Source: Paludisphaera rhizosphaerae
Lineage (GTDB): Bacteria; Planctomycetota; Planctomycetia; Isosphaerales; Isosphaeraceae
DNA length: 64,000 bases
Assembly (NCBI RefSeq): GCF_011065895.1
Contig: NZ_JAALCR010000007.1
Location: 248,001 to 312,000 of the forward strand
Reading direction: 5' to 3'
The translations under genes were made by a program, and so were the position numbers. Below are positions 1 to 64,000 of the stretch, piece by piece. Positions within the stretch are counted from its first letter, which is position 1, and the number at the start of each line of letters is the position of its first letter. Below the pieces are notes generated by a model that was not told where the DNA came from, did no database searches, and was given only the letters and a program-made list of their open reading frames with translations.

Positions 1-2
1 GC

Positions 3-374
3 GTGGGCGACGGCGAGTCGTTCGCGGCCGGTCCGCTGCGGCTGACGGTCTACCAGAGCGACGTCCCGCTGAGCACGCCCTCGTGGTGGAAGCCGGGGAT
101 TCCGCCGGTCCCCTGGCGGGCCTGGCTCGACGACGGGGTCGGCTTCCTGATCCTTTGGCTGATCCATCTGGTGGGGATGTCCACCCTGGCGAACTTCGAG
201 CGCCAGGCCGCCGCCATGACCCTGGCGACCGAAGGAGGCGCAACCATCCCCGCCGGCGAGACCTCGCCCGACCTCGCCCCGCGCCGATTCGCCCTGTATC
301 GTGCGGTCGTCCGCCTCAGCACGCTCTCGGCCATGATCGGCCTGGCGGCCTGGCTCTGGTCGGCACGCCCCTGA
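3..374 (+). CDS. C-terminal part of a membrane protein, cut by window start
   Basis: The reading frame is already open at the first bases, so this is probably the end of a longer gene; the GTG at position 3 need not be the true start. The visible 123 residues include a stretch around an IPPVPW motif, a hydrophobic segment (about residues 45-60, FLILWLIHLVG) and a second one at the very C terminus (about 105-120). The family is not recognised. The frame is followed by a roughly 190-bp intergenic region before the next gene on the same strand. That it is coding is supported by the hydrophobic pattern and the absence of a better competing frame, but function cannot be stated. Confidence 0.55.
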   Translation: MGDGESFAAGPLRLTVYQSDVPLSTPSWWKPGIPPVPWRAWLDDGVGFLILWLIHLVGMSTLANFERQAAAMTLATEGGATIPAGETSPDLAPRRFALYRAVVRLSTLSAMIGLAAWLWSARP

Positions 375-562
375 CGAACGTCGACTGCGCCGAAACGCAA
401 ACGATGAAGAACGATTCCGCAAGGCTCCTGCAATAACTGAGGCCATCCGGCGGCCGAAAGCCGCTATGATGAGGAAACGGCCCCGGCCTCTTGGGACGAC
501 GATCGTCCGTCCTGCGCCGGCGGCAGGGCTCAGCTTGCTGCATTTCTTGAAGGAGCATCGAC

Positions 563-2188
563 ATGACGCGACGACGTCTCGGCGTGATCGCGGGGGGGAT
601 CGCGGTCCTGTTCGCGGTCACCTCCGTCGCCATGGCGCAGGATGACGGGGGTGGAGGAGGCGGCCGTAGAGGCGGCGGCCGAGGCGGATTCGGCGGCGGT
701 CCCGGCGGTGGCGGTCCCGGCGGCGGAGGCCCCGGCGGCGGAGGCCCTGGCGGCGGCGGTGGACCCGGCGGATTCGGTGGCGGTTTCGGCGGCGGCCGAG
801 GCGGATTCGGCGGCCCCGGCGGATTCGGCGGCACGTCGCTTCTGAACCTCGCCTCCAACGCCGCCGTTCAGACGGACCTGCAGGTCACGGACGAGCAGAA
901 GGCCAAAATCGAGAAGCTCGCCCAGGAATCCCGCGCCAAGCGTGACAAGGCCATGCAGGACATGCGAGCCCGCATGGGCAACGGCGGCGGTCCCGGCGGT
1001 TTCGGCGGCGGCGGTCCCGGCGGCGGGAACAACGGCGGTGGGAACAACGGCGGCGGTCGCGGCGGGAACAACAACAACGGCGGCGGCCGTACTCGTGGCG
1101 GGAACAACAACCAGGGCTCGACCCTCCCCGCGACGACCGGCGTGATCCAGCGCGTTTCTTACCAGCCCCAGGACGGCGGCGTCGGCGGCTACGGGGCCGG
1201 GTTCGGCGGCGGAGCCGGCGGCTTCGGCGGCAACCCCTACACGGGGGCTCAGGAGGGCGTCGACCCGGCCGTCCAGCAGCAAATGATGCAGCAGCAGCAA
1301 CAGATGCGGCAGAACCAGCGCAACCAAATGCAGCAGCAGCGCGGGTTCGACCAGATGCGTCAGGCCATGGATAAGCTGAACAAGGACGATGAATCGGCGC
1401 TCGCCAAGATCCTCAAGCCCGATCAGATGAAGCGGCTGAGGGAGATCGAGCTTCAAGCGGAAGGCCCCTTCGCCATCGTCCACAACCAGCCCCTGGCCCA
1501 GAAGCTCAGCGTCACCGACGAGCAGTACGCCGAAATCCAGCAGCTCGAACAGGACTCCCGCCAGCAGGGGAGCGGCACCCGCGACCAGATGCGATCGCTG
1601 ATGGAAAAAGTTCGCGCCAGCATGCCCCAGGACGCCAACGCCAACAATAACAATGGCGGCGGCAACGGCAACAATGGCGGCGGCAACGGTGGTGGACCGG
1701 GTGGACGGGGCAATCGCGGCAACTTCAACCCCGAAGCGTTCCGCGCGGCCATGGAAAAGCCTGAGATCCAGGCCGAGATGACCAAGATCCGCGAAGCCGA
1801 GAGCGCCCAGCGCGATCAGAACTTCTCCAAGGTCTTCAAGGCCCTCGACCGTCGTCAGGCCAGCATGTACAAGACCTTGCTCGGCACGAAGGTCGAGGAC
1901 ATCAACGCCATGCTTCGGGGCGGATTCGGCGGACCTGGTGGCCCGGGAGGCCCCGGCGGTCCGGGAGGCCCCGGAGGTCCTGGCGGTCCGGGAGGCCCGG
2001 GTGGCAATGCCGGTGGGACGACCACGGCCGCGACCGCCAAGGCGGCGACCCCCAAGGCCGACACCACCGCCAAGGCCGACACCGCCAAGGCGGATACGCC
2101 CAAGGCGGCGACGGCGGCTCCGTCGACCAGTGGCAGCAGCAGTCTCCGGGCGCGTCGCGGCATCGGCTCCACGACCAAGCCTCAGTGA
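563..2188 (+). CDS. Secreted Gly-rich protein with Spy/CpxP-like helical repeats
   Basis: This is a 541-residue protein with an N-terminal signal peptide (residues 1-25, ending AMAQ). Three Gly-dominated low-complexity blocks (about 29-90, 135-180 and 455-485; the middle one is Asn/Gly) separate charged helical blocks. Two of these carry a repeated motif, LQVTDEQKAKIEKLAQ near residue 106 and LSVTDEQYAEIQQLEQ near 315, resembling the LTxxQ motif of periplasmic Spy/CpxP proteins. Gln-rich and Lys/Ala/Thr-rich tails follow. A GGAG-type ribosome site precedes the ATG and a strong terminator follows the stop. Planctomycetes often encode such proteins, but their role is unknown. A periplasmic or cell-surface helical hairpin protein is inferred; no enzymatic motif is seen. 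Confidence 0.8.
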   Translation: MTRRRLGVIAGGIAVLFAVTSVAMAQDDGGGGGGRRGGGRGGFGGGPGGGGPGGGGPGGGGPGGGGGPGGFGGGFGGGRGGFGGPGGFGGTSLLNLASNAAVQTDLQVTDEQKAKIEKLAQESRAKRDKAMQDMRARMGNGGGPGGFGGGGPGGGNNGGGNNGGGRGGNNNNGGGRTRGGNNNQGSTLPATTGVIQRVSYQPQDGGVGGYGAGFGGGAGGFGGNPYTGAQEGVDPAVQQQMMQQQQQMRQNQRNQMQQQRGFDQMRQAMDKLNKDDESALAKILKPDQMKRLREIELQAEGPFAIVHNQPLAQKLSVTDEQYAEIQQLEQDSRQQGSGTRDQMRSLMEKVRASMPQDANANNNNGGGNGNNGGGNGGGPGGRGNRGNFNPEAFRAAMEKPEIQAEMTKIREAESAQRDQNFSKVFKALDRRQASMYKTLLGTKVEDINAMLRGGFGGPGGPGGPGGPGGPGGPGGPGGPGGNAGGTTTAATAKAATPKADTTAKADTAKADTPKAATAAPSTSGSSSLRARRGIGSTTKPQ

Positions 2189-2214
2189 CGCCTGCAATCT
2201 GATGCAATGAATCC

Positions 2215-2261
2215 GAACCGGCCCGTCCACGCTCTGGCGTCGACGGGCCGGTTCTCGTTTT
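2215..2261 (+). terminator. Rho-independent terminator
   Basis: A perfect 13-bp stem (2215-2227 with 2242-2254), a 14-base loop and a T-rich tail (TCGTTTT) directly follow the Gly-rich protein gene. It separates that gene from the DUF3472 gene downstream on the same strand. Confidence 0.85.
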
Positions 2262-2343
2262 GAGGCCGCTCCCGTTGACGCGACGATCGCGGAAACGCTC
2301 TGATCGATGGGACCACGGTTGGCAACGTATCTGGAGGCAGACG

Positions 2344-3213
2344 ATGACGAAGCGGCGGTTCTTGTTGGGCGTGACGATGCTGTGCGCCCTGGCGGCGGGT
2401 TCTCAGGCGAGGGCCGACGAGCGGCTTGAAGGGATCGCCTGCCGGTCGGTCCACCTGCGATACCCTGCGCCGGTGGGTCGGGCGTTCTACAACGAGATCA
2501 CGATCCGCGAGTCCGCCCCGGGCACGTACTTCATGGTCTGCGGATGGGACAAGGGGTATTACGGCCTTCAGGAGCTGGCCAACGGCAAGAAGCTGCTGAT
2601 CTTCTCCGTGTGGGACTCCGAGAGCAACAACCCCAACGCCCAGAAGACCGAATCTCGCGTCAAGCTGCTCCACCAGGATGAGAAGCTCCGCGTCAAGCGG
2701 TTCGGCGGCGAGGGCTCCGGCGGCCAGAGCTTCTACGACTACGACTGGAAGGTCGGCGAGACGTACAAGCTGATGGTCACGGCCCGCCCCGACGGCGACC
2801 GCACCGAATACTCCGGCTGGTTCTTCGTCCCGGAGGAGAAGGCGTGGAAGCACCTGGTGACCTTCTCCACGATCACCGGCGGCAAGGACCTGGGCGGCTA
2901 CTACTCGTTCATCGAGGACTTCAAGCGCGACCGGGTCTCCGCGACCAAGGTCCGCCGCGCCGAGTTCGGCGACGCCTGGGTCGCGCCGGTCTCCGGCGAG
3001 CCCACCCCCGTGTCGAAGGTCCAGTTCACGGCCGACCGCAACCCAGTCCTGAACATCGACGCCTTCGCCAAGGACGGCCGATTCACCCTGGCCACCGGCG
3101 GCGAGACCAAGAACGAGGGGACCAAGCTCCGCGAATACCTGGAACTGCCCCCCCCGCCCTCCTCCTCCGTCCCAACCGAGGCTTTGAAGCTGGCCCCCGC
3201 GGCGAAGCCGTGA
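2344..3213 (+). CDS. Secreted DUF3472 domain protein
   Basis: This is a 289-residue protein with a signal peptide (1-23, LAAGSQARA). The body matches the DUF3472 pattern: an early Tyr/Trp-rich strand (YFMVCGWDKGYYGLQ), then IFSVWD, then a Gly-rich FGGEGSGGQ segment followed by YDYDWKVGETY. The family is a beta-rich extracellular domain of unknown function, sometimes found with carbohydrate-active enzymes. The frame is open upstream to 2260, but I chose the ATG at 2344 because GGAGG lies 6 bases before it and the signal peptide starts there. It converges with the oxidoreductase gene, whose stop is only 12 bases away. Export and family are fairly secure; biochemical role unknown. Confidence 0.85.
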   Translation: MTKRRFLLGVTMLCALAAGSQARADERLEGIACRSVHLRYPAPVGRAFYNEITIRESAPGTYFMVCGWDKGYYGLQELANGKKLLIFSVWDSESNNPNAQKTESRVKLLHQDEKLRVKRFGGEGSGGQSFYDYDWKVGETYKLMVTARPDGDRTEYSGWFFVPEEKAWKHLVTFSTITGGKDLGGYYSFIEDFKRDRVSATKVRRAEFGDAWVAPVSGEPTPVSKVQFTADRNPVLNIDAFAKDGRFTLATGGETKNEGTKLREYLELPPPPSSSVPTEALKLAPAAKP

Positions 3214-3225
3214 GAACGCCCGTCC

Positions 3226-4215
3226 TCAAACGGTCACGACGACCTTCCCAATCTGCTGGTTCGACTCCAGGTAGCGGTGCGCCTCGACGATCTGCTCAAA
3301 CGGGAAGGTCTTCGCGATGATCGGCTTGAGCGTCCCGTCGGCCAGGCCCGAGTTCACGAACTCGACGCCTTGCTTCAGGCGGGCCGGGTCGCCCGTGATC
3401 TCCGTCAGGATGTAGCCCCGGAACGTGAGCGACTTGCCGATCGATTCCAGCAGGGGCACGGTGGTCGGTTCTGAACTCAGCGCCCCGTACAGGAACAGGA
3501 TTCCCAGCCGCTTCATGGCCTTGGCCAGCTTCTCGACCGTCGGCCCGCCGACCGGATCGAAGACGACCCTGGCCCCCTCGCCGCCGCTGATCTTGAGGAT
3601 CTCATCGACCAGGTCTTGCTCCTCGGTCGCGATCACGTGGGCAGCCCCCAGATCCAGCAGCGCCTGGCGTTTGGAACTGCTGCGAGTGAGCGCGACGGGG
3701 ACGGCCCCGACCCGGTTGGCGATCTGGATCGACGCGATCCCGACGCTGCTCGAAGCGGCGGGGATGACCAGCGTATCACCCCTGGTCAGGCCCGCGACGT
3801 CGATCAGCGCCCCGTAGGCCGTCAGGTACTGCATCCAGATGGACGCCGCCTCCTCCCAGCTCAGAGACTCGGGATGGTGAGCGACCGCGTGGACCGGAGC
3901 GTTCACCAGATCGCCGTACACTCCGTACTGGTTGAGGCTGAAGGCCGGGATCGTGCTGACGGCCTCCCCCGGCTTGAAGCCAGCGACGCCAGGGCCGACG
4001 GCCGTGACGACGCCCGAAGCTTCATACCCATTCCGCGCGGGGAGTATCGGGGTCTCCAGATACTCGGCCCGGCGGAACATCGACTCCGCCCGGTTGAGTC
4101 CCAGCGCCTTGACGGCGATCTGGACTTCACCCGCACCGGGAGGAGGGACCTCGGCTTCCTCGATCTTCAGGACTTCGGGACCGCCGATCTCATGGAAGCG
4201 GACGACTCGCGCCAT
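3226..4215 (-). CDS. MDR-superfamily NAD(P)-dependent oxidoreductase (quinone oxidoreductase-like)
   Basis: This 329-residue protein belongs to the medium-chain dehydrogenase/reductase superfamily. The N-terminal GroES-like fold contains GYEASGVV (about 63-70), and the nucleotide-binding domain carries AASSSVG (about 153-159) in place of the usual GxGxxG-like turn. The position that holds the catalytic zinc Cys in alcohol dehydrogenases is Asn here (GLNRAE, about 39-44), and no structural four-Cys zinc lobe is present. It is therefore better viewed as a zinc-independent quinone/enone reductase-type member, even though automated pipelines name this family zinc-dependent alcohol dehydrogenase. 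Substrate is unknown. It is probably cytoplasmic and monocistronic. Confidence 0.88.
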   Translation of the reverse strand: MARVVRFHEIGGPEVLKIEEAEVPPPGAGEVQIAVKALGLNRAESMFRRAEYLETPILPARNGYEASGVVTAVGPGVAGFKPGEAVSTIPAFSLNQYGVYGDLVNAPVHAVAHHPESLSWEEAASIWMQYLTAYGALIDVAGLTRGDTLVIPAASSSVGIASIQIANRVGAVPVALTRSSSKRQALLDLGAAHVIATEEQDLVDEILKISGGEGARVVFDPVGGPTVEKLAKAMKRLGILFLYGALSSEPTTVPLLESIGKSLTFRGYILTEITGDPARLKQGVEFVNSGLADGTLKPIIAKTFPFEQIVEAHRYLESNQQIGKVVVTV

Positions 4216-4417
4216 CGGAATCTCCTAATGGGTCGTGTTGAGCCGCGACCATTCTATGCGGGGTCGGGAATCCTGAACGGGTGCTGCAGAGCCGGGAGAT
4301 AGGGCCAAGCGGCCACGACGACGAAGCGAACGGCCGGAGCAGGATGCCGCCAGGCCGATCGCCTCGTGTCGTCGCCGCCGACCTTCACGAGCAGGGCGAG
4401 CGATCCAGATACTCGCG

Positions 4418-6124
4418 CTAAACCAGCGCGTCCGACGCCTTCTCCACCGGCTCCTGGAGCCGGCCTCCTTTCGCCACGCTGACCACCACGGCCAGCGCGA
4501 AGAGGGCCAGGCCGATCACGATGTAATCGATCCCCGGGACGATTCGACGGGTCGCCGCATAACTCCAGGATCCGGCCGCGCACGTCCAGGCGACGCCGAT
4601 CAGCCCCGACGCCATGGCGGCCGCCATGCTCGGTACGACCCAACCGTATCCCAGCAGCACCAGGGCGACGGCCGGCGGATACGCCCAGCTCCTCCAGCCG
4701 AAGTCCGTTTCGGGGAGCAAAGCCGACACGCAAAAGGCGGCCAGCGCCATCATCCAGGTCCCCAACGAACGGGCCAGCCGAGCGAGAGAATCGTCGGCCG
4801 TCGCTCCAAGGACCAGCAGGCCCGCCGAGATCATGTGGTAGACGATCAGCACCCGCCAGCCTGGGGAGACCTCCCCGGCTCGGAACAGCGCGATCGCGCC
4901 GGCGGCCGCCAGACAGGCCCAGCCGAACTGCCGACGTCGCGGGCTGCCGGCCCAGACGCCGACCGCCAGTTGAACGAGCCCGATCAGAAGGATCGCCTCC
5001 GACCGGACGGCGACCACCCCGCGCAGGTCGCGCGTCCCCGGCGCGACGAACGCCAGGACCGCCAACGCGCCGCAAAGAGCCTCGACGGCCCTCGGCGTCC
5101 TTCGCAGTGCGGCGTAGCCGTAGAACACGGCCGAAGCCATCAGCGTCAGGTAGAGCGGGCTGGCGCCCAGCCGCCATTCGAAGCGCTGGGTGAGGAACTC
5201 CTGATAAGCGAACTCCTGGCGATGCCCGACCGCGGCGAGGACCGTCGCGACCGCCGGCAACGCCAGCGCCAGGAGCCTCACGCGCGAGGATCGCTCGACC
5301 AGGCCGATCTCCAGCAGGACCACCGCAACGGCCAGCAGGAAGGGGGCCAGGAAGTAACCGCCGAAGATGAACGGCTCGGCCCCGTAAGCCTTGCCGGCGT
5401 GGTGCATCGACCAGCAGAGCATCGGCGAGCGCGCCACCACCCCGAAGGCCAGCAGCCCGAAGAGGGTCCAGGGATACCAGGCCCATCGCCAGGGGCTGCC
5501 GTTGCCCCGGACGTATTCTCGTCCCCGCCGGACGGCCGGCAGCAACGTCAGCGCGATCAGCCCCGCCACCGATGTGAACCCGAACAGGGCCCACTCCAAC
5601 GCCTCCCCTTCCGGTTCGTCCACGAGAGGCGCCAGGACGACCGGGTACACGAAGAACAGCCCCAGCGCCAGGTAATACGGCCCGCGGAAGAGCGCCGGCA
5701 GGGCCAGCCGAGCCCCCCGCAAGAGCCCCTCGCTGACCGCCACGGCGAAGACCAGGCCCACCAGGTAGCAGGCCGAACCGCGCGTCAGGTCGCGAGTGAA
5801 GACGTCGTCGAACATCACGGACGTCGCCAGGATCATGAGCACCACCAGCAGCATGATCGAGCGCACGTCGTCCCAGACGCCCACGTACCGCACCAGTAGG
5901 CACGCCGTGACCGCCAATAGCAGGGTGTAACCGACCATCCCGCCCAGCAAGGCCCACGTCTGCACCGCGTGGACCTGGGCCCCGAACGAGACTCGCAGGC
6001 CCATGCAGACCAGCCAGGCGCTCAGGATGTAGAACGGGTTGCTCGTGCAGACCCAGCGGAACAACCTCCGGTGGGCGTCGGAAGACGGGGTGACGCCCCC
6101 GGGACGGGTTTCGAGAGCATTCAT
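4418..6124 (-). CDS. Large polytopic membrane protein, unknown function
   Basis: This is a 568-residue protein made almost entirely of hydrophobic segments, roughly 14 predicted spans by eye, with short charged loops. After a hydrophilic N terminus of about 25 residues the first span begins near FYILSAWLVCMGL. A typical planctomycete pattern of paired spans continues to the end, with a charged C-terminal tail (GGRLQEPVEKASD). No transporter signature, glycosyltransferase motif or heme-binding motif was recognised. It may be an inner-membrane integrity or polyketide-like planctomycete-specific protein, but I cannot assign a family. A long ORF on the same strand in another frame and one on the opposite strand are high-GC shadows. 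Confidence 0.75.
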   Translation of the reverse strand: MNALETRPGGVTPSSDAHRRLFRWVCTSNPFYILSAWLVCMGLRVSFGAQVHAVQTWALLGGMVGYTLLLAVTACLLVRYVGVWDDVRSIMLLVVLMILATSVMFDDVFTRDLTRGSACYLVGLVFAVAVSEGLLRGARLALPALFRGPYYLALGLFFVYPVVLAPLVDEPEGEALEWALFGFTSVAGLIALTLLPAVRRGREYVRGNGSPWRWAWYPWTLFGLLAFGVVARSPMLCWSMHHAGKAYGAEPFIFGGYFLAPFLLAVAVVLLEIGLVERSSRVRLLALALPAVATVLAAVGHRQEFAYQEFLTQRFEWRLGASPLYLTLMASAVFYGYAALRRTPRAVEALCGALAVLAFVAPGTRDLRGVVAVRSEAILLIGLVQLAVGVWAGSPRRRQFGWACLAAAGAIALFRAGEVSPGWRVLIVYHMISAGLLVLGATADDSLARLARSLGTWMMALAAFCVSALLPETDFGWRSWAYPPAVALVLLGYGWVVPSMAAAMASGLIGVAWTCAAGSWSYAATRRIVPGIDYIVIGLALFALAVVVSVAKGGRLQEPVEKASDALV

Positions 6125-6313
6125 CGCGAGGACCCTCGACGTGACAGGAAGACTGCGGGGACGTCGAATGTTGCGACGTGAACGTCCCCCTCCTGATCTT
6201 TTAACAGATTCGGAGCCGTCCTGTTACAGATGTCCTCGGACAAATCTCCGAGAAAACGCTTCATGGGCCGAAATGGGCCGGGGAGCGGCCTAACGATTCC
6301 GCCCCGGGCGGGA

Positions 6314-6844
6314 TCAGGAGAGCCATCCGTCGACTTCGTCGTCGGGCTTCTTGAGGGGCTTGCGCCCATCACATTCCTGGGCGGAGACGACAGCGGCGGA
6401 ATAGAGGGTGGCGAAGGATACGGCGTAGAAGGCCATCCAGTGTCCCGAGAACATGCGCCAGACGGCGGCAGGAGCGTCCTGAAATCCAGGAGGTTTCTTC
6501 GCCGCCGCCGCCTTCTTCGGCGGCAGCATCGGGATACACAAGATGAAGTTGAGGAAGGTGTAGACGAACACCCCGTGGGCCGCCCACCTCAGCCACCTCG
6601 GGGCTCCCCTCAATGCGATCTTCCAGTAGTCCTTCCGATCGAATCCGACCTCTCGAATCAACCGAAAGCCCACGACCATCGTAGGGATCCAGACGACGAA
6701 GACTCCCAGATGAAGCATCCAGGCCGAGGGTCCGAGCGGCTGCGGCACGCCCAGAATCGCCGAGAGATGCACCAGGAGACTGAGCGCCAACCCGACCGCC
6801 GCCAGCGCCATGAACAGCCGATAGACCCAGGACATCGAACGCAT
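6314..6844 (-). CDS. Small polytopic membrane protein, unknown function
   Basis: This is a 176-residue protein with about four hydrophobic segments: LFMALAAVGLALSLLVHL, MLHLGVFVVWIPTMVVGF, AAHGVFVYTFLNFILCI, and one near WMAFYAVSFATLYSAAVV. A Lys/Ala/Pro linker (PPKKAAAAKKPPG) sits between the third and fourth. The C terminus is charged. The frame extends to 6904 upstream, but that extension is basic and non-membrane, so I place the start at the ATG at 6844, or the ATG three codons later at 6835. It lies downstream of the divergent-looking gap before the membrane gene at 6124 on the same strand. The family is not recognised. Confidence 0.65.
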   Translation of the reverse strand: MRSMSWVYRLFMALAAVGLALSLLVHLSAILGVPQPLGPSAWMLHLGVFVVWIPTMVVGFRLIREVGFDRKDYWKIALRGAPRWLRWAAHGVFVYTFLNFILCIPMLPPKKAAAAKKPPGFQDAPAAVWRMFSGHWMAFYAVSFATLYSAAVVSAQECDGRKPLKKPDDEVDGWLS

Positions 6845-6941
6845 GCCTCCGGCCGCCGGTCGCGGTATCCGGCGGACCGCGCCGCCGAGCGACCATGATA
6901 GCACGGCGGCTCGACGGAGGTACGAATCCGATAGCTGGGCG

Positions 6942-8333
6942 TCACGCGAAGATCTCGGAGACGACCTCCCCGGCGACGTCGGTGAGGCGGAAGTCGCGAC
7001 CGGCGTAGCGGTAGGTGAGCCTGGTGTGGTCCAGCCCCATCAGAGCCAGCAGCGTCGCGTGGAGGTCGTTCATGTGCATGCGGCCCTCGACGGCGTTGAG
7101 GCCGTACTCGTCGGTCCCGCCGTAGGAGAACCCCGGCTTGACCCCTGCGCCGGCGAGCCACATGGGGTAGCCGGTGATGTTATGGTCGCGGCCGTCGACG
7201 CCCTGGCTGGTCGGCTGGCGGCCGAATTCGCTGCCGAAGAGGACCAGGGTCTCGTCCAGCAATCCGCGCTGTTGCAGGTCGGCGAGCAAGGCGGCGGTGG
7301 GCTGGTCGGTGGCCCGGGCGTTGTTGATGAGTCCGTTGTGGAGGTTGGTGTGGTGGTCCCAGCCGGGCTGGGCGACCTCGACGAACCGGACGCCGGCCTC
7401 GCTGAGCCGCCGGGCCATGAGGCACTGGCGAGCGAAGCTCCCCGCCGGGCCGGGCTTCACACCGTAGGCGTCCTGCACCGCCTGCGGCTCCTGCGAGATG
7501 TCCAGCAGTTCGGGAACCTTCCCCTGCATCTTGAACGCCAGCTCGTAAGAGGCGATGACGCCGTCGAGTTCATCGGGCGCGCCGGGAGTCGCGGCGAGGT
7601 CCCGGTTCATCGCCTGGAGCAGATCCAGCCGACGCCGCTGGAGGCCGGCCGATTCCTGGGCCTTGATGTTGGGGAGTTGGCCGAGGTCGCTGACGCGCGT
7701 CCCCTGGAACTGGGCCGGCAGGAACGCGGTCCCATAATTGACCGCCCCGCCGAAGTTCGGCGGCGGGTTGATCGTGACGTAGCCGGGGAGGTCCTGGTTC
7801 TCGGTCCCCAGCCCGTAGAGCAGCCAGGCGCCCAGCGACGGCCGAGTCAGCGAGGCCAGCCGCGCGCCGGTGTGAAGCTGGATCACGGCCTCTGGATGCG
7901 CGGGGGTGTCCGTGTGCAGGCCGCGGACGAAGCAGAGCTTGTCGACGTGCTGCGCGACGTGGGGGTAAAGCTCGGAGACCCACGTGCCGGTCTCGCCGTG
8001 CTGGGCGAACTTGAACTTGGACCCGGTCAACGTACCGCCCCCAGGGCCGACCTTGCCGTCGTCCTTCTGGAGCTGGGGCTTGTAGTCGAAGGTGTCCATC
8101 TGCGACATCGCCCCGTTCATGAACAGGAAGATGATCCGCTTGGCCTTCGCGGGAAAGTGCGGGACCTTCGGGATCAGCGGCCCCGGCGAGGCGGCCCCGC
8201 CTGCGAGCACCCTCGGCACAGCCTCGCCCAGCATGCCGGCCAGCGCCAGCATGCCGAAGCCCGTGCCTGCCCCGCGGAGCACCTGCCGCCGCGAAAGCCC
8301 GCCAATGATGGGGAGTTCTGGGAACTCTGGCAT
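6942..8333 (-). CDS. Tat-exported DUF1501 protein
   Basis: This is a 463-residue protein with a twin-arginine signal (SRRQVLRGAG, about residues 14-23, then a hydrophobic AGMLGEAVPRVLAGG). It belongs to DUF1501, a large planctomycete family with an alkaline-phosphatase-like fold. Characteristic segments seen are FLFMNGAMSQMDTFDYKP, the GSEFGRQP region and a C-terminal RMHMNDLHATLLALMGLDH block. The gene lies downstream, on the same strand, of the PSD1 cytochrome gene. That pairing is very common in this phylum, where the two are thought to act together outside the cytoplasm, although no substrate has been proven. Here 412 bases of palindromic repeats separate the two genes. Confidence 0.93.
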   Translation of the reverse strand: MPEFPELPIIGGLSRRQVLRGAGTGFGMLALAGMLGEAVPRVLAGGAASPGPLIPKVPHFPAKAKRIIFLFMNGAMSQMDTFDYKPQLQKDDGKVGPGGGTLTGSKFKFAQHGETGTWVSELYPHVAQHVDKLCFVRGLHTDTPAHPEAVIQLHTGARLASLTRPSLGAWLLYGLGTENQDLPGYVTINPPPNFGGAVNYGTAFLPAQFQGTRVSDLGQLPNIKAQESAGLQRRRLDLLQAMNRDLAATPGAPDELDGVIASYELAFKMQGKVPELLDISQEPQAVQDAYGVKPGPAGSFARQCLMARRLSEAGVRFVEVAQPGWDHHTNLHNGLINNARATDQPTAALLADLQQRGLLDETLVLFGSEFGRQPTSQGVDGRDHNITGYPMWLAGAGVKPGFSYGGTDEYGLNAVEGRMHMNDLHATLLALMGLDHTRLTYRYAGRDFRLTDVAGEVVSEIFA

Positions 8334-8378
8334 GATCGTTCTCTCAATAATTCAAATTATGATTGATCTACGGTTCGT

Positions 8379-8707
8379 CCCCTCTCCCGCCGGGAGAGGG
8401 TGGCCCGAAGGGCCGGGTGAGGGTCGTCGGAGTTCGGAGACGATCCCGGGTCGCGATCCGGACCATAACGGCCTTCCCCCCTCGCGGGGGAAGGTGGCCC
8501 GCAGGGTCGGATGAGGGGGACGACCGGCTCCGCGTTGAAAGAGAACACTCGGACGCGAGTCCGCTGGCGGTCGTCCCCCTCATCTGATCGCTTCGCGATC
8601 TGTCTTACCCCGCAAGGGGGGAAGACCGTTCATCACCATCGCTTGAACCGAAGCGCGACAACCCTCACCCGCCGCTGCGCGGCTGCCCTCTCCCGGGGGG
8701 AGAGGGA
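8379..8707. repeat. Composite palindromic repeat locus 1 (two modules plus their inverted copy)
   Basis: This fills the 412-base gap between the PSD1 and DUF1501 genes. It contains module A (8379-8430: CTCTCCC..GGGAGAGGG, then GGCCCGAAGGGCC, then GGTGAGGGTCGTC), module B (8463-8523: CTTCCCCC..GGGGGAAGG, then GGATGAGGGGGACGA), then inverted B (8572-8638) and inverted A (8657-8707). Each module holds two small hairpins, and the whole locus is a large imperfect palindrome. The locus is not coding, although several short ORFs are open across it. Confidence 0.88.
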
Positions 8708-8745
8708 ACTTCAGTCGCTGGTCGCTCCCGAAACCGAAAGCTCCC

Positions 8746-11367
8746 TCACCGCACGTAGCGGAACTCCGCGGACCCGATCAGAGCCTGGCAGAATCCGGCC
8801 CAGGCGGCGGCTCGGGGGGAAGCGGCGCGGATGACTTCTTCGCGGACCGGCGCGTCGACGGGGATGACCTGATCGGGGTCGATCACCTGGCCGGCCGCGG
8901 GCCTGGGCGCCTCGGCCACGACGACCGGGGCGGCCGCTTCCTTCGGCTCGGGCTCGGCGGCGGCGATCGGCTCGTACTCGGCGAGGAACGCGCGGCCGCG
9001 GTCGGCCTCGGCGGCCGAGGGCTCGCGGCCCAGGGCCAACCGATACGCCAGCGCCAGGCGGGCGGAGTCGTCGAGGTCGTCGCGACCCAGCAACTTCTCG
9101 GCCAGGCGGAGCGACTGCCGCCGCACCAACGGGTCGTTGAGGAAGTAGAGGGCCTGCGTCGCCACGGTTGTCGTCTCGCGACCGCCCGTGACGTTCCCCT
9201 GCTCGGCGAAGTCGAAGACCTCAAGCGAGGTCGGCGTCAGGCCGCGGAGGAGCGGCAGATACACGCTCCGATAAGTGCTTCCGTGAGCCTGGTCGAGGAT
9301 GCCCCGAGCGACCGGGCCGTTGTTGGGCAGCTCGATCACCTTCAGGGCTTTCGCCGCCGACGCTTCCGGGCGCGAGCGGTCGAGCGTCCCCGCGGCGGCC
9401 AGCGCCGCGTCGCGGATCTCCTCGCCGGTCAACCGCCTCGGCGAGTGCCGCCAGACGAGGCTGTTGGACGGGTCGGCCGTCGTGTTCGGGTCGCGAGACT
9501 CGGCCGAGAGGCCGTACGCCCGGGACAGGACCAGGGTCCGCACCAACCGCTTCACCGACCAGCCGTCGGCGACGAATCCTGCCGCCAGGTGGTCGAGCAA
9601 CTCGGGGTGCGAGGGGACGTCGCCATTGACGCCGAAGTTGTCGACCGACTTGACGATTCCCCGGCCGAACAGGTGATGCCACGCCCGGTTGACGAACACC
9701 CGGGACGTCAGCGGGTTCTCCGGGCTGGTCAGCCACTCGGCCAGTTCCTTGCGGCCGCTCTCCTGCGAGGGGATCTCCGGCGCGTGCTTCACGGGGACGG
9801 CCGAAAGGAACCCGCGCGGGACCACCGGGCCGAGCTTCTCGGCCTCGCCCCGGATGCGGACTTCCGTATCGGCGATCTCCTTGGCGTCGCGGACGCCGAG
9901 CGCCACGGACCCCTTCACGGCCGGGTCGGTCAGCTCCAACAACTCATTCTGGCGCTGGACCATCTTCATGCGAAACTGAAACTGCAAGGGGCGGCCGTTG
10001 GCCTGGACGGCCAGGCCCTCGGGCGTGCCCCGGATCTTCTGGAACGCGGCGCGGGCTTCTTCATAGGCCTTCTGCGCGGCGGCGACCTTCTCGGCCAGGG
10101 CGGGGTCGTCCTTCGGCGCGGGGGCGCCCCCCAGGGGGATGAGCATCGCGTTGTCGTAGTAGTCGAGCCCGCCGCCCCCCATCTTGTTGCGGACGCCCGC
10201 GCACAGGTCGGTGCTGCGGAAGATGCCCGCCAGGGCGTAGTAATCCTTCGTGGGGATCGGGTCGAACTTGTGGTCGTGGCAGCGGGCGCAGCTCGCCGTG
10301 ACGCCCAGGAACCCGCGGGTGGCGGCGTCGATCTGCTCGTCGACGTTGTCCATGACGAACCGGACCTTGAACCGCTGGTTGACGTCCTTCTGGCCGATCG
10401 CCAGGAACCCGGTGGCGACCGTGTGCTCGTCCTTCTCGGTCTGCGACCCGGCGGGCAGCAGGTCGCCGGCCACCTGCTCGCGGACGAACTGGTCGAACGG
10501 CTTGTCCTTGTTGAAGGCGTCCACGACGTAGTCGCGATACCGCCAGGCGTGGGGATACGGCAAGTTCCGCGACGATCCGGTCGACTCGCCGTAGCGCGCC
10601 ACGTCCAGCCAGTGCCGCCCCCAGCGCTCGCCGAAGGCCGGCGAGGCCAGCAGGCGGTCGACGACCTTCGCGAAGGCGTCGGACGAGCCGTCCGCCAGGA
10701 AGGCGTCGATCTCCTCGGGCGTCGGGGGCAGGCCGGTCAGGTCGAACGTGGCGCGACGGATCAAGCTGGTCCGATCCGCGTCGCCGACCGGCGCCAGCCC
10801 CCCCTGCTCCAGCTTCGCGAGGAGGAACCGGTCGACGTCGCCGCGCGGCCAGGAGGCGTCGCGGACCGCCGGGGCGGGCTCGGTCCTGAGCGGCTGCCAG
10901 GCCCAGTGCTCGGCGCGAAGTCGGGCATACTTGGCGTCGTCCGTCTTCTGGGTGGCCGCCGCCTGCTCGGCCGGCCACGCGGCGCCGTCGGCGATCCACC
11001 GCGAAAGGTCGTCGAGCTGCTCGGCCGACAGCTTCTTCTTGGGCGGCATCGCCGGCGCGTCGTCCACGTGGGCGACGGCCTGGACCAGCAGGCTCTCCTC
11101 CGGCTTGCCGGGAACGACGGCCGCGCCCCGGTCGCCCCCCTGAATCAGCCCGTTGCGATCGTCCACCCGCAGGCCGCTCGCCGCCTTGGTGTTGGCCGAG
11201 TGACAGTTGTAGCAATTGTCGACCAGCAGCGGGCGAACCTTCTTCTCGAAGAATTCGACCTTCGCCGCGTCCGGCGCGGGGGTCGTCTCGGCGTCCCCGC
11301 CGAGCGCCGCCGCCGCGCCCGGTACGGCGAGCGCGACGGCCAGGAGAATGGACGATCGATGGAACAT
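8746..11367 (-). CDS. PSD1 / planctomycete cytochrome c protein (PSCyt1-DUF1549-DUF1553)
   Basis: This is an 873-residue exported protein. It starts with a signal peptide (about 1-23), followed by a PSCyt1 cytochrome c-like domain with heme motif CYNCH (about residues 52-56) and the usual distal Met segment (DAPAMPPKKKL). A DUF1549 domain follows (about 175-380), with its own conserved CARCHDHKFDPIP motif, a second CxxCH. DUF1553 fills the C-terminal third (about 555-820; RVFVNRAWHHLFGRG, then GNVTGGRETTTVATQALYFLND). Members are typical of planctomycetes and are coupled to DUF1501 proteins such as the one downstream. They are presumed periplasmic redox or polymer-degradation proteins; the substrate is unproven. 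Confidence 0.95.
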   Translation of the reverse strand: MFHRSSILLAVALAVPGAAAALGGDAETTPAPDAAKVEFFEKKVRPLLVDNCYNCHSANTKAASGLRVDDRNGLIQGGDRGAAVVPGKPEESLLVQAVAHVDDAPAMPPKKKLSAEQLDDLSRWIADGAAWPAEQAAATQKTDDAKYARLRAEHWAWQPLRTEPAPAVRDASWPRGDVDRFLLAKLEQGGLAPVGDADRTSLIRRATFDLTGLPPTPEEIDAFLADGSSDAFAKVVDRLLASPAFGERWGRHWLDVARYGESTGSSRNLPYPHAWRYRDYVVDAFNKDKPFDQFVREQVAGDLLPAGSQTEKDEHTVATGFLAIGQKDVNQRFKVRFVMDNVDEQIDAATRGFLGVTASCARCHDHKFDPIPTKDYYALAGIFRSTDLCAGVRNKMGGGGLDYYDNAMLIPLGGAPAPKDDPALAEKVAAAQKAYEEARAAFQKIRGTPEGLAVQANGRPLQFQFRMKMVQRQNELLELTDPAVKGSVALGVRDAKEIADTEVRIRGEAEKLGPVVPRGFLSAVPVKHAPEIPSQESGRKELAEWLTSPENPLTSRVFVNRAWHHLFGRGIVKSVDNFGVNGDVPSHPELLDHLAAGFVADGWSVKRLVRTLVLSRAYGLSAESRDPNTTADPSNSLVWRHSPRRLTGEEIRDAALAAAGTLDRSRPEASAAKALKVIELPNNGPVARGILDQAHGSTYRSVYLPLLRGLTPTSLEVFDFAEQGNVTGGRETTTVATQALYFLNDPLVRRQSLRLAEKLLGRDDLDDSARLALAYRLALGREPSAAEADRGRAFLAEYEPIAAAEPEPKEAAAPVVVAEAPRPAAGQVIDPDQVIPVDAPVREEVIRAASPRAAAWAGFCQALIGSAEFRYVR

Positions 11368-11473
11368 GAATCGAAATCCTGCTGGGAAAAGGATGGCGGG
11401 CGGATCGGTTTCGTCTCTACCCCGCGGAACGGAGAGGTGCGATTCCGCTCGAGGCGGAGGATCGGCCGCAGCG

Positions 11474-12619
11474 TCAGTACGAATCGGAGGAGATGATTTC
11501 GCCGCCGGCGCGCGAGCCCAGGGACCAGAGCGTCGTCTTGGAGACCGAGTCCTTCAGGAACCGGACCGAGCCGTCGGCCAGGACGACGTTGGCGCCGCCC
11601 GAGTGGTTGCTCGCCAGGCCGTAAGCGCCGGGGGAGTTCTGCGTGCCGGGCACGGCCGTCATGCAGGTGGGATACTTGCCGTTGGGCGGGATGATCGTGT
11701 TGCCCATGCTGTAGGCCGGCAGGTTGAACGCCCACGCCTGGCCCAGGCAAACGCTGCCGTTGTTGCGGGTCGAAGCTCCAGGCTGGGCGTTCTGGGCGCA
11801 CTCGTTCAGCCAGTTGGTCAGGGCCCCGTTGGCGTCGGCGACGGCCGCCGCCATGCTCGCCGTCCCGCGGGTCACGCCGGCGGGGTACTTCGACAGCCAG
11901 ATGATGTCCGAGGGGATCGACAGCTTGGACGTAATCCCCGAGCCCACCTTCCACTCGCCGAAGGCGATCGTGTTGCTGGTGCCGTCGGTGATCCCACTCA
12001 GCCCCACCACGATCCCGTAGCCGAAGACCCCGTTGGGGGGGCTGCCGGTCTGGGTGCCGTCGTGCTCCAGGCTGGATCCGGTCGAGGTGAAGTAGTTCAC
12101 GCCGGGCGCCGTGAAGCTCTGCCCCAGGATCCGCACCACGTTGAAAGACGGCGGCGTGTCCGACGGGCAGAGGAAGAACGACAGCCGGGTGTCCGTCACC
12201 GTGGAATTCGCCGCGTTGCCGTAGCTGTCCACCGAGTTGAAGCAGCCGTAGCTGAAGTTCATCGAGTTGTAGAGCACGCCCTGCTCGATGTACTGCAGCA
12301 GCCGCGCCTGGGCGCTGTAGCTCGCGTTCGTCAGGATGTTCGCGGGAGCGACCCCCGACCGCACCGGCAGGCCCGACGGCGGCAGCGAGTTGTACGTGCT
12401 CTCGTAGTTGTGCAACGCCAACCCCAACTGCTTGAGGTTGTTCGTGCAGGAGATCCGCCGGGCGGCCTCGCGAGCCGCCTGCACGGCCGGCAGCAAGAGG
12501 GCGATCAGGACGGCGATGATCGCGATCACCACCAGCAGCTCGATCAGCGTGAACGCCCGCGTCACGGGGTAGGTCGTCGGGGGCGGAACGCGCCCGCCCT
12601 GGCGTCGAAGAAGCGACAT
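11474..12619 (-). CDS. DUF1559 pseudopilin-like secreted protein
   Basis: This is a 381-residue protein with a type IV prepilin-like N terminus: a basic leader, then [20 protein letters not shown] and the amphipathic [10 protein letters not shown] helix. The residue before the mature Phe is Ala rather than the usual Gly, which prepilin peptidases tolerate less well. The middle is the Ser/Asn-rich DUF1559 domain. The C terminus has the H-x9-DG motif ([12 protein letters not shown]) followed by SVRFLKDS and a [10 protein letters not shown] end. Planctomycete genomes carry tens to hundreds of such genes. Export through a type II/IV pilus-like system is inferred; function is unknown. It lies just upstream, on the same strand, of the PSD1 gene. 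Confidence 0.93.
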
Positions 12620-12761
12620 GTCATCCTCCGGATTCCGGGGTCGGTCTCCGGTCGCCCGGTCGGCCTCCCCGACTCACCTGGTTGGGAATCGATGCGCCTC
12701 TCGTGGTCGAGTCGGCGGAATGTGATGAGGGCTCGCGGCCCCGTGTCGGGTTCGACGCGGC

Positions 12762-12947
12762 TCAACGGAAGCGCTGCTTCTCCAGCCGCTCGACCTGAAC
12801 GATCAGGCCGTCCTGAATGACGATTCGGACCTCGCCGAACTGAATCCCGCGGACCGCCTCGCGGATCCGCTCAAGCTCGACGTCGGCCGCCGGGGCCGGC
12901 GCGCTCGTCTTCCCGCCGTTCCGGCTTATTGATGTGCGTTCCGCCAT
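12762..12947 (-). CDS. Small DUF2292 (YezD-like) protein
   Basis: This 61-residue protein has a disordered Ser/Ala/Pro N terminus. Its C-terminal 35 residues read IREAVRGIQFGEVRIVIQDG then LIVQVERLEKQR, which matches the DUF2292/YezD family. In other bacteria these short proteins occur near sulfur-assimilation genes; no such genes are visible here. The frame is open to 13025, but I chose the ATG at 12947 because GAGG lies just upstream of it and the family begins close to there. It is probably cytoplasmic. Role unknown. Confidence 0.75.
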   Translation of the reverse strand: MAERTSISRNGGKTSAPAPAADVELERIREAVRGIQFGEVRIVIQDGLIVQVERLEKQRFR

Positions 12948-13204
12948 CGTGACCTCGCCCCGGGTCTCCTGAAAATCCCCCGCTGAACGATCGCGACGGA
13001 TGCGGGATCCGCCCCGCCGCCGCATTATGGAAGATCGATCGGCGGCCTACAAGAGCAATATCGAGTTATTCGATAGGAATTCTTGAGAACATTCGGCGAA
13101 CGAAGACCGGGGGTGGCGAGATGCGGGGATATGAGCGGCATGAGGTGGAGCGCCGGGCGTGGTTGACGTCAGCCGAGATCCGGGGGCGGTTCCCGGAGGC
13201 GGCG

Positions 13205-13666
13205 ATGCAAGAGTTCCTGCGGCGGGCCATCGCCAACGCTCGCAAGGCGGGCCTGGAGGAGCAGACGGGCTTTCCGTTCGGGGCGGTGATCGTCGACCGC
13301 GACGGGGGCGTCGTGGCGGACGGGTCGAACCATGTGATGGCGCACTTCGATCCGACCGCGCACGCCGAGGTCCAGGCGATCCGCGCCGCCTGCGCAGCGA
13401 GGCGGACCATCCGGCTGGAGGGGTGCATCCTGTATTCGTCGTCCGAGCCCTGCCCAATGTGCCTGGCGGCGGCTTACTGGGCGGGGGTGGACGGGGTGGT
13501 CTTCGCCGCGACGGCGGCGGACGCCGCGGCGATCAACGGATTCGACGACGCCTTCCTCTACCGCGAGTTCGCCGCCCCCCGCGCCGAACGCCGACTCCCA
13601 ACGGCCGACCTGATAGGCGACGAGGCCATCGTGGTCCTGAAGGAGTTCAACGAGCGCTTCGGCTGA
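13205..13666 (+). CDS. Cytidine/deoxycytidylate deaminase-family nucleoside deaminase
   Basis: This 153-residue zinc-dependent deaminase carries HAE (residues 53-55, zinc His and catalytic Glu) and PCPMC (82-86, two zinc Cys). The spacing and the following AAAYWAGVDGVVFA segment fit the guanine deaminase/tRNA-adenosine deaminase branch; the substrate cannot be decided from sequence. The frame is open from an ATG at 13121. I prefer the ATG at 13205 because GGAGG sits 5 bases before it and MQEFLRRAIANA is the usual family start. The upstream 28 residues would be unusual. It is cytoplasmic and apparently monocistronic, with repeat locus 2 immediately downstream. Confidence 0.88.
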   Translation: MQEFLRRAIANARKAGLEEQTGFPFGAVIVDRDGGVVADGSNHVMAHFDPTAHAEVQAIRAACAARRTIRLEGCILYSSSEPCPMCLAAAYWAGVDGVVFAATAADAAAINGFDDAFLYREFAAPRAERRLPTADLIGDEAIVVLKEFNERFG

Positions 13667-13720
13667 ACGCGGCGATCGCCGCTCTGAGACGGTCTTATCC
13701 GTGGGTCGGACGCGGACCCC

Positions 13721-13880
13721 AACGGCCTTCCCCCCTGGAGGGGGAAGGTGGCCCGAAGGGCCGGATGAGGGGGACGACCGGCTTCGGACGCGCATCCGAC
13801 GGGTCGTTAACAACCCCACGCCTGTCGTCCCCCTCATCTGACCGCTGCGCGGTCTGTCTTCCCCCTCCAGGGGGGAAGAC
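13721..13880. repeat. Composite palindromic repeat locus 2 (inverted pair of module B)
   Basis: Module B runs from 13721 to 13778 (CCTTCCCCCCTGGAGGGGGAAGG, then GGCCCGAAGGGCC, then GATGAGGGGGACGAC). An inverted copy lies at 13824-13880, in which the middle hairpin is GACCGCTGCGCGGTC instead of GGCCCGAAGGGCC. It lies between convergent genes (deaminase and the Met/Gln-rich protein). Confidence 0.85.
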
Positions 13881-13917
13881 GTCGGAACGGCTGCGGAGCA
13901 TCGTATGGGATAGACCC

Positions 13918-14472
13918 TTACTCCGGCACGGCCGCGGCGATCGCGGCGGCCCTTGAGGACTTGCCGGCGGCCATGGTCGCCACCTGCTCCTTCTGGTCGA
14001 TGGTCAGCATTTCGTCGAGCAGGTTGTCGACCTTCTTCTGCATCTCGGCGAGCCGCCGGCGCTGCTTGGCCGAGAGCTTGAGTTGGCTCTGGGCGGACGC
14101 TGAGAGGATCTCCGCCGGCCGCGTCGTGGTGGCGACGGTCGCGGTCGTCCCGCTGGTCGCGGCGGCGGACGCCGCGGCCTGGCTCTGCTGCTGTTCCAAC
14201 TGCTGCTGCATCAACATGAGTTGCTGCTGCTGAAGTTGCTGTAGCTGTTGCTGCTGGGCGATCTGGCCCCAGCTCCCCCCGCTGTTCATGCCCATCCCCA
14301 TGCCGGTCATGCCAGACGTTCCCATGCCGGACGTCCCCATCCCGGACGTCCCCATGCTGGTCATGCCGGACGTCCCCATGCTGGAGGCGCTCATGCCGGA
14401 CATCCCCGGCGGGCAGGGGCCCATCCCCTGGCCGATGGCGGTTGCTGCAAGCAGGACGTAAATCGTCGTCAT
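13918..14472 (-). CDS. Secreted Met/Gly/Ser-repeat and Gln-rich protein with Spy-like tail
   Basis: This 184-residue protein begins with a short hydrophobic signal (MTTIYVLLAATAIGQG). A low-complexity block follows, built from GTSGM-type pentapeptides (about residues 20-60), then a Gln-rich block (about 70-95). The C-terminal helical segment (LKLSAKQRRRLAEMQKKVDN, about 135-155) resembles the LTxxQ helices of Spy/CpxP proteins and of the Gly-rich protein at the start of the window. The frame is open to 14841, but a GGGAGGG site precedes the ATG at 14472 and the signal peptide begins there. Met-rich repeats could bind copper or another soft metal; that is speculation. Confidence 0.68.
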   Translation of the reverse strand: MTTIYVLLAATAIGQGMGPCPPGMSGMSASSMGTSGMTSMGTSGMGTSGMGTSGMTGMGMGMNSGGSWGQIAQQQQLQQLQQQQLMLMQQQLEQQQSQAAASAAATSGTTATVATTTRPAEILSASAQSQLKLSAKQRRRLAEMQKKVDNLLDEMLTIDQKEQVATMAAGKSSRAAAIAAAVPE

Positions 14473-14743
14473 GGCGAGGCCCTCCCGGTTCCCTGCGGCT
14501 CGACGTGCGTGCGTGGCTTCGCGACCTCCCTGCCGCGCGATCAGCGCCCTTCGGGACGCCTTCATCATCAGGGATCGTCCGAAGCCCTTCGGAGGCGTGC
14601 GCGAGAAATCCTGAAGTCGCGACGAATTCGAGCCGAGGGCCTCGCCTTGACGGTCCCCGGGCTTTGGCTTAGAGTCCCGCGCCTGCCCCGATTCTCCTTT
14701 GATGGAACCCTCGAAGCTGCGGGCTCGAAAGGAGTCGACCCCG

Positions 14744-15286
14744 ATGAGGCGATGGACGGCCTGGAAGTTGGCGGTTTCCGCCTTCGTGCTTTTCCACATG
14801 ACGGCGACGCTGGTCTGGGTGGTCCCCGACTCGGCCGTCAAGGCGACGATGTTCCCCTGGTTCCGGAGCTACATGATCCCGCTGGCCCTCTGGCAAGCCT
14901 GGGGGATGTTCGCCCCCGAGCCGGTCCAGACGAGCTACACGCTGGAGGCCGAGGTCTCCGACGCCAAGGGAATCTCGCGGATCTACGAGTTCCCCAAGGT
15001 CGCCGACCTCCCCTGGTGGGAGAAGATGCCCAAGTTCCGCTACCCGAAGCTCGCGGCGAACCTGGCCGTCGACGAATTCAAGCCCCTTCGCGAGGTGGCG
15101 GCGCGGCACGCGGTCCGGTCGTTGTCGGTTGAGCCGAAGTCGTTCCCGGTCACCGTCCAGTTGTACTACCAGGTCGTCAAGCCGCCCCCCTTCGGCACGT
15201 CCCAGGTCGACCGGATGACTCCGCCGACGATCGAGACCATGGCCGCCTTCCAGTTCGACTCGTGGGACGAGGTGCACCGCCGATGA
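14744..15286 (+). CDS. Membrane-anchored protein, partner of the HTTM protein
   Basis: This 180-residue protein has one N-terminal membrane segment (LAVSAFVLFHMTATLVWVV) and a hydrophilic remainder with a WGMFAPEP motif (about residue 60), typical of proteins encoded beside HTTM-domain genes. I start it at the ATG at 14744, preceded by AAGGAG at 9 bases; the frame is open from 14699. Its stop overlaps the start of the HTTM gene (ATGA), so the two are translationally coupled and very likely work together. The family has no named function. Confidence 0.78.
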   Translation: MRRWTAWKLAVSAFVLFHMTATLVWVVPDSAVKATMFPWFRSYMIPLALWQAWGMFAPEPVQTSYTLEAEVSDAKGISRIYEFPKVADLPWWEKMPKFRYPKLAANLAVDEFKPLREVAARHAVRSLSVEPKSFPVTVQLYYQVVKPPPFGTSQVDRMTPPTIETMAAFQFDSWDEVHRR

Positions 15287-16257
15287 ACCCGATCACCGCC
15301 TGGAATCGCTTCTGGTTCGCCGGGATCTCAGCGCGGCCGCTGGGGGTCTATCGGATCCTCTTCGGCCTGTTCCTGCTGAGCCACCTGATCCTGATCCTGC
15401 CCGACCTGGATTTCTGGTACTCGGACGCCGGCCTGCTCCGCGCCGACGAGCCAGCCTACGCCGCCGGCCCGCTGCGACCCACGATCCTGTCGTACTACCA
15501 GGATCCGACCTCGGTCCGCATTGCCTGGGCGACCGTGGCGGCGATCGCCGTCGCGTTCACGCTGGGGTGGCGGACCAGGATCTTCGGCGTGCTCCAGTAC
15601 CTGGGGCTGATGACCTTCTACAACCGCAACCTGCTGACCAACTGCGGCCCTGACCAGGTCTTGATGATCACCTCGTTCTACTTGATGTTGGCTCCCTGCG
15701 GCGCGGCCTACTCGTTGGACGCCCGCCGCGAGGCCCGCCGCCGAGGGACGATCGCCGAGCCCCTGATCGTGCCGTGGGTGCAGCGACTGATGCAGCTTCA
15801 GCTCTGCCTGATCTACTTCATGACCGCTTTCCTGAAGACCAACGGCCGATGCTGGACGAGCGGGACCGCCGTGCATTACGTCCTGTTCAACCACGAGGTC
15901 GGCCAGGCCAACATGGAGTGGCTGGCGGACTGGCCGCTGGTCGTGAACTTCATGACCTACGGCGCGCTCGTCACCGAATTCGCGTTGGTCTTCCTGCTCT
16001 GGTTCCGGCCGAGCCGGCGTTGGATCGCGCTTCTGGGCGTGGCCCTGCACGCGGGGATCGTCCCGCTGGTCAACGTCCCGCTGTTCGGCGAGCAGATGAC
16101 GGCGCTCTACCTGCTGTTCCTGGCCCCCGACGAGCTTTCCGCCCTGGGCCGCTTCCTCACCGCCCCCGCTCGATGGTTCTCCCGCAAGACCTCGGAGACC
16201 GCCGCCGAGCCCGCCGGCTGGCGTCAGCTTGAACTGGCGTTCAACGCCACGCGCTGA
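15283..16257 (+). CDS. HTTM-domain membrane protein
   Basis: This is a 324-residue polytopic inner-membrane protein of the HTTM (horizontally transferred transmembrane) family, related to the membrane part of vitamin K-dependent gamma-carboxylase. Diagnostic segments are the N-terminal RPLGVYRILFGLFLLSHL, YNRNLLTNCGPDQVL (about residues 111-125) and YFMTAFLKTNGRCWTSGTAV (about 180-200). There is no C-terminal lumenal carboxylase extension, so carboxylase activity is not supported. The gene overlaps its upstream partner by four bases (ATGA). Role in bacteria is undetermined. Confidence 0.9.
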   Translation: MNPITAWNRFWFAGISARPLGVYRILFGLFLLSHLILILPDLDFWYSDAGLLRADEPAYAAGPLRPTILSYYQDPTSVRIAWATVAAIAVAFTLGWRTRIFGVLQYLGLMTFYNRNLLTNCGPDQVLMITSFYLMLAPCGAAYSLDARREARRRGTIAEPLIVPWVQRLMQLQLCLIYFMTAFLKTNGRCWTSGTAVHYVLFNHEVGQANMEWLADWPLVVNFMTYGALVTEFALVFLLWFRPSRRWIALLGVALHAGIVPLVNVPLFGEQMTALYLLFLAPDELSALGRFLTAPARWFSRKTSETAAEPAGWRQLELAFNATR

Positions 16258-16297
16258 GGCCGTTCGCAAACTCCATTCGCAAGCCCGCCGACCGCGC

Positions 16298-16660
16298 CTA
16301 GCCGAAGAGCTTCCAGAGGCCGGCCAGGCCGATCGCGGCGGGCAGCGTCTGGATCAACAACGTCATCGGAAACGGCGACCTCGTCTTGAGCGTAACGGCG
16401 CCGAAGATCCCCGCGATCGCCACGCACGCCAGGCTGAACATGAGAAGGTCGTTGCGATACAGGAGCCCCCAGATCAGACCCGCGGCGAGGAACGCATTGT
16501 ACAGACCCACGTTCCTCACAATGGGCGCGACCTTTCGCGCCGTCTCCTCGTCGAAAAATAGTCGGGGATAAACCTTGGGATGCATCCAGAAGAACATCTC
16601 GAGGATCGCAATAAGGCTTTGACAGAGCACCGTAAGCCCCGACCCGATGAGCGTGAGCAT
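16298..16660 (-). CDS. DUF1304 family small membrane protein
   Basis: This is a 120-residue protein with four hydrophobic segments. The pattern IAILEMFFWMHPKVYPRLF followed by NVGLYNAFLAAGLIWGLL is the DUF1304 signature. Family members are small integral membrane proteins of unknown function. It converges with the HTTM gene and lies 27 bases upstream, on the same strand, of the end of the dienelactone hydrolase gene, so it follows that gene in the possible transcript. Confidence 0.88.
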   Translation of the reverse strand: MLTLIGSGLTVLCQSLIAILEMFFWMHPKVYPRLFFDEETARKVAPIVRNVGLYNAFLAAGLIWGLLYRNDLLMFSLACVAIAGIFGAVTLKTRSPFPMTLLIQTLPAAIGLAGLWKLFG

Positions 16661-16687
16661 CGTCGCCTCCCCCCTCGCATCAGCGCT

Positions 16688-17464
16688 TCAGAGATACTTC
16701 TTGAGCCATCTCAACGTCAGCAGGCGAGAGATCTCATCTGCCTCGCCCTTCGGCTTGAAGGGATGATGCTTCAGCCCTCCCTCGTCGTGGAGGAAGTGGA
16801 CGTCGTGGGGGACGCTCGTCCTGTCGAGGCTGTCCATGAGGGTCTTGGAATTGGATGCGGGGACGATCTCGTCGGCGTGGTTGTGGAAGACCAGGGTGGG
16901 AGGCAGATTGGCGGCGTTCGCCGCGATAGACGGAGATCCGAGATAGCCGAAGAAGTCGACGACCGCCTTGACCTCGCCGGTCGACGCCTCCGCTCGCTCC
17001 AGCGCCAGCCCACCGCCCAGCGAGAAGCCGACGAGCGCCACACGCAAGGGGTCGACGTCCGCCTCCGCGCGGGCGACCTGTACCGCCGCGGCCACCCGCT
17101 TCCCATACTCGCCGACGCGGCCGGTCCGCAACGCCGCCACCGAATCCAGGTGGGACAGGTCGGTCAGGGTGCCGTCGTTCGAATCGAAGTAGGTCGGCAC
17201 GAACACCGCGTACCCTTGGGCATCCAGCTCCCCGGCGAAACTCTCGATCTGGGGGCGCGAGAGCTCGCTGAGGCCGTCGATGCCGTGGAGCAGCACGACG
17301 ATCGGCCGGTTCGACACGCCCGCCAGAATGTCCGAGCGCGACATTGGGTAGGCTTTACCGCCCACACTGTAGCTGAGGCTCAGGCCACCGGGAGGCCAGC
17401 CAGGAGCCGCCACGGCGGAGATCCCAAGAATCAGAAGCGGCGACCGACGTCGTGAGAGGTTCAT
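16688..17464 (-). CDS. Exported dienelactone hydrolase-family protein
   Basis: This 258-residue alpha/beta hydrolase has a signal peptide (LLILGISAVAAPGW, about 10-24). The nucleophile elbow GFSLGG places Ser at about 148, the acid is Asp in HNHADE (about 198) and His is in GLKHH (about 233-234). The early HGIDG segment (about 60-64) fits the dienelactone hydrolase family. True dienelactone hydrolases use Cys, so this is more likely an esterase-type member with an unknown substrate. The open frame reaches 17584; the ATG at 17464 gives a proper signal peptide. The DUF1304 gene follows closely. Confidence 0.87.
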   Translation of the reverse strand: MNLSRRRSPLLILGISAVAAPGWPPGGLSLSYSVGGKAYPMSRSDILAGVSNRPIVVLLHGIDGLSELSRPQIESFAGELDAQGYAVFVPTYFDSNDGTLTDLSHLDSVAALRTGRVGEYGKRVAAAVQVARAEADVDPLRVALVGFSLGGGLALERAEASTGEVKAVVDFFGYLGSPSIAANAANLPPTLVFHNHADEIVPASNSKTLMDSLDRTSVPHDVHFLHDEGGLKHHPFKPKGEADEISRLLTLRWLKKYL

Positions 17465-17735
17465 CCAGGACTCCCAGGCGAGAGCGAGCCCGCGAAATGC
17501 ACCACACACTCCAACATCGAACACAATCGGATACTTTCGGATATTTGCCGACCATCTCGGCATTGCATTACTAACACGTCTCAATGAACTTCGTCAAATT
17601 CAAACCACCTCACAATCCACCTAAATAAGAGCCTCCGGTAAAGCGAGACGTCGGGCAGGCCCTCTGTCAGCGAGAAGCGACGACCTCCGAAGGCCGTCCC
17701 CTGTTGGGGGAGGATGGGCACCGGCGACCGACACG

Positions 17736-19415
17736 TCACGGCATCACGCGCACGCCGACGGCCGTATCGAGGTCGAGCATGCTGCGGCGGTAGCGGAGGA
17801 CGGCGTCGCGGTGGAGGCGGGAGGAGTCGGCCTCGTCTTCCATCTGGTCGAGGTAGTCGCCGACCTCGAGCTCGCCGGCGAGGAAACCGGCGATGGCGCG
17901 GCCGCTGGCGTCGCGGGCGGGGGCGACCACGGAGGTCTCCACCAGTTCCAGCGACTGGCCGGAGGCAACGAACTCGCGGTAGGCCTGGCGGACCTCGGCC
18001 GCGACCCGACGCTCCAGCGCGGCAAGTTCGGCGTGAGTCTGCGACAGGTTTGACTTCGCCTTGGCGATGTTCCCCTGGTTGCGATTGAAGATCGGCACGG
18101 GGACCGTCAGGCCCAGGCCCCACGACCGGGCGCTGAGGGACCTGAACGGGGAGATGTCCTGGTAGGTGATCGGATCGTAAAACAGGTAGACGTCGTCGAT
18201 CCGGTTGGCCTGGGCCAGGCGGATCTCAGCGTCGGCGCGGCGGATCCCCAGCCGGGCGGCGGCCAGGTCGGGCCGGGCCTGCTTCGCCACGGCCTGGAGT
18301 TCCTCCAGCGACGGAGCCGGCGGCCGCGGCACTCGAAGGCGGCCCCGAGGCATGAGGCCGGAAACCCGATCTTCGGGCAGAGCCAGGAGCAGGCCGAGCG
18401 ACTCCTGGGCGTCGGCCAGGGCGTCGCGGGCGTCTCCCAGCCCGGCGCGGCTCTTGGCCAACTCCAGGACCAGGCGGTCGCGCTCCAGGCGAGTCGGCTT
18501 CGTCGGCCCCTCGTCGCGGCGGACCTTCCCCAGAATGTCCTCTTGCTTGCGGATCATCGCCTCCAGCGCCAGCAGGCCGATCCGGGCCGACTGGAGGTCG
18601 ACGAACGCATGGTAGAGGTTGCCGATCTGCCGCCGCGACACGTCCTGGAATTGGGCCTCCAGCACCTTCTTCGCCGCGCAGGCGACCCCCACCCGCGCCT
18701 GCCTCTTGTGCGAAACGTCCAGAGGATAGGTGATGTTCACATCATATTGCACGGGCCCGCCGGGTCGGGCGTCGTTGTACGGCTGATAGGGGACCAACTG
18801 GGCGTCGGCGTACAGCAGTGGGTTGTTGCGCAGGCCGGCGGTGAGGATGTCGGCCTCGGCCTGGGGGAGTTCGTAGCGGATCGCCAGGACGTCCAGGTTG
18901 GCGACCCGCAGGCGTTCAAGGGCCGCGTCGAGCGTCAGGCCGTTGGCCGGCCCTTCGTCGTCGACCAGCTCGGCCACGTCGCCGGCCGGCGGGCCCTCGC
19001 CGGGCTCCTCGAAATTCTGGTCCATCGGCAAGGGCGAGGGGAGTGAGGCCGGGCCTGACACGTTCGACCGCGTGAACCCCCGCGCTCCGGGCCTGTCCAC
19101 GCGACCCAGACCCCGTCGCCGGCCGCCGATGATCCCAGGGTCCAGCGCGAACGGGTTCGGCTGCACGGCCCCGGGCGTCGGCAAACCGGGTTCCATCGCC
19201 CCCGGCATCGGCCCCAAACTCGGCGCCTCGAAGAGCCGGCCGTGAGTCGGCCCTCCCGTAACCTGGGTTGAGCCGAACGACGTTGAATCCGTCCCCGAGG
19301 ATCCGCCGCCCCCCTGCCCTCGCGCAGTCCCCCCCGCGACGAACGCCGCGCAGGCGATCAGCGCCAACGGCTTCCGCAGTCGAGGCGGACGATGGTCGGA
19401 AGTCGCTCGCCGCAC
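17736..19415 (-). CDS. TolC-family outer membrane efflux protein
   Basis: This is a 559-residue protein. A signal sequence (LRKPLALIACAAFVAGGTARG) is followed by a long Gly/Pro/Ser-rich linker (about 35-160). Two outer-membrane-factor repeats of alpha-helical hairpins come next (LTLDAALERLRVANLDVLAI; LEELQAVAKQARPDLAAARL; LAALERRVAAEVRQAYREFV). This is the architecture of TolC/CusC-type channel proteins. I favour the GTG at 19415, preceded by GCGAGGG at 5 bases, over the GTG at 19535, which would add 40 basic residues before the signal sequence. No membrane-fusion or pump gene is adjacent, so it may serve several pumps or partners encoded elsewhere. Confidence 0.9.
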   Translation of the reverse strand: MRRATSDHRPPRLRKPLALIACAAFVAGGTARGQGGGGSSGTDSTSFGSTQVTGGPTHGRLFEAPSLGPMPGAMEPGLPTPGAVQPNPFALDPGIIGGRRRGLGRVDRPGARGFTRSNVSGPASLPSPLPMDQNFEEPGEGPPAGDVAELVDDEGPANGLTLDAALERLRVANLDVLAIRYELPQAEADILTAGLRNNPLLYADAQLVPYQPYNDARPGGPVQYDVNITYPLDVSHKRQARVGVACAAKKVLEAQFQDVSRRQIGNLYHAFVDLQSARIGLLALEAMIRKQEDILGKVRRDEGPTKPTRLERDRLVLELAKSRAGLGDARDALADAQESLGLLLALPEDRVSGLMPRGRLRVPRPPAPSLEELQAVAKQARPDLAAARLGIRRADAEIRLAQANRIDDVYLFYDPITYQDISPFRSLSARSWGLGLTVPVPIFNRNQGNIAKAKSNLSQTHAELAALERRVAAEVRQAYREFVASGQSLELVETSVVAPARDASGRAIAGFLAGELEVGDYLDQMEDEADSSRLHRDAVLRYRRSMLDLDTAVGVRVMP

Positions 19416-19542
19416 GCCGCCCTCGCCGCTGGGACGCGGAGACGCCCGACCCCGACCCCGACGGCCGGCCGAGTCCTTTCCGCCATCCTCCAGATATCGG
19501 CCGTTCCGCCCCGGCGAATCCAGCGCAACCCGCACCGCCGGA

Positions 19543-19986
19543 TCAAGCGTGCTGAACGTCCTCGATCGACTCGGAGGCGTGATTCCCCCGCGATTCCAGT
19601 TCCTGGAAGCGGTCGTGGATCGCCCGGACCTCTTCCTCAGGACGGTCCTCCAGATTGATCAGGGTCGGGCTGGCCTTCTGCACGGCGGCGAGCAGCTCGT
19701 TGAGCTTCACCTGCATCGCCAGGCCGTCCTTCGCCTGCGCTCGCTGGAGCAGGAACAGCAGCAGGAACGACGACATCGTGACGAACTCGTCGACGATCCC
19801 GTAGGCTTCGGTCCAGCCGACCACCAGCGCCGCACCCAACCAGAACGCGATCAGGGCGAAGCCCACATGCGTGCCCCACGGACCGCTGGCGAATTTCGAC
19901 GCCCTCTCCGCCAAACTCTCAAAGCGGTCGATCGTCCTCCACGGATGCACCGCCGGCGTCGCCGGAACCCTTCCGTTCTCAGACAT
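19543..19986 (-). CDS. Low-affinity iron permease family protein
   Basis: This 147-residue protein matches the low-affinity iron permease family throughout: FESLAERASKFASGPWGTHV, then two hydrophobic helices (VGFALIAFWLGAALVVGW and a span ending SSFLLLFLLQRAQAKD), then MQVKLNELLAAV. The C-terminal part is a soluble charged tail (RPEEEVRAIHDRFQELESRG). The name comes from yeast Fet4; for bacterial members, iron transport is not demonstrated. A strong sigma-54-type promoter lies about 65 bases upstream of the start. The TolC-family gene follows in the same direction. Confidence 0.87.
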   Translation of the reverse strand: MSENGRVPATPAVHPWRTIDRFESLAERASKFASGPWGTHVGFALIAFWLGAALVVGWTEAYGIVDEFVTMSSFLLLFLLQRAQAKDGLAMQVKLNELLAAVQKASPTLINLEDRPEEEVRAIHDRFQELESRGNHASESIEDVQHA

Positions 19987-20050
19987 GTTTCACGTCTCGC
20001 GATCGGGTCGTCCTCGTGGAGAGGAAAGATGAAAGGATCGCAAGAACATT

Positions 20051-20066
20051 TGCAATCGGCGTGCCG
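20051..20066 (-). promoter_or_regulatory. Sigma-54 (RpoN) type -24/-12 promoter
   Basis: Read on the minus strand, this is CGGCACGCCGATTGCA. It matches the sigma-54 consensus TGGCACG-N4-TTGCA at every position except the first, with exact spacing. It sits in the 82-base gap between the cupin gene and the iron permease-family gene and points at the latter. The predicted start of transcription is near 20040, about 55 bases before the ATG. An RpoN gene and an activator would have to be elsewhere in the genome. Confidence 0.65.
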
Positions 20067-20068
20067 GT

Positions 20069-20581
20069 TCAAACGCGAGTCAATCGGCGGATCATGTCGG
20101 CGGCGGCGGGGAAGCGGGCGGTGAGGTCGTCGCGGCGGCCCTGTTCGTAGTCGGCGTAGTCGAACCCGGGGGCCATCGTCGCGCCCAGGAGGATGAACTC
20201 GACGCCCGGCTCCAGCAGAGTTCCCTGCCAGACGTTGGGCGGCACGACCAGTTGCGGCGCCTGGCCGGCCAGCACGTCCGAGCCCAGGATGATCTCGCGG
20301 TGGGTCCCGTCAGGATCGATCTGGAGCATCCGCGCGGGGCCGCCGAGGTAGACGTGGAAGACCTCCTCGGTGGGGACGCGGTGCATCTCGGAGAAGGTCT
20401 GGGCGGTCAGCAGATAGTAGATGGCCGTCCCCAGCGACCGCTCGCCACGACCGTGATAGACGGCCGGCAGATGGGCGTCCGGGACCGTCCCCCCGGCGCG
20501 GTAGGTCTCGTGGAAGAAGCCTCCTTCGATGGGGTGGGGCTTCAGGTCGAGGGCTTCGATGATCTGCTGGGCCGTGGGCAT
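20069..20581 (-). CDS. DUF985 cupin-family protein
   Basis: This 170-residue protein carries the DUF985 signature: IIEALDLKPHPIEGGFFHET near the N terminus, LGTAIYYLLTAQTFSEMHRV, EVFHVYLGGPARMLQI and a C-terminal GATMAPGFDYADYEQG. The fold is a single beta-barrel cupin; candidate metal ligands include the His in SEMHR and the Glu/His of EVFHVY. In other organisms members have been linked to RmlC-like or gene-regulatory roles, but none is certain here. The ATG at 20581 has GGAG a few bases upstream; the open frame extends further but lacks family residues. Confidence 0.87.
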   Translation of the reverse strand: MPTAQQIIEALDLKPHPIEGGFFHETYRAGGTVPDAHLPAVYHGRGERSLGTAIYYLLTAQTFSEMHRVPTEEVFHVYLGGPARMLQIDPDGTHREIILGSDVLAGQAPQLVVPPNVWQGTLLEPGVEFILLGATMAPGFDYADYEQGRRDDLTARFPAAADMIRRLTRV

Positions 20582-20741
20582 GGGGTTCTCCGTGATGGGT
20601 CGTTCAGGCACGCCCCAGGATACCCGAAACCCCTCGCCGCCGAGAAAAACGCAGGTTCCGCTCGTTCCCGGCCGATGAATTGGCAAAGAAGAGCTTCAGT
20701 CCGTCCCGGGCGGCCCGATCCTTGTCGAAGGCGGAGCAAGC

Positions 20742-21521
20742 ATGGCACGAAGCATCGTCGTCGCGGCCCTGAGCGCGCTGATGCTGGCAGTGGGTCGGGC
20801 CGACGCCCAGCAACCGCCGGCATTGGAGCCTCCGCTCGAAGCCCCGTCAGCCGCCGCCGATCCCCCCACGCCGCCGACCGTCGCACGCCCCAAGCCGGCC
20901 GAGCCCCCGCACACGCCCCTGCTGGTCATCCCCGGCGTCACGGCCCCCCGGCCCTCGCAGTCGGATGCGCCTCGGCCCGCGGTGGACCCGCTCCCCGAAC
21001 CGGCCGGCCCCCCGACGCTCTCCGGCCCTTCCATGGCGCCCGCGCCGGTGGACATCCCGCTTCGCCTGGAACCCCTGGCATCCGAACCGGCCGCCGGGCG
21101 GAGAGAGATCGCACCCGAGGCGGAACCCGCGCCTCGAGCACGAACCACCCCGCCCCGCCAGGAGCCCTGGCCAACGACCGCGCGACCGTCGACGACCGCC
21201 TCGCCCGCGCGCCGACCCGCCACAGGCAACGGCCGGATCCTACCGCCGATCGAAGACGCCCCGGCCCGTGACCACGACGCCTCGAAAGACAAGGCCGACG
21301 ACGACCCCGCCGCCGAGGCCGCCGTGAAGCGACGCGTCGAGAAGCAGGTCCAGAACGCCCTGGGCGACCGCGTCAAGGACGTCGACGTGAAGGTCTCCGG
21401 CCGCAGCGTCGTCGTCCGCGCCCGGGCCACGCGCTTCTGGTACCGATTCGGCGCCCGTCGCGCTTTGAACGCCCTCCCCATGCCCGCCGGCTACCACGCC
21501 CGCGTCGAATTGCTCGACTGA
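20742..21521 (+). CDS. Secreted Pro-rich protein with C-terminal BON-like domain
   Basis: This is a 259-residue protein. A signal peptide (about 1-23, ending ADAQ) is followed by a Pro/Ala/Glu-rich low-complexity region of about 150 residues and a compact C-terminal domain of about 65 residues (VEKQVQNALGDRVKDVDVKV). That domain has the alternating helix-strand look of a BON domain. BON domains bind phospholipid or other hydrophobic ligands at the cell envelope. The assignment is tentative; the long Pro-rich spacer suggests that the domain is held away from the membrane or murein-like layer. Confidence 0.7.
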   Translation: MARSIVVAALSALMLAVGRADAQQPPALEPPLEAPSAAADPPTPPTVARPKPAEPPHTPLLVIPGVTAPRPSQSDAPRPAVDPLPEPAGPPTLSGPSMAPAPVDIPLRLEPLASEPAAGRREIAPEAEPAPRARTTPPRQEPWPTTARPSTTASPARRPATGNGRILPPIEDAPARDHDASKDKADDDPAAEAAVKRRVEKQVQNALGDRVKDVDVKVSGRSVVVRARATRFWYRFGARRALNALPMPAGYHARVELLD

Positions 21522-21740
21522 AAGCTCGCCCCAGCCCCCCCCCATCAATCGATTCATTTCATCATCTGCCTGCAATTTAATCCGTCGATTCGTCTCATTC
21601 CGCGGTCGGCCTCAACCGCCGACGGCGCGAGGGCAATCGGGCCGGAGTTGATGGCGCGGCGGTCGTCGCTTCGTCGCAGAGGCTTGCCCCACCTCCCTGA
21701 ATTCATTAAAATTTCCAAACCTGACTTCAGGAGGAACTCA

Positions 21741-22061
21741 ATGCAAGCACCTCGGATCACCATCCTCGCCCACGCCCTCATCCTCGCGGCTATTGGGGTC
21801 GGCCTGGCGGCCCTGAACGGGGAATACATCTGGTGCAGCGGCATGTCCCTGATGACAATCGTCGGGCTGCTGGGCTCCGCTCTCGGAGCGTGTTTCGACA
21901 CGGACAAGCCCGAGCCTCGTCGGGCGAGTCCAACCGTTTACCCGCCGCCCGTCCGATTCCGAACCTCCCCACCGGCAGCTTCGATCCTGGGGCCTCACCC
22001 CAATCGCCCCACATCCATCATCATCCGCCATCGCGGACATCGTTGGAGTTCGCCCCGGTAG
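21741..22061 (+). CDS. Small membrane protein, unknown
   Basis: This 106-residue protein has two hydrophobic segments: ITILAHALILAAIGVGLAAL, then a second around SLMTIVGLLGSALGACF. A Pro/Arg-rich tail follows. A good ribosome site (AGGAGG, 6 bases before the ATG) supports the start. No family recognised. It lies alone between the BON-like gene and a convergent DUF1559 gene. Confidence 0.55.
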   Translation: MQAPRITILAHALILAAIGVGLAALNGEYIWCSGMSLMTIVGLLGSALGACFDTDKPEPRRASPTVYPPPVRFRTSPPAASILGPHPNRPTSIIIRHRGHRWSSPR

Positions 22062-22194
22062 CCTCGATGCGTCGGCATCCGAGAGGCCCGGGAGTTCGTC
22101 CGAGACGGAAGCTCCGCGCATGAAAACGCGGCGGCCGCAAGTTCCTCGCGCCGCCGCGAATCCGGGTCGGTGTTCGCTGGCCGATCAGGTTAGA

Positions 22195-23301
22195 TCAGTA
22201 GGCGTCGGCCGAGACGATCTCGCCCCCCTTGGGGGTGACGAGGTTTCGGAGGATGACGACGCTGGTGGACTCCTTGACGAATCGGACGCTGCCGTCGCCG
22301 AAGAGGACGTTCGCGCCGCCGGGGTGGAAGCTGAAGATCTCGTCGTTGTTGGCGGCGTTGTTGTTGACCTTGTTGATGCCGTCGGCGTCCGCTCCAACGG
22401 CGGGGTACGACGTGTTGTAGCGAGCGAGGTTCAACCGGGTTTTGTTGTTGTTGACCTGACCAGAGACGCCGAAGGCCCCGTCGGCCTCGGCCCAGCGCCA
22501 GAACCTGCGGGGAAGGCCGGCGTCAAAGTAGAGGTCGCGGTCCGGGATCTTCACGGTGAACGAGCTGTTGCCGTTGGCGAACTGGAGGTTGGCGATGTAG
22601 CGGGCGTCGCGACCGGCGTCCTCGGCGACGGCCAAGGTGTTGCTCAGGCCGTCGGTGCACTCGGCCAGTGGCGTCCGGCTGACCTTCAGCAAGCCGTCCG
22701 CGCGGTCGGGATTGTTTCGGTACGGGGTGATGGCGGTCGAGCCCGTACCGCCCGTGGCCCCATTGGCGCTGATGTCGGTGTAACAGGGAGCGCCGTAGTC
22801 CTGCACCCCGTAGGCCATCCGCAGCGAGCCCGTGAGCGACGCCTCGGCCGGGTCGATCGCGTCCAGACCGCCTCCCGGCTCGCGGACGGACGAGGGGCAG
22901 AGGTACACGTTGATCGACGTGCCGCACGCCGTCTTGTTCGATCCCGAGGTATGCGTGTAAGGGAGGCTGAAGTTGTACGCGTTGGAGACGGTCGAGCCCT
23001 CCAGGTACGGCAGCAAACGGACGAAGAGGCCCGGCTCGTCGAAGATCGTGCTCGGCGGGCTGGTCGAGAAGTTCGTCCCCTGCCCCGACGGCGGCAGCGC
23101 GCCGACGGCGCTCTCGTAATTGTAAAGGGCCAGCCCGATTTGCTTGAGGTTGTTGACGCACTGCGCTCGGCGGGCGGCTTCGCGAGCCGCCTGCACGGCG
23201 GGCAGCAGGAGAGCGATCAGCACAGCGATGATCGCAATCACCACCAGCAGTTCGATCAGGGTGAAGCCCGCGCGACGGGCTGGCGCGAAAGGTCGACTCA
23301 T
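22195..23301 (-). CDS. DUF1559 pseudopilin-like secreted protein
   Basis: This is a 368-residue protein with a prepilin-like N terminus ([20 protein letters not shown], canonical Gly before Phe), the [20 protein letters not shown] segment, a variable DUF1559 body, and the C-terminal H-x9-DG motif ([12 protein letters not shown]) followed by SVRFVKES and [10 protein letters not shown]. It is downstream by 62 bases of a lipoprotein gene on the same strand, and the two likely form an operon. This pairing of a DUF1559 protein with a carboxypeptidase-regulatory-like lipoprotein recurs in planctomycetes. Function unknown; surface or pilus-like assembly is inferred. Confidence 0.94.
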
Positions 23302-23363
23302 GGGAACGCTTCTCTCTCGGAAGAGGATTGGATCGATGAACGACGCGGAATGTTTTCAAGGTC

Positions 23364-23804
23364 TCACTTGAGCGTGAACGTGAATTCGTTGGGGGCGTCC
23401 GCCTTGACCGTGGCGGTCAACTGAGAAGTGGATTCACGCACGTATTTGGCAGGGAACGGGGCGGCTCGTCGAGCGCCTGGGCCTGCCGAGGCCCCGTCGG
23501 GATCCAGCTCGACGCGGACCCGGTACTCGCCCGCCGGCGCGCCCGGAGCGATGCCGTCCGTGTTCAGAGTGAAGCTGCCGTCCGCGGCGATCGGCCCCGA
23601 GGCCTTCATGGCCTTCTCATCACCCGGAACGAACGTCACGATACCCCCCGGCAAGGGCGAGCCATCCCCCTTGAGGACCTTGCCCGAGGCTGGATAGGTC
23701 GCAACGCCCACTCCCGGAGCGCCCCCCTCTCCACAGCCCGTGAAGGCAGCCAAAACCATCGCCGCAGCCGACGCCCGCCACCGCTGCGCAAGAGTACGAT
23801 CCAT
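23364..23804 (-). CDS. Lipoprotein with carboxypeptidase-regulatory-like fold
   Basis: This 146-residue protein has a lipoprotein signal (lipobox LAAFTGC, Cys at about residue 23). A single beta-sandwich-like domain follows: ATYPASGKVLKGDGSPLPGG, IVTFVPGDEK, GSFTLNTDG and GEYRVRVELDPDG. This is the pattern of the small carboxypeptidase-regulatory-like lipoproteins found beside DUF1559 genes. The ATG at 23804 was chosen because the lipobox follows at the right distance; the frame remains open to 23921. It is likely the first gene of a two-gene operon with the DUF1559 gene. Confidence 0.85.
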   Translation of the reverse strand: MDRTLAQRWRASAAAMVLAAFTGCGEGGAPGVGVATYPASGKVLKGDGSPLPGGIVTFVPGDEKAMKASGPIAADGSFTLNTDGIAPGAPAGEYRVRVELDPDGASAGPGARRAAPFPAKYVRESTSQLTATVKADAPNEFTFTLK

Positions 23805-24595
23805 CTCGGCCCAACCCCTCGCTCCAGACGACCAAACGATCCGACGTCTCCCGCGAAATCGGGAGACGTCCACTCGACAGTGCAGGATTCTAGGACCGGC
23901 TCGTGAACATCCCGTGAACAAGAAGCAAAGATTGATATTGGCAAAACATATTTAAGTTTTGAGTCTGTTAATGAGTCCGGGTTCACGAAACGATTTGCAC
24001 CAGAACCAGAGGGCCATCGACGGGAACCTTGCCGCTGCGCAGGGATTGCGCCGGCCGGAGCCGCACAGGCGGCAGGCCGAAACGCGGCCTGGGGAAGCCG
24101 TCGATCGTGTCCTTTAGGTTCTGCCGGAGACGCCGATCAGAGAGCCAGGCGCTGCGGAGCCAGAGACGGCCGCATCGACGTGGTCGGCCCCGTCCCGAAT
24201 CGATCCCTCGGCCGAGTGGGACTTCGGCCGGGCCGTTGCGACGGACCTGGACGCCGGCCATCGGCTTGCGAAGTCAGCGTCCTGTGGACCTCGGGGAAGC
24301 CCCGTTCCCGAGCTGCGACGTCAGAGGTCGACGGCGGTTCTCTCGGGAGTTGAAGAAGATGAGGTGGGGTGGGGGTGGGAAACGGCGGCCTCCAGAGGGA
24401 GAGGCCGCCGTCGTAGCCAGGATCGACGCTGATGGCCGCGTGCGAGCCAAGAGATCAACTGCCACAAGGGTCGATCGGAACGTCGTCGGAGTCGTCGACT
24501 CATCAGCCCTTGCTCGGCCGTGTGATCGGCGACGGTTGCATTGCTCAACCGTCGCCGAGGCGCGACCGCGCTTGTGCGTTCGGAAACCTGGACGA
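23805..24595. other. Intergenic region without a supported gene
   Basis: This is 791 bases between two minus-strand units. The part next to the lipoprotein gene (about 23925-23965) is AT-rich and probably holds its promoter. Several Arg/Pro-rich ORFs are open on both strands but lack family features and ribosome sites. A hairpin at 24382-24411 may end the small lipoprotein transcript. A minus-strand ORF at 23983-24261 has a plausible C-terminal segment but no start I trust. Confidence 0.5.
24382..24411 (-). terminator. Possible terminator hairpin
   Basis: A perfect 10-bp stem (ACGGCGGCCT with AGGCCGCCGT) with a 10-base loop lies about 185 bases beyond the small lipoprotein stop. On the minus strand only three T residues follow, so a Rho-independent role is weak. 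Confidence 0.35.
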
Positions 24596-24799
24596 TCAGG
24601 GTTGTCCCTTCGTCGTCTTCGTTCCCCGAGTCTGTTCGTCGACGGCCTGCTCGGCGGCGATGTTCGCCTTGTTCTCTTCCGTGAGCGCCATCGGCTTGGG
24701 CGAGCCGTCGTCGCCGCAGCCGCTCAGAAGAGCGACGCACAGGAAGCAGGGGAGCGCGGCGGTTGGGATGAGGACGACGCGGAGCAGCTTCGCGATCAT
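24596..24799 (-). CDS. Small lipoprotein
   Basis: This 67-residue protein has a lipoprotein signal peptide with lipobox LLSGC (Cys at about residue 28). A short hydrophilic mature part (GDDGSPKPMALTEENKANIA) follows. It lies 53 bases downstream of a DUF1559 gene on the same strand, as with the lipoprotein/DUF1559 pair nearby but in reverse order. Such short lipoproteins accompany DUF1559 genes in planctomycetes; no function is known. Confidence 0.72.
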   Translation of the reverse strand: MIAKLLRVVLIPTAALPCFLCVALLSGCGDDGSPKPMALTEENKANIAAEQAVDEQTRGTKTTKGQP

Positions 24800-24852
24800 G
24801 GAATCTACCTCCTCAATGAATCAGTTCTCCTGGCCCGAGAGGGGCGCCAGGC

Positions 24853-25902
24853 TTAGAGGCTGTCTGCGCTGATGATTTCGCCGCCGGCCTTGGTCGAGAC
24901 CGCCACCCAGGTGGCCGGGGAGATGCTGTCCTTGACGAAGCGGACCGAGCCGTCGAGCAGCGACATGACGACCCCGCCGGAGTGGAACGACGTGGCGCCG
25001 AAGAGTGTCGCCTCCTTGATGCTGGGAGGATTCCCCTGGCCCGAGAACGCGCACGACTTCTTGTTCGGCGTCATGACGTGGCTGTAGCCGCCGCCGACCC
25101 CGCAGTTGTGGTAGTTCCACGAGTAGCCCCGCGTCGTGAAGGCGTTGACCGTCGTCGAGGCCTGGCAGGTCGCCGAGAGCGCCATGACGGTGGTCACAAG
25201 GTCCCCCGAGAGCGCCGGCGACGAGGGGAACGAATAGGTGATCGACGTGGAATAGACGGCGTTCCGACCGGGAGACGCGGAGTTGTTGCCGCGCAGCATT
25301 TCGCTGAAGATCGCCGTGTTCGAGGTGCCGTCCGTGATCGAAGCGATCGTCACGGGCACGGAAATCTGGGGGTTTTGCGGGCTGAACGAGTAGGCGGGCC
25401 CGTCCATGTTGCCGCCGGTGAGCGTGGCGCAGGTCCCGAGATTGTTGGCGTAGTTGGACTCGCCGAAGGGGTACGCCGACCCCGGCGAGGCAGACATCGC
25501 CCGGTTGCACTTGTACGCGTCCGACGGACACAGGAATGCATTCACCGACGTGCAGGTGCCCGTCCAGTTCACGGCGTTGTTGTAGTAGTAAGACACGTTG
25601 AAGGTGTCGTACAGGGCCCGCTGCTCGATGAAGGGAAGCATCTTCATCTTCATCGAGAAGTCGTTGGGGTTGCGGCTCGAATCGGTGCCGGTCGGGGGAA
25701 GGCAGCCGTTGGAGTCCATGTAGTTGGCCGCCGCCAGGCCCAACTGCTTCAGGTTGTTGGTGCACTGCGCCCGGCGCGCGGCCTCGCGGGCCGCCTGCAC
25801 GGCGGGAAGCAGCAAGGCGATCAGGACCGCGATAATGGCGATCACCACCAGCAGTTCGATCAGCGTGAAGCCATGCGTGAACCGTCTGTTCGTTCGTATC
25901 AT
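24853..25902 (-). CDS. DUF1559 pseudopilin-like secreted protein
   Basis: This is a 349-residue protein starting [18 protein letters not shown], with canonical Gly-Phe cleavage context, the hydrophobic [16 protein letters not shown] helix and [20 protein letters not shown]. The body is Ser/Asn/Thr-rich. The C-terminal motif is [12 protein letters not shown] followed by SVRFVKDSI and [10 protein letters not shown]. The start at 25902 has GAGGG about 9 bases upstream; the frame is open to 26055, but that extension is basic and not leader-like. The small lipoprotein gene follows 53 bases later. Confidence 0.93.
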
Positions 25903-26157
25903 GAGAACACCCTCGGACTCCACCGGGGAGTCGGCCCCGGCGGAATCTACGACCCGTACTTGATGAGAAGGGAACGAATACGTCGTCGGGGCCGCTCGCA
26001 TAGACCGCCGACGCCACCATTGAACACAGCGAGATCGCCAGCGTCCAGGGCCCACCTATGATGTTTTAGATATTTGATTATCAACATTTTCGCTCCAACT
26101 CAACCCAAACGCACGAACGGCCGCCCCTCGGCCGACCCCGTTGAATCGGAAGCCGAA

Positions 26158-27345
26158 TTATTTCGTTTTCCCCCGCCCCGACAGGCGTTCGAGCACCGGC
26201 GTCGTCAGTCGCTCGGCGATCTGGGCGTTGGCGCGTTCGGTGGTGTGGCAGTAGTCGATGAAGATCAGGTCGGGCGAGTCTTTGAAGAGGGGGCGGAGGT
26301 CGAGGAAGTCGGATCGGGACTTGAGGGACTCACGCTTTTCCAGCTCGGCGCCGACTCGCTCGAAGATGGGGGCGAGCCAGGCGTACTTGGCGGCTTCTTC
26401 ACGCTCGAAGGGGGTCGGCGACGCCCGGTCGAAGACGGCCGGCTGCCAGGCGAAGAGGGTGCGGAAGCCGTAGCGGGCGGCGAGGGCGTCGACCAGCTCC
26501 ATGTTGGCCTGATAGGCGTCGACGACGGCGCGGGCGAGGTCGTCGGGGACGACGGCCGGCAGCGCGGGGGTCGGGTCAACGGGGCCGACGACGCGACGGG
26601 CGACGGCCTCGGCCGTGCGCCGGAGGGCCGAATCGGCGACGAGCTTGCCGAGGGCTGCGACGGTCGCGCGGGCCGGCGATTGGAGCAAGTTGAACTCGCG
26701 AGCGCGGTTGCGCTCGTTGGTCGTCAGCCCGGCCTTCCCTTCCAGCAGCGTCGAGGCCGAATCGTTGACGCCGTCATAGAAGAGGACCACGTCGGGCCGG
26801 TAGCCGGCCTGCAGCTCGCGGGCGAGGGCCACGACCTCCTGAGTGCTGACGTAGCCGATCTCCGCAAGGTTGCGAACCTCCACGGCCACTCCCCGGTCGT
26901 GGAGATAGCGGGCCAGGAGCGAGGGGATCGTCTCGTCGTCGCGGGCGCCGAATCCCCAAAGGGACGACCCGCCCAGGACGAGCAGCTTCAGCCGCGGCTT
27001 GCCGTCCTCCGGCGGCTTCCAGACAGCGCGCCGGCCCTGATCGTCGATGTGGATCGTCGAACCCTGGAACGGCCGCTGGCGGAAGTACGTGTAGGGCTCC
27101 CAGCGGTCGGAGAGCGCCTCCAGCTCGCGGCGATGCTGCACCGGCCAGGACTCGCCGCCGTAGCCGTCGCGGATCAACCGAGGATCGACCATCGGCGGCG
27201 CGGCGACCATGTCCTTAAGCGCGAAGGCGCCCCGGAGCCCAAGCTCCAGGGCGACGATCAGGGCCAGCGAGAGCCCCAGCAGCAGCCAGCCGTCGCGGAA
27301 CGCCCGAAGGAGGCGGCGGAGAGTCTGGAATCGCGGTCGGGTCAT
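26158..27345 (-). CDS. Membrane-anchored SGNH/GDSL hydrolase-family protein
   Basis: This is a 395-residue protein with one N-terminal membrane span (about 20-42). The catalytic domain has the SGNH blocks: GGSSLWG (Ser at about 127), a Gly in the AEIGY segment (about 161-165), GVND (Asn at about 194) and a C-terminal Asp/His pair in DYCHTTERAN. This arrangement fits acyl- or acetyl-esterases acting on envelope or extracellular substrates. The substrate is unknown. The gene is separated by about 50 bases from the emfourin-like gene upstream on the same strand, but a functional link is not obvious. Confidence 0.86.
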   Translation of the reverse strand: MTRPRFQTLRRLLRAFRDGWLLLGLSLALIVALELGLRGAFALKDMVAAPPMVDPRLIRDGYGGESWPVQHRRELEALSDRWEPYTYFRQRPFQGSTIHIDDQGRRAVWKPPEDGKPRLKLLVLGGSSLWGFGARDDETIPSLLARYLHDRGVAVEVRNLAEIGYVSTQEVVALARELQAGYRPDVVLFYDGVNDSASTLLEGKAGLTTNERNRAREFNLLQSPARATVAALGKLVADSALRRTAEAVARRVVGPVDPTPALPAVVPDDLARAVVDAYQANMELVDALAARYGFRTLFAWQPAVFDRASPTPFEREEAAKYAWLAPIFERVGAELEKRESLKSRSDFLDLRPLFKDSPDLIFIDYCHTTERANAQIAERLTTPVLERLSGRGKTK

Positions 27346-27396
27346 GACGGAGACGGAGCGAGGGTCATGGATTCGCCCCGGGTTCGGTCCGTCCCA

Positions 27397-27699
27397 TCAA
27401 CGGCCGGCGCGGCGATGGAGCCAGTCGATCAGCGTCCCGAATTCCGGGGTCATCGACGTATCGGACTGGGTGAGCTCCCTGGCGGCGGCGCCCGGCTCCT
27501 CGACGCGGAGCGTGTAGCTCATGGCGTCGCGGGCAGGCCCCGGCGTCTCGCCCGGCGGTCGGCCCGCGCGACAGGCCGCGGCCACGTGCTCGGCCAGGGC
27601 GGCGGCGTCGGCCTTGGACAGGTCGGCCGAGTCGACTTCGATGGGCGGACGGCGGATCCCCGCCGCCAGCCCGCCGTGGGTTTGCAGGATGATCTTCAT
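27397..27699 (-). CDS. Emfourin-like inhibitor of M4 protease
   Basis: This 100-residue protein starts MKIILQTHGGLAAGIRRPP, the hallmark N terminus of emfourin-type (protealysin inhibitor) proteins. A helix (LSKADAAALAEHVAAAC) and strands including SYTLRVEEPG follow. It is encoded 67 bases downstream of an M4 protease of the protealysin type. That adjacency is how emfourin and protealysin are arranged in Serratia. The protein has no signal peptide, so it would hold the enzyme inactive inside the cell. Confidence 0.8.
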   Translation of the reverse strand: MKIILQTHGGLAAGIRRPPIEVDSADLSKADAAALAEHVAAACRAGRPPGETPGPARDAMSYTLRVEEPGAAARELTQSDTSMTPEFGTLIDWLHRRAGR

Positions 27700-27766
27700 G
27701 GTCGCGTCATCCTCGAACGGCCGGGGCTGCTCGTCGCTGCGAGTATAGCGGAGCCCCGGCGCGATG

Positions 27767-28993
27767 TCACCGTGTCGCCGCGGCCGGCTTCCGAGCCTTC
27801 GTCGCCGCCACTTCCTTCGTCAACGACTTCACCTGGCTCGACAGCACTTCGATCTGCTTCTTGAGGGCGGCCAGAGCGTCGTCGTCCCTTGGAGCGACGG
27901 CGCGGGCGCGAACGTGGCCGTTCGGGCTCGGGACGGCCGACGAGGCGGCCACGCGGATCCCCACCTGGTTCCAGGCGTCGGCCACCGCCTGCTCGGCCGG
28001 CGTGCCGTAGAGGCTCCGCGCCTGCATGACGGTCGTGTTGGCGAAGTCCTGGAACTGGGTGGTCGGGCTCGACGCCTTGAGCGACTCGTACCAGATGTGT
28101 CCGGGCGCCTCCCAGGCGCGGCCGCCGATGTTGGTCGCGGCGAGGAAGAAGGCCTTGTTCGGAATCCCGGAGTTGATGTGCACGCCGCCGAAGTCGCCCG
28201 CCTCGGTGTCGGGGAGCCGGACGAACTTCCGGATGTGATCGGGCTGGGGGTCCTTGCCGAGCAACGCGTTGTCGTAGGCCGTCCCCGGCGCCTTCATCGA
28301 GCGCAGGGCGTCGGCGTCGATCCCGGGGGTGAAGATCTCGGCCCCGATCAGCCAGTCGGCCTCGTCGGCCGTCTGGTTCAGCGACCATTGCTTGACCAGC
28401 GAGCCGAAGACGTCCGAAATCGATTCGTTCAGCGCGCCGGACTCAATGTGGTATTCCAGCCCGGAGGCGTTCTCCGTGACGCCATGGGTCAGCTCGTGGG
28501 CGATGACGTCCAGCGAGCCGGTGAAGTCGGTGAAGATCTCGCCGTCGCCGTCGCCGAAAATCATCTCGCGGCCGTCCCAGAAGGCGTTGTTGTAGTTCAC
28601 CCCCCGATGGACGTACCCGTCGAGCCGCATCCCCCGGTCGTCGATCGAGTCGCGGTCGAGCACGTCCTTGTAGAACTCGCGGGTCTTGCCCAGGCCGTCG
28701 AAGGCCCGATTCACCGACTCGTCGGTCGATTCCGGCCCGTCCTCCGTCCTCCTCACCACAGCGCGCGAAAGGACGACGCCGTTCTGGCAGTCGAAGACCG
28801 TGCGGCGGCCGGCCCCGAGAGCGGAAACGACCCCCATGACGCCCACCAACGACCGTTCGCCGCGGAGCCGGGCCGTGGAGAGCATGGTCTCCAGCGCAGC
28901 CTGGCGAATCGCCGGGTCCTTACTCTCCAGGAGCTTCTCCAGGATGTGAGGCGGCATAATGCAGTTGAGACAACGATGCTTCGCGGAGTTCAT
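27767..28993 (-). CDS. Protealysin-like M4 family metallopeptidase
   Basis: This 408-residue zinc protease lacks a classical signal peptide. A short propeptide-like N terminus contains PPHILEKLL (about 14-22), the counterpart of the conserved PPxxL motif of protealysin precursors. The zinc site is HELTHG (His 166 and 170, catalytic Glu 167) with third ligand Glu 190 in GALNESISD. The later GGVHINSGIPNKAF segment carries the catalytic His region. A Lys-rich coiled-coil tail (about 370-408) is unusual for the family. The start at 28993 has GAGAGG 8 bases upstream; an ATG at 29008 is also possible. It is paired with the emfourin gene. Confidence 0.92.
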   Translation of the reverse strand: MNSAKHRCLNCIMPPHILEKLLESKDPAIRQAALETMLSTARLRGERSLVGVMGVVSALGAGRRTVFDCQNGVVLSRAVVRRTEDGPESTDESVNRAFDGLGKTREFYKDVLDRDSIDDRGMRLDGYVHRGVNYNNAFWDGREMIFGDGDGEIFTDFTGSLDVIAHELTHGVTENASGLEYHIESGALNESISDVFGSLVKQWSLNQTADEADWLIGAEIFTPGIDADALRSMKAPGTAYDNALLGKDPQPDHIRKFVRLPDTEAGDFGGVHINSGIPNKAFFLAATNIGGRAWEAPGHIWYESLKASSPTTQFQDFANTTVMQARSLYGTPAEQAVADAWNQVGIRVAASSAVPSPNGHVRARAVAPRDDDALAALKKQIEVLSSQVKSLTKEVAATKARKPAAATR

Positions 28994-29265
28994 GACGAGT
29001 CCTCTCATGGGTGAGCGACCCGAGGCCCAAGACGCCGCCCATCGACAAGACGAGCCGCGCCTCGTGAAGAAGGGATCTATGATGTTTACGCAAAGCACCT
29101 CGCCATATTAATAATCGAGCCATTTCAAGCACATGTTGACGCCGTCCTTCATAGATAAGCGGCGATCTCGCCTGGGTCGAGCCTTGTCGAGGGGAATGGG
29201 CGCGGGCTAACGTGGAGGGGCGTTGGTTCCTTCCTCACGATTCGACCCCGCACTGAGCCCCCCTG

Positions 29266-30036
29266 ATGCTCGAACCTCCCGCCGATGCGAGCCTCCGCGG
29301 CCTGCGCTGCGCCGTCGTCGGCGCGACGTCCGGCATCGGCCGCGCGACGGCCCTGGCGCTGGCCCACGCGGGGGCCGACGTGATCGTCCACGGCCGCAAG
29401 CTGGACGCGGCCGTGAAGGTGGTGCAGGAGATCGAGGGCCGGGGCGTGCGCGTGGCTTCGATCCTGGCCGACCTCCGCTCGCGCGAGCAGGGGGATCGCC
29501 TGGTCGCCAACGCCTGGAAGCTCTGGAGCGGCCTGGACGCCTGGATCCACTTCGCCGGCGCCGACGTGCTGACGGGCGACGGCCCCGGCCTGTCGTTCGA
29601 AGCGAAGCTGGACCTGCTGTGGGAGGTCGACGTCGTCGCCGCGATCCGCCTCTGCCGCGACGTCGGCCGGCGGATGGTCGCGGAGGGGGGCGGGTCGATT
29701 GTCACGATGGGTTGGGATCAGGCCGAGACCGGCATGGAGGGGGAATCCGGCGAGCTCTTCAGCGCGATCAAGGGGGCCGTCATGGCGTTCACCCGCAGCC
29801 TGGCGTTGAGCCTGGCCCCGAGCGTCCGGGTCAACGCGGTCGCCCCCGGCTGGATCCGCACCGCCTGGGGCGAGACCGCCCCCGCCGAATGGCAGGACCG
29901 AGTTCTCCGCGAGACCCCCCTGCACCGCTGGGGAGAGCCCGAGGACGTCGCCAACGCCGCCGCCTTCCTCGTCGGCCCCGCTTCGAGCTTCCTCACCGGC
30001 CAGATCCTCCGCGTCAACGGCGGCGCGATCCGATGA
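29266..30036 (+). CDS. SDR-family protein with altered catalytic residues
   Basis: This 256-residue Rossmann-fold protein is clearly in the short-chain dehydrogenase family. The cofactor motif is GATSGIG (19-25), a FAGAD segment (97-101) replaces NNAG, and the C-terminal part has the typical VNAVAPGWIRT and FLTGQILRVNGG blocks. The catalytic Tyr of YxxxK is Phe (F165, then Lys at 169), and the usual Ser-Ser is replaced by Gly-Trp (149-150). Those changes argue against normal ketone/alcohol chemistry. The stop lies 15 bases before the next gene start, so the two are likely cotranscribed. It may be a cofactor-binding protein or an unusual SDR. Confidence 0.86.
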   Translation: MLEPPADASLRGLRCAVVGATSGIGRATALALAHAGADVIVHGRKLDAAVKVVQEIEGRGVRVASILADLRSREQGDRLVANAWKLWSGLDAWIHFAGADVLTGDGPGLSFEAKLDLLWEVDVVAAIRLCRDVGRRMVAEGGGSIVTMGWDQAETGMEGESGELFSAIKGAVMAFTRSLALSLAPSVRVNAVAPGWIRTAWGETAPAEWQDRVLRETPLHRWGEPEDVANAAAFLVGPASSFLTGQILRVNGGAIR

Positions 30037-30051
30037 ATGGAGAATTCTGAG

Positions 30052-31557
30052 ATGATTCGCAATCCCCTGAAGACCTGGCTGTTCCTCACCGTTCTGCTGG
30101 GCGTCGCCGGCGCGTCGCGGGGGGAATCAGGAGGGCGCGAGGCGATCGAGATCGGGTCGAGGCGCGAGCCGTTCGTCGACGGCCTGCTGATCGATTCGAT
30201 GGACGGCGTCGCCTTGCGGCTGCAACGGCCCGTGGACCGGGGGCCGGCCTTCGCATTCGACGAACCGTGGGAAGGGCCGTTCAGCGGCTACGTCACAATC
30301 CTCCACGCCGGCCCGAAATTCCAGGCGTACTACCGGGGCTCCATAAGCGGCGGCAAGAAGGACACCGGCGACCATCAGGTCGTCTGCTACGCCGAGTCCG
30401 ACGACGGCGTCCGCTGGACCAAGCCCGCGCTGCCGCTCTTCCCGCGTGACGGCCGGGCGACGACCAACATCGTGCTCGCCGACGTCCCGCCCGACACCCA
30501 CAACTTCGCCCCGATGATCGACTCGAGGCCGGGCGTCGACCCCGCCGAGCGATACAAGGCGCTCGGCGGCTACAACGAGCCGGGCCTGAACGCCTACGTC
30601 TCGGCCGACGGCGTCCATTGGAAGAAATGGCGGGACGCCCCCGTCTTCACCCGGGCGGACGCCGGCTCCCAGGGGGCCGGCAAGGGGTTCCTCTTCGACT
30701 CCCAGAACGTCTCCTTCTGGTCGCCCGCCGAGGGGAAATACCTCCTCTTCTACCGCGTCTACAAGGACGGCAAGCGGCGGATCGCCCGCGCCGAGAGCGA
30801 CGACTACGCCTCGTGGAAGTCCCCCACGCTGATGGAGTACCGCCGCAAAGACGGCAGCCCGGCGCCCGTCGAGCAGCTCTACACCAGCCAGACGCACCCC
30901 TACTTCCGCGCCCCGCACATCTACATCGCGACGGCCGCGCGGTTCATGCTGGGGAGACGGGCCATCACGCCCGAGCAGGCCGCCGCGATCCACGTCGACC
31001 CGAACTACTTCAACGACTCGTCCGACGCCGTGCTCATGACCAGCCGCGGCGGCGGCGTGTACGACCGCACGTTCATGGAAGCGTTCGTCGCGCCGGGCAT
31101 CGGCGCGGAGAACTGGACCTCGCGGACGAACTACCCCGCGCTGAACGTGGTGCAGACCGGCCCGAACGAGATGTCGCTCTACGTGAACCAGAACTACGGC
31201 CAGCCGACCTCCCACCTGCGACGCTACAGCCTCCGGCTCGACGGCTTCGCCTCCGTCCACGCCGACTACGACGGCGGCGAGATGCGGACCAGGCCCCTGC
31301 GGTTCCAGGGCTCGCAACTGCTGCTGAACTTCGCGACCTCGGCGGCCGGGGGCGTGAAGGTCGAGATCCAGGACGAGAACGGGTCCCCGATCCCCGGCTT
31401 CGCCCTGTCCGACTGCCGCGAGCTGATCGGCAACGACGTCGACCGCCCCGCGACCTTCGCCGGCGGCGACCTCCAATCCCTCGCCGGCCGGGTCGTCCGG
31501 CTCCGCTTCGTGCTGAAGGACGCCGACCTCTACGCGCTGCGGTTCGCACCGAAATGA
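30052..31557 (+). CDS. Secreted beta-propeller, glycoside hydrolase-like protein
   Basis: This is a 501-residue protein with a signal peptide (WLFLTVLLGVAGASRG). The body has repeated beta-propeller elements (YYRGSISGGKK, YAESDDGVRWTKP, AYVSADGVHWKKW, SFWSPAEGKYLLFYRV) like those of family 32/43/68 glycosidase-related proteins. A beta-rich C-terminal domain starts near FQGSQLLLNFATSAAG. I do not see a clear catalytic acid triad, so enzymatic activity is uncertain. The ATG at 30052 has GGAG at 9 bases; the ATG at 30037 directly follows the SDR stop but lacks a site. Members are common in planctomycetes that degrade polysaccharides. Confidence 0.78.
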   Translation: MIRNPLKTWLFLTVLLGVAGASRGESGGREAIEIGSRREPFVDGLLIDSMDGVALRLQRPVDRGPAFAFDEPWEGPFSGYVTILHAGPKFQAYYRGSISGGKKDTGDHQVVCYAESDDGVRWTKPALPLFPRDGRATTNIVLADVPPDTHNFAPMIDSRPGVDPAERYKALGGYNEPGLNAYVSADGVHWKKWRDAPVFTRADAGSQGAGKGFLFDSQNVSFWSPAEGKYLLFYRVYKDGKRRIARAESDDYASWKSPTLMEYRRKDGSPAPVEQLYTSQTHPYFRAPHIYIATAARFMLGRRAITPEQAAAIHVDPNYFNDSSDAVLMTSRGGGVYDRTFMEAFVAPGIGAENWTSRTNYPALNVVQTGPNEMSLYVNQNYGQPTSHLRRYSLRLDGFASVHADYDGGEMRTRPLRFQGSQLLLNFATSAAGGVKVEIQDENGSPIPGFALSDCRELIGNDVDRPATFAGGDLQSLAGRVVRLRFVLKDADLYALRFAPK

Positions 31558-31569
31558 GGGATGTGGAAC

Positions 31570-31956
31570 ATGAGCAAGTTCGAAATGGTCCTCGCAGTGG
31601 TGGCGTTCGTCATCTTCGGCCTGTCAGTGACGGGGTACGCGAGGTTCGCCAGAAAGCATTATTCAGCGTATTTGCCAGCAGGCCACCGAATAAAAGGGTA
31701 TATCTTTGCATCCATAATATTAGATATAGTTATATTTATTTCTACTTATGTAGCCATGTTCCATGGAGACAAAAGCCTCAAAACCATTTGTTTTCTTTTG
31801 ATCGTCAACTACATTTGCCTCATCCAGTTCACGTCGGTCCAACGTATAGTCCTAGCTTATGTCTTCGGAGGACAGGCAGTCATTGAGCTCGCGAGGAGGA
31901 TGACTGCACAAAAAAACCAAGGTGAATTGGACATCGAGGAGATCAACCCGCCTTAA
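31570..31956 (+). CDS. AT-rich orphan membrane protein
   Basis: This 128-residue protein has three hydrophobic spans: FEMVLAVVAFVIFGLSVTGY, FASIILDIVIFISTYVAMF, and one around ICFLLIVNYICLIQF. Its C terminus is acidic and hydrophilic. A GAGGG site lies 9 bases before the ATG at 31570; the ATG at 31561 is too close to it. Base composition is unlike the neighbours: a stretch at about 31690-31760 is mostly A/T, and codons such as ATA and TTA are frequent. This suggests recent acquisition. No family recognised. Confidence 0.7.
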   Translation: MSKFEMVLAVVAFVIFGLSVTGYARFARKHYSAYLPAGHRIKGYIFASIILDIVIFISTYVAMFHGDKSLKTICFLLIVNYICLIQFTSVQRIVLAYVFGGQAVIELARRMTAQKNQGELDIEEINPP

Positions 31957-32053
31957 GGCCCTCTGCCCTGGGCTCAGGCGGGCTGATCTAGCGGACGATG
32001 TCCCGTCACGGCGGTTTGAGCGGCGGGCCGCCCGATGCCCGGCTCACCGCGGC

Positions 32054-32902
32054 CTACTTCGCGTCGCCGGGAGCCTTTGCCAGCAGCTTGTTGACCCGCA
32101 GCCACTCCTCGAGGCGGTCCAGGTAGTGGTCGGCCCCGCCCCCCTTGTTGCCGAAGCCGTGCGCCCCCATCTGGAAGACGTGCAGCTCCGCCGAGCCCTT
32201 CGCCTGGCGGTAGGCGGTGAAGAGGTCCACGCTCTTGCCGACGAAGTTGGCGTCGTCGGCCGCGACGGCCAGGAAGAGGGGCGGCGGAGGGTCGGGGATG
32301 TTCCTGTCCTCGCGGGCCCCGTAGATGAGCGCCGCGAAGTCCGGCCGGGTCTCCGCCGGCCCGAAGAGGGCGTCCGACGTGACCATGCCGCCGGCCGAGT
32401 AGCCGATCATGCCCACCCGGTCGGGCCGATAGCCGTACTCGCCGGCCTTCGCGCGCACGAGCCGGACAGCCTGCCGACCGTCCTCGCCGGCCATCTTGAC
32501 GACCTCTTCTCGGGTCGCGGCGTTGGAGCCTTCGTGGGTGAGCCGATACTTCAGGACGAAGGCGTCCACGCCCATGGCGTTGAGCCTCCTGGCGACGTCC
32601 ACGCCCTCATAGCTCATCATCAGGGCCCGGAACCCGCCCCCCGGCGCGACGACCATGGCCGTGCCGACGGCCTTGTCCTTCGGGGCCGGATACGCGAGCA
32701 GCACCGGCCGCACGACGTCGGAGACGATCGGCATGCCGTTCGGCCGGGTGACCAACTTCTCCTGCCAGTCCCACTTCTCCGAACCCGGGGCCGTTCCCGC
32801 GTAGAGGGGGATTTCGGGCGGCGACGCCGAGCCCGACGTCTGGGCGCTCGTCGCCGAAGTCCACGCGATCGCGATCGCGGCCAGGCAGATCGTTCTGTTC
32901 AT
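32054..32902 (-). CDS. Exported alpha/beta hydrolase (acetyl esterase/dienelactone hydrolase type)
   Basis: This is a 282-residue protein with a signal peptide (about 1-20). The oxyanion region is VVAPGGGF (about 84-91), the nucleophile elbow GYSAGG places Ser at about 169, the acid Asp lies in VAADDANF and the His in GAHGFG. The YEGVDVARRLNAMGVDAFVL segment is typical of acetyl-xylan or hormone-sensitive-lipase-like esterases. It follows the O-methyltransferase gene on the same strand with only 17 bases between, so they form an operon. Substrate unknown. Confidence 0.86.
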   Translation of the reverse strand: MNRTICLAAIAIAWTSATSAQTSGSASPPEIPLYAGTAPGSEKWDWQEKLVTRPNGMPIVSDVVRPVLLAYPAPKDKAVGTAMVVAPGGGFRALMMSYEGVDVARRLNAMGVDAFVLKYRLTHEGSNAATREEVVKMAGEDGRQAVRLVRAKAGEYGYRPDRVGMIGYSAGGMVTSDALFGPAETRPDFAALIYGAREDRNIPDPPPPLFLAVAADDANFVGKSVDLFTAYRQAKGSAELHVFQMGAHGFGNKGGGADHYLDRLEEWLRVNKLLAKAPGDAK

Positions 32903-32919
32903 CGTCGGCTCCTTTGGGA

Positions 32920-33933
32920 TCAAGACTTGTACGACGCCACCACCTGTTGCGCCGTCGGCGGGAGGGCGTGGAACTCGCTGCGTGCGAATCCGGCGCGGGC
33001 GAAGACGTCCTGATATTCGGCGAAGGTGTAGGCGTCGCCGCGGGGCGTGGTCGCCAGCATCACCAGCGCGAATCCGGCCGTCGCCGGGGGCGTGACGCGA
33101 TCGGGCTCGGGGATGAAGTCCAGCGTCAGGGCGCGGCCCCCCGGTGCGAGCGCCTCGTGGGCCTTTACCGCGAGCCGTTCGCACGTCGGGACGTCGAAGT
33201 GGTGCAGGAAGTTGGTCAGCAGCACGACGTCGTAGGGGCCGCCCCAGTCCACGTCGAAGGCGCTCCCCGGCAGCAGGGCGTACCGATCCGCCACGCCCGC
33301 GCGATCGGCGTTCTCCTGCGCGACGGCCAGCACGTTGCGCCAATCCAGGGCCGTGACGTGCGCCCGGGGGTTGCGCTCGGCGATCGTGATGCCGAAGACC
33401 CCGTGGCCGGCGGCGACGTCCAGCACGCGCAGCGGTCGGTCGGGATCGCTGCCGACGAGGTTCGCGAGCAACTGGGCGGGCATGCGCATGAGCGGGGCCA
33501 TCGCCCGGGCGAACTCCACCCAGACCGGGTTGTCGTCGGAGACGGTCCCCTCGCCGGAGAGCGCCGTCCCGCCCTTCTTCGCAGCCTCCGTGAGCCGGGA
33601 GAAGCTCTCCCGCAGGTCGGGCAAGAGCAGGAACCGCGTCGCGTCCCCCACGTAGGCGGGCGACTTGCGGTCGAGGAAGACCTTCGAGTCCGGGGTCAGC
33701 TCGTAAACGTCGCCCTGCTTGATGAGGAATCCGATGATGACGAGGTAGTCCGCCAGAATACGGACGCCCCGCGATGAGGCGCCGCAGGCCACCGCCAGCT
33801 CGGCCGCGGTCCGTGGACCGGCGCCCAGGTGCGTGAAGAGGTCCAGATCCACCGCCGCCCGGAGGGCCTCGGTACGCTGGTAGGCGCTGATGGTCTCGAA
33901 GAACAGAGCCGGAGAGGGACCTTGGGTCGACAT
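32920..33933 (-). CDS. SAM-dependent O-methyltransferase-like protein
   Basis: This is a 337-residue protein. An N-terminal winged-helix dimerisation domain (about 10-95, including LFTHLGAGPRTAAELA) precedes the methyltransferase domain. The SAM site is LDVAAGHGVFG (about 171-181), followed by VTALDWRNVLAVA and an FLHHFDVP segment. This is the arrangement of acetylserotonin/hydroxyneurosporene-type O-methyltransferases. It is encoded first in a two-gene operon with an exported esterase. Function is otherwise undefined. Confidence 0.87.
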   Translation of the reverse strand: MSTQGPSPALFFETISAYQRTEALRAAVDLDLFTHLGAGPRTAAELAVACGASSRGVRILADYLVIIGFLIKQGDVYELTPDSKVFLDRKSPAYVGDATRFLLLPDLRESFSRLTEAAKKGGTALSGEGTVSDDNPVWVEFARAMAPLMRMPAQLLANLVGSDPDRPLRVLDVAAGHGVFGITIAERNPRAHVTALDWRNVLAVAQENADRAGVADRYALLPGSAFDVDWGGPYDVVLLTNFLHHFDVPTCERLAVKAHEALAPGGRALTLDFIPEPDRVTPPATAGFALVMLATTPRGDAYTFAEYQDVFARAGFARSEFHALPPTAQQVVASYKS

Positions 33934-34038
33934 CGTGTTCTTGGCTCGCGAGTCTTTGGAGATCCTGAGTACGGCCGGGACCGATTATACGCCGCGGGCG
34001 GGACGCCGCAGCCCGATCGGCCGGCCGGCGATGCCAGG

Positions 34039-35085
34039 CTACACGCCGATCCCCGGCAGCCAGCGGCGGGCGTTCTCGCGGAAGAGTTTTCGGAGGACGG
34101 CCTCCGGGAGGCCGAGGCCTTTGGTCGGCCGGCCTTCGTAGGTCATCTCGGCGTCGCCGGCGTAGAAGGCGACGTCCTGATCGTGGCGGGCTAATAGGGC
34201 CTTCGCGCCGGCTTCCGGGTCGGCGTCGCGCAGGCCGTAGTCGGTCGCGTAGAGGATGCGGTCCTGATACTTCGTGAGGAAGGCGACGGCCTTATCGCGA
34301 TCGCCGCGGGCGAAGTAGCGGGTGCGGGCGGCGGTGTCGACGGCCAGGTTGGGATACGAGTCGAGACGACGGGCCAGGGCGTCCAGGTGGTCCTCGTCGC
34401 TCCCAAGGTGGCAGCCGACGACCCGGAGCTTCGGGAATCGGGCCAGCACGCGGTCGCGGGCGTTGAGGATCGCCTCCTTGGGCGGGGTCCCCTTGCCCAG
34501 CATGTGCCATTGGGGGTTCTTCGAGTAGTAGGGGAACTCGGGGTTCTTCTCGTCGAGCGGCAGCCAGGCCCCGTCGGGCTCGGCCAGGTGGGCGACCAGC
34601 GTCTTGCCGGCTTTCTCGATGGCCTCGTAGATCGGCGTCAGGCTGGGGTCGTCGGGCAAGAGGTAGGCCCCCGACTTGCCTCGGATCGCCATGCCGATGT
34701 TCTTCCAGATCTTGACCCCGATCGCGCCGTCGTCGAACGTCTTGAGCAGGCGGGCGATCGTCCGATCGGCGAAGCCCGCTTGCTCGAACCCGCGCGCGTC
34801 GAAGCTCGAAGCCCAGGCCACCCGGCCGCCGCTCGCCCGGGAGCATGCGAGCGTCGAGGCCAGCTTCGATTCCAGGTCGAAAGGCTCGTCCCCCGCGACG
34901 GGGCAGACGACCAGGTCGAGGCCGCTCCACCCCGACGCCTTGAGGCTGGCGAACACCGCCGGGGCGTCGCGATGGATGTGGAAGTGCGAGTCGATCCGCT
35001 CGAAGCCCTCCATCCGGGCCCCGAAGGCCGACCGCAGGAAGAAGGGAGCCGGGGCCAGTCGGAGCACGTCTCTGCGCGTCAGCAT
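34039..35085 (-). CDS. Tat-exported amidohydrolase-family protein
   Basis: This is a 348-residue protein with a twin-arginine leader (TRRDVLRLAPAPFF). The catalytic barrel begins with HFHIH (His 34 and 36 by this start). A metal-binding Lys/Glu candidate lies in GVKIWKNIG, then His in VAHLAEP and GCHLGSDEDH, and Asp in YATDYGL, as in the amidohydrolase-2 family (decarboxylases, lactonases). The ATG at 35085 has GAGGCGGA upstream, and the Tat motif follows directly; the longer frame to 35115 is possible. Activity is likely hydrolytic or decarboxylating, substrate unknown. Confidence 0.87.
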   Translation of the reverse strand: MLTRRDVLRLAPAPFFLRSAFGARMEGFERIDSHFHIHRDAPAVFASLKASGWSGLDLVVCPVAGDEPFDLESKLASTLACSRASGGRVAWASSFDARGFEQAGFADRTIARLLKTFDDGAIGVKIWKNIGMAIRGKSGAYLLPDDPSLTPIYEAIEKAGKTLVAHLAEPDGAWLPLDEKNPEFPYYSKNPQWHMLGKGTPPKEAILNARDRVLARFPKLRVVGCHLGSDEDHLDALARRLDSYPNLAVDTAARTRYFARGDRDKAVAFLTKYQDRILYATDYGLRDADPEAGAKALLARHDQDVAFYAGDAEMTYEGRPTKGLGLPEAVLRKLFRENARRWLPGIGV

Positions 35086-35235
35086 GGTCCGCCTCGATTT
35101 CGGAGCCTCGTCCAAACCGTCAGGAAGCCCAAGACTAAGCGTCGAGCGCGGCCGGGTCGAGGACGTTCTCTCCCGAAGACGCGGAGAGCATCGCCGTTCT
35201 GCGATCCGGAAGACCTCGGTATCGTATCCGCCAGC

Positions 35236-35404
35236 TACAGCGGTTTACTCTGCTATGGCATGCACTTGAGCGGCGGGTGAGCGGGTGGCCCGGGCAGCCC
35301 GCCCGGGCGTCGCAAGCCTGGGACCGAGGACGTCCGGGCGGGCCGCCCGGACCACCCGTCGCCAGGCCCTTAGCCAGCCTGCAGCCCATCAGTAAACCGC
35401 TGTA
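35236..35404. mobile_element. MITE-like element with TA target duplication
   Basis: A 165-bp imperfect palindrome (35238-35402) ends in perfect 12-bp inverted repeats (CAGCGGTTTACT and AGTAAACCGCTG) and is flanked on each side by TA. The inner arms are also related (CGGGTGGCCCGGGC and its counterpart). Terminal repeats with a TA duplication are typical of IS630/Tc1-mariner type transposition. No transposase is encoded. It accounts for most of the 354-base gap. Confidence 0.8.
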
Positions 35405-35439
35405 ACCCAAAGGCCGAACGCCGCACGGAGTCCGCCGGC

Positions 35440-36174
35440 ATGATGAACAACCGAATCGAAGGACCGGTCGAAACCTGGCGCGGGATTGACCCGGAGTGGC
35501 GGGATTGCGGCGGGCTGAGCTACAACAACCTCCTCGTTCGCGCCCCGTGCGGCGAGGTCGTCCAGGCGCTCCTCGAAGATCGAGAGATGCCGAAGCGAGT
35601 CGCCGATTTGCTCATGGGGCCTCCGGTTGAGATCCGCCAACCCAAAAGCGTGCTGTTCGCCTACCAGTTCCAAGGGCACGAGTGGACCCAGATCGAGGAC
35701 GGGCGGTACGTCGCCCTGGACTCCGAGATCGCCCAACGCCTAAGCCGACGGCTGAACGCCCAGGCGTTCATCTACGGATGTGAGGACGTTGCGTCCGCAC
35801 GTTACTACGAAATCTACGAACGCGGGGAACTGATGGAGTCATTCAGTTGGCTCCACGACAACCCGATCTATCAGGGGGATGTGGGGGAAGAAGATCTGCG
35901 CAGGAAGCGAGTCGAAGGTTGGCAGGTCTCCAACGACCACACCTTCGAGTTCTTCACCCGACGCGGCGCGGAGTTGGACGTCGAGTCTCCCAAGGCGTGT
36001 TACGACCGCCTGGATCGGGTCGTGGCCGAGTTGGGAATGTTCGTCGCCTCGAGCCCGTTCTGGCTCAACGAGAAGCCTGGGCGCGTCGAGCGCCCGCAGC
36101 ACTACGATTTCGAGCCGTTCGCCGAAGCCAAGGTCTTGTACCGCATCGACGCGGATCTTCCGCACAGGCGATGA
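35440..36174 (+). CDS. Hypothetical protein
   Basis: This is a 244-residue soluble protein without signal peptide or membrane span. The CGGAG site 9 bases before the ATG supports the start. It is rich in aromatic and acidic residues (AYQFQGHEWTQIEDGRYVAL). A central segment SARYYEIYERGELMESF looks like part of a beta-sheet domain. No family recognised. It converges with the secreted protein gene 26 bases downstream. Confidence 0.7.
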   Translation: MMNNRIEGPVETWRGIDPEWRDCGGLSYNNLLVRAPCGEVVQALLEDREMPKRVADLLMGPPVEIRQPKSVLFAYQFQGHEWTQIEDGRYVALDSEIAQRLSRRLNAQAFIYGCEDVASARYYEIYERGELMESFSWLHDNPIYQGDVGEEDLRRKRVEGWQVSNDHTFEFFTRRGAELDVESPKACYDRLDRVVAELGMFVASSPFWLNEKPGRVERPQHYDFEPFAEAKVLYRIDADLPHRR

Positions 36175-36200
36175 CGATGAGGACGGATTGCCCCTCGACT

Positions 36201-36641
36201 TCAGCGACCACCGACCCGGCGCAAACCCTCGTCGAACGCTGGGGTCTTGATTGGTCCATCCGCCGGATTCGCAGACCCGTTGCCGATGGGCTTCAGCGAG
36301 TGGATCGACGCGGTCGGCAGCCAGATATCCTTCTCCTCGCCCGGCGCCGGCCGACCGATGCCGACGTTGCGAAAGAAGCGGGACACGAACGGCGCGCGAG
36401 CCAGGGGCGTCTTTCGGGTGATGGTCTGCTTCGATTCCGTCACCTTCAGACTGACGCCCCCCGGACTGACCCGGGTGACGACGCCCTCGTAAGTCGCGAC
36501 GGTCTCATTCCGGCCGACCGTCACCGCGTTCATCTCGACCCGACAGCGCTCGCCCACCTTCGGCGTCTCCCCCGCCCAACCAACCCCCGCCAGCAACGCC
36601 CAGGCCGACGCCGAAAGCCCGATAATGGACCGGATACGCAT
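36201..36641 (-). CDS. Small secreted hypothetical protein
   Basis: This is a 146-residue protein with a signal peptide (IIGLSASAWALLAGVGWAGE). The mature region is a small beta-rich domain (KVGERCRVEMNAVTVGRNET, then YEGVVTRVSPGGVSLKVTES). No family recognised. The frame is open to 36761; the ATG at 36641 gives the signal peptide. It may be a small SH3- or OB-like domain, which is a guess. Confidence 0.65.
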   Translation of the reverse strand: MRIRSIIGLSASAWALLAGVGWAGETPKVGERCRVEMNAVTVGRNETVATYEGVVTRVSPGGVSLKVTESKQTITRKTPLARAPFVSRFFRNVGIGRPAPGEEKDIWLPTASIHSLKPIGNGSANPADGPIKTPAFDEGLRRVGGR

Positions 36642-36776
36642 GATCGCCTCCGACGGATGGGATCGATGGGAACGGGACGTGAATACGGTCGACGTGAATC
36701 GTCGCGGTGTACCACGATCCTCGCTCGGCGTCGATGCGAGATCGGGTGGGAGCGGCCTCAACAGTCATATCCGAAA

Positions 36777-36947
36777 ACGGTCTTCCCCCCTCGCGGAGGA
36801 AGACAGATCGCGCAGCGATCAGATGAGGGGACGCCCGCCAAGAAGTTCTCAGTTGCCAGTTCTCTGTTCTCAGCCAGATCCTCACTGACAACTGGCAACC
36901 GACAACTCCTGAGCGGCCACCTTCCCCCGCGAGTGGGGAAGGCCGTT
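36777..36947. repeat. Composite palindromic repeat locus 3 plus hairpin
   Basis: A degenerate module B at 36777-36833 (CTTCCCCCCTCGCGGAGGAAG, GATCGCGCAGCGATC, GATGAGGGGACG) and a partial inverted one at 36915-36947 surround an unrelated dyad. In the dyad, GTTGCCAGTT near 36853 pairs with AACTGGCAAC near 36889. Together these fill the 324-base gap. Confidence 0.7.
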
Positions 36948-36965
36948 ATGACGACGGCCCTCCGA

Positions 36966-37778
36966 TCAGTGCTTCTCCAGAAATCTCAACCCGCGTCGTT
37001 CATCGGCGACGGCCGGCGTCAGCTTGCCGGTTCGGCCCTTCCCCGGGATGGAGCCGTCGCGGGCGATGAGGAACTGGCCGGCGCCGAGCGGCAGGATGCC
37101 GTATGAGGCGTCGAACTCAAAGCGTTCAACCTTCGTCAGCGAAGGGTCGGCCTTGAGGAGGATGGGAGGCTTCGCGGGCGCGGCGTCGGTCTTCGCTTTT
37201 CCGTAGCAGCCGAACCACCAGGAGCCGTCGGCGAAGGCGGCGGTCTGGATTCCCAGTTGGGTGTGGCCGCCGGCGAGGGCGTGCTTCTTCAGGAAGTGGA
37301 AGTCGGCGTCGTACTCGTAGACGTAATTTTCGTTCACGTCGTCGGGAAGGCCGCCGACGACCAGGAACCGGCCCTCGTGAAAGGCAATCCCCCCCGCGCC
37401 GTGGAAGGCCTCGGGCGTTTTGTGCTTCGCCAGGCAGGCGAGGTCGTCGGCGTCGTAGACGTACACCCAGGAATCCGCGTTCCCCTTCGGGTCGTTGAAC
37501 TTGCCGAGGTTCACCGCGACGAAGAGCTTCCCGTCATGGAAATCGAGGTCGCCGTGATGGGTCGCCACGTCCACCTGCTTGAGCACCTTGCCGCCGAGGT
37601 CGGTCTTCACCAGCCTCGTCGTGAAGCTCCAGTAGATCGCCCCCTTGCCGTCGGTGCAGACGCCTTGCAGGTGCTGCGGATAGGTCCCCTCACAGGCCAC
37701 GGGCAGGAAGTCGAGGCCGGCATCGGCGCTCGCCGGCAGCAGGAAGAGCGTCGTCAGGATGCAGAGAGGCGTTCTCAT
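36966..37778 (-). CDS. Secreted beta-propeller-like hypothetical protein
   Basis: This 270-residue protein has a signal peptide (LCILTTLFLLPASADAG). Repeated blade-like segments follow (GKGAIYWSFTTRLVKTDLGG; GDLDFHDGKLFVAVNLG; AGGIAFHEGRFLVVGGLP; TQLGIQTAAFADGSWWFGCY), suggesting a six- or seven-bladed propeller. No catalytic residues can be assigned. Apparently monocistronic; it is followed, in its own direction, by repeat locus 3. Confidence 0.75.
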   Translation of the reverse strand: MRTPLCILTTLFLLPASADAGLDFLPVACEGTYPQHLQGVCTDGKGAIYWSFTTRLVKTDLGGKVLKQVDVATHHGDLDFHDGKLFVAVNLGKFNDPKGNADSWVYVYDADDLACLAKHKTPEAFHGAGGIAFHEGRFLVVGGLPDDVNENYVYEYDADFHFLKKHALAGGHTQLGIQTAAFADGSWWFGCYGKAKTDAAPAKPPILLKADPSLTKVERFEFDASYGILPLGAGQFLIARDGSIPGKGRTGKLTPAVADERRGLRFLEKH

Positions 37779-38317
37779 CGTTGTAAGTGGAACTCCGGTG
37801 GAGATGGAGCCTCGCGATTTCCCGTCGGAATCACCCGGGTCGACGACACATTACTTAATGGAGAACCCTGCTCTCTGACAATCCGGCGGTCGGTTTTGAA
37901 TCGGTCCGAGAACCGCGCACGACGGCGTTTCGGATGGAGCGTCGCGGAGGGGCGGTCTGTTGAGGGGGAAGACCGGCATCGGATACGCATCCGTCCGGCC
38001 GACCTGAACGCAGAGCCGATCCCCCCTCATCCGGCCCTTCGGGCCACCTTCCCCCGCGAGGGGGGAAGGCCGTTAGGATCCGGATCGGGCCCGATGTATC
38101 CTCTGCGCTCCGACGACCCTCACCCGGCCCTTCGGGCCACCCTCTCCCGGTGGGAGAGGGGACTTCAAGCACCGCCCGCGTTCGCTCAAAAGTGTGCGAG
38201 CGAACCCAATCACAAAAGGGTCGCCAAAAACCCAAATCACTATAACAACACGCCTTACGACAGACACAACAAGTCGCCGCCGGCGACGACCGGACCCAAT
38301 CGAACCCGCCGGGGCGG
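37779..38317. other. Intergenic region with repeats, no gene supported
   Basis: This is 539 bases, between two minus-strand genes. Repeat locus 4 (38019-38162) occupies the middle, and part of another degenerate module lies at about 37960-38000. The stretch 38195-38285 is comparatively A-rich (ACAACACGCC, ACAACAAGTCG) and non-coding. Confidence 0.6.
38019..38162. repeat. Composite palindromic repeat locus 4 (inverted B then inverted A)
   Basis: Inverted module B (38019-38070) and inverted module A (38113-38162) are joined by a 40-odd-base spacer. Read on the minus strand, this is the same element as locus 5, and the spacer is also conserved (CGTTAGGATCCGGATCG; TATCCTCTGCGCTCCGACGA). That makes the two loci inverted copies of one unit. 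Confidence 0.85.
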
Positions 38318-40186
38318 TCACTCGGCTTCGGGGTCGTCCTCTTCGGCGGTCAGGTCTTGGAGGCGGGTGCGAAGGCGGCCCAGGACGTCGGCGGAGGAGG
38401 CGGCGGGGGCGAGGTCGCGGGCCTGCTTGGGGTCGGCCAGGACGTCGTACAGCTCCTCGCGACCGTCGGCGTTGCGGATGTACGAGAAGCCCTCGGCGAC
38501 CACGCCGGTCATCGGCCCGCGCCAGGCGGGGGGACGGGCCGGGTTGCTGGAGATCTCCTCCTTGATCCGGACCTCCATCAGGGCGGGGGTCGAACCGGGG
38601 TCGGCCGAGCCGCGGCGGGCGATCGACTCGCCGGGGAAGGCGGTGGCGTCCAGACCCAAAACGTCGAGCACGGTCGCCGGCAGGTCGCGCAGGCTGACGG
38701 CCTCGCCGACCGTCTCCCCTCCGCGTTTGCCATGGGGGAGGAAGACCAGGAGCGGCACGCGGGTCTCCTGGTCGTACAGGCTCCGGCCGTGGCCGACCAG
38801 GTCATGCTCGCCGAGTTCCTCGCCGTGGTCGGAGGTCAGAATCACCAGGGTGTCGTCCAGCACGCCGCGGCGGTCCAGCTCGTCGAAGAGGAGGCCGATC
38901 TGCTCGTCGAGGTAGGCCAGGCAGTCGTCGTAGGCGTCCCGCGCCAGGGCGACCTGGGCGTCGGTCAGGCTGTTGCGGGAGCGGACGTCCCACTCGCGGA
39001 TCGCGGCCTCTTCCTCGGGGTTCGCGGGAGGACGGCCGAAGCGGCGGGGAAAGTCGGCGGGGGGGTAGAAGGGGCCGTGGGCGTCGAAGAAGTTCAGGAA
39101 CGCGAAGAACGGCCGGTCGTCCTCGCCCCGGCGGTCGAGCCAGGTCAGGAACGCGGAATCGACCCGCGAGGCGTCCTTGCGGCGACGCTCGACCACGAAC
39201 GAATCCGGCAGCGCCCGGACCGCCAGCCGGCCCAGCGAGGTGCACCGCAGGGCCTCCTCCACGGAGACGGCCGTCTGCTCCTCGTAGAAGTCGTCGTAGT
39301 GCTGGAAGCCCCGGCCCAGGCCGAACCAGGCGTTGCAGAAGAACGTGTTGGCGATGAACCCGGACGTGGCGTAGCCGTGGGCGCCGAGGTATTCGGCCAG
39401 CGTGGGATAGGTCCGGTCCAGCGGCTTCCGCTCGCCGACGTTCAACTCATGCGGCCATCGACCCGTAAACATGCTCGCGTGCGAAGGGAGCGTCCAGGGG
39501 GCCGTCGAACGGGCCTGGTCGAACTTCACCGCACGGGCGGCCAGGCGGTTGAGGTTGGGGGTGGTGTCGCGGTCGTAGCCGTAAAGGCTCAGGCTCTCCG
39601 CGCGGACGGTGTCCAGCACCAGCAGCAGGACGTTGGGGGTGTTTTTGACGGGCGCGGCGGCGGCCGGGATCGGCCGGCGAGCCAGCAAAACGCCCTGGAC
39701 GCGGTCCCAGCCGTGCAGGGCGACCGCGACGGCCCCCAGGACCAGCGGGACGAACACCAACGCTCGCTGAACTCGCGCCGGATGGGCCAGGCCCTGGCGG
39801 GCGATGGCCGTCCCCACGCCGGCCGCCAGCACGACGGCCGCGTAGCCGTACAGACCCGGGATGGTCAGCAGCAGGGAGAGGCCGCAGAGGAACCCCATCG
39901 CCCACAGGGAAAGTCGGCCGGCGCCACGGGGACGCAGCCTGACCGCCAGGGCCAGCACGACGCCAAGCCCCCCGAAGATGACGAGGTTCGACGCCGGGAT
40001 CATCCAGACGAAATGCCGGCTCATCTGGAACGTCCCGAGCGAGACCCCGCCCGAGACCGCGTTCCGAACCAGCCACTGGGTCAGCTCAAGGGCCCCGGTG
40101 AGGAGCCCGAACAGGACCGCCAGCCGCGCCACGCCCATCGGCGACGGCTCCGCCGCGGCCTTGGGCCGCATGTCCGCGTCGTCCAT
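38318..40186 (-). CDS. Membrane-anchored sulfatase-superfamily protein without formylglycine Cys
   Basis: This is a 622-residue protein. Five or six hydrophobic segments (about 18-165) precede an alkaline-phosphatase/sulfatase fold domain starting at NVLLLVLDTVRAESLSLYGY (metal Asp 192). The nucleophile region is STAPWTLPSHASMFTG: Thr 232 replaces the Cys or Ser that would become formylglycine, and His replaces the Arg of CxPSR. Later metal residues are in LTSDHGEELGEH. Such proteins may be phosphotransferases or phosphoesterases facing outward, like LTA synthase or EptA, rather than sulfatases. The ATG at 40186 has AGGGGG upstream. Confidence 0.88.
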   Translation of the reverse strand: MDDADMRPKAAAEPSPMGVARLAVLFGLLTGALELTQWLVRNAVSGGVSLGTFQMSRHFVWMIPASNLVIFGGLGVVLALAVRLRPRGAGRLSLWAMGFLCGLSLLLTIPGLYGYAAVVLAAGVGTAIARQGLAHPARVQRALVFVPLVLGAVAVALHGWDRVQGVLLARRPIPAAAAPVKNTPNVLLLVLDTVRAESLSLYGYDRDTTPNLNRLAARAVKFDQARSTAPWTLPSHASMFTGRWPHELNVGERKPLDRTYPTLAEYLGAHGYATSGFIANTFFCNAWFGLGRGFQHYDDFYEEQTAVSVEEALRCTSLGRLAVRALPDSFVVERRRKDASRVDSAFLTWLDRRGEDDRPFFAFLNFFDAHGPFYPPADFPRRFGRPPANPEEEAAIREWDVRSRNSLTDAQVALARDAYDDCLAYLDEQIGLLFDELDRRGVLDDTLVILTSDHGEELGEHDLVGHGRSLYDQETRVPLLVFLPHGKRGGETVGEAVSLRDLPATVLDVLGLDATAFPGESIARRGSADPGSTPALMEVRIKEEISSNPARPPAWRGPMTGVVAEGFSYIRNADGREELYDVLADPKQARDLAPAASSADVLGRLRTRLQDLTAEEDDPEAE

Positions 40187-40324
40187 GACTATCCCCCTTC
40201 CCCATCCCTGGGAACGGCCTACCCATACCCCATCCGGGCGATCCCGGCAACGCCGATCGACCGCGCAACGGGGCTGGATCACTCGAAAGATCGCTGCGAC
40301 GGCCGGAAACCGCGCGCTGGGGAT

Positions 40325-40882
40325 TCACAAGTCCTGGAAGCGAGCAATCCTCGTCCAGGATCGTCGAGGGCACGCCTCGCAGCCGGCGCGGAGCGTGAAG
40401 GTCTTGAAGAAGTCGCCCACGGGGAGAGCGGGATCCTGCTCCGCCAGGTCGTAAGCGACGTCCCACGACCCAAACGCGGCGGTGAGATGTTGGCTCCGCG
40501 ACTGGCCGCACAGCCGGCAGGCGTATCGCTCCCGAGGACCCGAATGCCCCTCGACAGCTTCAACCATTCCCTTCAGGCGGGCGAGTTCGGCGCGACAGCC
40601 GTGATGATCGGGATCGATGATCTCGGTGACCACGCGGCAGGTCGCGCATTCGAAGGCCAGTGGGCCGACGAAGCGGTCCATCACCCTATTCCTCCCGAGG
40701 GGGTCCTCGAGCGTCCGGCCGAGAATCGCCCCGACGTCCGCTCCGCACGCGCAGGCGAGGCTCCAATTCGGTTCGATGCCCTGGGATTGATATTCGTAGG
40801 GCTCGAACATCGTCGTCCGGAAACCTCGGATGCAACGCGGCGGCACGGCCCGAATCCGGGCTCGAACTTCCCGCCGATCCAT
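40325..40882 (-). CDS. Cys-rich hypothetical protein
   Basis: This 185-residue soluble protein has four short Cys motifs: CACG (about 44-47), CATC (about 79-82), CRLCG (about 122-126) and CEAC (about 168-171). They could form two zinc ribbons. No other domain or catalytic residue was recognised. It is encoded upstream, on the same strand, of the sulfatase-like gene by about 140 bases. Possibly a metal-binding regulatory or ribosome-associated protein; undecided. Confidence 0.65.
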   Translation of the reverse strand: MDRREVRARIRAVPPRCIRGFRTTMFEPYEYQSQGIEPNWSLACACGADVGAILGRTLEDPLGRNRVMDRFVGPLAFECATCRVVTEIIDPDHHGCRAELARLKGMVEAVEGHSGPRERYACRLCGQSRSQHLTAAFGSWDVAYDLAEQDPALPVGDFFKTFTLRAGCEACPRRSWTRIARFQDL

Positions 40883-40971
40883 AATCGCCCCTTTCCCGCA
40901 TCGGCCTTCGGTCGCGATCGCCCCCCTTGAGGACCACCGTAACCGATTTAGGCCGTTCGGAAAAGATTCGA

Positions 40972-41937
40972 TCAGGCGACAGCCTTCGCGCCGTGGACGC
41001 CTCGCGCGTCGCCCCGCTCTTCCTGGGCCACTGCACGGCCGATCGCCTCGGCGATGCCGACGGGGTGGACGTCCGGGAAGAGTTTGCGGGCGGAGTCATT
41101 CCGGACGACGGTCGGGTTGCGGAGGCCCTCGATCAGGTGGCGGCCGACAGTGAACTTGTTGGGGGTCACCAGCGCCAGCCAGAGGCCGGAGAGCCAGGGC
41201 GAGAGGACCGGGACCCGGATCAGGACCCGGTGCAGTCCCTTGCGACGGGCGTATTCCTCGATCAGGCCGCGATAGGCCACCACGTCGGTCCCGCCGATCT
41301 CGACGATCCGGCTCTCGCCGGGGGGGAGGTCGAGCGACTTGACGAGGTACGAGACCACGTCGTCGACGGCGATCGGCTGGGTGGGCGTGTCGAGCCACTT
41401 CGGGCAGACCATCACCGGCAGGCGATCGGTCAGCGATTTGACCATGTCGTAGGACAGGCTCCCCGGCCCGAGGATCGCCGAGGCCCGCAGCTCGATCGTC
41501 TCCACGCCCGACTCGCGGAGGATCTCGCCGACCTCATGGCGGCTCTTCAGGTGGGGCGAGAGGTTCGGGTCGGCGTCGTCCCCCAGGCCGCCGAGATAGA
41601 TGATCCGGCGCACGCCGGCGGCCTTCGCGGCGTCGCCGAAGTTCCTGGCGGCCTGCCGGTCCTTCTCCTCGAAATCGCCGTCGTTGGCCATCAAATGCAC
41701 GAGATAATAGGCCGTCTGGACGCCGCGCAAGGGGTCGTCGAGCGAGGCCCGGTCCAGGACGTCCCCGGCGACGACCTCGACGCCCGGGCCGAGTTTCTCG
41801 CGGGTTTCCTCGGGTTTGCGGGCCAGGCAGCGGACGCGAAGGCCCCGTCTTTCCAGCGCCGGGACGAGCCGGCCGCCGATATATCCGGTGGCCCCAGCGA
41901 CGAGGATCGGCCGAGTTGGTTCGGGATTCGCTTGCAT
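40972..41937 (-). CDS. NAD(P)H-binding epimerase-like (NmrA/NDUFA9-type) protein
   Basis: This is a 321-residue extended SDR. The Rossmann motif is VAGATGYIGG (about 13-22), followed by VRCLARKP, a VVAGDVLDR segment and YYLVHLMAND. The region where extended SDRs have YxxxK shows HLKSRHEVG instead, as in atypical NmrA/NDUFA9-like members that bind NAD(P) without classical catalysis. A C-terminal VRNDSARKLFPD motif is typical of this family of epimerase-like proteins in bacteria. It is divergently transcribed from a DUF1990 gene with a 45-base shared promoter region. Confidence 0.87.
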   Translation of the reverse strand: MQANPEPTRPILVAGATGYIGGRLVPALERRGLRVRCLARKPEETREKLGPGVEVVAGDVLDRASLDDPLRGVQTAYYLVHLMANDGDFEEKDRQAARNFGDAAKAAGVRRIIYLGGLGDDADPNLSPHLKSRHEVGEILRESGVETIELRASAILGPGSLSYDMVKSLTDRLPVMVCPKWLDTPTQPIAVDDVVSYLVKSLDLPPGESRIVEIGGTDVVAYRGLIEEYARRKGLHRVLIRVPVLSPWLSGLWLALVTPNKFTVGRHLIEGLRNPTVVRNDSARKLFPDVHPVGIAEAIGRAVAQEERGDARGVHGAKAVA

Positions 41938-41982
41938 CGGAGTCGTCCTCTTCTCAAAGATTGCGGCATCCGTGGTGAAGCG

Positions 41983-42591
41983 ATGAGATCTTTCAGCAAA
42001 CCCTCTGCCGAAACCGTCCAGAAGTTCCTGGAAGGCCAGGCCAATCTGGATTTCACCTACAACCCCGTCGGCGCCACGGCCGATCCTGCGCCCCCAGCCG
42101 ACTACGGCCTGAACCACACGCGCCAGCAAATCGGGACCGGCCGCGAGGCTTTCGAGCGCGCCCGCGAGGCCCTCCGGCGCTGGGACCAGTTCCGCATCGG
42201 CTGGGCCGAGATCCAGCCCGAGCACGCCCCCATCCGCGAGGGCGAGGTCGTGGCGATCGTCGCCCATCGCCTGGGCTTCTGGTGGCTCAACGCCTGTCGG
42301 GTCGTCTACGTCATCGACGAGGACGCCCCCGGCGCGGATTTCGCCCGCTTCGGTTTCGCCTATGGGACGCTGCCGGACCACGTCGGATCGGGCGAGGAGC
42401 GGTTCCTCGTCGACTGGGACGCCGAGACCGACGCCGTCTGGTACGACATCGAGGCGTACTCCCGCCCTCACCTGATTCTCACCCGGCTGGGATATCCCTA
42501 CATGCGATGGTCTCAGCGGGCCTTCGGCCGTGAGTCGGCGGCGGCCATGTTGCGATCGATGAACGACCAGACGGGGGTGGAAGCCTCCTGA
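41983..42591 (+). CDS. DUF1990 family protein
   Basis: This 202-residue protein belongs to DUF1990. Key segments are LDFTYNPVGATADPAPPADY, YGLNHTRQQIGTGREAFERA, and the C-terminal VWYDIEAYSRPHLILTRLGY. The Asn-His-x-Arg motif and the C-terminal Trp/Tyr strand are typical. Family members are common in actinobacteria and planctomycetes but uncharacterised. It shares a 45-base divergent intergenic region with the NAD-epimerase-like gene, suggesting common regulation. Confidence 0.88.
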   Translation: MRSFSKPSAETVQKFLEGQANLDFTYNPVGATADPAPPADYGLNHTRQQIGTGREAFERAREALRRWDQFRIGWAEIQPEHAPIREGEVVAIVAHRLGFWWLNACRVVYVIDEDAPGADFARFGFAYGTLPDHVGSGEERFLVDWDAETDAVWYDIEAYSRPHLILTRLGYPYMRWSQRAFGRESAAAMLRSMNDQTGVEAS

Positions 42592-42747
42592 ACGGGCCGC
42601 CCGCTGTTACATTCCGTTACGCGAAACCGGAGCTTTCCCCCTTCAAATCCGGGGTGGTTCCTCCCTACCCTTAATGACGTACGACGGCGGCGCGAGGAGG
42701 CGTCGCCGGCCCGTCGTCCCCCTTGTCGCCGTTCAAGGAACCCCCTC

Positions 42748-43467
42748 ATGTCCTCGCCGATCCATCGCCCGACCGATCGCCGGGCCTTCCTCGGCGCCCT
42801 CTCCATGGGCGCGGCGTTCTTCACCACCCGCGGGCTCTTCGCCGAGGAGCTGGCGCGCACGCCCGCTCGCACCGAGGGGCCGTTCTACCCGGACAAGCTG
42901 CCGCTCGACCAGGACAACGACCTGATCATCCTGGGGGATTCGCTCACCCCCGCCGTGGGCGAGATCTCCCACCTCCACGGCCGGATCCTCGACGCGACCG
43001 GCAAGCCGCTGAGCGGCCTCACGATGGAGATCTGGCAGTGCGACGCCAACCAGGTCTACCTCCACACGGCCGACAGCGGCCGCAAGGCCCAGCAGCAGGA
43101 CAAGAACTTCCAGGGCTTCGGCAAGTTCACGACGGCCTCGACGGGCGAGTACCGCTTCCGGACGATCAAGCCGGTCCCCTACCCCGGCCGCCCCGCCCCG
43201 CACATCCACTTCATAATCAAGCGCGGCGACCGCAAGTTGCTGACCTCGCAGATCAACATCGCCGGCCACCCGGGGAACAAGAAGGACGGCGTCGTCCTGG
43301 GAGGCATCAGCGTCTTCGACCGTGAACTGCTGATGACCGACTTCAAGCCGATCCCCGACTCCAAGACCGGCGAGCTGACCGCCAAGTTCGACGTGATCCT
43401 CGGCCGCACCCCGGACGACCAGGCGCTGCACGCCCTCCGCGACGCCCTCCAGAAGCGCAACGCCTGA
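42748..43467 (+). CDS. Exported intradiol ring-cleavage dioxygenase-like protein
   Basis: This is a 239-residue protein with a Tat-like leader (DRRAFLGALSMGAAFF). Candidate iron(III) ligands of intradiol dioxygenases are all present: Tyr 104 (NQVYLH), Tyr 145 (PYPGRP), His 152 and 154 (PHIHF). Upstream TEGPFYP and HLHGRILD fit the protocatechuate 3,4-dioxygenase family. Single-subunit exported members of this type are found in planctomycetes and others and may act on aromatic compounds outside the cytoplasm. Substrate unproven. The EF-hand protein gene follows 43 bases later and may be cotranscribed. Confidence 0.9.
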   Translation: MSSPIHRPTDRRAFLGALSMGAAFFTTRGLFAEELARTPARTEGPFYPDKLPLDQDNDLIILGDSLTPAVGEISHLHGRILDATGKPLSGLTMEIWQCDANQVYLHTADSGRKAQQQDKNFQGFGKFTTASTGEYRFRTIKPVPYPGRPAPHIHFIIKRGDRKLLTSQINIAGHPGNKKDGVVLGGISVFDRELLMTDFKPIPDSKTGELTAKFDVILGRTPDDQALHALRDALQKRNA

Positions 43468-43510
43468 GACCCGTCGAATCTCCACAGAACGCGATTCCCG
43501 AGGTGAACCC

Positions 43511-43921
43511 ATGAGCAAGCATAAGATCGTCCTGGGCGCAACGGTGCTGGCCGCGGCCCTCGCGGCGGGCGCCCTGGCCCAGCAGGCCCGCGGGCCGAGC
43601 GCCAGCAAGGCGCCGGCGACGAAGGAGGCCGACGCCGCCGACCTCGTCAAGCGGATGATGGCCTTCGACAAGAACGCCGACGGCAAGCTGACGAAGGAGG
43701 AGATCAGCGACGACCGCCTGCTGAACCTCTTCGCCCGCGCCGACGCCGACAAGGACGGCTCCGTCACCCCAGCCGAGCTGACCAAGCTGGCCGAGGCCGA
43801 GCACTCCGACCATCCCGACTTCGACTTCGGCCCACCCCCAGGAGGCCCCGGCGGTCGCCGCGGCCCTCGCCCGCCCGGAGGTCCCGGCGGCGGCCCGCCT
43901 CCTCCCGCGCCTCCGCGTTGA
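43511..43921 (+). CDS. Secreted EF-hand protein
   Basis: This 136-residue protein has a signal peptide (VLGATVLAAALAAGALAQ). Two EF-hand loops, DKNADGKLTKEE (about 53-64) and DADKDGSVTPAE (about 77-88), have the full Asp/Asn/Gly calcium-binding pattern. A Pro/Gly-rich tail follows (FGPPPGGPGGRRG). Calcium binding at the surface or in the periplasm is likely. It lies downstream of the dioxygenase gene. Confidence 0.9.
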   Translation: MSKHKIVLGATVLAAALAAGALAQQARGPSASKAPATKEADAADLVKRMMAFDKNADGKLTKEEISDDRLLNLFARADADKDGSVTPAELTKLAEAEHSDHPDFDFGPPPGGPGGRRGPRPPGGPGGGPPPPAPPR

Positions 43922-43979
43922 CGCATCGGCCCAAACCCACCGTATACTGTTCGATGCGATAGTCGAGCGGCATTGAGAG

Positions 43980-44122
43980 TCCCCTCTCCCCCCGGGAGAG
44001 GGTGGCCCGAAGGGCCGGGTGAGGGTCGTCGGAGCGCAGAGGATACGTCGGATCGATCCGGATCCTAACGGCCTTCCCCCCTCGCGGGGGAAGGTGGCCC
44101 GAAGAGCCGGATGAGGGGGGAT
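43980..44122. repeat. Composite palindromic repeat locus 5 (modules A then B)
   Basis: Module A (43980-44031) and module B (44069-44122) are joined by a spacer containing CGATCCGGATCCTAACGGCC. Its reverse complement matches locus 4 along the modules and the spacer, including the AGCGCAGAGGATAC portion. Confidence 0.87.
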
Positions 44123-44149
44123 CGGCGTCGCATCGAGAGCCAGCCGCCC

Positions 44150-44246
44150 GGGTGCCATGGCCACGCTTGCGTGGCCATGCGATCGGCAACGGCTACATTG
44201 TCATCCTGCACCGGTTCATAGCCACGCAAGCGTGGCCATGGCACCC
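44150..44246. repeat. 97-bp palindrome with perfect 26-bp inverted arms
   Basis: Left arm 44150-44175 and right arm 44221-44246 are exact reverse complements over 26 bases, separated by 45 bases. Each arm contains its own small palindromes (CCACGCTTGCGTGG and GCCATGGC). The element sits between repeat loci 5 and 6 and encodes nothing. It may be an insertion element remnant or a separate MITE family. Confidence 0.85.
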
Positions 44247-44291
44247 AGGCGTTGGATCAAGGGCGATCGGCGGGACGAGCAACCGACGCCG

Positions 44292-44390
44292 GTCGTCCCC
44301 CTCATCAGACCGCCCCCGCGACGCTTGATCCGAAGCGCGACGACCCTCACCCGCCGCTGCGCGGCTGCCCTCTCCCGGGGGGAGAGGGGA
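44292..44390. repeat. Composite palindromic repeat locus 6 (shortened B', A')
   Basis: An inverted, shortened module B (GTCGTCCCCCTCATCAGACC) is followed by CTTGATCCGAAGCGCGACGA and inverted module A (CCGCTGCGCGGCTGCCCTC). The same right half, including the CGAAGCGCGACA spacer, occurs in locus 1. Confidence 0.85.
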
Positions 44391-44431
44391 CCAGACCCCC
44401 GCGACCCGGCCCTTGCCGACTGATCGTCCCA

Positions 44432-45904
44432 ATGACCGACTCCCCCCGCCCTCGCGTCCTGTTCGTCACCGGCCGGCTCGCCGAGTTCGCGCTGCGGAAG
44501 GTGCTGGACGACCTGGCGCCCCGCGCGGGGATCGAGGCCCAGGTCGCCGTCTTGCCGATCACCGTCGCCGCGCTGATGACCCCGGCGTGGATCGCGAAGC
44601 GGCTGGAGACCATCGAGGGGCTCGATCGCGTCATCCTCCCCGGCCATTGCCGGGGCGACCTGGGAGCGGTCGCGGCGAAGGTCCCCGGCGCGAAGGTCGA
44701 GGTTGGTCCCGAAGACCTGCGCGACCTCCCCCGCTGGTTCGGCGGCGATCGCGTGGAGGCCGCGGCCGAGCGCTACGGCTCTTATGACATTGAGATCCTC
44801 GCCGAGATCAACCACGCCCCCCGCCTCCCCCTCGCCGAACTGCTTCGCCAGGCCCGCGAGTTCGCCGCCCAGGGGGCCGACCTGATCGACGTCGGCTGTG
44901 AGCCCGGCGCGCCGTGGGCGGGCGTCGGCGAGGCCGTCCGCGCCCTCCGCGACGAGGGGCTGCGGGTCTCCATCGACAGCTTCGACCCCGACGAGGTCGC
45001 CCAGGCCGTCGCCGCGGGCGCGGAACTCGTCCTGAGCGTCAACGCCAGCAACCGCGAGGCCGCGAAGGATTGGGGTGCCGAGGTCGTCGCGATCCCCGAC
45101 GGCGTCGGCTCGCTCGACGGCCTCGACGAAACCGTCGACGCCCTGGAAATGGCCGGCGTCCGCTATCGGCTCGACCCGATTTTGGAGCCCATCGGCTTCG
45201 GCTTCGCGGAATCGCTGGGCCGCTACCTGGAGGCCCGTCGCCGATGGCCTGAGGCCGCCATGATGATGGGCGTGGGGAACCTCACCGAGCTGACCGACGT
45301 CGACTCGGCCGGCATCAACGCGCTCCTGATGGGGTTCTGCCAGGAGCAGCGGATCTTCAGCGTCCTCACCACGGCCGTCATCAACTGGGCCCGCTCGTCG
45401 GTCCGCGAGTTGGACCTGGCGCGTCGGCTGGCGCGGTTCGCCGTCGCCAACCGGCTGCCCCCCAAGCGGGTCGACCCCGGCCTGGTCATGCTCCGCGACC
45501 CCAAGCTGGAACGCTTCGGCCCCGACGATCTCGCCGAACTCCAGCGCCGGATCCGCGACCCCAACTGGCGGATCTTCGCGGAGGACGGCCTGGTCTACGC
45601 GCTCAACAACCAGCACTTCCTCAGCGGCGCCGACCCGTTCGCGATCTTCGAGGCGATGGGGGTCTCCGACGCCTCGCACGCCTTTTATCTGGGCTGGGAG
45701 ATGATGAAGGCGAGAACCGCCTTGACGCTGGGCAAGGCGTATCGCCAGGATCAAGCACTGGCGTGGGGGTTCCTCACCGAGCCGGAGAAGGTCCACCGGC
45801 TGCAACGCGGGCCGGTCGGGCGTGCGGTCGGGCCGTCGCCCTCGAAGCCGCCGACGCCGGAGTCGGGACCGGCCTCGACGCCCGAGGAGGACGACCGCGC
45901 GTGA
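44432..45904 (+). CDS. DUF6513 / dihydropteroate synthase-related protein of the H4MPT pathway
   Basis: This is a 490-residue protein. An N-terminal domain (about 1-125; VLFVTGRLAEFALRKVL) precedes a DHPS-like TIM barrel (ILAEINHAPRLPLAELLRQA; GADLIDVGCEPGAPWAGVGE; GLRVSIDSF). Proteins of this architecture accompany tetrahydromethanopterin genes in methylotrophs and planctomycetes; their exact step is unresolved, though a dihydropteroate synthase-like role is presumed. The stop overlaps the next gene start (GTGA at 45901-45904). It is the first of three tightly linked genes. A low-complexity tail (PSPSKPPTPESGPASTP) is unusual. Confidence 0.9.
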   Translation: MTDSPRPRVLFVTGRLAEFALRKVLDDLAPRAGIEAQVAVLPITVAALMTPAWIAKRLETIEGLDRVILPGHCRGDLGAVAAKVPGAKVEVGPEDLRDLPRWFGGDRVEAAAERYGSYDIEILAEINHAPRLPLAELLRQAREFAAQGADLIDVGCEPGAPWAGVGEAVRALRDEGLRVSIDSFDPDEVAQAVAAGAELVLSVNASNREAAKDWGAEVVAIPDGVGSLDGLDETVDALEMAGVRYRLDPILEPIGFGFAESLGRYLEARRRWPEAAMMMGVGNLTELTDVDSAGINALLMGFCQEQRIFSVLTTAVINWARSSVRELDLARRLARFAVANRLPPKRVDPGLVMLRDPKLERFGPDDLAELQRRIRDPNWRIFAEDGLVYALNNQHFLSGADPFAIFEAMGVSDASHAFYLGWEMMKARTALTLGKAYRQDQALAWGFLTEPEKVHRLQRGPVGRAVGPSPSKPPTPESGPASTPEEDDRA

Positions 45905-46491
45905 TCCTGGAAGGTCTGGTCACCACCCTGAGCCCCGAAGGCGAGCTGAACATCGCGCCGATGGGCCCCAAGATCCCGGCCGACCTGAGCATGGGGACGT
46001 TCGTCCTGCGCCCTTATAGGACGTCGACGACCTACCGCAACCTGAAGGAGGGGGGCGAAGGGGTCTTCCACGTCGTCGACGACGTCCTGCTGCTGGCCCA
46101 GGCGGCGATCGGATCCCCGCTCGTCCCGTCGCCGGAGACCTTCGCGGCGAAGTCCGTCGCCGGCCGGGTGCTCGCGGACGCCTGCCGCTATTACGAGTTT
46201 CGAGCGATCGTGGTGGACGACGTGGACGAGCGGACGACCATCCTCGTGGAGACCCTCGCCGAGGGCCGAATCCGCGACTTCCTGGGCCTCAACCGGGCCA
46301 AGTCCGCCGTCGTCGAGGCCGCCATCCTGGCGACCCGCACGGCCTTCCTGCCGATCGACGAGATCCTGGCCGAGTATCGCAAGTTCTCGACGATCGTCGA
46401 CAAGACGGGCGGTCCTCCCGAGCGCCGGGCGCTCGACATGCTGACCGACCACGTCCGCCGCGCGGCCGAATCGAAGGCGTCCGCGTCATGA
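45901..46491 (+). CDS. DUF447 protein of the H4MPT gene cluster
   Basis: This is a 196-residue protein that begins at a GTG overlapping the upstream stop (GTGA). The start VILEGLVTTLSPEGELNIAP followed by MGPKI and FVLRPYRTSTTYRNL is the signature of DUF447, an FMN-binding split-barrel-like family. In methylotrophs such genes lie with tetrahydromethanopterin biosynthesis genes. The stop overlaps the next ATG (ATGA). A role in pterin cofactor biosynthesis or C1 transfer is inferred from context. Confidence 0.88.
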   Translation: MILEGLVTTLSPEGELNIAPMGPKIPADLSMGTFVLRPYRTSTTYRNLKEGGEGVFHVVDDVLLLAQAAIGSPLVPSPETFAAKSVAGRVLADACRYYEFRAIVVDDVDERTTILVETLAEGRIRDFLGLNRAKSAVVEAAILATRTAFLPIDEILAEYRKFSTIVDKTGGPPERRALDMLTDHVRRAAESKASAS

Positions 46492-47444
46492 GGCGGCTGA
46501 CGATCCGGACGGGGAGCCGGCTGCACTTCGGCCTGCTGGGCTGGGGCCCGCACCTGCGCCGGCAGTTCGGCGGCGTCGGGCTCATGGTGGAGGAGCCTGG
46601 GCTGGAGATGTCGGCCGTCCCCGCCGATCGGTTCGAGGCCGTCGGCCCGCTGGCCGATCGCGTCGGCCCTTTGCTGGAGCGGATCGCCGCGCGCTGGGAC
46701 GGCCCGACGCCGCTGCAACCGGTCCGCGTGGAAGTCCTCAAGACGCCCGACGAGCACGCCGGCTTCGGCGTGGGGACGCAGCTCAGCCTGGCCGTGGCGC
46801 GGCTGGTTCTGGAGACGGCCGGCGAGGCGTCCCCCCCGGCCGAGCGTTTGGCGGCGCTCTCGGGGCGCGGGCGGCGGTCGGGCGTGGGTTTGCACGGGTT
46901 CGTCCACGGCGGCCTGATCGTCGACGCCGGCCACGCCGCGCCCGACGACCTGCCGCCGATGGTCTCACGGCTGGAGTTCCCCGCCGAGTGGTCGATCCTG
47001 ATCGTCCGCCCCCCCGCCCCTCCCGGCCGCCACGGCGGCGACGAGGTCGCGGCCTTCGCCGACCTTCCCCCCGTCCCCGAGGCCGTCTCCGGCCGCCTCT
47101 GCCGACTTGTCCTGCTCGACCTTCTGGGAGCCGTCGCCGCGCGCGACCTGCCGGCCTTCGGCGAAGCCCTCACGGCGATCCAGCGCGAGGTCGGCGCGGC
47201 CTTCGCCCCCGCGCAGGGGGGCGGCGTGTACGCGAGCCCGGAGTCGGAAGCCCTCGTCGCCAAGCTGGGCCGTCTGGGCCTCTTCGGCGCAGGCCAGAGT
47301 TCCTGGGGGCCCTCGCTCTACGCCTTCGGGATCCTCTCCGACGCCGAAAAGCAGGCCGTCGCCGCCCGCCTGGGCCTCCCCTCAGAAGCCCTCTTCTGGA
47401 CCCATGCCCGCAATCAAGGCGCGGTCCTGACCACCGATTCCTGA
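46488..47444 (+). CDS. Beta-ribofuranosylaminobenzene 5'-phosphate synthase-like protein
   Basis: This is a 318-residue GHMP-superfamily protein beginning RLTIRTGSRLHFGLLGWGPH, the hallmark N terminus of beta-RFAP synthases, followed by FGGVGLMV. The GHMP phosphate-binding loop is FGVGTQLSLAVARLVL (about 92-107), and GRGRRSGVGLHGF and the C-terminal AGQSSWGPSLYAF are also typical. The enzyme catalyses the first committed step in making the arabitol-linked side chain of methanopterin, using PRPP and 4-hydroxybenzoate or p-aminobenzoate. It overlaps DUF447 by four bases (ATGA). Confidence 0.92.
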   Translation: MRRLTIRTGSRLHFGLLGWGPHLRRQFGGVGLMVEEPGLEMSAVPADRFEAVGPLADRVGPLLERIAARWDGPTPLQPVRVEVLKTPDEHAGFGVGTQLSLAVARLVLETAGEASPPAERLAALSGRGRRSGVGLHGFVHGGLIVDAGHAAPDDLPPMVSRLEFPAEWSILIVRPPAPPGRHGGDEVAAFADLPPVPEAVSGRLCRLVLLDLLGAVAARDLPAFGEALTAIQREVGAAFAPAQGGGVYASPESEALVAKLGRLGLFGAGQSSWGPSLYAFGILSDAEKQAVAARLGLPSEALFWTHARNQGAVLTTDS

Positions 47445-47518
47445 TGACCGCCCAGCGGCCTACGGCTACGATCTAAGGTCGAAATCACGGACTGTGATCG
47501 GAGTTCGGGAAGATGATC

Positions 47519-47676
47519 GTCTTCCCCCCTGGAGGGGGAAGACAGACCGCGAAGCGGTCAGATGAGGGGGACGACCGCCGTCGCACGCGCATCTCAACGA
47601 GCGCTCATGAGCGACGCCGATCGTCCCCCTCATCCGGCCCTACGGGCCACCTTCCCCCTCCAGGGGGGAAGGCCGT
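47519..47676. repeat. Composite palindromic repeat locus 7 (inverted pair of module B)
   Basis: Module B variant (47519-47576, with GACCGCGAAGCGGTC as the middle hairpin) and an inverted module B (47620-47676, with GGCCCTACGGGCC) face each other. This is the same head-to-head layout as locus 2 but with the hairpin types exchanged. It lies between the beta-RFAP gene and the TlpA-like gene. Confidence 0.85.
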
Positions 47677-47734
47677 GATAGTCGCCTCCCCAACCTCCGC
47701 GACGGTCTCAACTCCACTTCCGAAGGGATTCCGC

Positions 47735-48856
47735 ATGCGCAAGCTCGTCGCGACGACGGCTCTCGCTCTGACCGCCGGCCTCGCCTCGCTGGCCGCCCCC
47801 GCCGCCCGGGCCGACTCCCTGGGCGTCGGCGACGCCGCTCCGAAGCTCGAAGTGAAGGAGTTCGTCAAGGGCGAGCCGATCAAGGCCCTGGAGCCCGGCA
47901 GCGTTTACGTCGTCGAGTTCTGGGCGACGTGGTGCGGGCCCTGCCGCGCCACGATCCCGCACCTCACCGAGCTGCAGAAGAAGCACGGCGACGTGAAGTT
48001 CGTCGGCGTGAGCATCTGGGAGCAGGACCCGTCGGCCGTCAAGCCGTTCGTCAAGGAGATGGGCGAGAAGATGGACTACCGCGTCGCCATGGACGCCGTC
48101 CCCAAGAACGGCGACAAGGACGGCGACCCGGACGACGGCGCCATGGCCAAGAACTGGATGAAGGCCGCCGAGCTGCAGGGCATCCCCACCGCGTTCATCG
48201 TCGGCAAGGACCTCAAAATCCTCTGGATCGGCCACCCCGCCGCGCTCGAGGAGCCGCTGGCCCAGGTCGTCGAGGGCAAGTGGGACGTCGAAAAGGCCAT
48301 CGCCGACGCCAGGAAGGAGAAGGAGGAGGTCGCCAAGCTCGCCAAGTTCATGCCGAAGCTCCAGAAGGCGATGGAGTCCGACGAACCCAGGCAGATCCTC
48401 CAGGTCATCGACGAGATGGTCAAGGAAGTCCCCGCGGCCGAGGAGCGCCTCCGCGGCCTGAAGTTCACCACCCTGGTCCACGCCGGCGAATTCGAGAAGG
48501 CCCTGGCGCTCGCCAAGACGATCCTCGAAGGCAAGGCCGGTGAGAACGCCCAGACCCTCAGCCTCATCGCCTGGACGATCGTCGATCCCGAGCTGAAGTC
48601 CAAGCCCGACGCCAAGCTGATCGCCTTCGCCCTGGAAGCCGCCAAGAAGGCCGACGAGTTGGAGAAGCAGAAGAGCGCCCCCATCGCCGACACCCTCGCC
48701 AAGGCCTACTTCGACTCCGGCGAACCCGCCAAGGCCCTCGAGACCCAGAAGCGCGCCATCAACCTCGCCAAGGGGACCGAGATGGAAGACGACGGCTCCC
48801 TCAAGGAACGCCTCGAACAGTACCAGAAGGCCGTCGAAGGCAAGAAGAAGGACTGA
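47735..48856 (+). CDS. Exported TlpA-like thioredoxin with helical C-terminal domain
   Basis: This is a 373-residue protein. The signal peptide (about 1-26) is followed by a thioredoxin fold with the active site ATWCGPC (Cys 67 and 70) and a cis-Pro segment LQGIPTAFIVG. The C-terminal 170 residues (from about 195) are helical and Lys/Glu-rich (ARKEKEEVAKLAKFMPKLQK), with a TPR-like pattern (AKAYFDSGEPAKALETQKRA). It is likely a periplasmic thiol-disulfide protein with a protein-binding domain. The ATG at 47735 is preferred; the frame is open further upstream through the repeat. Confidence 0.9.
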   Translation: MRKLVATTALALTAGLASLAAPAARADSLGVGDAAPKLEVKEFVKGEPIKALEPGSVYVVEFWATWCGPCRATIPHLTELQKKHGDVKFVGVSIWEQDPSAVKPFVKEMGEKMDYRVAMDAVPKNGDKDGDPDDGAMAKNWMKAAELQGIPTAFIVGKDLKILWIGHPAALEEPLAQVVEGKWDVEKAIADARKEKEEVAKLAKFMPKLQKAMESDEPRQILQVIDEMVKEVPAAEERLRGLKFTTLVHAGEFEKALALAKTILEGKAGENAQTLSLIAWTIVDPELKSKPDAKLIAFALEAAKKADELEKQKSAPIADTLAKAYFDSGEPAKALETQKRAINLAKGTEMEDDGSLKERLEQYQKAVEGKKKD

Positions 48857-48950
48857 GCCTCCAGGCCGAACAACGTTCGCCGCTTCAAACTCGAACGCGG
48901 CGAGCGGGCCTTCCTCCCGACTTCCTCCGGCCCCGCCGAGGCACCTGCCC

Positions 48951-49003
48951 CTCCCTTCTCCCCTCGTGGGAGAAGGTGCCCCGAAGGGCGGATGAGGGGG
49001 TCG
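48951..49003. repeat. Composite palindromic repeat locus 8 (single B-like module)
   Basis: One module: CTTCTCCCCTCGTGGGAGAAGG, then CCCGAAGGGCGGATGAGGGGG. It lies between the TlpA-like gene and the small hypothetical gene. Confidence 0.75.
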
Positions 49004-49037
49004 CAACCGTCAGCCGACCTGGGCAAACGATCCATCA

Positions 49038-49421
49038 ATGCTCATAACTATCACTTCCGTCGACAGCATGACTGCGAAGGCGGTGATCGAGTTCACTTGT
49101 CGGTACGGCTCCGGTCGCGGTGTCTGGTCTGAAGCAGCCCCTCAACTGGGCCGAGAATATCACGTCGAGATAGACATCGACCAACCGCTCCATATCGGCG
49201 TCAACACCAAGGCGACCGACGACGAAGTCCCTCGCATCGAGGACTCTGGCAGCCAGGTCACGCTCGTCGCCAGAATTGAAAGCCTGTTCGATGACGGAGC
49301 GGCGAGCTTGCGGCTCGGGGATTCCCTGATTCTCGTCGCGCTTGAAGGAGCCTTCCCGACGATCGGGTCATGGGTGAAGGTTTCTCTTCCGCACATCAAA
49401 GTTTATGAGATGCGGCTCTAA
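49038..49421 (+). CDS. Small hypothetical protein
   Basis: This 127-residue soluble protein is beta-rich (VTLVARIESLFDDGAASLRL; SLILVALEGAFPTIGSWVKV). There is no signal peptide or membrane span. The family is not recognised. It lies downstream of repeat locus 8 and upstream of locus 9 and has no close neighbour on the same strand. Coding is supported by length and codon pattern only. Confidence 0.55.
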   Translation: MLITITSVDSMTAKAVIEFTCRYGSGRGVWSEAAPQLGREYHVEIDIDQPLHIGVNTKATDDEVPRIEDSGSQVTLVARIESLFDDGAASLRLGDSLILVALEGAFPTIGSWVKVSLPHIKVYEMRL

Positions 49422-49480
49422 TCGAAGGGAGGCGGCGAGCGAGTTGCCACCGACTTCCCGTGAACGCCGACAGTCGTCTT

Positions 49481-49534
49481 GGTCCCCCTCATCCGGCCCT
49501 CCGGGCCACCTTCTCCCACCAGGGGAGAAGGGAG
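49481..49534. repeat. Composite palindromic repeat locus 9 (inverted B-like module)
   Basis: An inverted single module: GGTCCCCCTCATCCGGCCC followed by CCGGGCC and CTTCTCCCACCAGGGGAGAAG. It forms an inverted pair with locus 8 that encloses the 127-residue hypothetical gene. Confidence 0.75.
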
Positions 49535-49599
49535 GTTAAGGTAGGGCTTCGCATCGAGGTTCGATCGAACACCCCTGCAAGCCGCCGAGGAGCCTCCGG

Positions 49600-50934
49600 A
49601 TGAACCCTGACGAGAACCTCTCCCGCCGCGAGTTCCTGGCCGCCTCCTCGATCGCCCTCGGCGCGGCGGCGGCCGTGGGGTCGAAAGCTTCGGCAGCGGC
49701 GGCGGCTGAGCCGGCGAAGCTCGCGTTGCACGGCGGCGCGAAGGCGGTCGTCGAGCGGCTGCCGAAGCTCGTCCGCTGGGGGGGGCCCGAGAAGGGGCGG
49801 CTCGACGCGATGCTCGGGCAGGACACGCTCTTCTACTGGAAGGGCCCCCAGACCACCCTGCTGCTCGACCGCTTCCGGAAGATCTGCCCCCTGCCCCAGG
49901 CGATGTCCTGTTCGTCCGGGACGGCGGCGCTCCACATCGCCGTGGCCGCCGCGGGGATCGCGCCGGGGGACGAGGTGATCACCAGCCCGATCACCGACAT
50001 CGGCACGGTGATCGGCGTCCTGTTCCAGCAGGCCGTCCCCGTCTTCGCCGACCTCGGCCGCAACACGTACAACCTCGACCCCGCCGACGTGGAGCGGCGG
50101 ATCACGCCCAGGACGAAGGCGATCATCGCCGTCCACCTCGCCGGCAACCCCTGCGACCTCGACGCCCTGAAGTCGATCGCGGCCCGCCACAAGCTCGTCC
50201 TGATCGAGGACTGCGCCCAGGCCTGGGGAGCGCTCCGGGGCGGGAAGCCGATCGGCACCGAGGGGGACGTCGCCTGCTTCTCGCTCCAGAACTCCAAGCA
50301 CGTCACCTGCGGCGACGGCGGCGTGGTCGCGTCGGGCGACCCGGCGATCGGGAGGAAGCTCCAGCAGTTCGGCGATAAGGGGATGGACCGCCTGGGCAAG
50401 GGCGGACTCTTCGAAACTTTCGCCACCAACTACCGGATGAGCGAGCCCCAGGCCGCCGTCGCCGCTGCGCAGATGGAGCGCGTGGAGTCGATCGTCGAGA
50501 CCCGCAGCCGGCTGGGCCGCCTCCTCAGCGACGAGTTGGCCGGCGTCAAGGGCGTCGAGCTTCCCCGGATCCGCGACGAAGACCGTTGCTCATTCTGGTT
50601 CTACATGCTGCGCGTCCGGCCGGAGGCGCTCCGCTGCGACCGGACCGAGTTCGTCAAGGCGATCGCCGCCGAGGGCGCGCCGGCCTCGGAGGGCTACATC
50701 CCCGTGCCGCTCTACGGCAACCCGGTCTTCCAGAACCACGGCTTCTTCGCCGGCCGATGGCCCCTCAAGGAGATGGGCCTGACCGATATGGACTACACCA
50801 AGGTCTCCTGCCCCGAGGCCGAGTCGATCCTCAAGACGTGCTTCCGCCTGACGATCCACGAGGGGATGACCGAATCCTACGTCCGCAGCATGGCCGCCGC
50901 CGTCCGCAAGGTCGCCGATCATTACGCCTCGTGA
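49600..50934 (+). CDS. DegT/DnrJ/EryC1/StrS-family aminotransferase with Tat signal
   Basis: This is a 444-residue PLP-fold protein. A twin-arginine leader (LSRREFLAASSIALGAAAAV) runs over the first 30 residues. The fold-type I signature residues are present: SSGTAALHIA (about 105-114), Asp 204 in LIEDCAQAWG and the likely PLP Lys 233 in SLQNSKHVTCGDGG. Most DegT enzymes are cytoplasmic sugar aminotransferases; Tat export of a folded, cofactor-loaded enzyme would place it in the periplasm. Function and substrate are open. Confidence 0.9.
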   Translation: MNPDENLSRREFLAASSIALGAAAAVGSKASAAAAAEPAKLALHGGAKAVVERLPKLVRWGGPEKGRLDAMLGQDTLFYWKGPQTTLLLDRFRKICPLPQAMSCSSGTAALHIAVAAAGIAPGDEVITSPITDIGTVIGVLFQQAVPVFADLGRNTYNLDPADVERRITPRTKAIIAVHLAGNPCDLDALKSIAARHKLVLIEDCAQAWGALRGGKPIGTEGDVACFSLQNSKHVTCGDGGVVASGDPAIGRKLQQFGDKGMDRLGKGGLFETFATNYRMSEPQAAVAAAQMERVESIVETRSRLGRLLSDELAGVKGVELPRIRDEDRCSFWFYMLRVRPEALRCDRTEFVKAIAAEGAPASEGYIPVPLYGNPVFQNHGFFAGRWPLKEMGLTDMDYTKVSCPEAESILKTCFRLTIHEGMTESYVRSMAAAVRKVADHYAS

Positions 50935-50959
50935 ATCGTGAACCGAGCCGGATCAGCCC

Positions 50960-51523
50960 TCATCCCTCATTGGGCTTTTCCGGCTTGGCGGTCCGGCTCG
51001 CCTGCTCGCCGCTCGACTTCTTGACCTCGTCGTCGCCGATCCCCGCTTCGAGCTTCTTCCGCGCGAGGTCGTTGGGGTCAAGGTAGCGCGTCGGGTTGAG
51101 GGCCATATCGTCGCTGTAGCCGCGGGGCTCCGCCGATCCCAGGCGGCGATAGACGATCCGGCATTCCTTGATCTTGGTAACATCGGACTGGCTGCGGCTG
51201 GCAGTCCTGCCCAATTTTGCAACGTTCAGGAAATCGGCCGGCGCCTGCGGGCTGATCTCGGCCGTCTTGGACCCTTCGATCTTGAGCGTGCGCGAGCCGG
51301 CGTCCACCTCCTCGGCGCGGACGATCTCGTGCCCCTCAGGGAACTGCTTGTCCATCAACTTCTCGGCCCGCCGCCGATAGTGGGTCGGCCATCGATTCGT
51401 GTTCTCGGGCATGCCGACCACGCCGAAGTCCTTATCCTGATAGACGTACCGAACGCTGCCGTCGCTAGCGCATCCCGAGATCAGGCCGACCGATATCGCT
51501 GCGAAGGAGATCGAGGCGCGCAT
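50960..51523 (-). CDS. Lipoprotein, unknown
   Basis: This is a 187-residue protein with a lipoprotein signal (lipobox LISGC, Cys at about 18). A hydrophilic mature region contains RYVYQDKDFGVVGMPENTNR near the N terminus and a charged C terminus (KKSSGEQASRTAKPEKPNEG). No family recognised. It converges with the DegT gene. Monocistronic by layout. Confidence 0.75.
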   Translation of the reverse strand: MRASISFAAISVGLISGCASDGSVRYVYQDKDFGVVGMPENTNRWPTHYRRRAEKLMDKQFPEGHEIVRAEEVDAGSRTLKIEGSKTAEISPQAPADFLNVAKLGRTASRSQSDVTKIKECRIVYRRLGSAEPRGYSDDMALNPTRYLDPNDLARKKLEAGIGDDEVKKSSGEQASRTAKPEKPNEG

Positions 51524-52179
51524 GGTATCCTCCCATGGCGGTGCGGATCATCCCTGAGGCGCACTGTCATATCGTGAAAAGAGAGCCCCACGCCGAAAAG
51601 CGCGGAGCCTGGTCGATCGTAAGATTCGAGGTGCTCGTCAGAGGTGACGCGAAGGAATCGGCAAAACGCATGCCGACTCGTTTAATAACATCCTCGAAGA
51701 TCAAGTTCCCATTCCGACAGGAAAAAGATTCAAATCCTCGCCAGCGTCGGCCGAGCAGCGTTGAAAGGCTCGGCGTCGGGTCGCCTCCCCGAATCTCGGA
51801 AAGTGCGGCCCGCACCGTTCTCATCGACTCGCCCCAGCCGAGCCTGAGCGTCGCGACGCCTGCTCCTGCTCTGCTCGACGCGACGCTCGCCCCGACACGC
51901 CCCCGTATCATCAGTCGGGCCGCAGCCTCATCCGGCATGTCAAATCGACACCCACAAGAATCTGCACAACCTGCCATTTTGACTTAACCGGCCGACCCAC
52001 GCACCCAGCGATCATGACACAAAGGTCGTCGTCGCAAGAACTTGCAAATCGCACACCGATTGGCGCGCGACATGCTTTTATCATTTTCGCCGGAAATCAC
52101 TGAAATCTCGTGACGACATGGGACGACCGTCCGGCCGCCTCGTCCCGCTCAGGGAGGAGACCTGTTAGGAGGGACAGCC
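51524..52179. other. Intergenic region; sigma-54-like promoter for Hsp20 at its end
   Basis: This is 656 bases. Overlapping ORFs on both strands (about 135-150 codons) lack family features and ribosome sites. The part nearest the Hsp20 gene holds a sigma-54-like promoter (52061-52076) preceded by a near-palindromic GCAAGAACTTGC segment. Confidence 0.5.
52061..52076 (+). promoter_or_regulatory. Sigma-54-like promoter upstream of Hsp20
   Basis: TGGCGCGCGACATGCT keeps the invariant GG and GC of the -24/-12 elements at the correct 10-base spacing and matches 13 of the defined positions, with G for A in GGCAC and A for the first T of TTGC. It lies about 100 bases before the Hsp20 ATG. Weaker than the promoter at 20051-20066, so tentative. 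Confidence 0.4.
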
Positions 52180-52659
52180 ATGGCGATCCAACGTTGGGAT
52201 CCGTTCCGCGAGGCGATCAGCCTTCGGGATGCGATGAACAGCTTGTTCCAGGAGAGTTTCATCCGTCCGTCCAGCTTCGGGGCCCAGGACGATCCGCTCG
52301 CCCTGCCGATCGACGTCTCGGAGTCGGAGGATGGATTCGTGGTCAAGGCGTCGCTGCCGGGCGTCAAGCCCGAGGACCTGCAGGTCTCCGTCCGCGGCGA
52401 CACGCTCTCCATCCGAGGGGAGACCTCGGCCGAGGAGGAGAAGCAGGGCGAACGCTGGCACGTCCGCGAACGCCGCTCCGGCACGTTCCAGCGATCCGTG
52501 ACGCTGAGCGATCCGGTCGACGCCTCCAGGGCGGAATCGTCGTACGAGCACGGCGTCCTGACGCTCCGCCTACCCAAGGCGGAGGCGGCCAAGCCGCAGC
52601 AGATCAAGATCGGCGGGGCGGCCCGACCCCAGGTCGACCGGCAGCCGGCGAAGACCTGA
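52180..52659 (+). CDS. Hsp20 / alpha-crystallin family small heat-shock protein
   Basis: This 159-residue chaperone begins MAIQRWDPFREAISLRDAMN, the usual N terminus of bacterial class A-like small heat-shock proteins. The alpha-crystallin domain spans about 40-140 (LPIDVSESEDGFVVKASLPG; GTFQRSVTLSDPVD) and ends with YEHGVLTLRLPK, the conserved G-V/I-L motif. A TAGGAGGG site is directly upstream. It binds unfolding proteins in the cytoplasm without ATP. No CIRCE or ROSE element was seen; the sigma-54-like promoter upstream may control it. Confidence 0.93.
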   Translation: MAIQRWDPFREAISLRDAMNSLFQESFIRPSSFGAQDDPLALPIDVSESEDGFVVKASLPGVKPEDLQVSVRGDTLSIRGETSAEEEKQGERWHVRERRSGTFQRSVTLSDPVDASRAESSYEHGVLTLRLPKAEAAKPQQIKIGGAARPQVDRQPAKT

Positions 52660-52703
52660 GCCGAGTCGATCCGGCGGCCCTGCGACGAGGCTCTCCGCGT
52701 CCT

Positions 52704-52988
52704 TCATGGAGTCGGCGTCCGCTCGATCAGGTCTCGGACGACGTCCCGCGCCTGGGTCGCGAGGCCGAGATCCATGGAGGAGGCGGAGACGACCATCCAC
52801 GTCCCATTCGGCTGCGGTACGGCGACGATCGTCACGCTGACGGCGTCGTTGCCGCCGGCCACCAGATAGTCCGCGCCGTCGGCCCCCTTGACGACGACCA
52901 GCCCCTGCGACTGCAGGGCCTGGTCGGCGAGGGCCAGGCAGCCCTGGAGCGACGAGGGCTTCACGAACGTCCCATACATCACATACAT
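52704..52988 (-). CDS. Small hypothetical protein
   Basis: This is a 94-residue soluble protein starting MYVMYGTFVKPSSLQGCLAL, with a strand-rich middle (YLVAGGNDAVSVTIVAVPQP) and a C-terminal helix (LATQARDVVRDLIERT). No signal or membrane segment. Family unknown. Convergent with Hsp20. Confidence 0.6.
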   Translation of the reverse strand: MYVMYGTFVKPSSLQGCLALADQALQSQGLVVVKGADGADYLVAGGNDAVSVTIVAVPQPNGTWMVVSASSMDLGLATQARDVVRDLIERTPTP

Positions 52989-53183
52989 CAGGGGCCTCCC
53001 GGTCCCGGCTTGAATCCGACGGGCGTCGGATGTCGATGTCGACAGCCGACGCCGGCCGACACGCCCCCCATTCTGGCGGTTCCCGAACCGTGGAAACAGG
53101 CGTCGCCGGAGAAGCGGCGTTCGGATGCTCAGTTCAACGCACTTTTGGGACAGTCTCTCGATCTTCCCGCTGACGGCGCGTGG

Positions 53184-54971
53184 CTAGGCGACGCCCCCTT
53201 CGGATCCTTTCCAGCTCACGACGTCGGCAAGGCTGCCGCGGCTCGCTCGATCCGCCGCCAGACCGATGCACGAATACACAACCGTATATAACACCAGCAT
53301 CAGCAGTATGAGGAGAAAGGGGAGCTTGGCGTCCTGTTTTTCGTAAACCCCGCCGTAGTCGAGCACGTTCCAGCCGCAGAGCGCGAACAGCAGCCAGATC
53401 ATAAAGTTCAGTGAAGTCGCCAGGCCGAGCCAGAGGCCGTATCGTTTCCCAGCCAGCGTCTTGAAGCCGCACCAAAGGGGCGGGGCGTCGAAGCAGAGAA
53501 AGGCGACGAGCAGATCTCGCACAAAATCACCGGGATGTTTTGGTTTGACGAATCCCGCGAGATAGACGAGGTAATAGATCGCGCCGATTCCGCTGGTCAC
53601 GAAGCCCAAAAGCAAAAGCGCCGCGCCCGCTTCTCGGACGCGTTCCGGCCGCAAGCACCACTGTCGCATCCGTTCGACGAGGCCCAGGGGTCGAGCCCGG
53701 ATCGGTTCGTACGCGAGGAAGCGCCGCAGGTCGTCGGCCATCTCGCGAGCGGATGGGTATCGGTTGCCAGGCTCCCTCGCCATCGCCTTGAGGACCAGGG
53801 TCTCCAGGTCGACCGGAATCGAGGGATCGATCGACCTGGGCGGCTGGAGCGTCCCCTGGATGATCTTTCGCAGCAGATCCTTTCGGTCTTCGCCGACGAA
53901 GGCGGGCTGAAGGGTCAAGAGTTCGTAGAGCGTCGCTCCCAGGGAATAGACGTCGGTGCGACCGTCCACCAGGACCCGGCTCCCCGACGCCTGCTCTGGG
54001 CTCATGTACTTCAAGGTTCCGACCAGGTCGCCGGTCCGGGTCAGATCGCTCTCGCCTTCAAGCCGGGCCATCCCGAAGTCGGTGATCCAGAGATGACCGT
54101 GGGCGTCGACGAGCAGGTTCGCCGGCTTGATGTCGCGGTGGATGACCTTGAGGCCGTGAGCGTACGCAAGCGCCTCGGCCGCCTGCAGGCCGAGTTCGGC
54201 GACCGTCCGGTCATGGGTGCGAGTCCGGGGCCAGGTTTCGGTGTCTTCCAGGGATTTGCTGGTCCGCGGAGGCGGCGTCGCATCCATCGGATCCGTGGGA
54301 TCGAGGAGAAGCTCGTCCTCGGTCGCGGCACCGGTCGGCTCGGACCACCCGTTCACCATGGAGCGGGTCGTTTCGCTGACCGTCCCCTCAACCTCCAGAC
54401 CGCGAAGGATCCTCAACTCGCGGGCGACCTCGGCCAGCGTCCGGCCTTCGATCAATTGCATGGCGAGATAAGGGACGCCCCGGTTGTGGCCGATGGAGTA
54501 GATCGGCACGATGTTGGGATGAGTCAGAGCGGCCAACACCCGGGCCTCAAGCTGGAACCTCTGAATCCGGTGAGGGTCGGCGATCGAGCTGGTCGTCAGG
54601 ACCTTGAGCGCCACGCGACGGTTGAGCGACATTTGCACCGCCTCGTAGACGATCCCCATGCCTCCTCGGCCGATCTCTCTCAGGATCCTGAATTCGTCCT
54701 GCTCCAATGTATCCGCGCTGTTGATGACGTCGACGAAGTCTCTCCAAGTCTCACCCCCGTCGGTGGGTTCCCTGAGATCGTTCATCCGGGCGATGGCCGA
54801 CAGCAATGCGCGCAGTTGTTCGGCGTGTTCGGGACGCTCGCGGATGTAGGCTTCCAGATCCGGGCGCTCGCCCGCCCGAAGTCGATCGGCGAAATCGGCG
54901 GCCTCCTCGGCCAGGCTCTGCTCCGACTTCCCGACTTCCTGCTTCTCGTCGCCGACGTTCGGGTCGATCAT
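53184..54971 (-). CDS. Ser/Thr protein kinase, membrane-anchored
   Basis: This is a 595-residue protein. An N-terminal helical region (1-90; acidic, LRAGERPDLEAYIRERPEHA) precedes a Hanks-type kinase domain: Gly loop GRGGMGIVYE (101-110), Lys 123, HRDIKPAN (278-285), DFG (298-300), and the activation segment GTLKYMSPEQASG. An insert of about 70 residues separates the N and C lobes. Three to four membrane spans follow (about 455-575), ending in a short basic tail. The gene starts four bases inside the sigma-factor gene (ATGA overlap), so kinase and sigma factor are cotranslated. Confidence 0.94.
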   Translation of the reverse strand: MIDPNVGDEKQEVGKSEQSLAEEAADFADRLRAGERPDLEAYIRERPEHAEQLRALLSAIARMNDLREPTDGGETWRDFVDVINSADTLEQDEFRILREIGRGGMGIVYEAVQMSLNRRVALKVLTTSSIADPHRIQRFQLEARVLAALTHPNIVPIYSIGHNRGVPYLAMQLIEGRTLAEVARELRILRGLEVEGTVSETTRSMVNGWSEPTGAATEDELLLDPTDPMDATPPPRTSKSLEDTETWPRTRTHDRTVAELGLQAAEALAYAHGLKVIHRDIKPANLLVDAHGHLWITDFGMARLEGESDLTRTGDLVGTLKYMSPEQASGSRVLVDGRTDVYSLGATLYELLTLQPAFVGEDRKDLLRKIIQGTLQPPRSIDPSIPVDLETLVLKAMAREPGNRYPSAREMADDLRRFLAYEPIRARPLGLVERMRQWCLRPERVREAGAALLLLGFVTSGIGAIYYLVYLAGFVKPKHPGDFVRDLLVAFLCFDAPPLWCGFKTLAGKRYGLWLGLATSLNFMIWLLFALCGWNVLDYGGVYEKQDAKLPFLLILLMLVLYTVVYSCIGLAADRASRGSLADVVSWKGSEGGVA

Positions 54972-55606
54972 GGTTCGCGGCTCCCGGAGCCGTCTCCGTC
55001 TCGCAGCAAGGCCTGAAGGCGCCGGATGGCGCGAAGGTGTCGCATCTTGACGGCCCCGACCTCAAGACCCAGAGCCGCGGCGATCTCGCCGAAGGGAAGC
55101 TCTTCCAGATAGCGCATCACCAGCACCTGGCGGTCGCTCAGCGTCAGCCGCCCCAGCGCGGCGAAGATCTGCTCCCGAGAGTCGTCCTGCATCAGGACCT
55201 GGCTGGGGCTCGGGCCGCTGGCCGCCAGCCGATCGACCAGCAGCAGCACCGATTCATCGGGGAGGAGAAGGTCCTCCGACTCCTCGCGGCTGACGGCCCG
55301 GGCCTTCGACCACAGGTGACGGCGGTGAGCCTGGACAAGACGCTCCAGGGCGAGGCGACGGAGCCACGGATAGAAGGGGATCGGCTGTTCGCGAAGGTAG
55401 TCGGGCAGCTTCCGGCTGGCGTCGACCAGAGCTTCCTGGACGATGTCGGAGGGGTCGAAGCGCTTCGCCAGGCGACGGTCCATGTGGACGGCCACCGCGC
55501 GTCGCAGTCGGTCCGAATGAAGCATCAGCAGCCGCTGCAACGCCGCATCGTCGCCGCAGTCGACGAGCCGGAGCAATTCCGCGGTCTCGGAGTCAACTTG
55601 CGCCAT
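54968..55606 (-). CDS. ECF-type RNA polymerase sigma factor
   Basis: This is a 212-residue sigma-70 family protein. Region 2 includes RFDPSDIVQEALVDA (core binding and -10 recognition), followed by FYPWLRRLALERLVQAHRRH. Region 4 includes LTLSDRQVLVMRYLEELPFG and an HTH with EIAAALGLEVGAVKMRHLRA. There is no anti-sigma gene; the overlapping kinase suggests regulation by phosphorylation, a pattern known for planctomycete ECF groups. The ATG at 55606 was chosen; the frame to 55702 lacks conserved residues. Confidence 0.92.
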   Translation of the reverse strand: MAQVDSETAELLRLVDCGDDAALQRLLMLHSDRLRRAVAVHMDRRLAKRFDPSDIVQEALVDASRKLPDYLREQPIPFYPWLRRLALERLVQAHRRHLWSKARAVSREESEDLLLPDESVLLLVDRLAASGPSPSQVLMQDDSREQIFAALGRLTLSDRQVLVMRYLEELPFGEIAAALGLEVGAVKMRHLRAIRRLQALLRDGDGSGSREP

Positions 55607-55880
55607 CGCTCGGTCCCCTCGAATCGATCTTCGATCCGGACGACATGATTCACCCGCGCAAGGCCCTCCGCCCCCAACCTCTCGAATCACCTTGCTACGC
55701 ATCCGGACAGTTTATGTTTGTTTTAATCTTCCATGAACTCGCAAAATCGGGAATCCGCGTGACTTTTCAGGCGAGGCTGCAGGACTCAACGCAAGGGCCC
55801 TGGCAGAAGAGCGACTCGACCCTCCCAGACTGATGGGGGCAACCGTGGGTCGATCGGCCCTAATCCGTTACGAGAAAACA

Positions 55881-56453
55881 ATGTACAACGTGCGACGGTT
55901 CCAGATGCCCCTCGACTCGGTGTTCCCCCTCTGCGCGGAGGCTCCCCCAGACGACGCCCTGATCAACTCGTGGGGGATCGGACGAAGATTCGGCAAGAGA
56001 AACCCGTTCCATGACCGACCGAAGAGTGACGCGTCCAGCTACGGCGGCCTCTGGTTCCACAATCGGAGCGCCCAGACCGTCTTTCTGGCGCTGGCTTATT
56101 TCGAAGAAGGAGCCGCGAGGACCGTCGACGGGAATCCGCATCGTCCCGCCGCTGCGGCCCCAGGCGGCTGGCGCGTCTCCGGCTGGTACGCCGTGCCGCC
56201 CGGGCAAACGGTCCAGACGACGACGGACATCCGCAGTCGCTGGTACTATTACTATACGGTCACAGCCGACGGCCACGAGCACCGCGGGTACAAGGCCTTC
56301 TTCGTCCACCCCCGCGAGGCCTTCTCCTACAACAACGGCGCCCGCCAGGCCCTGATCCTGCCCACCCAGCACCACAGCCGCGGCTTCGTCCAGAAAGACT
56401 TCCGGGAAATCGACACCGGGAATCGCAGCCCATTCTTCATGAACCTGGACTGA
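55881..56453 (+). CDS. DUF1036 domain protein
   Basis: This is a 190-residue protein with a central DUF1036 domain: GLWFHNRSAQTVFLALAYFE, then GWRVSGWYAVPPGQTVQTTT and YYYYTVTADGHEHRGYKAFF. DUF1036 proteins in other bacteria are usually exported and of unknown function; here there is no clear signal peptide, so the true start may be different. No strong ribosome site marks the ATG at 55881; an upstream ATG at 55833 is in frame. Converges with the esterase gene. Confidence 0.85.
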   Translation: MYNVRRFQMPLDSVFPLCAEAPPDDALINSWGIGRRFGKRNPFHDRPKSDASSYGGLWFHNRSAQTVFLALAYFEEGAARTVDGNPHRPAAAAPGGWRVSGWYAVPPGQTVQTTTDIRSRWYYYYTVTADGHEHRGYKAFFVHPREAFSYNNGARQALILPTQHHSRGFVQKDFREIDTGNRSPFFMNLD

Positions 56454-56508
56454 CCTGAACCCGGCCCCGCCCCTCGGCGCGGGCCGGACCGAGATCCGCC
56501 CGCGGCGA

Positions 56509-57615
56509 TCAGCCGCCCGTCCCGGGAGCGTACCCCTTCCACACCCACTCGATGGCGTGCGGCAGGAACTGCTGCTGGGCGTTGCCGACGCTGTGCCTGG
56601 CTCCCTGGCAGAACAGGTATTGATACTCATATCCTTTGGCCTTCAGCGCTTTGGCCATGCGATTGTTGGCCTCGACCCAGTCGTGCATTCCGTCGCGCAT
56701 CACGTTGGGGTTGAGCAGGTCCCCGTCGCCGACGGAGATGAACAGCCGGATGGGCTTCTTGGGGCTGTTGGGGATGAGTTCCTCGTGGAAGCCCCAGGCG
56801 CCGCCCGGGTACTTAGGATCGAAGGGCCACGCCTGGTTCACGAACGTGCCCGAGGTCGTCAGCACGCGGTGGTACAGGTCGTTGCGGAACCAGGCCATGA
56901 TGAGGGCCGCGGAGCCGCCGGAGCTATTGCCCATCGCCGCGCGGCCGTTGGGGTCTTTCGTCAGCTTCACCCCGCAGTGCTTCTCCACGCGCGGCAGCAC
57001 CTCGGTTTCGATGTACTCGGCGTAGTCGCCGTTCATGTTGTCGTATTCCTTGCCGCGCTCGTGACCCTGGGCATCGCCGCCGCCGTTGCCGATGGAGATG
57101 AGGACGATCGGCGGAATCCGTTTCTGCTGGATCAGGTTGTCCAGGATCGTCTTGAAGCCGTTGGCCTGGCCGGGGCCGTCGTGGACCACCATGAACGGTG
57201 CCTCGGTCCCGGCCTTGTACTGGGCGGGGACGTAGACGCCGATCTTCCGCTGGTAGTCGATGGGGTGCGTCTCAACGATCAGCGTCTTGGGATTGCTGGG
57301 GTCCACCTTGCCGAACTCGTTGCGGGCGATGCCGGGATTGAAGAGCTTCGTCTCCTTGGAGTCGATGACCAACTGTTCCACCTTCCCCTCGGGGACCCCA
57401 TCGACCTTCTTGCGCTCCGGCGCGGGGGTGTAGTTCGGCCCGACGACGAAGTTGTCGTAGGCGTCGAGCGGGGGGTTCTCCCCTTCCTTCAGCACCTTGA
57501 ACGGCGGCGCGCCCGGGTCGTCGAACTTCCGCGTCGGCGGCTGCGGCCGCGACTGGGCCGACGCCTCGGAGCATGCGAGAACGGCGATGAGAAACGCCAT
57601 CAGCGATTTGAACAT
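56509..57615 (-). CDS. Exported esterase of the Fes/esterase D type
   Basis: This is a 368-residue protein with a signal peptide (FLIAVLACSEASAQ). The alpha/beta hydrolase domain (about 120-365) includes RKIGVYVPAQYKAG, FMVVHDGPGQ, ISIGNGGGD, the nucleophile GNSSGG (Ser at about 231) and a C-terminal GARHSVGNAQQQFLPHAIEW with the catalytic His. This resembles enterochelin esterase/esterase D proteins, including carbohydrate esterase-1-like enzymes. Substrate unknown. Apparently monocistronic. Confidence 0.88.
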   Translation of the reverse strand: MFKSLMAFLIAVLACSEASAQSRPQPPTRKFDDPGAPPFKVLKEGENPPLDAYDNFVVGPNYTPAPERKKVDGVPEGKVEQLVIDSKETKLFNPGIARNEFGKVDPSNPKTLIVETHPIDYQRKIGVYVPAQYKAGTEAPFMVVHDGPGQANGFKTILDNLIQQKRIPPIVLISIGNGGGDAQGHERGKEYDNMNGDYAEYIETEVLPRVEKHCGVKLTKDPNGRAAMGNSSGGSAALIMAWFRNDLYHRVLTTSGTFVNQAWPFDPKYPGGAWGFHEELIPNSPKKPIRLFISVGDGDLLNPNVMRDGMHDWVEANNRMAKALKAKGYEYQYLFCQGARHSVGNAQQQFLPHAIEWVWKGYAPGTGG

Positions 57616-57784
57616 ACCATCCCTCGTGGCTTCTTCTCTTGGAGAGCGTCCGAGACGGCGCCGGAGCGAGCGCCGCGAGTCATCCTATTTACCCGATTTC
57701 GCAACGGTCGGCACGACTCCACCCGGTTGGCACGAGTATAATCCGTCGTCAATCGACGCGCTCGATTCCCATTGAGGGGACGCG

Positions 57785-58797
57785 ATGGAGCCAACGCACG
57801 CGGACCGTTACGACGAGCTCCTCCAACGGATCGGCGAGACGCTTCAAACCGGCCGCTCCCTGGCGATCCAGGCCGTCCACGCCCACATCCTGGAAACCTA
57901 CTGACGCGTCGGGCGGCACATCGTCGAGTTCGAGCAAGGCGGCAAGGCCAGGGCCGAGTACGGGGCCGGCCTGATCCCTCGCCTGGCGAAGGACCTGACG
58001 CTCCGCCACGGCCGGGGCTTCAGCCGCAGCAACGTGTTCAACATGCGGCAGTTCTATCTCGCCTACCCGAAAGTCCAGACGCTGTCTGGACTTTTCAGTT
58101 GGTCCCACGTCGTCGAGCTACTCAAGATCGGCGACCCGCTCGAACGCGGCTTCTATGAGAAGCAAATGGCGCTCGAACGCTGGGGCGTCCGGGAGTTGAA
58201 GCGGCAGATGCAAAGCGGCCTGTTCCTCCGGCTCGCGGCGAGCAAGGACAGGGAAGGCGTGCTTCAGCTCTCGTCCCAGGGCCAGATCGTCGAGCAACCC
58301 GTCGACCTGCACCGCGAGCCGTACATCTTCGAGTTCCCCAAATCCCCGAGGCCGTCGCCCTCTCCGAGACCGAGCTGGAAACCCGGCTTTGCGACCACCT
58401 CCAACAGTTCCTCTTCGAACTCGGCAAGGGCTTCACGTTCGTGGGCCGGCAGTATCGCGTCACGATCAACAACACGCACTACCGCGTCGACCTCGTCTTC
58501 TACCATCGAATCCTGCGCTGCTTCGTGCTGATCGACCTGAAAATCGACGACGTGCAACACCATGACATCGGCCAGATGAACCTCTACCTCGGCTACTTCG
58601 CAGCCGAGGAAAACGTGGAAGGCGACAACCCGCCCATCGGCATCATTCTGACTCGCAACAAGGACGAACTTCTTGTTCAGTACGCCACGTACGGCATGAA
58701 CAGCCAGCTTTTCGTCCAGAAGTACCAACTCTACTTGCCGAACCGCGAGGAACTCCGCCGCGAACTGGAACGGACTTTGGCCGGAGACGAGGGATGA
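57785..58797 (+). pseudogene. Broken DUF1016 (YhcG-type PDDEXK nuclease-like) gene
   Basis: Frame 1 starts at the ATG at 57785 (MEPTHADRYDELLQRIGETL) and reads a DUF1016 protein. It has an in-frame TGA at 57902-57904, where homologues would have Trp (ETY-stop-RVGRHIVEFEQGG), then continues in the same frame (GRGFSRSNVFNMRQFYLAYP, YPKVQTLSGLFSWSHVVELL). Near 58339 the frame shifts by -1, with one A missing compared with an expected run of four. The remaining PDDEXK part is in the other frame (GRQYRVTINNTHYRVDLVFY, RCFVLIDLKIDDVQHHDIGQ). Unless both lesions are sequencing errors, no full product is made. Confidence 0.82.
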
Positions 58798-58900
58798 CGC
58801 CGTCCATAATGCGAAGACATCGGGTTGAGCCCCTGCCCGCCAGTAACCGGGCGTCAGGCATCGCCCCGCGTCTCCGGGTACAATCGCCCCGGAGGTCTGC

Positions 58901-59440
58901 ATGGAACGACGCTTTTCGCTGGCTGACGGCATGGTCTTGATGGTCGGGCTCGGCCTGGGGTTGGCTCTGATGAAGGTCGCCGACATGGACCGCGAGCTCG
59001 CCAGGAGCTGGTCGAGGCTGACCGGAGACGGCATGCACTGGTCGCTCAAGAACCTGCTGGAGGCGGCCTCGGAGTGGGGACTCTTCCTTGGCCTTCCTCT
59101 CGGCGCGGGGCTGACGCCCTTCTGCCTGTACTACCAATCGAGAGGTCGGCCCGGATACGCCGCCTGCCTGATCGCGACTGTGGTCCTCGTCCCGACGCTT
59201 GTCCTCAGCGGCCTCCTGGTCGCGCTCAACGGCAAACGGCCGAACGACTACCTGGCATGGCACGCCGTCACCACCCCGCTGATCGGCTCCGCGATCCTCT
59301 CAAGCTGGGCGACCCTCCGACTCGTGGGCGTGTGGAACCCCGCGCCGTCGTGGCAAGACCGTCTTGGCCGCGCTCTGGGCGTTCTGTGGATCGCCCTTGG
59401 CGCGATGGCCGCTTTCTTGCTGTGCACCCAGTTGGTTTGA
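58901..59440 (+). CDS. Small polytopic membrane protein
   Basis: This 179-residue protein has about four hydrophobic segments (FSLADGMVLMVGLGLGLAL; GYAACLIATVVLVPTLVLSG; LIGSAILSSWATLRLVGV; LGVLWIALGAMAAFLLC). No family recognised. It is followed 29 bases later by a small hypothetical gene on the same strand. Confidence 0.65.
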   Translation: MERRFSLADGMVLMVGLGLGLALMKVADMDRELARSWSRLTGDGMHWSLKNLLEAASEWGLFLGLPLGAGLTPFCLYYQSRGRPGYAACLIATVVLVPTLVLSGLLVALNGKRPNDYLAWHAVTTPLIGSAILSSWATLRLVGVWNPAPSWQDRLGRALGVLWIALGAMAAFLLCTQLV

Positions 59441-59469
59441 GCGGGAGCCGGGCTGGGAGAACCTATCCG

Positions 59470-59727
59470 ATGAAGGCGGTCGTCGAAATTCTGATCCGCG
59501 GATATGGCAACAGATGGAAGGTGGCAGAACCGTCCGATGCCGGGGCCAGCCACCTGCAACGGTGTGTCGTCGCCCTAAAAATCGACGGCGACGGCAAGAG
59601 CGGCTATCACCTGGTGATGAGCCCCGAGGGCTGTTTCACCGCCGACACCTGGCATGAGACGATCGAGGACGCGAAGGACACGGCCCTCGAGATCTTCGGT
59701 ATCCCACTGGACGGGTGGACGGAGTGA
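59470..59727 (+). CDS. Small hypothetical protein
   Basis: This 85-residue soluble protein begins MKAVVEILIRGYGNRWKVAE and ends GIPLDGWTE. It has the strand-helix pattern of a small alpha/beta domain with no recognised family. It is downstream of the small membrane protein gene and may be cotranscribed with it. Confidence 0.55.
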   Translation: MKAVVEILIRGYGNRWKVAEPSDAGASHLQRCVVALKIDGDGKSGYHLVMSPEGCFTADTWHETIEDAKDTALEIFGIPLDGWTE

Positions 59728-59827
59728 TATCTCCTGCCCCACTCGGCTTCTGAAACGTTTCACCCTAATCCTACGGCAACCGATCTCACCAAGCCTGGGG
59801 GCAGGCCGGGCCTGTTACTGCGGAATC

Positions 59828-60154
59828 TTAGGCGACTCCGTCCGCCCACCACGCCGATGATCGGAACGACTCGGGAATTTCGTCCTCCCACGGGTCGATC
59901 CCGCGGCACGCCAGTTCCTCGAACCACCGATCTCGCAGTGTTTCAGGAAGCTGGGCGCCGCACCATGGGCAGAAGCGGATTCGGAGCGAAGAAGTCCCCC
60001 CGTCGTGAATCATCAGGCCGTACTCTCGCAGGTGAGCCACGTACTCCACAAGGCAATCCGGGCAGTCGTGACGATCTGGATGTTGGTCACAGACCGCCTC
60101 GACGTTCCGCCTCATGTCCTCGCAGCAGTGAATTAACACGTTTTGCTCTCGCAC
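59828..60154 (-). CDS. Small Cys/His-rich protein (DUF6980-like)
   Basis: This 108-residue protein begins MREQNVLIHCCEDMRRNVEA and has three Cys-rich pairs: HCCEDM, HDCPDC and RFCPWCG. The CPWCG ends in QLPETLRDRW, typical of short zinc-binding proteins of the DUF6980 type. No catalytic residues. It converges with the small hypothetical gene on the other side and follows the LarA-like gene. Confidence 0.65.
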   Translation of the reverse strand: MREQNVLIHCCEDMRRNVEAVCDQHPDRHDCPDCLVEYVAHLREYGLMIHDGGTSSLRIRFCPWCGAQLPETLRDRWFEELACRGIDPWEDEIPESFRSSAWWADGVA

Positions 60155-60237
60155 CTCCTGTATGTGCCATAACTTTTTTCAACATCGATCCTCAGGCTGT
60201 GGTCTCGCTTCAGCACGCCGAAGACTTCCTGCGTGAG

Positions 60238-61584
60238 TCAGTGGTCCTCGCCCCAGTAGCGATCGAGTTTGAGCCATCCCTCGGCGTCGAAGCGGAGCGG
60301 GCTCGGCTGGACGATGACGCGGGCGCCTGCCTCGCTGGAAACATCCTCCAGCGCTGCGGGCGTGAGGAGGATTCGCGTCATCTCGAGCGTGCTGAAGATC
60401 ATCGCCGCGCGGACGCCTCGCGGGCCTGACGGGCAGATGGCGAGGGCCAGTTCGAGGGCGTCGCGATCGTTCTCGCAGACGATCGGCCGCATGGCCTGGT
60501 TGGGGGTCAGGGCCGAGAGGCAGTTCACGGCCGTCCGCTCCCAGTCTACGGCCTCGTCGAAGCGTCGCGTGATGAACTGGCAGAGGCCCACGCCGATCGC
60601 ATTGCCGTGGCTCCCCTCGGTGAGCCGGCCGCCGATGATCGTTTGGATTCGCGGCATCCACGGCTTCCACGCCCGGCCCTGGACGTATCCGTACGGCGAC
60701 CTGCCGATCGTCTTTGTGTGCATCCCCTGTCCCGACTTGTCCTTGCCGAGATAGGCGCAGTAGAGCAGGTCCAACTCCATGACCGGGAGAGACGGCATGA
60801 GCGCCTTGGAGCGTTCGAGGGCGGCCGCCTCGATGGCGAAGAAGCCGTCGACCGTCGAGACGGGGACGCCGATGATCTCGGCCGTCTCGTCGGCCCCGTT
60901 CTCGACGATTCCCAGGCCCCCCGCGATCTTCAACTCGGCCCCGCCGATGGTGCGCCTGGCGGAGATCTCGATGGCGGCCCCGAGCCCGATGCCGGGGATG
61001 TGCTTGTGCATCTCGATCGCCCGCATCTTCGAGATCCCGAGCGCGAGGATCTTGGCGAAGCCGGACTCCAGGCCGTAACAACCCTCGGCGAGCGGCACGG
61101 GCCAGTCGATGTCCGTGTGCTCCTTGATCCGGTTGACCAGCAGCACCAGGTCGCACGCCAGCGCGTCTTCCGAGACGTAGACCTCGACGTCGCCCACGTT
61201 GGCGATGTGTCGCGTCTGCATGTTCGAGAAGACCCGCGCGCCGACCGCATCTTCAGTAACGCCCCGCGAGGCGGCCATCTCGCGTTCGCCCTCGGCCGTC
61301 CCCCCGCCGTGCGTCCCCATCGCGGTGAGGATGCGGACCTCTCGGCAATAAGGTTTGAGGAACGCGACGGCCGTGCGGACCACGGTCTGGATGTCGCGGA
61401 TCCCTCGGCTAGGCATCGTGAGCCCGACGACTTTCCCGGCCAGGTTCTCGGGGACGGGGAAGATCTTGCGGAGTTCCCGAATCACCGCCGCCGGCACGTC
61501 GGCCTCTCGGGGCCTGGCGAACTCCTGCTCCACCACGGCGAAGGGGGGCAGGTCCAGGACGCGCGGGCAAAGATCCAGCTTCAT
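60238..61584 (-). CDS. LarA-like (DUF2088 / nickel-dependent lactate racemase family) protein
   Basis: This is a 448-residue protein. The N-terminal half matches the LarA/DUF2088 fold: KVVGLTMPSRGIRDIQTVVR, ILTAMGTHGGGTAEGEREMA and LLVNRIKEHTDIDWPVPLAE. The C-terminal half (RSPYGYVQGRAWKPWMPRIQ, EGSHGNAIGVGLCQFITRRF) is less conserved. Lactate racemase residues such as the nickel-pincer Lys and the His ligands cannot all be placed, and no larB/larC/larE genes for making the pincer cofactor are in the window. Function is open; an isomerase or racemase of another hydroxy acid is possible. Confidence 0.8.
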   Translation of the reverse strand: MKLDLCPRVLDLPPFAVVEQEFARPREADVPAAVIRELRKIFPVPENLAGKVVGLTMPSRGIRDIQTVVRTAVAFLKPYCREVRILTAMGTHGGGTAEGEREMAASRGVTEDAVGARVFSNMQTRHIANVGDVEVYVSEDALACDLVLLVNRIKEHTDIDWPVPLAEGCYGLESGFAKILALGISKMRAIEMHKHIPGIGLGAAIEISARRTIGGAELKIAGGLGIVENGADETAEIIGVPVSTVDGFFAIEAAALERSKALMPSLPVMELDLLYCAYLGKDKSGQGMHTKTIGRSPYGYVQGRAWKPWMPRIQTIIGGRLTEGSHGNAIGVGLCQFITRRFDEAVDWERTAVNCLSALTPNQAMRPIVCENDRDALELALAICPSGPRGVRAAMIFSTLEMTRILLTPAALEDVSSEAGARVIVQPSPLRFDAEGWLKLDRYWGEDH

Positions 61585-61827
61585 GGGGGTCTTCTCAGTT
61601 CAGCCGCCGGGAATCGATTCGTTCGCCCTTCGGATCGAGGGCCTTCGATTCTACCGGAGATGACTTCAACATAACCTCTGGCTCCGACCGAAACGGCCGC
61701 GGCCCTTGCCGCCGCGCGAGGCCCGCCGCGGAATCTCGCTCCACGAACGCGCCATCCTGTTTCCCGGCGCGGCCCGGTGCGATTAGGATGTCGCGAAGGC
61801 ATCCACGAACACGGGAGGTGAACGGTC

Positions 61828-63138
61828 ATGCGTAGCTGGATGGCGTTGATCGGCGTGCTTCTCCTGACGTACCCGGCGGACGCGCAAGACCGGGACACGA
61901 AGGTCCGCAACGACCGCGCGTCGTTCGTGGGATCGCGGGAGTGGATCTACAACGACCTGGCCGATGGGGCGAAGGTGGCCAAAGAGGCGGACCGGCCGTT
62001 GCTGGTCGTCTTTCGCTGCATCCCGTGTGTGGCCTGCCAGAAGTTCGACGACGACGTGGCTCGCCGCGACCCGATCATCCGCGACCTGCTCGACGAGTTC
62101 GTCTGCGTCCGCATCGTCCAGGCCAACGTGGTCGACCTCACGCTCTTCCAGCACGACTTCGACCAGTCGTTCGCCGCCTACCTGATGGCCCCGGACCTGA
62201 CCATCTACGGCCGCTACGGCACCCGATCGAAGCGCCCGGAATACGAGGACATCTCGCTGGAGGGCCTGCGCAAGGCGATGGAGGCCGCGCTCCGCCTGCA
62301 CAAACAGGGCGCGGCGGCGAAGGCCTCGCTGGCGGGCAAGCAGGTGAAGCAGGAGCGCTACAAGACGCCCCGCGACTACCCCGCGCTCTCAGGCCGGTAC
62401 GGGGAGCGGATCGACTACGAGGGGAAGACGGCCCAGAGCTGCATGCACTGCCACCAGATCCGCGAGGCCGAGCGGCTCGTCTACCGGGCGTCTAAGGAGC
62501 CCATCCCCGACGCCGTGCTCTTCCCGTATCCCGACCCGGCCGTCCTGGGCCTGAAGATGGACCCGCGGGGCATGGCCCTGGTCGAGCAGGTCGAGCCTGG
62601 CTCGATCGCCGAGCGGGCCGGGGTGAAGGTCGGCGACGAGTTCGCGACCCTGGCGGGCCAGCCGATGCTGTCGATCGCCGACATCCAGTGGGTGCTCCAC
62701 AACACCCCCGACCGCGCGAAGATCCCCGCGACGATCACGCGCGGCGGCAAGACCACGGACGCGACGCTCGACCTCCCCGAAGGATGGCGGCGCGCCGACG
62801 TCTCGTGGCGAGTGACCACCTGGGACCTCCGGCGCATGGGGCTGGGCGGCCTGAAGCTGGCGGAGTTGGACGCCGCCGACCGCGAGCGGGCCAAGCTGCC
62901 GGCCGACGCCATGGCCCTGCGCGTCGAGCACGTCGGCCAGTATGGCGAGCACGCCGCCGCCAAGAAGGCCGGCTTCCAGAAAGGCGACGTTCTCGTCTCC
63001 TTCGACGGCCGAACGGCGAAGTCGTCCGAGACCGACCTCATCGCCCACGCCGTCCAGCAAAAGAAGGCCGGCGACGAGGTGGCTGTCGTCGTCCTCCGCA
63101 ACGGCGAGCGAATGACGCTGAAACTACCGCTTCAGTAG
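61828..63138 (+). CDS. Exported thioredoxin/CxxCH/PDZ-domain protein
   Basis: This is a 436-residue protein. It has a signal peptide (about 1-19). A thioredoxin-like domain has CIPCVAC (Cys 64, 67 and 70), giving two overlapping CxxC sites. A linker region has a CMHCH motif (205-209), which could bind c-type heme. Two PDZ-like domains follow (about 235-310 with GSIAERAGVKVGDEFATLAG; about 365-430 with HAAAKKAGFQKGDVLVSFDG). Planctomycete proteins with this order are known only by domain. A periplasmic redox-linked protein-quality factor is a reasonable guess. Apparently monocistronic. Confidence 0.87.
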   Translation: MRSWMALIGVLLLTYPADAQDRDTKVRNDRASFVGSREWIYNDLADGAKVAKEADRPLLVVFRCIPCVACQKFDDDVARRDPIIRDLLDEFVCVRIVQANVVDLTLFQHDFDQSFAAYLMAPDLTIYGRYGTRSKRPEYEDISLEGLRKAMEAALRLHKQGAAAKASLAGKQVKQERYKTPRDYPALSGRYGERIDYEGKTAQSCMHCHQIREAERLVYRASKEPIPDAVLFPYPDPAVLGLKMDPRGMALVEQVEPGSIAERAGVKVGDEFATLAGQPMLSIADIQWVLHNTPDRAKIPATITRGGKTTDATLDLPEGWRRADVSWRVTTWDLRRMGLGGLKLAELDAADRERAKLPADAMALRVEHVGQYGEHAAAKKAGFQKGDVLVSFDGRTAKSSETDLIAHAVQQKKAGDEVAVVVLRNGERMTLKLPLQ

Positions 63139-63930
63139 ACGAACCTCACGGCGCCAGGCCAAGGGATCTCGATCGCGAGCGGGAATCGAAGCGACGGTCA
63201 ACCATACGGTCGAGACCGGCGCTGCACCAACGACAAAGGGCGGCCGCAAGTACGACCCGACGACAAACACCCGCTCAAGAAAGGGACCGGCGACCCCGCG
63301 AAAGCCGAGTCCGCCCAGATCTGCTTCGACGCCTGGAAGAAAGCCGAAGCCGGGCCCGCCTACGCCGGCAAGAAGGCCGAACGGAAGGAGAGTTTCGGAT
63401 ACAACGGTTATTCGATCTCACCTACCCGAAAGGCCGAACACCGTCTCGCTCTTCGAGCTGGTCGCACGTCGTCTGAACCGCCGCCTCAATAACTGAACGC
63501 GCGACCTCGACCGGCCCAAATCCGCCGGGCGAGCGTCGATCGCCGCCGCGGACGACTGCGCTCCCGCTGCGCGAATCGATCGAAATCGCGTCTTCTATCG
63601 CCGCGCCGGCCGCGCGGTCCGATCATCAATCGTTTCGAACAGCGCCTTCAAAATGAGTCGCAAGAAGCTAAACCGCCATCCCTATGACAATCGTAGGTTT
63701 AATAAATTAGTATTTATGTGCCGTTTTTTTCTAAAAGAACTATGGAATTCTGATTGCTCGCGCATTAACTTCACAAATCTCTCTCCTTTCGCAGTGAGAT
63801 GACGTGGACGACGCCGGCCGCGGTCGACTGGATTGCCATCGAACCGATCCGTTCTTGAGGCGGGCGCCGCTCATCGGGGCGCGCATTCGATCGTTCTTGA
63901 TCCCTTGCCACTCACAGGAGCCTTCCGAAC
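63139..63930. other. Degraded intergenic region with a DUF1016 trace
   Basis: No intact gene is present across 792 bases. Fragments in different frames look gene-like: GRKYDP in one frame near 63245, then KHPLKKGTGDPAKAESAQIC in another near 63270-63330. The stretch 63410-63475 resembles the DUF1016 gene 5.4 kb upstream. The part at 63690-63770 is AT-rich and may hold the promoter of the following DUF1559 gene. Confidence 0.55.
63387..63476 (+). pseudogene. Trace of a DUF1016 gene
   Basis: The frame reading QRLFDLTYPKGRTP and SSSWSHVV, then a stop, aligns without gaps to MRQFYLAYPKVQTLSGLFSW and SHVV of the broken DUF1016 gene. At the DNA level, CCTACCCGAAAG and the CACGTCGTC ending have identical spacing (53 bases in both, 40 of 53 identical). 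Only this short piece can be recognised. Confidence 0.55.
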
Positions 63931-64000
63931 ATGTCTTCACGTCGCGGGTTCACCTTGATCGAACTGCTGGTGGTGATCGCCATCATCGCAGTTCTGATCG
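63931..64000 (+). CDS. DUF1559 pseudopilin-like protein, cut by window end
   Basis: The ATG at 63931, with AGGAG 11 bases upstream, begins [20 protein letters not shown], the prepilin-like N terminus shared by the other three DUF1559 genes. Only 23 residues are within the window. Gly precedes Phe, so the processing site is canonical. Confidence 0.9.
   Translation, partial: MSSRRGFTLIELLVVIAIIAVLI

Follow-up and report, generated by a model that had tools for sequence, protein, structure and literature searches.

The gene at positions 49600–50934 on the forward strand of the window, by which we mean the whole 64,000-nucleotide stretch of DNA analysed, encodes a DegT/StrS-family protein whose Tat leader is conserved among its orthologues. 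Computation also gives an intact PLP site, the DegT fold and, in relatives, a set of conserved neighbours. We propose that the protein is a Tat-exported aminotransferase that acts in the periplasm on keto or amino sugars, or on cyclitols, that are not bound to nucleotides, and we assign this reading a probability of about 0.6. The protein would fold and load PLP in the cytoplasm and would then cross the inner membrane through the Tat system in this folded, PLP-loaded form. In the periplasm it would shuttle between its PLP and PMP forms and move an amino group between an amino acid and the keto group of a free or glycosidic sugar or of a cyclitol. Nucleotide sugars are not expected in the periplasm and should therefore not be the substrate.

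The ATG-started open reading frame encodes 444 amino acids. The N-terminus of its product, MNPDENLSRREFLAASSIALGAAAAVGSKASA (also given as MNPDENLSRREFLAASSIALGAAAAV), contains SRREFL followed by a hydrophobic stretch, in agreement with the motif of Tat substrates. A twin arginine and a hydrophobic stretch ahead of a DegT fold had been described in the earlier note, and this description was confirmed. The features of the gene are as follows.

49587–49592, forward strand: Shine-Dalgarno-like GAGGAG, 7 nt before the ATG (from the sequence)
49600–50934, forward strand: DegT/DnrJ/EryC1/StrS-family PLP enzyme with a Tat leader, 444 amino acids (Pfam profile, AlphaFold2 model, Foldseek)
49600–49713, forward strand: predicted Tat signal peptide, taken as residues 1–38 (motif, conservation in orthologues, low model confidence at residues 1–40)
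49624–49635, forward strand: RREF, residues 9–12, the core of the Tat motif S-R-R-x-F-L (conserved in the aligned orthologues)
49714–50931, forward strand: mature DegT domain, starting with LALHGG at the start point of leaderless relatives (comparison with relatives)
50209–50211, forward strand: Asp204 in LIEDCAQAWG, predicted partner of the PLP ring nitrogen (invariant in the clade)
50296–50298, forward strand: Lys233 in FSLQNSKHVTCGDGG, predicted internal-aldimine (Schiff base) lysine (invariant in the clade)

Translation from the methionine of the leader is likely, since GAGGAG lies 7 nt before this ATG and the next in-frame ATG, at residue 72, falls within the DegT domain. The labels for leader-bearing and leaderless proteins come from one custom filter and from reading by eye. 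When the first 45 residues of the window protein were shuffled 10000 times, only 6 of the products passed the filter, but so did 8 of the 188 window frames of at least 150 codons, some of these frames being antisense. The filter alone is thus weak evidence, and conservation of the leader is the strong part. The same genome carries a TatC gene (C3:208498-209382, E 5.6e-59).

The clade alignment was used as a profile to scan 84,980 species genomes; 191 stretches encoding relatives were found, and the best 80 (L068–L147) were kept. These 80 loci show 58–72% identity to the window protein, and they include 39 from Planctomycetota, 30 from Verrucomicrobiota, six from Hydrogenedentota and one each from Kiritimatiellota and Acidobacteriota. 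Of the 80 orthologous loci, 78 encode in frame an RRxF-type motif with a hydrophobic stretch after it. The earlier note had named conservation of the leader in homologues as a check of export, and this count answers it in the affirmative. The two exceptions are L143, whose leader is truncated by the start of the contig, and L137, whose sequence lacks a leader and which is the first branch of clade A, the clade of the window protein, in a fast tree. Five further orthologues from a genome search (L015–L018 and L044) all have the leader; three of them apparently come from the same genomes as L069, L070 and L073. The mean identity to the window protein over 81 aligned rows is 66% in the mature part and 37% in the leader, while both arginines of the RR pair are kept in 79 of 81 rows and Phe12 in 80 of 81. 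On the sequences compared, such a fixed motif within a drifting leader is the pattern given by selection on a signal peptide. Of 79 orthologues, 46 have an AxA that resembles a signal-peptidase site between the leader and the domain. GGAG, GAGG or AGGA precedes the chosen start in 42 of 79; in a control 12-mer from within the leader such a motif occurs in 1 of 79. A leader arisen by chance is ruled out by the conservation across loci, the kept RR pair and the shuffles. Judged from these sequence features, the window protein is very probably exported.

The reading as an ordinary cytoplasmic enzyme, with a leader that is untranslated or non-functional, is very improbable. Leaderless relatives do exist, L137 being one within the clade, and homologues that start after the leader had been named in the earlier note as evidence against export; apart from this basal member they were found only in other clades, at no more than 46% identity. 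Retention of the RR pair while the remaining leader drifts argues against the cytoplasmic reading, as do the Shine-Dalgarno-like site ahead of the ATG of the leader and the position of the next ATG.

The enzyme part was assigned by a PF01041 match over residues 79–435 (E 5.1e-82, 276.4 bits against a cut-off of 19.8). None of the named DegT equivalogs (PseC, ArnB, WecE, DesI, RfbH) reaches its curated NCBIfam cut-off, the best being PseC with 187.5 bits against 423.5. An identity with a named equivalog was dropped because all NCBIfam DegT matches lie far under their cut-offs. The PLP lysine and its aspartate partner had been placed at residues 233 and 204 in the earlier note, and both are indeed found there. 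S106, D133, D204, Q207, S228, K233, N277, R279 and E282 do not vary across the 81 clade rows, T108 is kept in 79, and Lys233 also stays the same in all 125 rows of a set that extends to other DegT clades. The roles of Lys233 and Asp204, and the contacts of K233, D204, Q207, S228 and N277 with PLP, its phosphate and its ring, are assumed by us from known DegT structures. Clade A and the leaderless sisters of this clade have Asp at residue 133, where other clades have an aromatic residue (Phe, Tyr or Trp). Taken together, the site makes PLP chemistry of the window protein likely, by sequence.

The AlphaFold2 model has a mean pLDDT of 93.4, and only the leader region (residues 1–40) is poorly defined. 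The nearest solved fold is Fic25 (8gyh; Foldseek E 8.8e-34, TM 0.80/0.84), with a fold type I architecture like that of the solved members; GDP-perosamine synthase, metagenomic sugar transaminases, BtrR and KdnA are further near folds. A profile search against solved structures agrees with the fold search and places 8gyh and 5k8b first. The nearest solved relatives are sugar, cyclitol or amino-polyol aminotransferases, several of them with non-nucleotide substrates (Fic25, KdnA, BtrR). For Fic25 this follows from the ligand named in the structure listing, and for KdnA and BtrR we assume that nucleotide-linked substrates are not needed. By analogy, such substrates would suit an enzyme outside the cytoplasm.

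The nearest other relatives (L045–L060, 39–46% identity) are leaderless and start where the mature domain starts. A first tree was built from 125 of 175 rows, without duplicates (L004, L014, L149–L155, L069, L070, L073) and matches aligned over fewer than 220 residues, and with only 33 of the 83 clade A rows retained, chosen partly at random. It gave 7–8 changes of the Tat label, but the leaderless label is doubtful for three rows, since contig ends truncate L122_3 and L132_1 and since L034 fails the filter despite its RR. L044 was labelled as Tat by hand, its RRRF leader having failed the charge limit of the filter. In a maximum-likelihood tree of 49 rows, hand-picked from the 125 without the three doubtful ones, clade A is one branch (100/100) that stands beside leaderless rows, and the Tat label requires four changes. 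Forcing all Tat-bearing DegT proteins together costs 158 log units (p-AU 1.35e-6), and a single origin of all exported DegT proteins is rejected. The four changes and this rejection imply that separate DegT branches gained, or lost, their leaders on several occasions. The Tat-bearing branches are clade A, clades B and C from tandem clusters, and clade D (C20 of the own genome, and L126); clade C also occurs in other genomes of the family of the window. In six leaderless genomes of one family (G220, G112, G131, G324, G192, G163) an A-like and a D-like DegT gene are adjacent, and four of the six also have a nearby amidohydrolase-like gene that lacks a leader (Pfam check on one). To judge from their sequences, these pairs are apparently the same kit in the cytoplasm, and one chemistry could then be compared on two sides of the membrane. 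Clade A is patchy: within the window's family 3 of 37 genomes have it, none of the five other genomes of the window's genus does, and in the phylum sample 4 of 392 genomes, the own one included, score E < 1e-180 for it.

No partner family was found next to the window gene, which stands alone, and no operon, promoter or terminator pattern was found around it. A thioredoxin-like protein is encoded upstream, and a short opposite-strand protein with no Pfam match and an HSP20 downstream. The neighbourhoods of relatives fall mainly into two cluster types, and the own genome has parts of both, dispersed. These are a pair of amidohydrolases at C1:265850-267384, both read as leaderless; a clade D Tat-DegT gene on C20 with two amidohydrolases next to it, of which the first has a Tat leader; an exported RidA-fold protein on C4 (L219 4156-5436, 279 bits to the cluster model); and 47 Gfo/Idh matches, several with Tat leaders.

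Type I is defined by a pair of amidohydrolases (PF04909), at least one of which is present; it occurs in 33 of the 80 loci, often with a nitrilase-type CN hydrolase and a beta-propeller protein ahead. Type II, with at least two DegT genes or a RidA-fold gene, occurs in 24 of the 80, and L101 is counted in both types by way of a leaderless DegT gene on the opposite strand. Neither type was found in another 24 of the 80 loci, several of which are on short contigs. The matches to the two amidohydrolases, the CN hydrolase, the propeller protein and the RidA-fold protein all lie on the DegT strand (34, 30, 14, 13 and 13 matches), as do 35 of 42 Gfo/Idh matches. Both amidohydrolases are upstream in 23 of the 57 loci with at least 3 kb of upstream sequence. 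Among the 46 loci with at least 6 kb downstream, a Gfo/Idh gene follows in 19, a further DegT gene in 10 and the RidA-fold gene in eight.

In type I the neighbours at work beside the enzyme would be an exported nitrilase-type hydrolase and the amidohydrolases. According to the filter, the first amidohydrolase lacks a leader in 23 of 30 cases. For the second, the filter calls were unreliable owing to wrong start frames; read by eye, it has a leader in at least nine loci (L071, L075, L090, L091, L092, L093, L117, L124, L135) and a leaderless start in at least five (L070, L081, L113, L138, L146). Since leaderless and leader-bearing amidohydrolases are mixed, the type I route is not wholly periplasmic. 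A structure search found no solved relatives of the two amidohydrolases.

One DegT gene is present in 59 of the 80 loci, two in 10, three in 10 and four in one, and the further DegT genes of type II loci have Tat leaders. The filter flags Tat leaders in 35 of the 42 Gfo/Idh matches over all loci. The RidA-fold protein has an N-terminal signal in 12 of 13 cases, two of them flagged as Tat, the last being cut by a contig end. By these sequence features the parts of type II look exported. The RidA-fold protein contains three PF01042 stretches (E 1.2e-28). R105 of E. coli RidA, which we take to be the catalytic arginine, is absent from all three domains, the PAR of RidA being PAT in domain 1, PPVVF in domain 2 and PPAAS in domain 3. 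The protein can thus not be labelled outright as an imine deaminase. One cluster Gfo/Idh protein has its best PDB matches in the dehydrogenases 8tdf and 8tdh, and weaker ones in glucuronide-3-dehydrogenase 8tdi and the Tat-precursor glucose-fructose oxidoreductase 1h6a. XylR-type regulators adjoin 3 of the 24 type II loci (their model was built on those three), and a sulfatase with an N-sulphoglucosamine-sulphohydrolase C-terminus and GH5/GH42-like proteins lie beside some. These neighbours suggest a setting of glycan use, as far as the sequences indicate.

In type II relatives the exported Gfo/Idh dehydrogenase would make or consume the keto sugar. We regard coupling of the aminotransferase to these enzymes as possible, though somewhat doubtful. 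A broader and still more tentative proposal is an extracytoplasmic pathway of ketosugar transamination, with up to four tandem Tat-DegT proteins, a Tat Gfo/Idh enzyme and the exported triple RidA-fold protein. It may have been built by repeated outward moves of cytoplasmic enzymes in planctomycetes, verrucomicrobia and allies and may deal with the nitrogen of amino sugars outside the cytoplasm.

At L107, L108, L132, L136, L142 and other type II loci, as many as four Tat-DegT paralogues that belong to different clades stand in tandem. The PDB list contains a hetero-oligomeric DegT-family aminotransferase (8y96), so that hetero-oligomers of the tandem proteins are conceivable. At L021:202-2577 (forward strand) a single frame of 792 amino acids, with no obvious leader, joins an N-terminal Gfo/Idh-like domain to a DegT domain and thus appears to combine dehydrogenase and aminotransferase in one protein. 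At L101:1-1317 (reverse strand) the leaderless DegT gene that adjoins the clade A cluster branches beside the Tat-bearing clade C.

The exported enzyme could also serve biosynthesis, by aminating a keto sugar on an envelope polymer or exopolysaccharide outside the cytoplasm instead of acting in sugar breakdown. The window gene lies outside any catabolic cluster, many characterised DegT enzymes run from keto to amino in the synthesis of surface sugars or antibiotics, and PtaA and PvdN tailor a product in the periplasm, according to the part of the source consulted (PMC6206403). This reading is nevertheless rather unlikely: the neighbours of relatives look catabolic (amidohydrolases, nitrilase-type hydrolase, sulfatase, GH5/GH42-like proteins, XylR-type regulators), and a non-exhaustive search found no glycosyltransferase among the conserved neighbours.

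Less probable again is an exported PLP enzyme with another chemistry, such as elimination, dehydration or decarboxylation. DegT dehydratases have an active-site Lys-to-His change; here the lysine is present, and the site is otherwise the usual one of DegT aminotransferases. Arguing for another chemistry are the Asp at position 133, where other clades have an aromatic residue, and PvdN, whose PLP chemistry outside the cytoplasm is other than transamination in the available text (PMC6206403). The earlier note had considered a periplasmic PLP aminotransferase or a sugar-binding relative plausible. Exported sugar-binding proteins are common, but the catalytic Lys, Asp, Gln, Ser, Asn and Arg are all invariant, which favours an enzyme over a mere sugar binder, and a non-catalytic binding or sensing protein retaining the DegT fold is highly improbable. 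The results support the exported aminotransferase considered in the earlier note.

Characterised DegT/StrS members are, as far as is known, cytoplasmic and are textbook enzymes of nucleotide-sugar and antibiotic biosynthesis. The earlier note had likewise called the family normally cytoplasmic, and the leaderless relatives illustrate this usual place. Perosamine synthase (3bn1), KdnA (5k8b), BtrR (2c7t) and Fic25 (8gyh) share fold, PLP site and length with the window protein at about 25–32% identity; the window protein differs from them by its conserved Tat leader. Glucose-fructose oxidoreductase of Zymomonas is a cofactor-loaded sugar enzyme exported by Tat. This NADP enzyme (1h6a precursor) and the glycoside 3-dehydrogenases (8tdi) are relatives of the Gfo/Idh neighbour; belonging to another family, it offers an analogy for the logic of export and a possible partner, not a homologue.

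PtaA and PvdN, which we take to be outside DegT/StrS and in other fold classes, are a direct precedent for the handling of the cofactor. The window protein would resemble them in PLP loading in the cytoplasm, folded export by Tat and PLP chemistry in the periplasm, and differs in that their substrate is a siderophore peptide and not a sugar. As the accessible part of the source describes, both are exported by Tat with PLP bound and serve pyoverdine maturation in the periplasm of Pseudomonas, and PvdN with its active-site lysine mutated is not exported (PMC6206403). On that account, a periplasmic PLP transaminase as such is already known. Breakdown of 3-keto-glycosides by Gfo/Idh enzymes and eliminases similarly has ketosugar intermediates handled by Gfo/Idh oxidoreductases, but no aminotransferase step is described in the portion seen (PMC10628242). 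No paper on a Tat-exported DegT protein was found in the open-access literature; most subscription journals are outside this scope, and the case that nothing has been published is a weak one. What appears to be new is a DegT/StrS branch whose Tat leader is conserved, was acquired more than once and is found in tandem clusters. With this branch the short list of PLP enzymes in the periplasm would reach past siderophore tailoring, and its existence outside the cytoplasm implies that free keto or amino sugars and an amino donor are present there. The branch points to a link with amino-sugar chemistry outside the cytoplasm, in relatives from several environmental bacterial phyla, and provides gene clusters in which glycan breakdown by planctomycetes and verrucomicrobia can be tested.

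Elsewhere in the window, 34039–35115 on the reverse strand (C7:282054) encodes an Amidohydrolase-2 family protein with the Tat-like start RRDVLRLAPAPFF, an exported-looking member of a usually cytoplasmic family. An intradiol ring-cleavage dioxygenase (PF00775) with the Tat-like leader DRRAFLGALSMGAAFF is encoded at 42748–43467 on the forward strand. At 44252–47444, also on the forward strand, a DUF6513/pterin-binding protein, a DUF447 protein and a beta-RFAP-synthase-family protein are encoded in a row, presumably a methanopterin-type C1 gene cluster.
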